From a virus: 37,182 nucleotides of DNA. Each line of letters opens with the position of its first letter. The stretch's first letter is position 1. Made by a program: the position numbers and the translations under genes. Location: the IMG/VR virus record IMGVR_UViG_3300043464_001746, positions 1 to 37,182 of that record; one strand, written 5' to 3'. The notes under the pieces were generated by a model. The model was not told the origin of the DNA. It ran no database searches and saw only the letters and a program-made list of their open reading frames with translations. This document shows positions 1 through 37,182 of this stretch, in pieces.

Positions 1-1310
1 CTCGCCCCTCCAGTTGAACCGGCTCCCGCAATAGTCAATAATGTTCCCGACTGATTTGCTAATAAATCAGTAGAATATTCAAAAAAATTATCAAGCGTCA
101 ACTCTTTATTATCTGGGCGATATTGTTCTCTGTATTCTTGTATTCCTTTACGTGCTTTCTCGGTATCTTTAAATAATTCTTCTGATTGCTTTTTTGAGCC
201 AATATTTCCGCCAAGTGTACCTAGATAATCAAGTCCTTCAATAAAAGATACGGCGCCTTCAGATATAGATGCCACGATTCTTGCTTTGGCATTTTCAAGC
301 ATATTGTAATTTCTCTTAAAAGCCTCAAATTCGTCTTTTGCAGTGCCTAGTTCTTCACTTGCTTTAGAAAATAACATTTTATCTTCATCGAGATATTTTG
401 TTATTTTAGATATTTCACTTTCAATCATGGCAGCATCTTGTTCGGTCATTGGATTTTTTAAATTCTTTATAGACTTTGCAAGTGCTTTTTCATTCATAGA
501 TATTCTGTTTAAAATATCTTGTCTTTTTTTAGATATTGTAGGAAATCGTTTTTGAGCGTCAACTTCTAAATAGGTTTTTTCTTGTTCGTCAAGAGAACCT
601 AAGTAATCGTTGATTTTGTCTTGTTTTAATTGAAGTGTTTTGTTTTTTATGAATATTTCGTCTGCTTTTTGCTCAATTTGCAAATCGGTAGGCTTTATCT
701 TTTGCTCTTTAAAAAACTCAATGGCTTCCTTTTTTTCATCAGCAAACGGATCGGCATCTATTTTCCATGTTTCTTTTGTTTCTTCGCTTCCTCCCACACC
801 AATAACATCAACAAAAGCATTCCATCCTTGTTTAAGTCCTGATTTAATATTGTTGATAACACCTTCTTTTTCTTTTTTAGCTTTTAATTCTTCTAAAACA
901 GCCTTTTTTTCTTCTTGAGGTATTTTTGTAGCTTGTCTGTAATTAAAAAGTTTTTTGTTTGCAAGTTGTTTAAATGCTTCGCTTTCGCTTTCTAATTTAG
1001 CTATATCAGTAGTTACTCTTCTTGGTTTTGCAAGAGAGGTAATGTCTTTTGTTGTAGCTCCTTCAAGTCTTTCGTCTTTAATCTTTATTTTCGGTGTACC
1101 CAAAGAACCATCTTTCGGTACCGAACCCGTACTTTCCTTTTGAGTAGTAGAAGTTGATGCAGTATCGATTGGGTTTTTTTTTTCAACCTCACTTCCAAAT
1201 TTTGCGGTAAAATCTTGCGCAAGTTTCTCTATATCAGCGTTACTACCGCCATTAGCAAGTAATTCTTTAATATTAGCGTCTAATTGCTCTCTACGTTTTG
1301 GCTGTAACAT
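1..1310 (-). CDS. Large internal virion (cargo/ejection-type) protein, partial
   Basis: An open frame reads from an ATG at 1310 to the left edge (436 codons, no stop), so the C-terminus is missing. It starts three bases after the stop of the 503-aa gene, in the same transcription direction. The N-terminus (MLQPKRREQLDANIKELL) resembles the short helical start common in large ejected proteins of podoviruses. It is followed by a Ser/Thr-rich linker (about residues 45-70), long charged helical or coiled-coil stretches (about 95-340), and then a more hydrophobic Gly/Ala-rich part near the edge (SGTLLTIAGAG). Position after the muzzle and two other cargo-like genes matches the internal virion proteins of crAss-like phages. 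This role is inferred from position and composition; no enzymatic motif is visible in the part present. Confidence 0.7.
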   Translation of the reverse strand, partial: MLQPKRREQLDANIKELLANGGSNADIEKLAQDFTAKFGSEVEKKNPIDTASTSTTQKESTGSVPKDGSLGTPKIKIKDERLEGATTKDITSLAKPRRVTTDIAKLESESEAFKQLANKKLFNYRQATKIPQEEKKAVLEELKAKKEKEGVINNIKSGLKQGWNAFVDVIGVGGSEETKETWKIDADPFADEKKEAIEFFKEQKIKPTDLQIEQKADEIFIKNKTLQLKQDKINDYLGSLDEQEKTYLEVDAQKRFPTISKKRQDILNRISMNEKALAKSIKNLKNPMTEQDAAMIESEISKITKYLDEDKMLFSKASEELGTAKDEFEAFKRNYNMLENAKARIVASISEGAVSFIEGLDYLGTLGGNIGSKKQSEELFKDTEKARKGIQEYREQYRPDNKELTLDNFFEYSTDLLANQSGTLLTIAGAGSTGGA

Positions 1311-1313
1311 TCT

Positions 1314-2825
1314 TTATTCGTATTTATAGATTATTTTACCGTTTTCATCAACTCCTGCGTAAACTTTTTTCTTTTTATCGCCTTGATTCGTTTCTTCCAA
1401 AACTCTAGCTTTGTCTTTCATTTCGCTAACACTTTTAAAATTGCCTACTTTTAAATACTTAGAAGCGTCTTTTTCTGTTAAATAAGCAACTGTTGTTTTG
1501 TACGAAATAGGTTTAGTAGCTCTTGATAAAACTAAAGCAGCTTGTTCTTGATTTTCTGCAGCATCTAATTGAAGTTTAAAATCTGCTTGTTCTTGCGCTG
1601 TATATCCTGCGCTTTTATAGTCAGGATATGTTATTTCAGCCACAATTGCTCTTTGTCCTGTGTTTGGATTTTTGGTTACAGTATATGAATTTAAAAAAGC
1701 CGTGTCCATTTTAATAGGATTACCTGTTTTTGTGTTAACACCTACAATTTGTTGAATTGGTTTCCCTCCAACAACCGAAACTGTTTTGTACCCGCTTATA
1801 GGAGTAATGCCTTTTGTTTCATAAATAGGTGGCGTTTCTACAACTTCAATAGTGGCTTTTTCTTTTTCATCTTCTTTGGCTTGTTTAGCACGTAATCTTT
1901 GTTCGGTTGCACGACCTGTAGCTTCGTCTATCATTTTTTCTTGAGCATATAAGCCCATGTATTCATCTTTTAGTTTTTTTCTAACTTCTTCGATTATATT
2001 AGGGTCTTTAACATTTGGATTTGCGCTACCTGTTATTTCTTTGGCTTTAATAGCAAGTGCGTTTCTGTCTTTTACAGTTGCTTCAATTTTCAAATCCATT
2101 GCTTTTTCAATCTCGGGAGCAATTCCTTTTGTTCCAACTTTAGTATTTCCAATAAATTGTTCGTTCAATACTTTTGGATATGCTTTGATAAATTCTTGCT
2201 TGTCTTTATCTAAATCATATTTATACACGGGAGTAAAGGCATTTTGACCAATAGCACTTAAATCGCCTTTATCTAAAATATTTCCGTTATCGTCATAAAC
2301 ATTAGCAATCATTGTTCCGTCAGGTTGTAACTCTAAAGCAATATTGTTTTTGTCATAAGCACCGCCAAAATTTAAAGCATTTTCTTCAAATCCACTTGGT
2401 ATTTTTCCTTCAGCAACGTCTTTTGCATAAGCAGCAGCTTGAGCATTTATTCTTTTGGCGGATTGGTCAATTAATGCAATTTGAGATTCTGCATTTGATT
2501 TATAGATATTATAATCTAAACGAGAAATTTTTCCCTCGTTCATTTCTTTTGCTTTTTGACCAACACCTTGCTTAAGTTTGGTCATAGCATCAATTATCAA
2601 AGCGTTTCGAGTTGGAAACTTAACCGTATCAGATTTTATTTTACCTAAATCTGTTTCTAATTCAGCATCAGCTTTTTCTTTAGCAAGTCTTTTTCTTTCT
2701 TCTTCTAATCGTTGCTCTGCCCTGTATCTAAAAGCATTATCTTCGACTTGAGCCATAGCATCGCCAATAGGATTTCCTTGTATTGGTGCAACAGTAGCAA
2801 AACTTCCAACTTTTCCAATTGCCAT
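1314..2825 (-). CDS. Internal virion / cargo protein, 503 aa
   Basis: A soluble, helix-rich 503-aa protein with no signal peptide or membrane span. Residues about 25-60 form a strongly charged coiled coil (EQRLEEERKRLAKEKADAE), and a second charged helical stretch lies around 290-320. The C-terminal third looks more beta-rich (ISGYKTVSVVGGKPIQQIVGV). It sits two bases after the 258-aa gene and three bases before the large partial cargo gene, all in one operon. Length, order and composition fit proteins carried inside the capsid and ejected into the host by podoviruses. I recognise no specific family, so the function is inferred from context only. Confidence 0.65.
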   Translation of the reverse strand: MAIGKVGSFATVAPIQGNPIGDAMAQVEDNAFRYRAEQRLEEERKRLAKEKADAELETDLGKIKSDTVKFPTRNALIIDAMTKLKQGVGQKAKEMNEGKISRLDYNIYKSNAESQIALIDQSAKRINAQAAAYAKDVAEGKIPSGFEENALNFGGAYDKNNIALELQPDGTMIANVYDDNGNILDKGDLSAIGQNAFTPVYKYDLDKDKQEFIKAYPKVLNEQFIGNTKVGTKGIAPEIEKAMDLKIEATVKDRNALAIKAKEITGSANPNVKDPNIIEEVRKKLKDEYMGLYAQEKMIDEATGRATEQRLRAKQAKEDEKEKATIEVVETPPIYETKGITPISGYKTVSVVGGKPIQQIVGVNTKTGNPIKMDTAFLNSYTVTKNPNTGQRAIVAEITYPDYKSAGYTAQEQADFKLQLDAAENQEQAALVLSRATKPISYKTTVAYLTEKDASKYLKVGNFKSVSEMKDKARVLEETNQGDKKKKVYAGVDENGKIIYKYE

Positions 2826-2827
2826 AA

Positions 2828-3604
2828 TTAATTATTTTGAGGTCCGTATAATGGTTGGTAAGGGTATCTGTTAAAAAATCCGTAATTGTTTTGAGGACCA
2901 AAATTTTGAGGATTGTACGCAGGATTTGTCAAAATTGGCGGATTTGCATATCCACTTTCTTGAGCAAACCTCATACTATCAGGAGTTTGATAAGCGGAAT
3001 TTACATTGTTTATTCCGCTTCCTGAAAGCCTATAACCATCAGAAGTGTTATTTTTTTCAGCAAGTTGTTTTAAAGCGCCACTAAGCATCCCTGTTCCTTG
3101 AATTATATTTCCAAAACCTGTTTGTTGGTCTTGTTTCCCTGCCTGATATTGTGAACTTAATGCGCTCAAATCACCGATTTCTCGATTTTCTTGCATAGTA
3201 CGAATACGTGCATCATCTTCCGCTTGAATTTGGTCAATTTGCTTTTGTTGCATATCTAAATTCGCTCCTGTTTCTCGCATTACTTGTTGATTTCCTGCTT
3301 CAACGCGACCCAATCCGCCAATTAAACTTCTTGTTCCTCCTTCTCTTAACGCGCCAATTTGACCACTTGCTAGACGAGATTGTTCTTCACGTTGCAAATC
3401 TGAACCCAAAGTCGATACTTGAAGTCCTTCTGCTACGTTTTTAAGTTCTTGGCGTTGGTAATTTTCCAAAGCATTTTTAGCATCTCTTTTTTCTTTACCC
3501 GCCTGAATTGCATCTGCTATTCCAAGCCCTATTCCTAAAAGCGGTGATGCAACCCCTAACACTTCGCCTGTTGCTCCTAACACTTTTGACGCTCCTTTTC
3601 CCAT
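2828..3604 (-). CDS. Small internal virion protein, glycine-zipper N-terminus
   Basis: A 258-aa protein whose first 40 residues are a Gly/Ala-rich amphipathic segment (TGEVLGVASPLLGIGLGIA), as in small ejection proteins that associate with membranes. Residues about 40-150 form a long Gln/Glu-rich helical region (KRDAKNALENYQRQELKNVA). The C-terminal 70 residues are Asn/Pro/Tyr-rich and probably disordered (NPAYNPQNFGPQNNYGFF). It lies between the GNAT-like gene and the 503-aa cargo protein with gaps of one and two bases. This architecture is common directly downstream of the nozzle gene in Bacteroidota podoviruses. The role in DNA ejection is an inference from that location and from the N-terminal segment. 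Confidence 0.65.
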   Translation of the reverse strand: MGKGASKVLGATGEVLGVASPLLGIGLGIADAIQAGKEKRDAKNALENYQRQELKNVAEGLQVSTLGSDLQREEQSRLASGQIGALREGGTRSLIGGLGRVEAGNQQVMRETGANLDMQQKQIDQIQAEDDARIRTMQENREIGDLSALSSQYQAGKQDQQTGFGNIIQGTGMLSGALKQLAEKNNTSDGYRLSGSGINNVNSAYQTPDSMRFAQESGYANPPILTNPAYNPQNFGPQNNYGFFNRYPYQPLYGPQNN

Positions 3605-3605
3605 T

Positions 3606-4004
3606 TTATAACATTTTAAAAAATTGACTACTGTCTAAATCCCCGTGTACAAATCCATTTTTAATTAGCGAATCAATAACTTTTTGCGTTGTTGTTGTTG
3701 AATAAACCGATAAAAGATTTTTTCTTTTTGCATATTTACACATTTGTTCAATTAAAAAATCCAATCCGCCAATTTTCTTTTTATAATTAATATTTTTATT
3801 AGAAACCACAAACGCTATAACACAAATCTTCGAGTCTGTAAACCATAAAGGCATTGCGTATATTGGAGTTTCTTCTGCATAACAAACAAATATATTTTGA
3901 CCTAATATTTCACTATTTATAACAGGAAACTGATGTTGTTCTAAAAAATGTTTGTATGTATCGTAAAATTCTTCCTTACTATGTTTTTTTACTGTAAATT
4001 TCAT
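3606..4004 (-). CDS. GNAT-like acetyltransferase-fold protein
   Basis: A 132-aa protein with a GNAT-like pattern. It has an N-terminal helix (EFYDTYKHFLEQH), central strands (FVCYAEETPIYAMPLWF, ICVIAFVVS), a loop and helix where the acetyl-CoA pyrophosphate loop would sit (KKKIGGLDFLIEQMCKYAKRK), and a typical C-terminal 'x-x-x-F-x-x-G-F' ending (VIDSLIKNGFVHGD). The pyrophosphate loop is not the canonical Q/RxxGxG, so activity is uncertain. It has its own TATCTTTG promoter at 4024-4031 and an AAATCTAA leader running into the ATG. GNAT-like small proteins between nozzle and ejection genes are known from T7-like and other podoviruses, but their substrates are not established. Confidence 0.55.
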   Translation of the reverse strand: MKFTVKKHSKEEFYDTYKHFLEQHQFPVINSEILGQNIFVCYAEETPIYAMPLWFTDSKICVIAFVVSNKNINYKKKIGGLDFLIEQMCKYAKRKNLLSVYSTTTTQKVIDSLIKNGFVHGDLDSSQFFKML

Positions 4005-4023
4005 TTAGATTTAAAATATATGT

Positions 4024-4031
4024 CAAAGATA
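4024..4031 (-). promoter_or_regulatory. Promoter -7 box TATCTTTG before GNAT-like gene
   Basis: Exact TATCTTTG (minus strand) 20 bases before the ATG at 4004, followed by an AAATCTAA leader. The Bacteroidota -7 consensus is TAnnTTTG. The -33 region lies in the end of the muzzle gene and has only weak TTTG-like sequence. Confidence 0.6.
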
Positions 4032-4046
4032 TGAAATTAAACTAAT

Positions 4047-7000
4047 TTACATAAAACTTTTTGAAACTTCGCTTGATACTGAAAATAATTCTGTTCTTTC
4101 GTTTTTCTCTAATGATATTGTTGTTTTCATGTAGTAGCCGAGTAAATTTTGCTGTTGTACGCTTTTTGGTTTTGAACTTAATACAAAATCTCCTGATACA
4201 ATATTGTTTACTGTATTCATAATTAGCGAATTCGCAGTTTTTGACAATATTGTTCCAACAACCTGTAAATTTTGATTAAGCACTAAATCGCCAACTGATA
4301 TAATCGGATCAAGATTAAAACCAAAATTTAAAGTCAATCCGCTAATTGTACAATTACCAATTCCTTGATACGACAATAAAGAAGTATCAACTACACCATT
4401 ATCATATCTTATATATCCATAAAATATACCTTCTTTCTTTTCAAAATCAGCAATGTTTATGTTGCCTTTATCGTAATTTGTTTCAAGCGCTACATTCCAA
4501 GCATCACTTCCATCAAGTTCAATTGTCTTGAAATTCTTGCGCGTATTTGGGTCTTGACTAAAGTTAAAACTTGCTTCACTTGGATAAGAAACACCATAAA
4601 ATTTATTATAATTAGGAATTCCATTATCTAATTCTTGATTGTGCAAGTAAATTTCGCTATTTTTAAACGAATAGAAATCGCCATTTAATCTAACCATATC
4701 TTCTGGATTAAAAGTTTGAGTACCTAACCACCCGTTATTAGTATCGCTATAAATCCAAGTCAAATATTGATTGTTGTTGTATTTAATGTTTAGCATAAAT
4801 ACATCGTTAAATTGGTCGTATTGCCCAATTATCGAATTTATGGTATTATCTCTAAAAAAAGTTCTAAAGTAACTTCTCATTCCTTGACTACTAATTTCAA
4901 ATAATCCGTTATTTGCTTTTTTTAATACCGAACCTCTTTTCACATCAACAAAATAACGATTAAAACCATAGAAATCAAAACTGTCTATACTTTGACATCC
5001 AAATTCGCCTTCCAATGCTTTTTGTTGCCCTAATACTTGCAGAACTCCTGTTAAGTTAGTGCTTCCATCAGCATTAAATAATAAATCCTTACCGTAATAT
5101 ATTATTGAATATTGGTCTTCTTGTATTAATTCTATGTTTGTGTCAAACGCTTTCATTACGTTGATTGGACCCCACGCCTTTTCAATATCATCTTTGAAAT
5201 TCGCTAATGATAAATTAAACTCGTTAAGTCTATTTACATTAGTATTTGAATTAAAGATTTCTGAATAAGTAATATCTGCAAATCGGTTTAATTGCTTATA
5301 TCCTTCTTTATTTATGTCGGTTGGGTTGCTGTCAATAGAAAATGATTTGCCTGTTAACGTATCTCTTATTTTATAGCTTTCTACTCCGTTACCAAAGCTA
5401 AAACAATTATAAGCATCGTTTAATAAGTGAGTTGCAAATTGGTGACTTCCGTCACTTATTGTAAATGTTTCGGGCGTTTCAAAAAACACAGAATTTAATT
5501 GTTCTATAGGTTCTGTTTCAAAAATTAACGTGCCTCCTGAAAAATTAACGTTAAATTCAACTACCGTATATATTTTTCTGTCCGTACTTCCGTCCATATT
5601 TGGCTTTATTCTAAAAACATCGTTATTACCACTTGTTCCAAAATCCCAATCTGCCAAATAATCATTTGCATAATCAGTAAATGCCGAATCGGTTGCAACT
5701 TCATCAGTAAACCAATCATAAATACTTGGATAATCGTTTTGAACAGTTTTGTTTAAATTTAAATCGTGCTGAAAAGCAAATTGACCTTGTCTGCTAAGTC
5801 CTATTCTAAAATTTATTTGCGCACCCGCTTTTAATTCGTCAGGAACCCAATTGTTAGTTATTGGCTCATAAAAACCAAATAAAGGTTGTGTTTGCACAAA
5901 AGAACGTGAAGCATATCTTCTTTTTCCCGAACCTATATATGACCTAAATGCAGATTGCCCAATATTTATATCAAAATTGCCTTGTTTTATTTTAAAGTAC
6001 AATCCGGACTGCTCCAACAATTCATTTCCGTTGGCTAATAAATTACCTGAAATAAAATTAGCGTTTTGAGATACAACTTCTAAAACTCTTGCTTTTTGAA
6101 CAGTTTGTAGCGGTCCACCAAAATCAGATTTTACAGTAAGCAAATCGCCATCTTTTATTTTTCCTTTGTTTTCTCCTTCAAGTTTTATCCAACGATAAAT
6201 GCCATCTTCATAAACAATATTTCCGTAAATTATTTCATAGTCACGCTTTACTTGTTTAATTGCAAATTTGTAATATTTAGCCCAAGACGGAGGGTTATTA
6301 TTTATTGTAACTTCTAATTTATTTGATAACTCGCTATTGTCAGCAGGGATATAAATAGTATTATTAGGCGAATTAAGAACAGTTGTTTTTCTGCCTTGTT
6401 CGTCCATATAAATTAATCCAACTTCGTAATCTCTATTACTATGTAATGATGTAAATGCGTTTTGATTTACGGTTTGCAAATTAGCATCTGTAATTAAATA
6501 AAATTCTGTTTTTTGAACTGTTATTGGACCTGGTTCAGTTACATCATAAACCACTATTGGCATTTGTACCAAAAGTCTATTTCCTGCTTGAACAACAGAA
6601 AAATCTTGAATAGAAACAAAAGTGCCTACGTTGCTTATAAAATTGTTTTTAAATGTTTGTGTAAAAACTGTTTCTAATTGCGAAACAAATCCCGATGTTG
6701 GATTGCCTAAGAAATCTGTTAAGTCAATATAATCATTTGACAAATTATAAAAGAAAGTAACTGAAGGTTGAAATAATTGAACTAATGAAGACTGTAAATC
6801 TAAATTAATACGAATTTGCGTTCCTGCTCTAAAATCATATCCTGTCATATCAAATGACGCTACTGTTTCAATTATTGTATCTCCAACAAATGTAGAACCA
6901 TATCCTCCATTTTTAGGCAATGAAAGTTGTAAATCAAAAGAATATATATACTTTGACCTTAAACTAAGAAAATTATATATTTCATACGTTAATTCTGCGG

Positions 7001-8417
7001 TATATAACAACCCTTGCACAGAAGTAATGTAAAAAGTAAGATTTTTATTTGTTGTATAATTAAAAGTTTGTGTTTGATTTCCTAATAACCCTGTAAATGA
7101 ATTTACAGTAGTTGCGCCTTCTTTTACTATAATATCATAAAATATTCCAGGAGTAAATGTCTTAGGAGTTACAGATATAGAAAAAACACCTAGTGTTGCG
7201 CCTGTTAAATTCATTTGAATAGTGTTTGTAGCATAATTCATTTGGTCAACGGGCGATGACCCTCCATCAGCAGTTCCAACCGCCCAATCTATTACATTAG
7301 AATAATCACTTCCTATAATTTGTTCAACAGTTCCTTCTATTTCACTACTAAAAGGATTTTCTGTAACTACTTCTACATCAAAATCTATATTTACACCTAA
7401 ATTTCTACCTTCAATAAAATTAGCATAAGCAATTCTATTCCCAATAGCAGTTTGACATCTTGCACTTAATGGAACGTTATCAAAATTTCTATAGAATTGG
7501 TCTTCGGGAAGTACTGTGTATATTTTCGCTTTTGAAAATTGAAAAGTTTGAATAGTGTTATCACCCCAACCTTCGTCAGATTTGTCAAATTGCTCAATTA
7601 CATAAATATTAGTTGTGTTGCTTTCTCTAAATAATAAATCTACCTGAACCACATCTCTTGCTCCTGTGTTAAAATCTATATCAACCGCATTTGATAAATT
7701 TAACATTCCTAAATTTTCAAATGTCTGATAGTCTAAATTAAATTCTCTTGGATTAAATGCTGGTTTTGTCCACGAACTCGGTGCGGAATAAAATCCATCG
7801 CTGTATTTATAACGATAACCGAAACATAAAAATTTGTCTTCTATGAAATTATTTTCAACTCCGTCAATACTTGTAGTAAGAGAAATTTCAGGGGCAAATA
7901 TAGGCGAAGGCTTCATTAATGATATTTCGTCATTTGTAAATCCATTAATTGCCCACGTTTTTGCAGTTTCTACATTAACTATTCTTGGCGGATTACTGTC
8001 CCCCGACCAAGCTATTAAAGCAAATCCTGTTTCTGCGTCTATAAATAAATCAAATTGCGTAATTCTCTCACTTGAAACAAAATTTAAAACACCCCCTGTA
8101 GCCGATTGTAGTACTCTAACCGATGTATTTGTAGTAGCGTTATACTCCATTACATAATCAAATGCACTTCCTTTAATGAAATTATAGATTTTTTCACCAC
8201 TTTCGTCTTTGCCAACTCCTATTGTTTCGCCACTTGGAAATCCGTAATTGGTTTTTTTTACGTTTCCAGCAACATTTTTAAGCACACCCGAATCAGATAA
8301 ATTGTCATTTGTGAAAACAGCAATATTCTTCGGTTCGCCAATTAATGCTCCGTTTGTCAATCTTTCGTCCAAATCATTTTGGACTACGGCTTCAAGAAAA
8401 GTGTTTTGTATTTTCAT
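4047..8417 (-). CDS. Muzzle / tail-nozzle protein, 1456 aa
   Basis: A giant beta-rich protein directly downstream (no gap) of the ring/stabilisation protein. The N-terminal 200 residues follow the pattern of crAss-like muzzle (tail tubular protein B/nozzle) proteins: a start-site segment (KNIAVFTND, NVKKTNYGFPSGETIGVG), then a 'KIYNFIKG...YVMEYN' beta-propeller-like motif and 'FGYRYKYSDGFYSAPSSW' at about residue 200. The middle (about 350-750) is beta-sandwich-like and Ser/Thr/Asn-rich. The length of about 1450 aa and the order ring protein, muzzle, cargo match the Crassvirales tail. It would form the distal tube of the short tail through which DNA and cargo leave. The family call rests on remembered sequence patterns and gene order. 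Confidence 0.75.
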   Translation of the reverse strand: MKIQNTFLEAVVQNDLDERLTNGALIGEPKNIAVFTNDNLSDSGVLKNVAGNVKKTNYGFPSGETIGVGKDESGEKIYNFIKGSAFDYVMEYNATTNTSVRVLQSATGGVLNFVSSERITQFDLFIDAETGFALIAWSGDSNPPRIVNVETAKTWAINGFTNDEISLMKPSPIFAPEISLTTSIDGVENNFIEDKFLCFGYRYKYSDGFYSAPSSWTKPAFNPREFNLDYQTFENLGMLNLSNAVDIDFNTGARDVVQVDLLFRESNTTNIYVIEQFDKSDEGWGDNTIQTFQFSKAKIYTVLPEDQFYRNFDNVPLSARCQTAIGNRIAYANFIEGRNLGVNIDFDVEVVTENPFSSEIEGTVEQIIGSDYSNVIDWAVGTADGGSSPVDQMNYATNTIQMNLTGATLGVFSISVTPKTFTPGIFYDIIVKEGATTVNSFTGLLGNQTQTFNYTTNKNLTFYITSVQGLLYTAELTYEIYNFLSLRSKYIYSFDLQLSLPKNGGYGSTFVGDTIIETVASFDMTGYDFRAGTQIRINLDLQSSLVQLFQPSVTFFYNLSNDYIDLTDFLGNPTSGFVSQLETVFTQTFKNNFISNVGTFVSIQDFSVVQAGNRLLVQMPIVVYDVTEPGPITVQKTEFYLITDANLQTVNQNAFTSLHSNRDYEVGLIYMDEQGRKTTVLNSPNNTIYIPADNSELSNKLEVTINNNPPSWAKYYKFAIKQVKRDYEIIYGNIVYEDGIYRWIKLEGENKGKIKDGDLLTVKSDFGGPLQTVQKARVLEVVSQNANFISGNLLANGNELLEQSGLYFKIKQGNFDINIGQSAFRSYIGSGKRRYASRSFVQTQPLFGFYEPITNNWVPDELKAGAQINFRIGLSRQGQFAFQHDLNLNKTVQNDYPSIYDWFTDEVATDSAFTDYANDYLADWDFGTSGNNDVFRIKPNMDGSTDRKIYTVVEFNVNFSGGTLIFETEPIEQLNSVFFETPETFTISDGSHQFATHLLNDAYNCFSFGNGVESYKIRDTLTGKSFSIDSNPTDINKEGYKQLNRFADITYSEIFNSNTNVNRLNEFNLSLANFKDDIEKAWGPINVMKAFDTNIELIQEDQYSIIYYGKDLLFNADGSTNLTGVLQVLGQQKALEGEFGCQSIDSFDFYGFNRYFVDVKRGSVLKKANNGLFEISSQGMRSYFRTFFRDNTINSIIGQYDQFNDVFMLNIKYNNNQYLTWIYSDTNNGWLGTQTFNPEDMVRLNGDFYSFKNSEIYLHNQELDNGIPNYNKFYGVSYPSEASFNFSQDPNTRKNFKTIELDGSDAWNVALETNYDKGNINIADFEKKEGIFYGYIRYDNGVVDTSLLSYQGIGNCTISGLTLNFGFNLDPIISVGDLVLNQNLQVVGTILSKTANSLIMNTVNNIVSGDFVLSSKPKSVQQQNLLGYYMKTTISLEKNERTELFSVSSEVSKSFM

Positions 8418-9305
8418 TTATCGTATAGTCGTTTTTCCTTGCTTCCAAGCCTGAATAAATTCCTGTGGCTTAATTCCAAGTAATTTTACTCTTGCATTTC
8501 TATATGCGGTGTCGTATGCTTTTTTTATGTTTCTTTTTTCGTAATCAGGAATACGAATTGAGTTTTGAGAAAGTTGTCTATTGATATATTCATATAATGC
8601 CAACTCGGCAAATTTGTGAACTTTCATATCAGCTTCCAACACATCTAATCCATCAGAAACATATTCTAATAGAATTATTCTTTCGTGTGAATCTGATCCG
8701 AAATGTATTCTTTGATTATTAATTGTAAAAGTACCGTTGAAATTTTGAGAAGTGTCTAAATTCCAAATTGGCTGATTAATTCCATATCTTGTATAACCAT
8801 TCCAACAACCATACCCATTTAAAGGGAAATTTTCAAAGTTTTCAATAGGATTACTTGGCAAACTATCATTAATCGCTTCAATAGCTGTTGTTCCTTCTAA
8901 AATCTCTCCTTCGTTATCAAAAAGTATGTCAGCTTCATTATCTTGCAAATACGCAATCCCTAATGGGAAATGTCTGTTTTGTGACATTGGGTGAATTTGC
9001 CCTGTCTTTTTATTTACCCACGAAATTCTAACGTAGTTAACGTAGTTAGGTGGTAGTATAATATCGTTTGCTTCTCCAAGTTCTAATTCAACAACTTTAA
9101 CTTGATGTAATGCTTCAAATGTAAATTGTTTTATACCTTGTTTTGCTTGGTAAATTACTTTTGAACGAGGCACATAACCAAGTAAACTTGAATCACCTGT
9201 ATAGTTTTGCATAAAGTTATTTACGATTTCTTCTAAACCGACAAATTGGTAGTTGCCCCAATTTTCGTCATTTTCGTAATATATTTGCGGATTAGTTGTA
9301 GGCAT
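8418..9305 (-). CDS. Ring / tail-stabilisation protein (P22 gp4-like class)
   Basis: A 295-aa protein with the hallmark start of crAss-like ring (stabilisation) proteins: 'YYENDENWGNYQFVGLEEIVNNFM', then 'GYVPRSKVIYQAKQGIKQF' and a strand motif 'DIILPPNYVNYVRISWV'. The C-terminus is helical (RIPDYEKRNIKKAYDTAYR). These proteins stack below the portal and extend the neck, joining it to the muzzle. Its stop codon is followed at once by the muzzle gene, and its start lies three bases after the stop of the 243-aa neck protein. Expression is probably from the promoter at 10061-10068. Confidence in the family is good because the N-terminal pattern is distinctive; the stoichiometry and exact ring number cannot be assigned. 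Confidence 0.8.
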   Translation of the reverse strand: MPTTNPQIYYENDENWGNYQFVGLEEIVNNFMQNYTGDSSLLGYVPRSKVIYQAKQGIKQFTFEALHQVKVVELELGEANDIILPPNYVNYVRISWVNKKTGQIHPMSQNRHFPLGIAYLQDNEADILFDNEGEILEGTTAIEAINDSLPSNPIENFENFPLNGYGCWNGYTRYGINQPIWNLDTSQNFNGTFTINNQRIHFGSDSHERIILLEYVSDGLDVLEADMKVHKFAELALYEYINRQLSQNSIRIPDYEKRNIKKAYDTAYRNARVKLLGIKPQEFIQAWKQGKTTIR

Positions 9306-9308
9306 ATC

Positions 9309-10040
9309 TTAGGCGTTTTGTTTTTGGAATTCTTGAACTTCTTGTGAATTTGCAATTTGAGTAACTTCTGCTTCACGAATCGACAAACCGCAATAGGATA
9401 ATACTTTGACAACAAATGCGTCAAATAGTGAAATATGCAATTCTATGTCTTGAAAATCACTTGCCGATGGATTAAAAATTGGATTCCCTGCAACGGTTGT
9501 AAATGTCCATTTTGGGTTTTTAGGAGTTCTGATATAAAACAATTCAGCATAAGAAGGGTTTTCAATTATTGGCACAATTCTAAACGATGCGCCAATTCTT
9601 GTATAAACAGGAAATGTAACACTTGGAGTAGTAAGTGGCGAATTCATCATTACATTTAACTCACGTTTTTGCACTTCATCAATATCAACTTTTTTAGCAT
9701 CGGCATTAACTAATGATAGATTTTCAGCACGATAAAGGTCTGTTCCTGTGTATGACCATAAATCAGTCAAAGAATTATAAGTAAAATTTGCTTGTGTTGT
9801 GTACTCGGCAAATACGTCAATTTGCTCTCTTAAATTTTTTGGCAAATTTGCATATTCTGTTCCGGTTAATCGACGATTTTCTTTATTGATAAAAGCGTTG
9901 TATTGCGTAAACAAGTCCTCGAAAATTGATAACTGCGCTAATTGACAGAACGAATTAAATTCATCTACACCAATATAGCCGCGATTACTTTTGTTAAGCA
10001 AAAATAAAGTTAAGTTGCGAACTGAATTTATGGAAATCAT
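9309..10040 (-). CDS. Neck/ring structural protein, 243 aa
   Basis: The N-terminal pattern 'SVRNLTLFLLNKSNRGYIGVDEFN' followed by 'AQLSIFEDLF.QYN..INKENRR' recurs in a neck protein of many Bacteroidota podoviruses, encoded between the capsid and stabilisation genes. The C-terminal half is beta-rich with a closing helical part (HISLFDAFVVKVLSYCGLSIREAEV) that often ends these proteins. It has no membrane segment. It is first in the ring-muzzle operon, with a strong TATCTTTG box at 10061-10068 only about 20 bases before its ATG. It probably contributes one of the rings between portal and muzzle. The specific ring is not assignable from sequence alone. Confidence 0.7.
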   Translation of the reverse strand: MISINSVRNLTLFLLNKSNRGYIGVDEFNSFCQLAQLSIFEDLFTQYNAFINKENRRLTGTEYANLPKNLREQIDVFAEYTTQANFTYNSLTDLWSYTGTDLYRAENLSLVNADAKKVDIDEVQKRELNVMMNSPLTTPSVTFPVYTRIGASFRIVPIIENPSYAELFYIRTPKNPKWTFTTVAGNPIFNPSASDFQDIELHISLFDAFVVKVLSYCGLSIREAEVTQIANSQEVQEFQKQNA

Positions 10041-10060
10041 ATCTAACTAATTATTTACAA

Positions 10061-10068
10061 CAAAGATA
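10061..10068 (-). promoter_or_regulatory. Promoter -7 box TATCTTTG before ring/muzzle operon
   Basis: Exact TATCTTTG on the minus strand, 20 bases before the ATG at 10040. A TTTG about 22 bases further upstream (inside the T-run of the preceding terminator) can serve as the -33 element. It drives the neck/ring/muzzle genes after the terminator at 10093-10120. Confidence 0.7.
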
Positions 10069-10092
10069 ATTATTTTTATAATACTATAAACA

Positions 10093-10120
10093 AAAAAAGC
10101 ACCCATAAAGAGTGCTTTTA
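10093..10120 (-). terminator. Terminator after 334-aa gene
   Basis: Minus-strand stem AAAAGCACtctttatggGTGCTTTTTTT followed by a T-run, right after the stop of the 334-aa gene. Clear hairpin plus T-tract; also partly T-rich in the other direction. Confidence 0.8.
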
Positions 10121-10141
10121 ATTTATTTTAACTAACAGTTG

Positions 10142-11146
10142 TTAGCTAATCGCATTTTTAATAAAATCATACGTTGTACGACCTTCGCTTGTCATAAAGT
10201 AGTTTGCAATAGCGTCCCACTCGTCTTGATTTCTCGCAACTTCGCAAATTACATCTCCATTTTCATTGTAGAATCTGTAATTTTTGTAACTAATAATACC
10301 TCTTGCGTCTGCGGTTTTAGCAACCCCTTTTATTTCTAAAGACCTGTCATTTGCCAATTTGATAAATTCTGTTGGCGCTTTACTTGCTTCTTGATATAAC
10401 GCAGTTTTAACTTCAGCAGGAGTCCAAGTTTCTTTGTAATTTGGATTTAACAACCTTACAATAGCATCTTGCTTGATATAAGGCAATTCCGTTGCTAAAA
10501 TTCTTGCTTTTGTTTCTAATTCAAAACTTTCAATAGAAACCTCAGCTACTTTAGAAGGATTGTATTCTTCAAACATATATCCACCGTTTGCTTTGTTGTG
10601 CGGATTAATAGCTAAAAACTTTTGCAATTTAATGTCAGTTTCGTAAGTTTTCAACATACCATCAATCATAGTAACGTGTTTTACCTTGGAATCTCCTTTG
10701 TGCTTTTCTTTGAAAAATGAAGATTGTGTTTCCGAGTAAAACAAAGCAAAAGTTTCATTTGTTTCCTTATTAATATACATTAAAGGACTCGCTTCTTTAT
10801 GTCTTGTGGGAATTCCAAAAGATTTAGGTTTGGAACCATCGCATAAAACATAAATTCTTTCTTTTGGTTTAAAATTACGAATTTCAGGCAAATCGTCAAA
10901 AATCTCATTTTTAATTTGAGTTACAACAATGCTTTCTACTTCTTTTTTTGGTTGATTAGATTGAGAGTTTTGTAGTTGTTCCTCAACCATTTTTTTTACT
11001 AAGTCTGCAACTTGTGAAACAGGTATTGTTTCTTCTTTGTTTTGCTCTTGACTTACTATTTCTTCGTCTTTAACTTGAATAGTTGCAACGTCTTCTTGAG
11101 GGGTGTTTTTATTAAAACCACCCATTCCTTTTTTAAAATTGTTCAT
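10142..11146 (-). CDS. Accessory head-region structural protein, 334 aa
   Basis: Residues 1-90 are low-complexity, Gln/Glu/Lys-rich and probably disordered (EEIVSQEQNKEETIPVSQ). From about residue 95 the protein becomes ordered, beginning with a strand (KERIYVLCDGSKPKSFGIP) and ending in a mixed alpha/beta part (SYKNYRFYNENGDVICEVA). It is encoded between the capsid gene and the first ring gene, where crAss-like and other Bacteroidota podoviruses carry a conserved protein of unknown detail. It has an AAATCTAAATTAAAA leader at 11151-11165 but no obvious promoter, so expression may depend on read-through of the partial terminator behind the capsid gene. Its own 3' end has a strong terminator. 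The function is unknown; a virion or assembly role is inferred from position. Confidence 0.55.
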   Translation of the reverse strand: MNNFKKGMGGFNKNTPQEDVATIQVKDEEIVSQEQNKEETIPVSQVADLVKKMVEEQLQNSQSNQPKKEVESIVVTQIKNEIFDDLPEIRNFKPKERIYVLCDGSKPKSFGIPTRHKEASPLMYINKETNETFALFYSETQSSFFKEKHKGDSKVKHVTMIDGMLKTYETDIKLQKFLAINPHNKANGGYMFEEYNPSKVAEVSIESFELETKARILATELPYIKQDAIVRLLNPNYKETWTPAEVKTALYQEASKAPTEFIKLANDRSLEIKGVAKTADARGIISYKNYRFYNENGDVICEVARNQDEWDAIANYFMTSEGRTTYDFIKNAIS

Positions 11147-11187
11147 TGTATTTTAATTTAGATTTGAATTTATTTATTTTTAAAATA

Positions 11188-11213
11188 AGGGGCTGAACAT
11201 AAATTCAACCCCT
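11188..11213 (-). terminator. Terminator-like hairpin after major capsid gene
   Basis: A stem of ten pairs (GGGGTTGAA with TTCAGCCCC, one G-U wobble) and a six-base loop, 25 bases after the capsid stop. The T-tract is short (TTATTTT), so some read-through into the 334-aa gene is likely. Confidence 0.6.
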
Positions 11214-11237
11214 ATATTTATTGTAACTTGCTAATGA

Positions 11238-12542
11238 CTACCCCTGTAGTAAAAGTAGGTTATTTCTTCCTGTAACCATCAAACATCTTTCTGATTGGAA
11301 TTCAGTACGTCTTTTATCTTCGTTGTTAGTTCCTTGCGCCCAATCAAATACGCTAATTTCGTATTTTCTGTTTACTTCTTGACTTGCACGATATTTAACG
11401 TGTAGATATGGCTGAGTAGCTTGAGTTCCTGTCATAACATCGTAAACATTTTTACCTCCCATTGGGAACATAAATCCGTGTACTTTTGTTGCTCCAACCG
11501 CAGAACCTTCAGTAGTCGGGTTATCCAAAAATCTCCAATTTGACTTGTAGAAATTGTAGTTTCCGTAATTGAATTGTTTAAATCCTAATTTAAGAGCTTC
11601 TGCTTCGTTAGAAAATTCTCCCCAACCTTGACTTGTAACAAATTCAGCTTTTAACATTCTGTCAATAACTCGGTTTTGAGCCGAAGTATTATACATATAG
11701 TTATCAGCAATCATACCTTGAGCATTCATTCTGTCAATGATTTCATCAAAATCATCTAAGTCTGTTGCTTGACCAGTAAAGATATTACCTTCTCTTGCAC
11801 AAGAAAACAAACCTTGAGTACCTTGAACTCCTGATGCTGCCAAAGCGCCACCCCAAAGATTACCTAAGATTAATTTATTTTCCAACGCATTGTTGAAACG
11901 CATTTTAGTATCTTTTAGGTTTTTGTAGTACCATAAGTAACCTTGGTCAGTTTTAACCCAAGTTCTTAACGCTAAGTTAGTACGAGTTTCTACAAGAGTT
12001 TCTTTGATAGTAGTAGGCGCATTAGTGAATTGGTCAATTTGAGAATTTAATCCAACCGACATACCTGATGTTCCTTTGCCAAATTCATTAGAATCTGCAT
12101 AAACAGATAATCCTGTTGTTCCTGACCAACCACCTGCATTACCATTTAAAGCGGTAAATGTATCTGCGGTTACTGCTGTAATTTGCCCTTGAGTTAAAAC
12201 ACCACCGTCAGATGTTCTAACAACGATTGTTTCTCCAACTCTAAAAGTGTGAGCAACTGATGTAAACACGTTAGATGAACGAGTAACTCCCGTAGCTAAT
12301 TGTGTCAATCTTCCTTCTTCATTCCATTTGATTAAATCTGCTTGGAATGCTGATTCTTTTCCTTGATACGCCAATAATCCTGTAATCATTTGAGTTCCGA
12401 ATCTATCTACGATTTGGTCTTCTAATTCAGGAATGAATTGCGTTAGTAAATTGTACTCTGTATCACTAATGTAATTAGTGGGAGTAGGTGTTTTTGTCGC
12501 TGTAGGCTGATAAATTATGCCTGGACTTGGATTTAATGCCAT
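11238..12542 (-). CDS. Major capsid protein (HK97 fold)
   Basis: This 434-aa protein fits an HK97-type shell subunit. It has an N-terminal helical arm (DTEYNLLTQFIPELEDQIVDRF), a helix-rich A/P domain (TDLDDFDEIIDRMNAQGMI; NTSAQNRVIDRMLKAEF) and a C-terminal strand-rich end with 'VFDWAQGTNNEDKRRTEFQSE'. Residues about 84-150 are a beta-rich, Gly/Thr-rich insertion (HTFRVGETIVVRT, GQITAVTADTFTAL) where the E-loop would be expected, possibly an added surface domain. The order scaffold, capsid, neck supports the call. Upstream sits a weak TTTCTTTG box (about 12594-12601) and a 7-bp hairpin in the leader; downstream is a hairpin terminator at 11188-11213. It ends in TAG, so TAG is a real stop in this phage. 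Confidence 0.85.
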   Translation of the reverse strand: MALNPSPGIIYQPTATKTPTPTNYISDTEYNLLTQFIPELEDQIVDRFGTQMITGLLAYQGKESAFQADLIKWNEEGRLTQLATGVTRSSNVFTSVAHTFRVGETIVVRTSDGGVLTQGQITAVTADTFTALNGNAGGWSGTTGLSVYADSNEFGKGTSGMSVGLNSQIDQFTNAPTTIKETLVETRTNLALRTWVKTDQGYLWYYKNLKDTKMRFNNALENKLILGNLWGGALAASGVQGTQGLFSCAREGNIFTGQATDLDDFDEIIDRMNAQGMIADNYMYNTSAQNRVIDRMLKAEFVTSQGWGEFSNEAEALKLGFKQFNYGNYNFYKSNWRFLDNPTTEGSAVGATKVHGFMFPMGGKNVYDVMTGTQATQPYLHVKYRASQEVNRKYEISVFDWAQGTNNEDKRRTEFQSERCLMVTGRNNLLLLQG

Positions 12543-12559
12543 GTTTTCTTAATTTTTTT

Positions 12560-12592
12560 GTTGTGTTTTTACTTTTTTTTACTCGACACAAC
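12560..12592 (-). promoter_or_regulatory. Leader hairpin of the major capsid gene
   Basis: GTTGTGT pairs with ACACAAC around a 19-base loop in the leader of the capsid mRNA, with an upstream TTTCTTTG box (12594-12601). It could protect the transcript; a role is not shown by sequence. Confidence 0.4.
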
Positions 12593-12603
12593 TCAAAGAA
12601 AAT

Positions 12604-13746
12604 TTAATTCTCGACGATCCATTTTGAACCTGTATTGACTAAAGGTGCGTTTCTACTTGCTTGTGATTGCACTTGTATGTTTTTCGATTCCTTTTCGTCT
12701 GCCTCAACTTGTAATGCTTTACCAATATTGATAAAGTGTTCGGCTATTTTATCGGGGTTATCGGCAAAATGCAATGCTCGATAATATCCTTCGGGGTCTT
12801 TTAATGTACCTTTTTCGTCAAAGAACTTTTTGTCAAAATTACTTAGGTCTGATAAATTTTTTTTGGCAATTTCAATATTTTCGGGCTTAACTTTAAATTC
12901 TTGTTCTCCTACTTTAACTTTGAAACCTTCAAAATTAGAATTAAAGACTTTTTCTGTTTTGCTTTCAAAATCTTGCCGAGTTTGTTCAAACGCAATTTTG
13001 TTTTCTTCTTGTTGCTTATTCCAACTATCAACTAATTGTTTGGCATTTTTGTATTCTTCAGGAACCAATTCGTCAGAACCTCTAACTACCTTGTATTGTT
13101 CCTTTTGAGATTCAAGTTTTGCCAAACCTTTTTGATAATCTCTTTCTATGTTAATTTGCTTGTCTAAAATAACGTCTTCGTCATCGTATTCAGCATCATA
13201 TTCGTATTCTCTTTTATAAAGTCTTTCAATTTGCGAATCAGTCAAAGTTGGGTTATCCAATTTTAAATTCGCTAATAAGACATTTTCTTTTGGCTCTTGA
13301 CTAAAATCCTTTTGAGTTTCTAAAAAGTCTTGATAACTTCTGTTTGTTGCCTTTTTGTATTCCAAATAAGACTTCATTTCAGCATCTAACTCAATTTGCT
13401 CTTTTGGTTTTAAGTCATCTAAAGAATTGGCATTAAATCCTTTTTCTTTAAGAAAATTAATAACTTTTTCTTCGTCAATTTCTACAACTGTTGGTTGTTC
13501 TGTAATTACTTCTTCAGCTACTATTGGAGCTTCTTCTGTAATTGGCGTTTCAACTATTGGTTGTTCAATTACAACTTCTTCAACTGTTTCTTCAACATCA
13601 GGAATTACTTTAAAAGTTTCTGTTATTGGAGTTTCATCAGTTTCAATTTGCCAAGGCGTTATTACGGGTGTTTCAACTGTTTGTTCAATCACTTGTTCTT
13701 CCGAACTGCCACCGTTGTTTTCTACGATTTCTTCATTTTCTGGCAT
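12604..13746 (-). CDS. Scaffolding-like acidic protein, 380 aa
   Basis: Residues 1-95 are a low-complexity Glu/Thr/Val/Pro-rich tract with repeated 'VEETVEEVVIEQPIVETP'-type units. A helical, charged middle (about 95-330) contains KEQIELDAEMKSYLEYKK and KQQEENKIAFEQTRQDFE. A short basic/polar tail ends in NTGSKWIVEN. Acidic, extended, coiled-coil proteins encoded directly before the major capsid gene are typically scaffolding proteins that guide procapsid assembly. There is no protease motif, so a fused maturation protease is unlikely. It has its own promoter (TATCTTTG at 13802-13809, overlapping a dyad) and the leader AAATCTAAATTAAAA at 13751-13765. The functional call is based on position and composition. 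Confidence 0.65.
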   Translation of the reverse strand: MPENEEIVENNGGSSEEQVIEQTVETPVITPWQIETDETPITETFKVIPDVEETVEEVVIEQPIVETPITEEAPIVAEEVITEQPTVVEIDEEKVINFLKEKGFNANSLDDLKPKEQIELDAEMKSYLEYKKATNRSYQDFLETQKDFSQEPKENVLLANLKLDNPTLTDSQIERLYKREYEYDAEYDDEDVILDKQINIERDYQKGLAKLESQKEQYKVVRGSDELVPEEYKNAKQLVDSWNKQQEENKIAFEQTRQDFESKTEKVFNSNFEGFKVKVGEQEFKVKPENIEIAKKNLSDLSNFDKKFFDEKGTLKDPEGYYRALHFADNPDKIAEHFINIGKALQVEADEKESKNIQVQSQASRNAPLVNTGSKWIVEN

Positions 13747-13801
13747 AATATTTTAATTTAGATTTAGAATAATTTTAAATAACTAACGTTATTAACCTTA
13801 G

Positions 13802-13809
13802 CAAAGATA
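13802..13809 (-). promoter_or_regulatory. Promoter -7 box before scaffold/capsid genes, with dyads
   Basis: Exact TATCTTTG. The box overlaps a perfect inverted repeat, GATAGA-5 bases-TCTATC (13805-13821), and just downstream is a second one, AATAAC-TAAC-GTTATT (13778-13793). Such overlap is what a repressor or activator site would look like. It lies about 55 bases before the ATG. Confidence 0.65.
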
Positions 13810-13848
13810 GAAAAAATCTATCACACAATACATTTCTATAAATTTTTT

Positions 13849-16290
13849 TTATAATTGAAATATCGAATCGTCTATTTCTTTTGCTTCAAAATCAATAGGA
13901 GTAGCTGATTCGCTTTTTCTTTGTTCAATTTTTTCGGAATCCATAGTCGCTTGTTTTATCAAACGTTCATTTTTCTTTTCTTCTAAAAATTGTAATTTAT
14001 CCATTTGAACTCCGCCTTGTACTTGGACGATTTGAAATTCGCCTTGTAACTTAGTTTGAATGTTTCTTAATTCGTTATCTCCTCGCAATTGTTCTTTTTG
14101 TAATTCGCCTTGATTTACTAATTGTTGTAATTGCATATCGATTTGACCTGTCATTTGAGCGGTTTGTTGACGCGCTTGTTCAGCAGCTTGGGCAATTTGA
14201 CTTTGACTTTGAGTGTTTGCTTGGATTTTAGCCATTTCTTGTTCTTGAATTTTAGCTTGATGTTTATCCATTAAAACAGTCATGTACTGTAATGCTAATT
14301 TTAAATTCTTAACATTTAATACTTTGTACTTGTCAGCAACAGACATTTGCCCTTTAACAATAGCGTCTGACATATCTTGTTCTAATTTAGCTCTTTCTTC
14401 ATCGTCTAATTCTAATTCTAGAAATATTGAGAAGTCGTGTAAGTGTAGATTCTTAACCGAATTTAATGCTTTTATAGAAGACGCTCCTATTTTTCTAACA
14501 AAATCATCTTTTAAATCTGAATATTTAAGCAAATCGGGAATTCTATAAGTCACCGCTTCGGCTAATCTCAAAGTATTGTTACACGCTCCTTTTAAAATGT
14601 GGCGAATTGACATACTTGTATTTTTAGAAGCTAATTTATTAACTCCAACCAAACTGTCTTTATCGGGCGTTGATGCGTTTGATGCTTTATTTAACCCAAC
14701 TACATCGTCTATCTGTATTAACAATTCCATTTTTCTATTAGCAAGAGCTTGTAATTTATCAAGCGAACCGCCTGTTCTTAATTCGGTAATTGCTTTTGAA
14801 TACATTGGATCGCCACTTGCGCCAAAACTTCTTGCGAAAATACTACCCGTTTGCCAAAACATATCCATAACGTTTTGAGCATTAAACTTATTTCCACCGC
14901 CAAAATCTAACTCGCTAATTGCGTCAGGATCAATGATAAATCCATCAGCCATCATGGGTTGAATAATTTGGTCAACTTTAAGTTCAATTACTTCTATTTT
15001 ATCCTCAATAGGCATCATTCTTGAAACCATTGATTCAATAATTCCCTTTTCCATATTAGGAGCCATTCCGATATATTGGTCAGCTACTTTTTGCTTATTA
15101 GATTTTGGACGAGCCATATTTTCAGCAACTTCCCATTTTAATAAAATGTTTGTTCCTGGCACATAAACCCCTTCAAATAAAATTTCTTCTTCTATAGAAA
15201 CTCTTTTGTAATCTTCGGTTTGTCCTTCTTTTAAAACAAAATTTTCATCAGCCTTACTTATTATAAGCTCTCCTGTAGCCTTTTCTTTTATTTTTTTTGC
15301 CCTTTTACGAGTGGTTTTATATGTAAAATAAAGCAACGTAACAGTCCCTTTTATTCTTTGATTGTCGGGAATTTGATTGTAAATCCACCAATCATTACCC
15401 GAATTAGCAACTTGCTCTTTAATAGATTTGTTCTCAGGTAAATTTAACCATTGGTAATCAATAAAAACTTGACTTAGCGGAACGTTTTTTAATTCGCCAT
15501 GATAAAAACAATCTCTAAAATAAGGGTCTTCAGTATAAGATTGAATTTTATTCGCACAATCGACATATTCCAAAACTATTCCTCTTTCCGGAACAAAAGT
15601 ATTTTTAAGCCATCCAACTCCGCAAATTACCATATCTTGCTTTTGTTGTCTGTCGGTAATTTCGTTATAGTAGTTTTCGTTAAATATAGATTCAATTGCT
15701 AATTCTTGTGAAATTTCAACATCTTGCTTGTATTCCAATTCCATGTGTAAATCTAATTCCGCATCTGTTTCGGGAAGATTTTCAATTGGCATACTGCCTA
15801 CATCAACTCCAAATGTTTCTTTGGCTTTAATAATTATATCTTTGGCATTTCTGTCAGTTTCGATTTGTTCTCTATAAGCAACTCGTTCAGAAATTCCAAT
15901 TGGGTCTGTTGAAACGGCTTTAATATAATAACCCCTATCGCAAAGACTATTTACAAGTAAATCTACATTTTTAGGAATTACAGAAATTGGTTTGGTTGGT
16001 AAATTTAAAAACGACTTGTCGCCATTAGGTTTTTGTTGGTCTAAATATTTTTCCATCGATTGAAGACCTTTTGCATATAATCTTCTTTGTAGAAAGTCGT
16101 ATCTTTGCGTATTAAAACGAGAATTTAAAACTCCGTAAGTATTAATTTCTGTGCCATATATCCAATCACTTTCGATTGCTTGGGCTAAACTTTTACCCCA
16201 CGCTTCAGTCTTTTTAACTTCAAAAGAGTCAAGTTGCGAAGGGAAACTAACGTAAGGTGAAATGGAAAAATTACTATTATCGATAGCCAT
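13849..16290 (-). CDS. Portal protein, 813 aa
   Basis: A large soluble protein following the terminase gene, with the length and features of crAss-like portals. The N-terminal part is alpha/beta (residues about 20-330, with SFLNLPTKPISVIPKNVDLLVNSL and an 'IIVKAKE' type helix). A middle 'clip/stem' region carries VENMARPKSN...QYIGMAPNMEKGIIESM. A very long Gln/Ala/Lys-rich C-terminal coiled coil (about 680-790, MAKIQANTQSQSQIAQAAEQ) fits the helical barrel extending into the capsid. It would form the dodecameric DNA gate at the unique vertex. A TATCTTTG promoter lies at 16309-16316, just upstream. The identity is well supported by order and length, less by specific motifs, which portals lack. 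Confidence 0.8.
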   Translation of the reverse strand: MAIDNSNFSISPYVSFPSQLDSFEVKKTEAWGKSLAQAIESDWIYGTEINTYGVLNSRFNTQRYDFLQRRLYAKGLQSMEKYLDQQKPNGDKSFLNLPTKPISVIPKNVDLLVNSLCDRGYYIKAVSTDPIGISERVAYREQIETDRNAKDIIIKAKETFGVDVGSMPIENLPETDAELDLHMELEYKQDVEISQELAIESIFNENYYNEITDRQQKQDMVICGVGWLKNTFVPERGIVLEYVDCANKIQSYTEDPYFRDCFYHGELKNVPLSQVFIDYQWLNLPENKSIKEQVANSGNDWWIYNQIPDNQRIKGTVTLLYFTYKTTRKRAKKIKEKATGELIISKADENFVLKEGQTEDYKRVSIEEEILFEGVYVPGTNILLKWEVAENMARPKSNKQKVADQYIGMAPNMEKGIIESMVSRMMPIEDKIEVIELKVDQIIQPMMADGFIIDPDAISELDFGGGNKFNAQNVMDMFWQTGSIFARSFGASGDPMYSKAITELRTGGSLDKLQALANRKMELLIQIDDVVGLNKASNASTPDKDSLVGVNKLASKNTSMSIRHILKGACNNTLRLAEAVTYRIPDLLKYSDLKDDFVRKIGASSIKALNSVKNLHLHDFSIFLELELDDEERAKLEQDMSDAIVKGQMSVADKYKVLNVKNLKLALQYMTVLMDKHQAKIQEQEMAKIQANTQSQSQIAQAAEQARQQTAQMTGQIDMQLQQLVNQGELQKEQLRGDNELRNIQTKLQGEFQIVQVQGGVQMDKLQFLEEKKNERLIKQATMDSEKIEQRKSESATPIDFEAKEIDDSIFQL

Positions 16291-16308
16291 TGTAAAATTT
16301 GTTTACGA

Positions 16309-16316
16309 CAAAGATA
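16309..16316 (-). promoter_or_regulatory. Promoter -7 box TATCTTTG before portal gene
   Basis: Exact TATCTTTG on the minus strand, 18 bases before the ATG at 16290. Upstream is a very A/T-rich stretch similar in sequence (TATAAATAATTAT) to that before the ring-operon promoter. No clean TTTG at -33 is visible. Confidence 0.6.
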
Positions 16317-16364
16317 ATAATTATTTATAGTATTTGCGTTTTTGATATAATTTTTCTATTGTTA

Positions 16365-19022
16365 CTAACGTCCATAAGTTCTAATACTGAATTCCAATGG
16401 TTTGTTTTGTGGCATTTCCATTTTGTATGATTTGCGGTTGACGCCCATTATTGCATATCCGGAAGCAATTGTAATATCGTATTTTGTTCTATCAGCAATG
16501 TTAAAACCCGCCCAGTCCTTGAGCATTAAATTAAACGGACAACTTCCAATTTCATTTTCCTCTCGTATTGGAAATGGTTCTTCTCCTTGATTATATATCC
16601 CAACGTATTTTTCTACATAGTCTTCAATTGCAGAAGCGTGTGTTGTTATTACATCGACGGAATTTGAGGGAATTCCCCCAAGCATCTTTTCGGTAGGGGA
16701 CAATCTGTTTGAAGGCTTATCAAAACGGCTTAAACAATAATTTCTATAACCTCTATTTAAGAAGTGGTATAACAATCGAGATTTGTTGTTTTCAACAAGA
16801 GCAGGAAATCCATAAAAAACACAAGCCATTAAAGCATCTTCAAAAAAGATTTCAGCACTTTGAGGACGCGTACAGTAAAAAAGAAAGAAAAAATTACTTG
16901 GCATGTCTTTCATTGTAAACGCAGTTAATCCTGAAATAGCGCCTTTTGAACCTAAATTATATTCTGATCCATTTTCTGTTTGCTCCAAATGCGAGTCTTG
17001 AACCGCAGAAATATCATAAGAGTCAATTCCTATGCAACCTAAATCGTCATTTAATGGCGCTCTGCTTCTACCTCCGTATTGATTGTTCTTCATTACCCAA
17101 CGATTTTGCATTTCTTTAGGCGGAATCCACGCAAGCAAGAACCTTCCTCTTTCGTTTGGCATCCACACGACTTCTGAATCTTTTACATTGTCTTTCCATT
17201 GGAAATTACCCCTTGCTAAAGTTTTGTCAATATCTACTCTGTTATTGTATGCTATTTGGTCGTTAATTTTTTCAAGATTAAACAAAGACCCTTTGCTTTC
17301 GTCGCGAAACGCATCTTCAATAGTTATAGGATCAAGTCTACGACGATTGTTTAAGGTTTTAGCGCCCATTGCTCTTGCTGCTTTAAATGAATTTTCCAAA
17401 TATTGCAGCGCTCCTTGCGTCATTTTTTTCCCTTGCGAATTATAAAAAAAATCTCCTTCAGCTAACACTTCGTGACAAATTCCATATTTATCGGTAAACG
17501 CTTCCATGTTTTTGTGCGCAGGAAGAAAAAATGAATATAATCCAGTAGTTGTCATTCCGTTTAAATCTCTGTTTTTTACATTTGAACCGTAATACATTGT
17601 TTGAAACTCTTTTCCTCCTTTGTTATATGGGTTTAATGTACTTCCCATAAAACACTTCCCTACAACAGCACCCCCTTGAAGCATAGTTGGACGAATATTA
17701 TCCCAATGGTCAAGTATGTTTTGAGGGCGTTCTCTTTTTCCTGCTTCGTCACAAATATATCTAACAAGTTTTGTTGAATCATAAGCAAGCGTTGTTGAAC
17801 TTTGCCAATCTACCTTTGTGTTTAAATAATCATCGGTCTGAGTATCTTTTTTCTTTTTAGCCGCTTTACTTGCGTCGGAAACCTTGGCAAATTCAATTTT
17901 ATTTTTATCATCAATTTTACCTTTGACAACAGGTATAAAAAAGAATGGTAAATTCTGTAGTGTATATAAATATTTAGAGAACATTTTTTCAACATCTTCT
18001 CCTGTTTTACTTGTCATTCCTAACAAGGCATTTATCATAGATGTAGAATCGTCTATCGTGAAATCTAAAGCGGCTTCAGTAAATCCACTACGTCTTCCTT
18101 TAACAAAGTCAATTCCCAAACTTCTGTTATCAACAATACACGCTTTAATAAAATAATACAATTGGCATTGCGCCCAACGAAATTCTTTATATCCGCCAGT
18201 ATCTAACATTTTATTGTGCGTCAATCCCATGTAATGGGCGCCAACTAAATAAACTACCTTTCCGTTGTTATAAAAATGAATCCCTTCTCGACGACGACGA
18301 AATTCTTCTAAAATATATTCCGTCCAAGCATCTTCTGTTTCGGGAGATATTCCTTTTGGCGGTTCGGGTCTTCTCCAATATTGCTCTTCTTTTGGCAAGT
18401 CCCAAAATAAAATCTTTTTTTTATCTTTAGGAATTTCAGGAAGTTGAATTTTTAAACCATCTAAAACGATTATTTCTCCTTTTGTCCCTTTTGGATCTAA
18501 AATAATAGCATCTTCTTCTTCGTTATACCATTCTTTGTAGTAATTTTTAGTTGGAAAAAATTCTCCTTTTGCATATCTTTCGGGAAAACCTGGTTTAAAT
18601 TCTCGTTCTTTGAAATCTACATTTCCAGACTCTAATTGATACCTCAACGAAATAAGTCCCGAATCTATTTCTTGTATAGCTCTAAAAAGAATTGGCTTTG
18701 CCTTAATAGCTTTTCCGTACTGTTCAGCGTCTAATTCTTCAAAATCAATGCTTTTCCTTAATGCTTGTCGCAATACCTCAACAGAATTGTCTCCTGCTTT
18801 TATTAATTGCTTTACATATTTAGTTAGTTTTTCATCGCTTGGCGAATTAGGAGAATTTTTCCAAAGCGCTATCATTTCTTTAATTGCCGAAAACGAATCG
18901 TATCTTGACTGCACAAGTGTACTTAATTTTTCATCAGCAACTCCGAGAACATCAACATTTCGCATCATTCCCTCAAGAGAGTTCTTTATCGACGCTTCAA
19001 TGTCTTGAGATAAATTTTTCAT
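16365..19022 (-). CDS. Terminase large subunit
   Basis: The packaging motor protein, 885 aa. A Walker A-like 'KGRRSGFTE' lies at residues about 308-316 (a terminase-type deviant P-loop) and Walker B 'LVRYICDEA' at about 419-427, with the DE pair at 425-426. The C-terminal RNase H-like nuclease is seen as 'IGIDSYD' (first Asp about 667), 'VENNKSRLLYHFLNRGYRNY' (Glu about 743) and 'KYDITIASGYAIM' near the end (Asp about 849). A helical extension of about 130 residues at the N-terminus makes it longer than most terminases but within the crAss-like range. It has its own promoter (TATTTTTG at 19046-19053). I saw no convincing small subunit nearby. Confidence 0.9.
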   Translation of the reverse strand: MKNLSQDIEASIKNSLEGMMRNVDVLGVADEKLSTLVQSRYDSFSAIKEMIALWKNSPNSPSDEKLTKYVKQLIKAGDNSVEVLRQALRKSIDFEELDAEQYGKAIKAKPILFRAIQEIDSGLISLRYQLESGNVDFKEREFKPGFPERYAKGEFFPTKNYYKEWYNEEEDAIILDPKGTKGEIIVLDGLKIQLPEIPKDKKKILFWDLPKEEQYWRRPEPPKGISPETEDAWTEYILEEFRRRREGIHFYNNGKVVYLVGAHYMGLTHNKMLDTGGYKEFRWAQCQLYYFIKACIVDNRSLGIDFVKGRRSGFTEAALDFTIDDSTSMINALLGMTSKTGEDVEKMFSKYLYTLQNLPFFFIPVVKGKIDDKNKIEFAKVSDASKAAKKKKDTQTDDYLNTKVDWQSSTTLAYDSTKLVRYICDEAGKRERPQNILDHWDNIRPTMLQGGAVVGKCFMGSTLNPYNKGGKEFQTMYYGSNVKNRDLNGMTTTGLYSFFLPAHKNMEAFTDKYGICHEVLAEGDFFYNSQGKKMTQGALQYLENSFKAARAMGAKTLNNRRRLDPITIEDAFRDESKGSLFNLEKINDQIAYNNRVDIDKTLARGNFQWKDNVKDSEVVWMPNERGRFLLAWIPPKEMQNRWVMKNNQYGGRSRAPLNDDLGCIGIDSYDISAVQDSHLEQTENGSEYNLGSKGAISGLTAFTMKDMPSNFFFLFYCTRPQSAEIFFEDALMACVFYGFPALVENNKSRLLYHFLNRGYRNYCLSRFDKPSNRLSPTEKMLGGIPSNSVDVITTHASAIEDYVEKYVGIYNQGEEPFPIREENEIGSCPFNLMLKDWAGFNIADRTKYDITIASGYAIMGVNRKSYKMEMPQNKPLEFSIRTYGR

Positions 19023-19045
19023 TTGGATTTAATTTTAGTTATTGG

Positions 19046-19053
19046 CAAAAATA
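19046..19053 (-). promoter_or_regulatory. Promoter-like TATTTTTG before terminase
   Basis: TATTTTTG fits TAnnTTTG, 23 bases before the terminase ATG, in a gap that also holds a terminator for the preceding gene (19074-19103). The two elements are adjacent, so terminase transcription probably starts independently. Confidence 0.5.
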
Positions 19054-19073
19054 CTAAAAAAATAATACGAATC

Positions 19074-19103
19074 AAAAAAACCTCCCAATTACGAGAGGTT
19101 TTT
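19074..19103 (-). terminator. Terminator after beta-rich virion gene
   Basis: AAAAACCTC and GAGGTTTTTTT pair around a loop, with T-run, directly after the 200-aa gene and before the terminase promoter. Probably works in both directions. Confidence 0.75.
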
Positions 19104-19140
19104 CTACTGATCAAAAATCTATGAATAAAAAACTTAACTT

Positions 19141-19743
19141 TTAGTTGTGAGTTAGTTTGTAAGTAAAACTAACGGCATTATTGAAAGCTGCGGTACCAAT
19201 ATTAGAAACTCTTACAATAAATGAACCTCTTTGGTAAGATACAAGTGATACAGCAGGAAGTCCTGTTGTAGCAGTATCAGTTTGAGTTCCGATTGTTCCA
19301 TCTAAATCGCCTGATACGTTTGCGTCTGTAATTGTTGGGAAAACAGTAGTTAATGCTGAAACTGTAATTACTGCCCCACTTGATGTTACTGTGTAACCTA
19401 AAGCTAAAAGTGTAGCTGCATGAGAAGTTACAAAATTTGTTGCAGATGTAGTCAAATTCGTTGTAAACGTGGCTAAATAATTTACACCTGCTATGGTAAT
19501 GTTAGCAGTTCCGCTTGTCCCAGTTAATGTAACTGTACGAGTTGTTGTTCCTGTAGTCAAAGGATATTGTGGGCTAAGTAAAATAGCTGAAATATCTTGA
19601 ACATAAGAATTGTTTACTTGAAACGAAAACGAAGTGTCCGCTGCATCTGTTAATGAAACTGTTTGAATAGTTGCATCGTAAGCATTGCATGTTACTGCAG
19701 TTGTTTTAGAAGTCTGCTGAATAACGGTCTTGATTCTTGACAT
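19141..19743 (-). CDS. Beta-rich virion protein (possible decoration/head fibre)
   Basis: A 200-aa Ser/Thr/Val/Ala-rich protein with no charged helices. It is built from alternating strands and contains 'GTANITIAGVNYLATFTTNL' and 'SSGAVITVSALTTVFPTI', a pattern seen in several Bacteroidota phage structural proteins. The C-terminus is Ig-like in rhythm (FIVRVSNIGTAAFNNAVSF). The gene is monocistronic, with its own TACCTTTG promoter (19770-19777) and a good terminator (19074-19103) before the terminase promoter. Separate, insulated expression suggests a protein needed in different, perhaps high, amounts. Capsid decoration or head fibre is a reasonable guess because it sits next to the packaging and portal genes, but tail attachment cannot be excluded. 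Confidence 0.6.
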   Translation of the reverse strand: MSRIKTVIQQTSKTTAVTCNAYDATIQTVSLTDAADTSFSFQVNNSYVQDISAILLSPQYPLTTGTTTRTVTLTGTSGTANITIAGVNYLATFTTNLTTSATNFVTSHAATLLALGYTVTSSGAVITVSALTTVFPTITDANVSGDLDGTIGTQTDTATTGLPAVSLVSYQRGSFIVRVSNIGTAAFNNAVSFTYKLTHN

Positions 19744-19769
19744 AATTTTTTTATTTAAAAGGTTAGATA

Positions 19770-19777
19770 CAAAGGTA
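19770..19777 (-). promoter_or_regulatory. Promoter -7 box TACCTTTG before beta-rich virion gene
   Basis: TACCTTTG matches TAnnTTTG, 26 bases before the ATG at 19743, just after the GroES-like gene. With the terminator at 19074-19103 it isolates this gene as a single transcription unit. Confidence 0.6.
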
Positions 19778-19786
19778 AATATTTTT

Positions 19787-20356
19787 TTAATTCAATTTGC
19801 AAAGCACTCGATTATTTTTCATTAAAAAAAGTTTGGTATCAAATATTTCAAATAGATAATTGGCGAATTTGCGAAATATAATCCTATCACCAACTTTAAC
19901 TCCATAATTTTCTACCTCTGAATTTATTATTTTTGCAACTCCAATATTTTCTAAAGTCACTTTACCAAGTAAGAATTTTTCTTCTTGAATTGGTTCTATA
20001 AAAACGTAATTTTCAGTTGCAATGAATTCGCCATTTCTAATTATTAAATAAATCAAATCGGGTGATACGGAAAATAAATCGTCTTTAATATAATGGTCGG
20101 ATTGTAAAGGAACTCCTTTGTGGCTTAAATTAAGTCTAAAAACATTGTGTTGAGTGACTACTAAATCGCCTATTCTTACGTTTCCTTTGTAGTTTTTTGG
20201 TAATTGGCGAACTACTCCGATTCGGTTTACGTCTTGATGATTTTCTACGGAACTGCAAATCATTAACTTTTTACCCGCAACGGTAATTTCATCAATGTAT
20301 TGTTTTCCGTTAGCAGGAGAAATAATAAATTTGAATGGTGCTTGTAATGTACACAT
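19787..20356 (-). CDS. Two-domain GroES-like (co-chaperonin-fold) protein
   Basis: A 189-aa protein. The longer reading from 20470 overlaps the previous gene by over 100 bases, so I place the start at the ATG two bases after that gene's stop (TAATATG). The sequence shows two copies of a GroES-like barrel signature. In the first, 'RIGVVRQLP' (about 45-53) is followed by 'VRIGDLVVTQHNVFR' (about 60-74). In the second, 'GVAKIINSEVENYGVKVGDRIIF' is followed by 'KLFLMKNNRVLCKL'. Compare GroES 'G.V..VG...VKVGD.V.F...EYLIM...DILA'. No clear mobile loop is visible. Similar unnamed proteins are frequent in phage genomes. It could be a co-chaperonin for virion proteins or only share the fold; the fold itself is an inference. 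Confidence 0.6.
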   Translation of the reverse strand: MCTLQAPFKFIISPANGKQYIDEITVAGKKLMICSSVENHQDVNRIGVVRQLPKNYKGNVRIGDLVVTQHNVFRLNLSHKGVPLQSDHYIKDDLFSVSPDLIYLIIRNGEFIATENYVFIEPIQEEKFLLGKVTLENIGVAKIINSEVENYGVKVGDRIIFRKFANYLFEIFDTKLFLMKNNRVLCKLN

Positions 20357-20357
20357 A

Positions 20358-20594
20358 TTAATCGATAAAATATTCCTCCGTCGTAATGTTATTCTTTGGT
20401 ATTTTTTTCCAAACTTGAATTTCATCACCAACTTTTGTGTTAATAAGGTAATGTTTTTCCAATTCGTCAATTGAATGAATTGTTATGACTGACTGCTTTC
20501 CGTCAATAAATATTTTTTGCTGTCCACCAACGAAATAAATGTGTTGCTCTTTGACTTCTGCGCCAATGCAAAGTCTTCTAATTGTATTTGCCAT
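20358..20594 (-). CDS. Small conserved-looking protein before GroES-like gene
   Basis: A 78-aa soluble protein, 'ANTIRRLCIGAEVKEQHIYFVGG' at the start and a hydrophilic C-terminus with 'KVGDEIQVWKKIP'. The composition suggests a small beta-barrel, and the 'KVGDE' turn resembles the GroES-like motif of its downstream neighbour. Its TAA is followed after one base by the ATG of the GroES-like gene, so the two are translationally coupled and probably work together. The leader contains TAATCTAAATTAAAATGG, the same initiation element seen before the capsid-module genes. No known family is recognised. A partner role with the GroES-like protein is inferred only from coupling. Confidence 0.6.
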   Translation of the reverse strand: MANTIRRLCIGAEVKEQHIYFVGGQQKIFIDGKQSVITIHSIDELEKHYLINTKVGDEIQVWKKIPKNNITTEEYFID

Positions 20595-20600
20595 TTTAAT

Positions 20601-22598
20601 TTAGATTATAACGTCTAATTCATACTGATACGCTGTTCCTGTACCTGTCCCTACTCCTGTGGCGGTAAAATTTAATCCTACAGTATTTGACGCTGCGCCA
20701 ATTAAAGTAAAGTTAGTTGTCCCTACTGTTAAAATTTGATATTCGGTTCCAACCACAAAAGCACCCGCAGTAATTGTTTTACGATTAATGAATTTATCAT
20801 ATTTTATCAATCCGCCCGCAACTGCTAATGCTCTACTTCCAAATACTCTTAAAATTTCAACTGAATTGTTGTTAAATATATTGTAAGCGCTTATAGTATT
20901 AGCAATAGTTAAATCTACTTGGGTAAAATCTACTGCTCCGTCTTGAATTATTGAATTAAATATTCCACATCCTGTCCATAGTACACTTGGCGATTTAGCA
21001 ATATTTGTACAAGTAAAAAACAATGTTTTTGTGTTTTTAACGTTTACATCTGACTGATTTGCGTTTTCGTTTTGAAATAAAGTAACACAATTTCCTTGAA
21101 TAAATTCATCAATAGTAAATAATTGACACGGAATAGCCGAATTTTTAGTCATTGAAAAAACGGTAGTTCTTGTAGAATTATTTACAACATCAATTGAACA
21201 AGAAATTCGTCTTACTTGTCCACCAATTTGCTCAAATGCTTTTAATGCAACATTTGTATTTACTGAAGGTATTCCTGATTTTAAATTAGCGTTTTCAAAA
21301 ATTAATGTACTATTTCCTCCAACTTTGTAAATTTGCTGAGTAAGAGCAAATAATTGTGTACCGGTAATATTAAAAGTAGATGCTGAATCGTTTTTAAAAG
21401 TGTCGGTTGTAACGTAGTTAGATTCTATAATTGTATAAGCAATAGTAACCGCATCGTTTGTGCTTTGGTAAATCATTCCTTGACCTGAAATATTTATTTG
21501 TTTTGCGTCCGTAAAAGCCCCGTTGTTTATCGAAGTTCCTTTATTTCTAAATCCGCTTTTAGAAAGTGTTATTGTTGAATTTGCATTTAAAACAATGTTT
21601 AAAATAGCACTTGCCGTGGTGCTTAACGTATCGTAATCACATAGCCAATCTCCGCTTGCAGGAGAAGACAATACGCTACATCCTTCGTCAAAAATTATAC
21701 TTCCTGTTCCTGTGTTTATAGCAAAACTTCCTGTAAATGTATATCCTACTCCTTTTTGAATTATAATATCACCATTGATATTTTGTGGGTTTTGTGCTGT
21801 TCCTCCTTCTGACGCATTAATATACGCATCAATTGCGCCTTGGATTGTTTTGTATGGTTTTGATGGGCTTCCTGTTTGAGGCGCTGTTCCCCCAATGTCA
21901 TATCCGCTATTTACATAAAATCTTGGCGAATCAGAGATTACTGGGTTGTTTATTTTAACAATATTTGAATCTAAAGTAATTACAAAATCATCGGAATCTA
22001 TTTTATAAAATTCGTGAATTTTTGTAGTTGCCTCAAGTCCTTTGTAAATTGCTTGACCTGTTGCGCCTAAATTTGTTCCTGCTTTTGGATCAATCACAAT
22101 GTTATTAGAAACTAACGAAATATCATTACCCGTAGACTTAATAGCGTAAAACTCTTGTTTTTTTGTTGAGGTGTTATATCCTTTAAGAACATTTGTTCCA
22201 TCGCCTAATTTGGTAAATCCTATTAAATTAATAAAATCTGAATTTGCCACGGCAGTTTGACCAACTCCAATAGTTACGTCTTGTAATTTTAAAATATATT
22301 TGTCGCCATTAATATTGAAAACAACAAATTCGTATTGTGCAACTTGATACGCAGGATTTATGGCATTAGCAACATCGCTTGGGGTTGTTAACACTCCGTT
22401 ATATTCAATTTCAGTAAATTTTAATTCCCCTCCAGCAATTGGTGACATTCCGGCAATAACAAATTCTCTTACTCCGTAAAAATCAGCAGACCGAGTTTTT
22501 TTATTAGATACTTCTGAATCAGAAATAGGAAAATAATCATTTCCTGATAACGGAGATTTTATTGTGTAGGCAGTTTGCTTGTTGGCTATTTTAGTCAT
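20601..22598 (-). CDS. Tail fibre / tailspike receptor-binding protein, 665 aa
   Basis: The N-terminal 60 residues (NKQTAYTIKSPLSGNDYFPI) look like an attachment domain. Around residue 240 begins a pectate-lyase-like parallel beta-helix entry motif, 'GSPSKPYKTIQGAIDAY', followed by about 300 residues of strand- and Asn-rich repeats typical of a right-handed beta-helix. The C-terminal 60 residues match a phage tail module with 'AFVVGTEYQILTVGTTNFTLIG' and the GTGTGTAY ending. It lies directly downstream of the lysis cassette. It probably binds, and may degrade, a surface glycan; no catalytic residues can be assigned. It could equally be a head-attached fibre, but its neighbours favour the tail. 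Confidence 0.75.
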   Translation of the reverse strand: MTKIANKQTAYTIKSPLSGNDYFPISDSEVSNKKTRSADFYGVREFVIAGMSPIAGGELKFTEIEYNGVLTTPSDVANAINPAYQVAQYEFVVFNINGDKYILKLQDVTIGVGQTAVANSDFINLIGFTKLGDGTNVLKGYNTSTKKQEFYAIKSTGNDISLVSNNIVIDPKAGTNLGATGQAIYKGLEATTKIHEFYKIDSDDFVITLDSNIVKINNPVISDSPRFYVNSGYDIGGTAPQTGSPSKPYKTIQGAIDAYINASEGGTAQNPQNINGDIIIQKGVGYTFTGSFAINTGTGSIIFDEGCSVLSSPASGDWLCDYDTLSTTASAILNIVLNANSTITLSKSGFRNKGTSINNGAFTDAKQINISGQGMIYQSTNDAVTIAYTIIESNYVTTDTFKNDSASTFNITGTQLFALTQQIYKVGGNSTLIFENANLKSGIPSVNTNVALKAFEQIGGQVRRISCSIDVVNNSTRTTVFSMTKNSAIPCQLFTIDEFIQGNCVTLFQNENANQSDVNVKNTKTLFFTCTNIAKSPSVLWTGCGIFNSIIQDGAVDFTQVDLTIANTISAYNIFNNNSVEILRVFGSRALAVAGGLIKYDKFINRKTITAGAFVVGTEYQILTVGTTNFTLIGAASNTVGLNFTATGVGTGTGTAYQYELDVII

Positions 22599-22605
22599 AA
22601 CTTTT

Positions 22606-23334
22606 TTATTTTAATAGCAAATAACCACTTGTTGCAATGGCTACTACTGTTGTTATTTTATAAAATGTTGTTTTTCTTTTTTCTTTTTTAAACATTTTTT
22701 CGGTGTTTTCGATTATTTTACTTTGCGAATTAGTGGCTTTTTCATATTCCTTAACCGCTAATTCTAAATTCGTATTCTGATTTTCAACGTTTAAAATAAT
22801 ACTGTCTTTTTTTGCCGAAATATTCTTCTCCAAAGATAATACTTCTTTTGTAATTTTCAACTCTTCTTTTACACCATCGTAACGAACTAATTCTGTAATG
22901 TTTAGTTTTGCTACTGTATCGGTTAATGCGGTTCCTAAATTAGTTGATTTTACTTCTTTTGGCATATTGTACCTATCGGCATAATACTTGGCAATTTCAC
23001 GAGATTTTAGCGTTTTAACCTCATTAACCTTAATAATCACTTTTTTATTTAATTCAGCAAGTTCAATTTTTCTAACTTCAAGTTTAGATTTTAAACCCAA
23101 AATAGAATCTTGATATTTAACTTTTGCTTCTTCAAGTGAATTGTTTTTAGCAACTAATTGTTTTGCATTTGAGATATATGTTTTTACTTCTGATTTTAAT
23201 GACGAATTCGCCAATGATAATTCAGTACTCCAATCACAAGATTTAAACAAAAAAAACACAAGTATAAGGATAATAATATTTTTTCCATACTTGCTAAAAA
23301 ATCCCTTTATAATATTAAAATCTATTGTTGTCAT
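22606..23334 (-). CDS. Candidate unimolecular spanin (u-spanin)
   Basis: A 242-aa protein with three parts. An N-terminal hydrophobic segment (about 19-32, NIIILILVFFLF) is followed by KSC-D, with Cys33 as a possible lipid-modified residue. Next come about 180 residues of charged coiled coil. A C-terminal hydrophobic segment (about 225-241, KITTVVAIATSGYLLLK) ends the protein. Lipobox-like Cys plus C-terminal membrane anchor is the layout of T1-type u-spanins, which link outer and inner membranes and fuse them at the end of lysis. The -2 Lys makes the lipobox imperfect, so an ordinary Rz-like inner-membrane protein is the alternative. It follows the amidase gene in the lysis cassette. Confidence 0.6.
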   Translation of the reverse strand: MTTIDFNIIKGFFSKYGKNIIILILVFFLFKSCDWSTELSLANSSLKSEVKTYISNAKQLVAKNNSLEEAKVKYQDSILGLKSKLEVRKIELAELNKKVIIKVNEVKTLKSREIAKYYADRYNMPKEVKSTNLGTALTDTVAKLNITELVRYDGVKEELKITKEVLSLEKNISAKKDSIILNVENQNTNLELAVKEYEKATNSQSKIIENTEKMFKKEKRKTTFYKITTVVAIATSGYLLLK

Positions 23335-23378
23335 TTTTAAGTGCTTTAATGTGTTGGTTTTAAATTTTTTAACATTTG

Positions 23379-23400
23379 TTTCCCTTATGAATAAGGGAAA
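23379..23400 (-). repeat. Perfect 10-base inverted repeat between amidase and spanin genes
   Basis: TTTCCCTTAT-GA-ATAAGGGAAA lies five bases after the amidase stop in the only sizeable gap of the lysis cassette. No T-run follows on the minus strand, so it is not a standard terminator; it may control the ratio of amidase to spanin or be an RNA-processing site. Confidence 0.6.
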
Positions 23401-23405
23401 GGATT

Positions 23406-23816
23406 TTATAAATTTTTATATTCAAATTTAGCATCAAATGAAGGACACGCTTTTACAACACCTTTAAAATCTTTATGACCTTGAACAATAGCATTTGGAA
23501 ATTGTTGTTTAGCTTGTTTTATTAGCTGTACAAGACTTTCTTTTTGTTTGATAGTTCTTGTGTCTTTTGCTTTTCCTAAAGCATCTATCCCACCAATATA
23601 ACTAAAATGAATGCTATTAGAATTAAATCCTTTAACTCCATTTGTAGGGTTTTCGTATTTCTCTAATTCGTGAATTACACCATTTGCATCTATTAATCTA
23701 TGATACCCTACTGTTTTCCATTTAAGCGTATTTTTCCAATGATTTAATATTGATTGTTTCGTTGCGTTTGGCTGAGTAGCCGTGCAGTGAATAACTATGT
23801 AATCTATTTTTCTCAT
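23406..23816 (-). CDS. Amidase_2 endolysin (N-acetylmuramoyl-L-alanine amidase)
   Basis: A compact 136-aa amidase of the T7-lysozyme/PGRP type. Zinc ligands fit His10 (IVIHCTAT), His114 (VQGHKDF) and Cys124 (KACPSFD). Tyr38-His39 (VGYHRLID) and Lys122 sit where the T7 enzyme has its catalytic Tyr and Lys. It would cut the amide bond between N-acetylmuramic acid and L-alanine of peptidoglycan. There is no signal peptide, so it needs a holin. Its ATG overlaps the stop of the membrane/coiled-coil gene (ATGA). A perfect 10-bp inverted repeat follows its stop. Confidence 0.88.
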   Translation of the reverse strand: MRKIDYIVIHCTATQPNATKQSILNHWKNTLKWKTVGYHRLIDANGVIHELEKYENPTNGVKGFNSNSIHFSYIGGIDALGKAKDTRTIKQKESLVQLIKQAKQQFPNAIVQGHKDFKGVVKACPSFDAKFEYKNL

Positions 23817-24322
23817 TTATTCAAGTTTTTATATTCAATCAATTCTTTTTCTAATTTTTTAATATGTACTTCTAAATCTTTACATCTTTTTTCAACTTTT
23901 GAAATTTGCTCTTTTAGTTGTTGATTTTCTTTTTCAATTTCAAAATATTTTTTCATCCAAGAGTCTGACCTCTCTACTTCTAAAGCATAATTTACAGAAA
24001 TTTGGTCAAACTTGTTTTGAAGATTATCAATGGAGTTTCTTAATCCGTTTACTTTTTCCCGATAATACTGCCTTTCAGACTTTGCTTCATTTTTAATAGT
24101 TTCTAATTCTTTTCTATATTCTTCTCTTTCGGTTTTAAAATCAGCTTCTTTTAATAAAAGAAAATCACGAGTATTTTTTGCTAAATCAATTTGCTCTTTT
24201 TGTACTTCAATTTCTCCTTTTTTCAATTCTACTTTCTTAGCTTGTTTTCCACCAAATATCCAAGCTATTGGAATAGATAAAGTACTTACAAGCGCAACCC
24301 AATTTTCTAACAACCAACCCAT
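23813..24322 (-). CDS. Membrane-anchored coiled-coil protein of the lysis cassette
   Basis: A 169-aa protein with one N-terminal membrane segment (about 8-24, WVALVSTLSIPIAWIFGG) and then an almost unbroken charged coiled coil to the C-terminus (KEQIDLAKNTRDFLLLKE, ENQQLKEQISKVEKRCKDLE). This is the layout of an inner-membrane spanin (Rz-like) or of a holin-associated regulator. Its start overlaps the holin candidate's stop by one base (TAATG) and its stop overlaps the amidase start, so the three are coupled. Whether it or the 242-aa protein (or both) is the spanin cannot be decided from sequence. No catalytic motif is present. Confidence 0.6.
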   Translation of the reverse strand: MGWLLENWVALVSTLSIPIAWIFGGKQAKKVELKKGEIEVQKEQIDLAKNTRDFLLLKEADFKTEREEYRKELETIKNEAKSERQYYREKVNGLRNSIDNLQNKFDQISVNYALEVERSDSWMKKYFEIEKENQQLKEQISKVEKRCKDLEVHIKKLEKELIEYKNLNK

Positions 24323-24681
24323 TATTTTTTATTTTTAAAAGCGTAAACATTATCCAAAACAAACAAACTCAAACAGAAATAGAATAAATAGGTATTTATA
24401 AAATTTATGTTTGGAATAAACATTACTAAAAATGCTCCAGCAGTAAATCCAATCCACGACAAATTACCGTCTGAATTGCTTACTTTGTCACCAAAAAGCA
24501 TATATCTTACTCCCTCGTAACCGTGACCTAATCCGTTGCCAATAGCACTTAGTACAAATCCTAAAACTATTTTTTGCCAAGTCCATAAGTCCAAGTCAAG
24601 TAACCCTAACCCTTTGTAAGCAAGTGTAAAAAACCCCACTACGTGCATTACATTTCTAAATTGATGATAGATTTTTTTCAT
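24322..24681 (-). CDS. Holin candidate, 119 aa, multi-span membrane protein
   Basis: The protein has about four hydrophobic segments (roughly residues 12-28, 37-52, 74-91 and 94-113), for example 'QKIVLGFVLSAIGNGL' and 'YLFYFCLSLFVLDNVYAF', separated by short loops, and a basic C-terminal tail (KNKK). Size, membrane topology and position immediately before a membrane/coiled-coil protein and the amidase support a holin. No specific holin family is recognised. Translational coupling to the next gene (TAATG) suggests a defined ratio of these lysis proteins. Confidence 0.6.
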   Translation of the reverse strand: MKKIYHQFRNVMHVVGFFTLAYKGLGLLDLDLWTWQKIVLGFVLSAIGNGLGHGYEGVRYMLFGDKVSNSDGNLSWIGFTAGAFLVMFIPNINFINTYLFYFCLSLFVLDNVYAFKNKK

Positions 24682-24682
24682 T

Positions 24683-24844
24683 TTAAATAGTTTTTAAAGT
24701 TTCAAGCGTTTCTTGAGTTTGTAAAATCTCAATATCGAGTGTATTAACCAATTCAGTATTGCCTAATTCGATATTTGTTTTTCGATAATTTTTAAGATAA
24801 TTTAATCTTGTTTCGCACTGGTTAATCAACTCTTTAATTGTCAT
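24683..24844 (-). CDS. Small helical protein, 53 aa
   Basis: A 53-codon frame from ATG at 24844 to TAA at 24683, begun 17 bases after the stop of the 879-aa gene and ending one base before the holin candidate. It therefore fills what would be an unexplained 180-base gap in a tightly packed operon. It starts MTIKELINQCETRLNYLKNY and is hydrophilic, predicted as two amphipathic helices (helix, NIELGNTELV turn, helix ETLETL). A/T-rich leader only. Short helical-hairpin proteins of this kind are common in phage tail/lysis regions, with unknown role. Spacing and frame make it a likely real gene; no function is proposed. Confidence 0.6.
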   Translation of the reverse strand: MTIKELINQCETRLNYLKNYRKTNIELGNTELVNTLDIEILQTQETLETLKTI

Positions 24845-24861
24845 TTTTTTATAGTATTAAG

Positions 24862-27501
24862 TTATGAAGTCCAAAAAATTAAGCAACGGAAACATTCTGC
24901 AAAAGAAGCGCGATTTAACCATATATATTTTAAGCCGTCCTTAGTTGTAAATATTTCCATTCTATTACCGAGAACTGCTGTTGGTGCTGCATAAGGAATC
25001 ATAGAAGCGCTATTTACTCTTCCAGTTACCACATTTAACGAAGCTACTCTTTGTGTGGCATCTTTATGGTAAAAAATATTGTCTGCTCCATCATAAGCAG
25101 TCATTGTTCCTGTACTCAATGTTTCGGTTAGTGGCGAAGTAAACATTTGATTGCATCTATCAGTAGTTAAGTCAAATCTGTCAAATCCTATAGCACCACC
25201 GCCACGAACAACAAACATATACCTTCCTCTTGTGGCTAAATCACTTGTACCAAATGCCCAGTTCATACTAGTTCCTTGATTCTTTTGTGCTTGCTCTAAA
25301 ATTACATATTCTGTTACTAATGTAGTTGGTGCAGTAATTGCTGGAAAAGTAAGTGTATTGGCAGTATTAGAAGTAATATTCACTTCTGCACTAAAACCTG
25401 TCGTAGTTAATATTCTCAACCTTTTTCCTGCCCAAATATTATTTGCCCAAGATTTAGTTGTGTCTTGTAAAGTTGTAGTTGATTGCGTTCCTGTAGCTAC
25501 TCCAAAATCAGCAGCACCAATAGCTGTTGAAGTTGATATAGCGTATCTACTTACTCCGTTTGTCGGAGCAGTACCAACTGCCACAAGCGTTAAAGTAGTA
25601 GCTGTGTTACTTGCTATTCTAAACGCTTGACCGGCTGTACTACCATTTGTAGCAGTAACCGCACCTGTGTACATATAAACAGTTTGTCCTGCCCATTGAT
25701 TGACAGTCCAGTTCTTTGTAGCATCTACCAATACAGTAGTTGATTGTGAAGAAACAATTGTAGTTGATGCTGGAGTTCCTGCCATTACATAAGTAAAAGT
25801 AGTTGCTGATGGTACTGTTGCAATAGCCACATTTGTAACATTAAAGTTAGCATCTGTTGCGCCTCTTACAGTTACTAATTGCCCCACTTTGAATTGATGC
25901 GGATGAGCTGTGGTAGCTGTTGCTGTACTTGTAGCATTTGCAAAAGAAGCAATAGCAACAGGGTTATGTCCTTCAACTGTTGCAGCCGCATTTCTAGCAA
26001 TACCGAAGTCTTGCTGTCTTCCAAAAGTAGGTACTTGCGAATCTATATTGTGTATTGCTAAAGCATTAACACCCCCTAATTGAATGTATAATTTGTTTGG
26101 GTCGCCTTGTATAGCAAAAACAGAAGTATTATCTGGAGTAGTTGCCCAAGTTCCTACAATGGTTAATGCTGTAGCTGTATTAGAAGCAATAGGTCTAAGC
26201 TGTCCCGCTCCTGTTCCTGCTAAAATTCTAACAGCATAATTTCTCCATCTGTTAACCTCCCAAGATTTTGTACTATCTGTGATTGTTGTAGATGCTCCTG
26301 CTGTGGCAATTCCCGCATCAAAACCAATTATAAAATAACGGCTTGTTGCAGTTGGATGTGGACTTATGTGACTAGTCCAAGTTAGCGTATTAGTAGTATT
26401 ACTGTTAATCTTACGAATTTGTCCTGCACCTACACCCGCATAAATATAAACCCAATAATCTTTCCATTGATCTGTAGTCCAAGCTGCTCTATCAACTCCT
26501 AGTGAAGCATCTACAAGCGTAGTGACTGTACTTGCTGAAGAAGCAATACCTCTTTCCCAAATAGATGAGTTTTCGGTAGTTCTTTCAATACTAACATCAT
26601 TTCCTGCTGCTGCAAAAATATTTTGCATTGATGGCATAACGTACCAAGTATCTGAAATTTGGTCATATACTTGCATCGTGAAGAATGGCGCAGATGTGTT
26701 GTTAGAAACCAATATCACCAACCCTGACTGAACTCTAAAAACAGAAGTAGCATCAGGAGTTACATCCCAATTTGAATCAAGTGTTATAACTTGCGATTCA
26801 ATAGAATAAAAAGATTGTGTACCTGCTGATGCTGTAATTGCTGGTGAAAATGCCGCAGGGTTATTCCACGTTTCATTCATTTGAGTTGAATCACCCAAAA
26901 CTAGTTGAGTAGCAGTATTAGACAATATTCGTCTAATTTGAGAAACTCCTGCGTTTGCTGCAATACGCAAAGTATAGCCAGCATATTGATTACCAGAAAA
27001 TGCTTTCAATGTATCCGTTATACTTATTGCTCCTATTGTGTTAGAGGCAGTTGTAGTAATTCCGCTATCGTGAATAACTGGTTCTGCAACTCCTGTAATA
27101 GTTCTGCGTTGTCCTGCTCCTGTACCTGAAACAATTTCAACATCATAACCAAGTAATGATTGCATTGTAATTGATGGAATAGTAAGCGTGTTTGCTGTTG
27201 CTGCAATAACGTTTCCATCAATTCCTAAAGCACCATTATATTTCATAGAAGAAAAAGTTATAGGAGCTAATGGAGGCGCAGATAATGGTAAACACATATC
27301 AGTCCATGTATCGTATTTTACAAATGACGTTGCAGAAATTAATAGATACACGTAACGCCCATGTTCTTCAGGCATAAAGTTACCGTTGTCTGCCGAGCAA
27401 CTTGATGATATAGCAGAAGTTACTGCGGGTAGAAACGAAAGTTGTTCCCATACTGGTAAATCAACTTGTTTAATTAATGTGTTTGAAGTTAATGCTGGCA
27501 T
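24862..27501 (-). CDS. Large repeat-containing tail/virion protein, 879 aa
   Basis: The first 100 residues form a distinct N-terminal domain (LIKQVDLPVWEQLSFLPAV). From about 105 to 730 the protein is built from at least six diverged repeats of 50-90 residues. Each has the core 'D.TKSW..N.W....VRI.AGTGAGQ.R.I.SNT.T.LT', for example 'GTGAGQLRPIASNTATALT' and 'GVGAGQIRKINSNTTNTLTW'. The last 150 residues (MNWAFGTSDLATRGRYMFVV onward) form another domain with many aromatic residues and resemble a propeller-like end. It is encoded among fibre genes and is probably a structural tail or baseplate-like component. The repeats are a known style in large phage structural proteins, but the exact role is not known to me. 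Confidence 0.65.
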   Translation of the reverse strand: MPALTSNTLIKQVDLPVWEQLSFLPAVTSAISSSCSADNGNFMPEEHGRYVYLLISATSFVKYDTWTDMCLPLSAPPLAPITFSSMKYNGALGIDGNVIAATANTLTIPSITMQSLLGYDVEIVSGTGAGQRRTITGVAEPVIHDSGITTTASNTIGAISITDTLKAFSGNQYAGYTLRIAANAGVSQIRRILSNTATQLVLGDSTQMNETWNNPAAFSPAITASAGTQSFYSIESQVITLDSNWDVTPDATSVFRVQSGLVILVSNNTSAPFFTMQVYDQISDTWYVMPSMQNIFAAAGNDVSIERTTENSSIWERGIASSASTVTTLVDASLGVDRAAWTTDQWKDYWVYIYAGVGAGQIRKINSNTTNTLTWTSHISPHPTATSRYFIIGFDAGIATAGASTTITDSTKSWEVNRWRNYAVRILAGTGAGQLRPIASNTATALTIVGTWATTPDNTSVFAIQGDPNKLYIQLGGVNALAIHNIDSQVPTFGRQQDFGIARNAAATVEGHNPVAIASFANATSTATATTAHPHQFKVGQLVTVRGATDANFNVTNVAIATVPSATTFTYVMAGTPASTTIVSSQSTTVLVDATKNWTVNQWAGQTVYMYTGAVTATNGSTAGQAFRIASNTATTLTLVAVGTAPTNGVSRYAISTSTAIGAADFGVATGTQSTTTLQDTTKSWANNIWAGKRLRILTTTGFSAEVNITSNTANTLTFPAITAPTTLVTEYVILEQAQKNQGTSMNWAFGTSDLATRGRYMFVVRGGGAIGFDRFDLTTDRCNQMFTSPLTETLSTGTMTAYDGADNIFYHKDATQRVASLNVVTGRVNSASMIPYAAPTAVLGNRMEIFTTKDGLKYIWLNRASFAECFRCLIFWTS

Positions 27502-27517
27502 AATTTTTATTTTTTAA

Positions 27518-28162
27518 TTATTGAAAAGTTAAGTTTGTACGAATACCTAGTGCGTATGTTTGTCTTGCGGGATTCTTATACATTTCGTTATTCATACCTG
27601 CAATGGCAGTTATGTTTGAAACTGTGTTTACAGTGGTTACAGTGCTTATTGTTGATACTGCAGCAAGAGTTAAATTTGATGAAATAGAATCTAGTGTTAC
27701 ACGTTGCCTACCTTCTCTATCGCACATTTGTAAACTTTTAGTGATACTTAAAAGTTTTTGGATCATGTGCAGTAAAAAATCAGTTTCTACAGCTTGAACA
27801 GGTAATGGATTATCTTGGTTTACATTTCCTTCATCAGCACCATTTTCCCCTAAAGCCAATTTCATTCTTTGAAAATGCACGCCATCTATTATATCCATTG
27901 CATCTTCATAATCGTAGATTATCTGCAACAAATCAGTTCCCGACATTGCGGAAGTATTATAATCTAAAGTGATTACGCCACTGCTTTCTGTTGTAAATCC
28001 TGCTGACGGATTTGCCACGTTGTAAATAATAATATTGCTATTAATATTGATAATGGCTACTAATCTCTTAATATTAAAATTTTCAATACTTGATAAATTG
28101 ATAGTTCCAACTCCAGAAGCTCCTGGGGTAAAAATGTAACTTGGTGTTATAAATGATTTCAT
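27518..28162 (-). CDS. Tail/virion structural protein, 214 aa
   Basis: The N-terminal half is a beta-sandwich-like region (SYIFTPGASGVGTINLSSIENF, then KRLVAIININSNIIIYNVAN). It is followed by a helical 'FLLHMIQKLLSITKSLQ' segment (about 130-150) and a Ser/Thr/Val-rich stretch (TLAAVSTISTVTTVNTVSN) that may form a triple beta-helix or stalk. It sits 16 bases upstream, in transcription order, of the 879-aa repeat protein, which suggests the two are assembled together. The layout of head domain, helix and beta stalk fits an adaptor between the tail and a fibre. No named family is recognised. Confidence 0.6.
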   Translation of the reverse strand: MKSFITPSYIFTPGASGVGTINLSSIENFNIKRLVAIININSNIIIYNVANPSAGFTTESSGVITLDYNTSAMSGTDLLQIIYDYEDAMDIIDGVHFQRMKLALGENGADEGNVNQDNPLPVQAVETDFLLHMIQKLLSITKSLQMCDREGRQRVTLDSISSNLTLAAVSTISTVTTVNTVSNITAIAGMNNEMYKNPARQTYALGIRTNLTFQ

Positions 28163-28173
28163 ATTTTATTTAT

Positions 28174-28629
28174 TTATCCAAAAATTAATGCGTAACCTAT
28201 TGCTTCTTCTGCTGTAATTCCACTGCCTGATATTACTATATCGCCACTTCCTAAAATGCTATTTCCGTTTATAGTCTTTATGTTTGTTGCGGAAACTAAA
28301 GTGTCTTGTTTTGTACCCCATTTAGTAGCGTTAGTAAATGTATTTGGCGTGACGAATTTGTCATTATTTGTCCCTGTATTTACTTCGTCTTGAGTTGCTT
28401 GATATGGCACATTCATAAAAGTCCACGAAACACCGTTTGAATAGTACATTCCGCTATTGTAATAAGTACCGCCAAGACTTCCTGGCAACCAACTTGTTCC
28501 TTGACTTGATTCTGCCCAATAAAATAGTCCTGTTGCAGACGCAGGACTTGGCAAAGCAGAATAATTGGCTACTACTGTAATTGTAGTCCCACCGCCACTT
28601 CCTGATAATGTATTTACTACTCTTGCCAT
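28174..28629 (-). CDS. Fibre-tip-like protein, 151 aa
   Basis: A Gly/Ser/Thr-rich 151-aa protein. The middle part (GLFYWAESSQGTSWLPGSLG, MYYSNGVSWTFM) resembles short phage fibre domains built of repeated YY..G..W turns. The segment 'ATQDEVNTGTNNDKFVTPNTFTNA' is a pattern common in phage fibre proteins just before their distal part. The ending (NSILGSGDIVISGSG) is also fibre-like. It lies between the adaptor-like 214-aa gene and the DUF285-repeat gene with short gaps. Probably part of the receptor-binding apparatus; no enzymatic motif. Confidence 0.6.
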   Translation of the reverse strand: MARVVNTLSGSGGGTTITVVANYSALPSPASATGLFYWAESSQGTSWLPGSLGGTYYNSGMYYSNGVSWTFMNVPYQATQDEVNTGTNNDKFVTPNTFTNATKWGTKQDTLVSATNIKTINGNSILGSGDIVISGSGITAEEAIGYALIFG

Positions 28630-28635
28630 TATTTT

Positions 28636-30156
28636 TTAAATTAATCCCCCATCGGTTATAGTCCAATTATTCGGTGCGCTTGTTAATATTAATCTACCCG
28701 CTACTCCAGTTGATTCATATTTTGCAGTTCCAAAAGAAATGTTTAGTCCTGAGTTTACAAAAGTTAGTAAACTCCAAGTATTATAAATTGCGTTAAGATT
28801 GGTAGTTGAAAGTGTAGCTGGTGTTGCTGATGCCATAAAAGATACAAAATTAGCGACTTTAGATACATTCCAACTCGATATGATTCCATTAAAATCATTT
28901 GCGTTATCAAACATGCCCGACATATTGGTAACATTTGAAACGTCCCAAGATGATATGTCTTGATTAAAAGAAGTTGCACTTTGGAACATACCCGACATAT
29001 TAGTAACACTTGATACGTCCCAACTTGATATATCTTTGTCAAATGAAGAAATTGCAAACATACTATTCATATTGGTAACGTTTGAAACATCCCAAGAATT
29101 TATGTTTTGATTAAAAGAAGTTGCACTTTGGAACATACTACTCATATTAGTAACATTTGAAACGTCCCAAGATGATATGTCTTGATTGAAAACGGCTGCG
29201 TTATCAAACATGCCCGACATATTGGTAACATTTGAAACGTCCCAACTACTTATATCTTGATTAAAAGAAGTTGCATCTTGAAACATACTAGTCATATTAG
29301 TAACATTTGAAACGTCCCAAGAATTTATGTCTTGATTGAAAGCATTTGCGCTTTGGAACATACTACTCATATTAGTTACGTTTGAAACGTCCCAAGATGA
29401 TATGTCTTGGTTAAAAGCGTCTGCGCTTAAAAACATACCCGACATATTGGTAACATTTGAAACTTGCCAATATGATAAGTATTGGTTAAAAGCGGTTGCA
29501 TTACTAAAAATAAAACTCATATTTGTAACATTAGACACATTCCAATTACTTATATCTTGATTGAAAGAAGTTGCGTTTAAAAACATAGCATTCATATTAG
29601 TAACATTTGAAACGTCCCAAATATTAGCGTTATTAATTGATGTAATTGATGTGCAAATTGCAAAAAACGAACTCATATTAGTTACCCCTGACAATATAAG
29701 AGAATCTGAAACATTGTCTAATTGTAAATTATTGCAGTTAAAAAATGAAGAACTAGCATTTGGTAAAAAGCTAAGGCATCCCCATTGTAGTATTTCTGTT
29801 ATTTTTAAACAATCTGAATTATTTTCAAGAAAAGTCCATCCTCTACAAATGCCGTTTATAGTAATTGTATATGTTCCTGATGCTGAATAAGTATGCGTGA
29901 CTTGTGTTTGATTCCAAGCGGTAATTACATTTGAACTACCATCGCCCCAATTAACTGTAAAATTATATGTTCCACCGCTTATTAATGGTAATTTTACTTG
30001 TGTGCTTGTGCTTGACCCTGTTGAAGTGTTTGCGGTATTCCATGTAGATATAAAGTCAGGAATAGGCAAAACAGACATTTTGTTTAAAACTTTTGCTGTT
30101 TGTCTTGTTCCACTTACTCCTTGTTTACTATAAGGAAATGAATTACCTGCTCCCAT
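28636..30156 (-). CDS. BspA/DUF285-repeat tail protein, 506 aa
   Basis: A PKD-like N-terminal domain (about residues 40-100; '[18 protein letters not shown]') is followed by about 11 tandem 25-residue units of the form '[20 protein letters not shown]', running from about residue 160 to 440. These are the DUF285/BspA-type leucine-rich-like repeats of bacterial surface proteins. The array spans about 28850-29640 and is also repetitive at DNA level (75-bp period). A C-terminal cap follows (about 440-506). In a phage tail region such a repeat surface is best explained as a receptor-binding or adhesion protein. The upstream 168-aa gene is seven bases away. Unit number could vary by recombination. 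Confidence 0.8.
28850..29640 (-). repeat. 75-bp tandem repeats inside the DUF285 gene
   Basis: About 11 in-frame 75-bp units coding '[20 protein letters not shown]', several nearly identical over long stretches (for example the segments around 28940-29010 and 29120-29240). They are suitable for unequal recombination that changes repeat number. Confidence 0.75.
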
Positions 30157-30163
30157 TGGTTTT

Positions 30164-30670
30164 TTAAGATAAAGTAGTTGCTAAGAATGTTCCACTTGCC
30201 GAATTAATAACTATTACGTCGTCAATTAATGCAGTTGCGGTAATAGATGTACTTTGTCCTGCTACTAATGTAGTTGATTCTCCTCCTACTGTAATTACTG
30301 TGTTTCCTGTAATTGAAAGTATTGAGATAGAGTGAATTGTATCTGCCGCTAATGTAATTGGCAAATTCGCAGGTGTATCGTAAACAGTAACGTTATCATA
30401 AGTGCTTCCACCGCTTGAAGTAGGAATTAATGCAAGTAATTTATCGTAAGCGTCTTGCAAAGTGGTAGGTGCTGCTCCTGCAATAGTTCCAATTTGCGAA
30501 AACATTATAGATGTCGCGTAATTTCCGCCTTCATAAATATAAATTGTTGCGCCAACCAATTTAATACTTGGACTTGCAAATGACTGAGAACGTTTTGAAA
30601 CAACAGGATTTGTTTCGTCTAGTTTTTTTACAAGTTGTCCGTTTACTACTAAAAAATTCCATTTGTTCAT
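30164..30670 (-). CDS. Fibre-region structural protein, 168 aa
   Basis: First gene of the long minus-strand tail operon, next to the divergent promoter region shared with groEL. Residues 1-60 ([19 protein letters not shown]) form a small domain. About 60-90 is helical ([15 protein letters not shown]), and 95-168 is a Ser/Thr/Val-rich beta stretch ([20 protein letters not shown]). The beta part resembles the shaft of a trimeric fibre or a collagen-like adhesin. No family is recognised; the role is inferred from position ahead of the DUF285 protein. Confidence 0.55.
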
Positions 30671-30746
30671 AACCTATATTTTTACGTTATTGTTTTATTC
30701 TATTAACGTTGTAAAAATAATAAATTTTATTGATAGTTGATTAAAA

Positions 30747-30778
30747 TTTGTTTATGAATTTAAAATTTGATAAATTTG
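30747..30778 (+). promoter_or_regulatory. groEL promoter, TTTG-20 bases-TAAATTTG
   Basis: TTTG at 30747-30750 and TAAATTTG at 30771-30778 give both parts of the Bacteroidota promoter (TTTG, about 20 bases, TAnnTTTG). The groEL ATG follows 30 bases later, with an AAATCTAAATTTAAG leader at 30791-30805. This is the best two-part promoter in the window. Confidence 0.75.
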
Positions 30779-30808
30779 CCTTAATATTTTAAATCTAAAT
30801 TTAAGTTT

Positions 30809-32368
30809 ATGAACACTATTTTAAAAGACGTCATCGATGGTATTGACGCAAAAGAGCGAATTATGTCAGGCGTTGACAAATTAGCAAATCCTGTGGCATC
30901 GAGTATGGGTTATCGAGGAAGAACAGTACTTATTGAATCTCCTTATGGTTTACCGGAACCAACTCAAGACGGTTACAAAATTCTACAATCAATTTTCTTG
31001 GAAGACCCTGTTGAAGCAATGGCTTGTGAAATTGCCAAACAAGCATCGCAACGTACTGTTGATTTTGCAGGAGATTCTACAACTGCAACTATTGTTTTGT
31101 TACAAGCGTTTTTGCGAAATTCCATTGAAGCGGTAAAAAATGGCAAATCCGCAATTGACGTTAAAAACGAAATTGAAAAATCTCGTGATTTAATCTTAAA
31201 ATACCTTGATGAAATTTCAATTCCTGTAACCGACAAGTTAATTTACGACATTGCTTATACTTCTTCCCATTCAGATGACGAAATTGCCAAGATAGTATCA
31301 GAAGCATTTATCAAAGCAGGAGAATACGGAGCTGTAAGTCATTTACGAAGTGCAAACGATGAAACTCATTTAGAATGGATTGAAGGAACGCTTTTAGAAA
31401 GTGGTTATTCAAGTGATTTGTTTGTAAATAACTTCGCTGATAGAACTTGCGAATTTGCAAATCCGTTTGTGGTTTGTACAAATATCATATTTAAAACAGT
31501 TCGCCAAATACAACCGTTTTTAGAACGTTCTTTAAAAGAGCAAAGACCTATTGTTATTATTGCTGATTGGCAAGACGGACAAGCAAAAGAAATTGAAAGA
31601 TTAGTTATTGCTAATAAATTAGAACATAAACACCCTTTTGTATTGGTAAATTTGCCAAGTTTTGGCACTAAAAGACGTGATTTAATGAATGATTTAGCGG
31701 TTAGATGTGGTACTCAACTTCTTTCTTCTTTGTCGGGTGATGATTTTGCAGGTCGTGAAACTGCATTTATGGGAACTTGTGAAAAAATAGTAATTGGTAA
31801 ATCCGATACTATTATCACTCCATTTAAAAACGATAAAATTCAATCGCAAGTTGACAGTAAAATTGCTGAATTGCAAATTGAAGAAAAAGCATCTAAAAAT
31901 CAATTAGAAAAAAAGGACATAAAAGAACGTGTTTCAAAACTCCATGGCGGAATTGCTATGGTAAAAGTAGGTTCGATTATCGAAAGTGAATTGCAAGAGA
32001 AAATAGATCGCGTTGATGATGCTGTTTGTGCTGTTCGTTCTGCAAAAGAAGAAGGTGTTGTTGCGGGAGGTGGAGTTGCTCTTTTTAGTGCTTCAAGTAT
32101 TTTAATATGTAATTCTGATATTGCAAGTTTATCACTCGTAGCTCCTTTAAACAAGATTTTATTAAATGCCTCTGTAAAAAGTGATGCAAAAATAGGGAAA
32201 TACCCTTTTGGCTACGATGTAAAAAACTTCAAAGAAGTCAATATGATTGAAGTAGGAATTGTAGACGCAACTAAAGCAATCAAACACGCTTTAACAAATG
32301 CGATTTCGGCATCAAATACTTTATTAATGAGCGACCACGTAATTACAAATAAAAGAAACAATGGATAG
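30809..32368 (+). CDS. groEL: Phage GroEL-like chaperonin (Cpn60)
   Basis: A 519-aa type I chaperonin, somewhat shorter than bacterial GroEL (about 548). Nucleotide-pocket motifs are kept: 'TQDGYKI' (Asp54, E. coli Asp52), 'FAGDSTTATIVL' (Asp89, E. coli Asp87), 'KEEGVVAGGGVAL' (Gly420-422), 'RVDDAVCAVRSA' (about the E. coli Asp398 position) and 'GIVDATK' (Asp486, E. coli Asp495). The equatorial return 'KLHGGIAMVKVG' is present. The apical domain is diverged but recognisable (IEGTLLESGYSSDLFVNN). The GGM tail is missing. A plus-strand promoter TAAATTTG (30771-30778) with TTTG at 30747-30750 and an AAATCTAAATTTAAG leader precede it. It overlaps the GroES gene by eight bases, so it is probably a functional ATP-dependent folding machine for phage proteins. 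Confidence 0.92.
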   Translation: MNTILKDVIDGIDAKERIMSGVDKLANPVASSMGYRGRTVLIESPYGLPEPTQDGYKILQSIFLEDPVEAMACEIAKQASQRTVDFAGDSTTATIVLLQAFLRNSIEAVKNGKSAIDVKNEIEKSRDLILKYLDEISIPVTDKLIYDIAYTSSHSDDEIAKIVSEAFIKAGEYGAVSHLRSANDETHLEWIEGTLLESGYSSDLFVNNFADRTCEFANPFVVCTNIIFKTVRQIQPFLERSLKEQRPIVIIADWQDGQAKEIERLVIANKLEHKHPFVLVNLPSFGTKRRDLMNDLAVRCGTQLLSSLSGDDFAGRETAFMGTCEKIVIGKSDTIITPFKNDKIQSQVDSKIAELQIEEKASKNQLEKKDIKERVSKLHGGIAMVKVGSIIESELQEKIDRVDDAVCAVRSAKEEGVVAGGGVALFSASSILICNSDIASLSLVAPLNKILLNASVKSDAKIGKYPFGYDVKNFKEVNMIEVGIVDATKAIKHALTNAISASNTLLMSDHVITNKRNNG

Positions 32369-32663
32369 TGCTATACAAGAAATGGTTAATGCGTTTCCAG
32401 GACGAGCGCTTAACTACAATGTCGTTCTTCGTCAAATTGCCAATAAAAATGTTAGCGAAAGTGGATTAGACACTACTATTGCGGTTGATAAAAACGAAAA
32501 GTTAAAAAAAGGAATTGTAGTTTCTATTGGAACAGAATGTCCAAAAGGAGATATTGAACTTGGAAGTGAAGTAATGTATGATAGTTATAAAGCAAGTAAT
32601 GTTACAATAAATAATATAGAATATACTACTTTGTTTTACGCTGATTTGTTTCACGTTTTATAA
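32361..32663 (+). CDS. groES: Phage GroES-like co-chaperonin (Cpn10)
   Basis: A 100-aa protein whose core fits Cpn10. 'LNYNVVLRQIANKNVSESGLD' covers the first strand and start of the mobile loop, 'KLKKGIVVSIGTECPKGDIELGSEVMYD' the central barrel (compare GroES 'RGEVLAVGNG...VKVGDIVIF'), and 'EYTTLFYADLFHV' the C-terminal 'EEVLIMSESDILA'-like end. The start overlaps the groEL stop by eight bases, so it is translationally coupled. An extra N-terminal helix (about residues 1-15) precedes the usual start. A bidirectional hairpin terminator follows at 32684-32715. Fold and partner are strongly suggested by the gene pair. Confidence 0.85.
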   Translation: MDSAIQEMVNAFPGRALNYNVVLRQIANKNVSESGLDTTIAVDKNEKLKKGIVVSIGTECPKGDIELGSEVMYDSYKASNVTINNIEYTTLFYADLFHVL

Positions 32664-32683
32664 TTAGCGAATTCGTTAAATTT

Positions 32684-32715
32684 AAAAAGCCCTATCGTAA
32701 TGAAAGGGCTTTTTT
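32684..32715. terminator. Bidirectional terminator between groES and the Acb2-like gene
   Basis: AAAAAGCCCT and AGGGCTTTTTT form a stem around an 11-base loop, with T-runs on both strands. It ends the plus-strand groEL-groES unit and the minus-strand small-gene operon, which converge here. Confidence 0.85.
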
Positions 32716-32727
32716 AGTTGTGGTGTT

Positions 32728-32946
32728 TTAGAATCTCGCAATTCTTCGGTCTAAAACAACAATGTACTTTTCCATTACATTATACTGCTCAGACAAATCT
32801 TGTTGTTCGTCGTCGATTAGTGTTAGAAAAATAGGATTGTCCAAAATAAATGCTCCTAACTTGGAGAATTTGTCTTTTAACTCATTTGCTTCGTCAACAA
32901 CTCTTTGTTGATGTGGAGCATACTCTTTGTTTGCGGTTTCGCTCAT
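32728..32946 (-). CDS. Acb2/Tad1-hairpin-like protein (candidate anti-CBASS/Thoeris sponge)
   Basis: A 72-aa protein with the compact pattern 'HQQRVVDEANELKDKFSKLGAFI' (His12-Gln-Gln-Arg), a short turn (DNPIFLTLIDDEQ), and a second helix ending 'MEKYIVVLDRRIARF'. This is the two-helix layout of the Acb2/Tad1-associated hairpin family, whose studied members bind and sequester cyclic nucleotides (CBASS signals for Acb2) or gcADPR (Tad1) as oligomers. Members with 'HQQRVV.E..EL' and 'L..RI..F' ends are common in phages. It is the last gene of the minus operon, 19 bases after the basic protein. Family assignment is from remembered motif; whether it binds a nucleotide is not known. Confidence 0.65.
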   Translation of the reverse strand: MSETANKEYAPHQQRVVDEANELKDKFSKLGAFILDNPIFLTLIDDEQQDLSEQYNVMEKYIVVLDRRIARF

Positions 32947-32964
32947 TTTTATTTAATTTAAAGT

Positions 32965-33783
32965 TTATAATTCGTTTTCGTTTCTAAATATTATTTTTTC
33001 GGGGTTTCTTTCGCCTCGTATTGTTTCCTCGATGTCGTCGTTCATTTTAATTAGCAAATCTGTCAATTCTTGGCTTTGACTTCCAAGTTCACTTCGATTT
33101 GTCATCATCATCGGAGTTACTTTGCTTAAAACACCATACACTCTTTTAATTAAATACTGAAATTCTAATGTTAAAGTGTAGTATTCTGTTTCTTTAACCA
33201 CTCCTGTTCGGCTAATTATCGAAAAAGGCATAATATATCCGCTACGATAAAATCTATTAAACACACCTCTTACAGTACCTAATTGAATACAAGCCAAAAC
33301 AAAATCTTCTTTACTAAATGGTTCGCCATCATAAAAATAATACCCTAATTCAATATCCTCTTTAATGACTTTATACCTAACAGATGCCCAACGCATAACA
33401 AAAGCATAATGTTTTAAAAAATCATAAGGTTTTTCAATAAATCGAGTTTTAATTACTAATTTATTTTCTCTTTTTACGCCATTTAATTTTCTGCCGTAAG
33501 AAATCATTTTACCATCACTTGCGATGCTAATGTCGTTGGTTTTATTTACTCCAAATAGTCTTCTTCTGCGAGTTCTTTTTTCCCATTCTTCCTCAGTTTC
33601 GTGTGCTTTTCTTTTAAGAAACTCTTTTCTTGTCTTTGCCTGGTAATCGTTTAACTCTTTTTGAGCAGAATTGGGTTTTTTTACCCTTTTCTTTCTTATA
33701 ACTTTTCTTTTGTACTTTCGGTTTTTCATTCCACGAAAATTTTTTTTTCGTTTTGGAATTTCTTGATTTTCTTCTTCTGACAT
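32965..33783 (-). CDS. Very basic putative DNA-binding protein, 272 aa
   Basis: Residues 8-50 are exceptionally Lys/Arg-rich (KRKKNFRGMKNRKYKRKV) with a further basic patch around 70-95 (EEWEKRTRRRRLFGV), suggesting direct nucleic acid contact. Residues about 120-225 form a folded helical/winged-helix-like domain (YDFLKHYAFVMRWASVRYK, FVLACIQLGTVRGVFNRFY, YTLTLEFQYLIKRVYGVL). An acidic C-terminal tail (NDDIEETIRGERNPEK) follows. It could be a transcription factor, a nucleoid-like protein or even a small-terminase-like protein, and none of these can be chosen from sequence. It shares the operon with the candidate anti-defence gene. Confidence 0.55.
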   Translation of the reverse strand: MSEEENQEIPKRKKNFRGMKNRKYKRKVIRKKRVKKPNSAQKELNDYQAKTRKEFLKRKAHETEEEWEKRTRRRRLFGVNKTNDISIASDGKMISYGRKLNGVKRENKLVIKTRFIEKPYDFLKHYAFVMRWASVRYKVIKEDIELGYYFYDGEPFSKEDFVLACIQLGTVRGVFNRFYRSGYIMPFSIISRTGVVKETEYYTLTLEFQYLIKRVYGVLSKVTPMMMTNRSELGSQSQELTDLLIKMNDDIEETIRGERNPEKIIFRNENEL

Positions 33784-33789
33784 TTTAAT

Positions 33790-34050
33790 TTATTTTCTAA
33801 ATTTTGCAAATTCAAGTATTTTTTGCAGTTTTTTTCTTGTATTTGTTCTTTGTTTAAGAGTTTCCGAGTATATTTTAATAAACCACAACCACCCATAACC
33901 TGTATTTACCCAAATAGTTCTGTTTTTTTCTATTCCAACGTTTAAAATTTCAGGAATATACATAGCTGCGCGCTTAAAATCTTCTTCTTTTATTTGATTT
34001 GTAGTTAATTTTTCTCTTGTTTCTGATGGAATATATCCTAAAAATTTCAT
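33790..34050 (-). CDS. Hypothetical protein, 86 aa
   Basis: A small basic protein with 'FKRAAMYIPEILNVGI' and an aromatic stretch 'TGYGWLWFIKIYSETL', ending in a Lys/Arg-rich helix (TRKKLQKILEFAKFRK). There is no signal peptide, membrane span (the aromatic run is short) or metal-binding motif. It lies six bases before the start of the basic 272-aa gene and one base after the stop of the 95-aa gene, so it is clearly within an operon. Family unknown. Confidence 0.5.
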   Translation of the reverse strand: MKFLGYIPSETREKLTTNQIKEEDFKRAAMYIPEILNVGIEKNRTIWVNTGYGWLWFIKIYSETLKQRTNTRKKLQKILEFAKFRK

Positions 34051-34051
34051 A

Positions 34052-34339
34052 TTATTTAGTTTTAATTAATCTTTCATACAATTCTTCGGTGCTTTCAAAA
34101 CATTCTTCGTCTGATATTTTTCCAAAGTTTAAAACAAAACAATAATATTGAAGCTCATCTCTATCAAAATAAACTGCCAACAAATCAATTATTGCGTTTA
34201 TTAGTTTGTTGTTATCGTAAAGACAAAAATCATCTTTAACACCAAACACTTCTGCTATTATTGATGCGTTTACTTTGTCTTCTCCTAATTGAAGTCTTAA
34301 TGCCTCTATGCTGTTTACAAATAATTCTTTACTTATCAT
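34052..34339 (-). CDS. Hypothetical helical protein, 95 aa
   Basis: A mostly helical acidic protein with 'FVNSIEALRLQLGEDKVNAS', 'KLINAIIDLLAVYFDRDELQ' and a C-terminal 'FESTEELYERLI'. The 187 bases upstream of its ATG hold no gene, so a promoter may be there, but no clean TAnnTTTG is seen. It heads a group of three tightly packed genes leading to the Acb2/Tad1-like gene. No homologous family is recognised. Confidence 0.5.
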   Translation of the reverse strand: MISKELFVNSIEALRLQLGEDKVNASIIAEVFGVKDDFCLYDNNKLINAIIDLLAVYFDRDELQYYCFVLNFGKISDEECFESTEELYERLIKTK

Positions 34340-34525
34340 TGGCGAATTCGTTGTTTTTGGTTAAAAAATCAGTCTTTCCCGATGTCAGTCTTATGATTAT
34401 TTATGCGCTTGTATGGAAATCAGCTAATCCGACGCATTTTGACCTGCAAATTTGAGTTTTTTGCCAAGCATAACCATTATTAATCGTGCGACAACACGAA
34501 CTCCTCACCAAACAGCTTTTGTATT
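34340..34525 (-). other. Short non-coding gap between hypothetical genes
   Basis: This 186-base stretch has no convincing gene on either strand; a plus-strand 64-aa reading that spans part of it overlaps the real 95-aa gene. It contains a 5-bp hairpin TCGTG-CGACAA-CACGA around 34483-34498 and a GGCGAATTCG motif at 34342-34351. It may hold a promoter or 5' leader for the 95-aa gene or a short terminator for the 81-aa gene, but nothing is strong. Confidence 0.3.
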
Positions 34526-34771
34526 TTACATATTCTCATCTAATAATTTTAATACCCCCAACCAATTTTCTTTGGTTTTAAAATAAATCTCCATTTGGCA
34601 TTGTCCGGCTTTTTCTCGGTTCATGTATATATCAAGACCGTAGAGGTTTTGATCATCTTTGTAGGCATAATATCCTGCAAAATCAATTTGATTAAAGCAG
34701 AACATCACATATCCATCAACGTATATTTTTACTCTACCATTGTAGGTTTTAAATTCGTATTTGTGTGTCAT
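34526..34771 (-). CDS. Hypothetical protein, 81 aa
   Basis: A small, mainly beta protein, Tyr/Phe-rich (YEFKTYNGRVKIYVDGYVMF, FAGYYAYKDDQNLYGLDIYM), with a C-terminal 'KENWLGVLKLLDENM' helix. It overlaps no other gene, starts three bases after the stop of the 79-aa gene, and has the leader ATCTAAACTATAAACT. The N-terminal repeated 'KTYNGRVKIYVDGY' suggests a compact beta-barrel. No function is recognised. Confidence 0.5.
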   Translation of the reverse strand: MTHKYEFKTYNGRVKIYVDGYVMFCFNQIDFAGYYAYKDDQNLYGLDIYMNREKAGQCQMEIYFKTKENWLGVLKLLDENM

Positions 34772-34774
34772 AGT

Positions 34775-35014
34775 TTATAGTTTAGATTGGCAAATTGGGC
34801 AAATATTATTATGGTATAATTTGATGTTGTCAACAATCATTTTTAAATCATCTTCATCTACCGTATTGCTTTCATAAATACTGTCTTTATAAGGAGTTGG
34901 ACTGTTATAAAACCTTATTCTATTTTCACAAACTTCAAAAACAAGATTTTTTGGGTAATTTTTACCCATTGCGGCTTTAACTCTTTGCTCAATGTTGGAA
35001 TGTATACTTTCCAT
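34775..35014 (-). CDS. Hypothetical protein with C-terminal CPxC, 79 aa
   Basis: The N-terminus is helical (NIEQRVKAAMGKNYPKNLVF). The protein ends 'NNICPICQSKL', giving a single CxxC at Cys72 and Cys75 with His68 just before (LYHNN). This could be half of a zinc site, complete only in a dimer, or a redox pair. It is 30 bases after the HTH gene in the same direction. It resembles small zinc-ribbon-like early phage proteins in size. Family is not recognised. Confidence 0.5.
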   Translation of the reverse strand: MESIHSNIEQRVKAAMGKNYPKNLVFEVCENRIRFYNSPTPYKDSIYESNTVDEDDLKMIVDNIKLYHNNICPICQSKL

Positions 35015-35044
35015 AACTACTTAATTTAATTATCCTTTAAAAAT

Positions 35045-35467
35045 TTATTGAACCGCCTCAACTTGTAAATCTACATTACCGCTTGCGGTCAATTTTTTTT
35101 CAATCTCGTCACTTTTCACTTCTGTGTCGTTAGCCAACCGAACAAAATACCCAAATTCACCCTCTTTCTTAGCACGAACAAAAGCAACACGAACAATCTC
35201 ACCCGTTTCTTTATTACAATACTCATTCACATTCGTTCTCTGCCATCCCACAAACGATCCAAATCTTTCCTCGTTACCTTTTAACTCAATTTCTTTCACA
35301 GGTTCCTTTGGAGCTGTTTCGCCTACTTTTACAATTGAACCAATCACTTTGTAAATTCCACTCTTGCTCATTCCTGTAGCTTTCATAATAACCTTAATGT
35401 TATCCCCAGAATTGTGCATATCTATAATACGCTTGTTTCTCAATTCCTTTTCCTGTAATTCAGTCAT
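35045..35467 (-). CDS. HTH DNA-binding protein, 140 aa
   Basis: Residues about 10-43 form a resolvase/transposase-type helix-turn-helix: 'NKRIIDMHNSGDNIKVIMKA' then 'TGMSKSGIYKVI'. After a linker, residues about 65-130 form a separate beta-rich domain (RFGSFVGWQRTNVNEYCNKE, GYFVRLANDTEVKSDEI). No catalytic Ser or DDE is present, so a transcription regulator is more likely than a recombinase. The promoter TATATTTG lies at 35496-35503, and just beyond it (35511-35704) is an array of TAGTCCACTTTTT-like units, which could be its own operators. First gene of the minus-strand small-gene operon. Confidence 0.65.
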   Translation of the reverse strand: MTELQEKELRNKRIIDMHNSGDNIKVIMKATGMSKSGIYKVIGSIVKVGETAPKEPVKEIELKGNEERFGSFVGWQRTNVNEYCNKETGEIVRVAFVRAKKEGEFGYFVRLANDTEVKSDEIEKKLTASGNVDLQVEAVQ

Positions 35468-35495
35468 AATCGTTATTGTTTATTTTATTATTTGA

Positions 35496-35503
35496 CAAAT
35501 ATA
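35496..35503 (-). promoter_or_regulatory. Promoter -7 box TATATTTG before HTH gene
   Basis: TATATTTG fits TAnnTTTG, 28 bases before the ATG at 35467. The repeat array starts eight bases upstream of this box, where regulators would be expected to bind. Confidence 0.65.
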
Positions 35504-35510
35504 GTGTACT

Positions 35511-35704
35511 GTGTCCACTCTACCAAATAATTAGTCCACTTTTTTTAGTCCACTTTGTCTTAGACCGCTTCACCATTGACTTTACACCACTTTTTTTACC
35601 CAAAAGTAGACTGTTTTTGTCACTTTTTACCAAAGTAGTCCACTTTTATATCAAATGTGTCCACTTTTTTGAGTAGACTCTTTATAATTAGTAGACTTTT
35701 TTTA
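35511..35704. repeat. Degenerate TAGTCCACTTTTT tandem array (about 11 units)
   Basis: Units such as TAGTCCACTTTTTT (35532), TAGTCCACTTTGTC (35546), GTAGTCCACTTTTAT (35635), GTGTCCACTTTTTTG (35657) and GTAGACTTTTTTTAT (35691) recur, all in the same direction. Cores lie at about 35513, 35534, 35548, 35563, 35585, 35609, 35619, 35638, 35659, 35676 and 35694, so spacing is 10-24 bases and mostly near 14-22. The array begins right behind the HTH gene promoter. It could be an operator array or iteron-like origin. Two overlapping short readings across it are artefacts of the repeats. Confidence 0.75.
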
Positions 35705-36078
35705 TTGGTGAGAGTATGTAGGGGTAGTGGATAATACATACGTATACAGCTCTGCGTCGCCAAAAGAAAACGATTTTTTTGATGTACCCGCATCCCTTTT
35801 TTGAATTCCATTTTCAAAATATTTTAACTTTTAATATACTGATTTACAATGTATTATATAAAACTAATACTAATTTATAAGATTTTTAATACTATTCATT
35901 TAATAAAAGTTAATCTTAGCATGATTATGTTTTTAAATTGTAAATGCTTGATTTTGTTGCGTTTATGTTTGGATTGTGTTGTTTTATTCCGATATTTTAT
36001 TGAGTGATCCAATTCCAGGACCGTAAAACCTTTGTAAAGTGTTGATTTTGTTATGCTTGTGAGTGTTGCAAGGGAATA

Positions 36079-36116
36079 AACATTTAGTTAATCAATTAAT
36101 TTAATCGTTAAATGTT
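36079..36116. repeat. AACATTTA/TAAATGTT inverted repeat
   Basis: Perfect 8-base arms (36079-36086 and 36109-36116) around 22 bases of A/T-rich sequence with TTAATCAATTAA. Regulatory or origin-like; no gene covers it. Confidence 0.4.
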
Positions 36117-36150
36117 AAGAGTTAATATATTTTTTTTATTGATACAGTTA

Positions 36151-36166
36151 ACCGGCTGCGCCTGGT
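36151..36166 (+). repeat. GC-rich mini stem-loop ACCGGC-TGC-GCCTGGT
   Basis: Six pairs with one bulge, isolated in very AT-rich DNA and followed by GTTTTGTTTGTTTTGG. It may be a weak terminator or a structured site. Confidence 0.4.
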
Positions 36167-36173
36167 GTTTTGT

Positions 36174-36410
36174 TTGTTTTGGTTGTGTTGGTGTCTTCTT
36201 CCTCTTGGCGAATTGATGAAATTTAGTAAAATCAAATGTTTTCAATATGCAAACTAACAAACGTTAGTTAGTCAAATATAAAATACTTTTATTCAATTGG
36301 GTTAAACGTTTTTTTGATGAAGATATGTTTTAAATGGTTTATTATTGTTTTGGTCTTTTGTGTTGGCTCCTGAGTTCTTGTTTTTTTACTCTTGGCAAAT
36401 TAGCAATTTT
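36174..36410. repeat. Imperfect direct repeat ending in CTTGGCRAATT
   Basis: Two stretches (about 36174-36225 and 36346-36410) share TTTTGGT, TGTGTTGG and CTCTTGGC[GA]AATT in the same order. Similarity is patchy, so this could be an old duplication or shared site composition. Confidence 0.35.
36252..36269. repeat. AACTAAC-AAAC-GTTAGTT inverted repeat
   Basis: Perfect 7-base arms. A similar dyad, AATAAC-TAAC-GTTATT, is found at 13778-13793 between the scaffold promoter and ATG, and CTAAC-AGTT-GTTAG at 10132-10145. They may be sites for one phage regulator. Confidence 0.4.
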
Positions 36411-36429
36411 TAACCATTTTAAACCATAT
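36323..36429. repeat. Imperfect 19-base inverted repeat in the non-coding region
   Basis: ATATGTTTTAAATGGTTTA at 36323-36341 is the near reverse complement of TAACCATTTTAAACCATAT at 36411-36429 (about 16 of 19 with one indel each way), around a 69-base centre. Confidence 0.45.
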
Positions 36430-36701
36430 GCAAAGTATTGATTTTAATGAATTTATCAAATATAATTGTAAGACTTTTATATATTTATTTAATAGATGTT
36501 GAAAATAATTTAAAATAATTCATTTTTTTTATCTTATAAAAACCTTTGTTAAGTCCTTATTTTATTGGTAGTATAGATTTTATTTATAGTAATGGTTTAC
36601 TATATAAATTAATACGATAACTTTTATAGTAATTGATAACTATAACCTTTGTAATATTGCCTTATAAAATAACAACAAATATTAATTTAACCTTATTTAT
36701 T

Positions 36702-36887
36702 ATGACTGTATTAATTGTAAATACGAATATTGATTTTTTTAAATCTATTCATAAAAACCTAAAATTTGAGGCCGCAACGTTAAACACATCTACTTTTAAA
36801 TGCGGACCAAAAACATTTGATAAAATAAGAAATGAAGTTCGCGCAAAAGGATTAAATCCGTATGCATTAATGAATTGGTATTTATAA
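36702..36887 (+). CDS. Small hypothetical protein, 61 aa
   Basis: A longer reading begins at 36633, but it would cover an AACCTTTG promoter-like box (36644-36651). The ATG at 36702 gives a normal A/T-rich leader and a well-behaved N-terminus (MTVLIVNTNIDFFKSIHKNL). The protein is basic and has a 'KCGPKTFDKIRNEVRAKG' helix that could be a small DNA- or RNA-binding unit; it ends 'YALMNWYL'. It is the first gene of a plus-strand operon of small genes running out of the window. No family is recognised. Confidence 0.6.
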   Translation: MTVLIVNTNIDFFKSIHKNLKFEAATLNTSTFKCGPKTFDKIRNEVRAKGLNPYALMNWYL

Positions 36888-36906
36888 CCCTCTAATTCTT
36901 TACACT

Positions 36907-37080
36907 ATGAAAACATTAAACTTTTTAGTAAACTTTATTTTTGCTTTTGCTTTTGTTGTTCTGGTGCTGATTCTTTGCCTTTATAATTGGCGAATTGACC
37001 AAATTTTTACAATTATTTATTTATTAATCTTGTGCGCTTGTGCGCTATTTATAAACCTTTATTTTAACTCTAAATTTTAA
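36907..37080 (+). CDS. Small membrane protein, 57 aa
   Basis: A 57-codon frame from ATG 36907 to TAA 37080, 19 bases after the previous gene. The sequence shows two hydrophobic segments (about 5-26, NFLVNFIFAFAFVVLVLILC; and about 33-52, IFTIIYLLILCACALFINLY) joined by a short polar loop (YNWRID), so a helical hairpin in the membrane is expected. Such proteins at the front of early operons often act on host functions, but no family is recognised. The DNA contains one GGCGAATTG motif at 36989-36997, which also recurs in the non-coding region. Confidence 0.6.
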   Translation: MKTLNFLVNFIFAFAFVVLVLILCLYNWRIDQIFTIIYLLILCACALFINLYFNSKF

Positions 37081-37120
37081 TAACCAACGGGAACAGGTTT
37101 AAAACTGAACACTAAAAAAC

Positions 37121-37182
37121 ATGAAAACATCTCTTAAAAATTTACTTGACAAAAGCAATAATACTATTTATTCATTTGCTGA
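37121..37182 (+). CDS. Start of a further small gene, partial
   Basis: ATG at 37121 is preceded by an A-rich leader (CACTAAAAAAC) and starts like the preceding gene (MKT). Twenty complete codons read MKTSLKNLLDKSNNTIYSFA, then the window ends with no stop. The hydrophilic start suggests a soluble protein. It is in the same direction and spaced 40 bases after the membrane protein, so it probably continues the operon. Confidence 0.5.
   Translation, partial: MKTSLKNLLDKSNNTIYSFA

Follow-up and report, generated by a model that had tools for sequence, protein, structure and literature searches.

An array of short sites overlapping the promoter of a resolvase-type HTH gene in environmental Bacteroidota phages: a probable autoregulatory operator

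In Cluster A mycobacteriophages, the repressor acts with stoperators, which are short asymmetric sites lying mostly in one orientation. One of these sites overlaps a promoter, and the consensus varies among related phages, tracking the repressor of each phage (PMC9262239, PMC6550527). The locus described here is alike in all of these features, a likeness that rests on the sites and not on a comparison of the proteins. Stoperators number up to about 30 and are spread genome-wide, whereas nearly all sites of the present locus lie within about 200 nt at the promoter of the regulator gene itself.

Two other types of system are related to parts of this locus. The serine resolvases and invertases Sin, gamma-delta and Hin carry a three-helix HTH, and in the half-sites of Hin and the resolvases a short core is accompanied by an A-rich tract. 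The units of the array described here may be of similar composition, but they are arrayed and not paired. Plasmid iteron origins are composed of directional repeats beside a gene for a possibly cognate DNA-binding protein, an arrangement that is also seen here. The present locus differs from them in having no Rep match, no nearby DnaA boxes and an irregular spacing, and in that relatives lacking the HTH gene lack the array with it.

The whole stretch of DNA analysed (37,182 bp), referred to as the window, is a viral record of a tailed phage of Bacteroidota-type bacteria. Its capsid protein (about 40% identity) and terminase (28-51% identity) indicate distant kinship with Flavobacterium 'elemo' phages and Cellulophaga phages (e.g., phi38:1). 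The window also contains genes for a phage GroEL (519 aa) and GroES (100 aa) at 30809-32663 on the plus strand, running counter to the surrounding leftward genes, and for a 506-aa protein of repeated units at 28636-30156 on the minus strand, whose DNA repeats are 77-82% identical to each other.

Six HTH-bearing phages (the window, G011, G005, G010, G002 and G003), the distant ones located with the capsid protein and with an alignment of the HTH, were compared with three related phages that lack the HTH gene (G004, elemoA_7-9A and a contig of L077). The comparison comprises six independent HTH-array pairs, and several of the records are fragments. Another contig, G001, is 99.9% identical over 9.6 kb and has an array identical to that of the window, so it contributes no variation. 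The record G002:C1 (72,769 bp) is classed as linear, but its p272 homolog continues from contig end to end, so that the genome is probably circularly permuted and complete or nearly so. For an 81-aa protein encoded at 34526-34771 of the window (minus strand), identity among the window, G011 and G005 is 97%, against about 52-67% for its neighbours, which suggests recent transfer or strong constraint. In cultured-phage genomes, tblastn searches with three queries yielded no homolog of the HTH protein other than weak matches to its HTH portion, and none was found in GTDB genome contigs. Literature searches on crAss-like promoters and origins yielded nothing directly relevant. The features of the locus are as follows.

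35045..35467, minus strand: HTH gene encoding a 140-aa protein with a resolvase-type HTH and a C-terminal beta domain, the presumed array binder
35496..35503, minus strand: -7 box TATATTTG (TAnnTTTG) of the HTH gene, from the sequence; reads CAAATATA on the plus strand
35503..35519, no strand assigned: imperfect dyad AGTGGAC-aca-GTACACT between the promoter boxes, touching the -7 box
35511..35704, minus strand: array of about 10 binding-site-like units, nine of them well supported, with positional equivalents in five other phages
35513, 35534, 35548, 35563, 35585, 35606, 35619, 35638, 35659, 35673 and 35691, plus-strand positions: starts of the 11 candidate units
35524..35527, minus strand: -33 box TTTG of the HTH gene, from the sequence; reads CAAA on the plus strand, 20 nt from the -7 box
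35706..35950, no strand assigned: conserved noncoding element adjoining the array, also retained where HTH gene and array are both missing

The array is best read as an autoregulatory operator array of the adjacent HTH gene that would be bound by the resolvase-type HTH protein, a reading given a probability of about 0.7. The core of its units on the HTH-coding strand is AAAAGTGGACTA (GTSKAC). The initial annotation counted about 11 units, and the candidates were scored by a leave-one-out weight matrix against the 74,122 other positions of the window on both strands. The units at 35534, 35548, 35638, 35659, 35673 and 35691 scored above all of these positions, and those at 35513, 35585 and 35606 were strong, with 6, 19 and 38 background sites, respectively, scoring as high. 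The unit at 35563 (GACCGC) was weak, being equalled by 92 background sites, and that at 35619 (GTCACT) stood at chance level, with 622. The array is real, and the earlier count holds for nine of its 11 candidate units. Successive units are 21, 14, 15, 22, 21, 13, 19, 21, 14 and 18 nt apart, with 20-22 nt (two helical turns) as a recurring spacing.

All five copies of the heptamer AGTGGAC (HTH strand) in the window fall within the 330 nt upstream of the HTH gene. In this 330-nt stretch, the best 7-mer family has seven members, compared with a mean of 4.0 and a maximum of 6 in 300 shuffles. A one-mismatch pattern scan of the entire window was not significant while the local tests were, so the significance is one of clustering. 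The sites are short, asymmetric and predominantly in one orientation. Three units read GTCTAC and not GTGGAC on the HTH-coding strand (GTAGAC on the plus strand), and their direction is ambiguous by core because the outer bases of GTNNAC are palindromic. The T-run flanks of these three units agree in direction with the other units. As was first reported, no gene plausibly covers the array, and no conserved reading frame crosses it in the relatives.

The TTTG and TATATTTG boxes of the HTH gene match the -33/-7 Bacteroidetes promoter consensus (PMC2483708), and a TAnnTTTG box lies 33-40 nt ahead of the ATG in all six HTH-bearing phages. The array is directly upstream of the HTH gene. The initial annotation had placed it directly upstream of the promoter; its first unit, however, lies inside the promoter, between CAAA (35524-35527) and CAAATATA (35496-35503). 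By its sequence, one unit thus overlaps the promoter within the -33/-7 spacer. A mirror half-site, GTACACT, follows this unit after 3 nt and abuts the -7 box. Sequence comparison identified equivalents of this dyad in G011, G005 (TTGAAC-gtc-GTTCACT) and G010, making it clear in four of the six HTH-bearing phages. In five of the six, including the window, a unit starts exactly 15 nt ahead of the -7 box despite the changed spelling. The exception is G003, in which the nearest unit is 21 nt from the -7 box, so that activation, not repression, is possible in that phage.

The 140-aa HTH protein is predicted to contain helices at residues 3-19, 24-31 and 35-45, a linker with pLDDT below 50 and strands at 58-111. 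The full-length model is of low confidence (pTM 0.38), and therefore only its HTH part was used. This N-terminal domain superposes on the DNA-binding domains of Sin and of gamma-delta/Hin at 0.8-1.0 A over 33-39 residues. Profile searches returned HTH families of a generic kind, among which the resolvase HTH was the most frequent; PF02796 was matched in five of the six family members, with the match of the window protein falling under the curated cut-off. Unlike Sin, gamma-delta and Hin, the protein has a C-terminal beta domain and no catalytic resolvase domain. Foldseek gave no match with E < 0.001 for the protein, and the beta domain had no significant structural match, the viral structure library included.

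An array is found at the equivalent place in all six HTH-bearing phages, in four spellings. The HTH proteins of G011, G005, G010, G002 and G003 are 67%, 54%, 53%, 47% and 36% identical to that of the window, respectively. The window and G011 have the GTGGAC core in common (in full AGTGGACA in G011), G005 and G010 have GTGAACGATT (in full AGTGAACGATT and AGTRAACGATT, respectively), G002 has GTGACCAA and G003 has GGGACAG. Each array fits the consensus derived from itself and the one from the phage whose HTH protein is most similar; the fit to the remaining consensuses is poorer or absent. At two mismatches, the window consensus partly matches the G005 array because a single base separates the cores GTGGAC and GTGAAC. 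In G005, GTGAACGA occurs five times in the array versus once elsewhere in 69 kb; its de novo test was weak, with 10 of 300 shuffles reaching the observed family. The more degenerate array of G010 was not singled out by exact 7-mer multiplicity. Own-motif sites outside the arrays numbered 1-5 per phage at one mismatch in 24-74 kb, too few for dispersed sites of the stoperator type.

The array was present in all six phages with the HTH gene and in none of the three related phages without it, and chance association is unlikely, although the sample is small. The phage nearest to the window in backbone, L077 (GroEL 78% identity), has neither the HTH gene nor the array, yet the window shares its core with G011, with an HTH identity of 67% but identities of only 42% for GroEL and 28% for p272. 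The closest backbone pair is G002 and G005 (GroEL 86%, capsid 90% and p272 72% identity), but their HTH proteins are only 58% identical and their motifs are GTGACCAA and GTGAACGATT, respectively. The motif common to G005 and G010 accompanies an HTH identity of 61% and a GroEL identity of 48%. In the alignment, the recognition helices of the same-motif pairs read S[KR]SG[IV]YK (window and G011) and SK[GA]GVHK (G005 and G010), and different ones occur in G002 (SKTAVHK) and G003 (NKNKVSR). The motif spelling follows the HTH protein and not the genome. Relatives with the HTH gene retain the array, each in a spelling that goes with its own HTH protein, so that the initial annotation's criterion of the same motif in such relatives had to be refined. 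The conserved position, the co-divergence of spelling with the HTH protein and the unit inside the promoter favour the earlier proposal of a cooperative operator array built from a real binding-site family. The position of the HTH gene is occupied in G004 by an unrelated gene of up to 199 aa; the promoter region of that gene (G004:C1:57580-57650) contains a single palindrome-like TGTAATGAATGTACATTACA running into TACATTTG and no array.

The sign of regulation is an inference from this arrangement: the HTH protein probably represses its own operon. The protein would bind the asymmetric units of about 9-12 bp, probably cooperatively. When bound to the unit in the -33/-7 spacer, where the mirror half-site also touches the -7 box, it would exclude RNA polymerase, and the HTH gene and the leftward operon that it heads would be subject to negative autoregulation. 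The units further upstream may be cooperative or reserve sites, making the response sharper or setting its timing through cooperativity or titration. The HTH gene and its array would make up a single module, with gain, loss or change of specificity affecting both at once, and related phages would thereby have differing specificities.

Activation is an unlikely alternative, in which the HTH protein would serve as a transcriptional activator of an early-to-late switch and the array as its upstream activating region. The array reaches about 220 nt upstream of the promoter, the protein has a weak profile similarity to the phage Mor and late-activator families, and the HTH gene leads an operon that runs toward the structural genes, all of which are consistent with this role. 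However, the HTH promoter already has recognisable -33/-7 boxes, and occlusion is favoured by the unit in their spacer together with the half-site that, in most relatives, touches the -7 box.

It is quite improbable that the array is a replication origin whose iterons are bound by the HTH protein as initiator; a likeness to iterons had been noted in the initial annotation. The divergent intergenic region is AT-rich and about 1.2 kb long, and the detrended cumulative GC-skew minimum falls at the array region in G002 (4314), G003 (2020) and G010 (12070). The skew does not single out the array, however, since the minimum is at the equivalent place (57534) in G004, which has neither array nor HTH gene, and is 8 kb away in G005; it is also confounded because gene direction switches at the array region. 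Related phages exist without array and HTH gene, one unit lies within a promoter, and no DnaA-type box (TTWTNCACA) was found within 1.5 kb of the array in any of the six array-bearing phages. No Rep-type initiator was identified beside the array, the HTH protein having matched only HTH families.

The adjoining noncoding element has equivalents in G002, G003, G004, G005, G010, G011, L077 and elemo. It is kept in G004 and L077, and in recognisable part in elemo, without the HTH gene and array, and is therefore not part of the HTH-array module. Its blocks AATCRTRNYAAGAYTA and AAAASNYAAAANRTTT are 62-92 nt apart in several phages. No RNA structure was predicted for it from a ragged alignment, and it matched no Rfam family. 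The GC-skew minimum falls on this element in several genomes, which makes it a candidate origin, and if an origin is located here, it is a better candidate than the array.

A partition centromere of the parS/parC type with an autoregulated centromere-binding protein is highly improbable. Centromere arrays often lie within the promoter of the gene for their own binding protein, and the HTH protein has a weak profile match to the plasmid ParB HTH, but no ParA-type ATPase (PF13614) was found in eight related records, some of them fragments. A recombination or resolution site is hardly credible, because the resolvase-type HTH belongs to a 140-aa protein without a catalytic domain and no serine recombinase (PF00239) was found in the other array-bearing records searched, some of them fragments.

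The presumed autoregulatory operator array may have a wider meaning. It is tentatively suggested, at less than even likelihood, that the locus represents an undescribed phage regulator family, in which a resolvase-type HTH protein and the operators clustered at the promoter of its gene constitute a swappable specificity module. Among the elemo and Cellulophaga-phage kin, close relatives would exchange the protein jointly with its array, and immunity groups might be defined in this way. The Phage_integrase domain is present in G002, G005 and G004 and not in G003 or G010, and with this patchy distribution lysogeny cannot be claimed as a general property. The six HTH proteins and their presumed matching DNA words, in four spellings, form a natural series from which the way a resolvase-type HTH alters its specificity could be learned. 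Gene control in environmental Bacteroidota phages is poorly understood, and the locus suggests that they have a regulatory module, perhaps an immunity-like one; the possibility that differences in specificity decide which phages can co-infect is directly testable.
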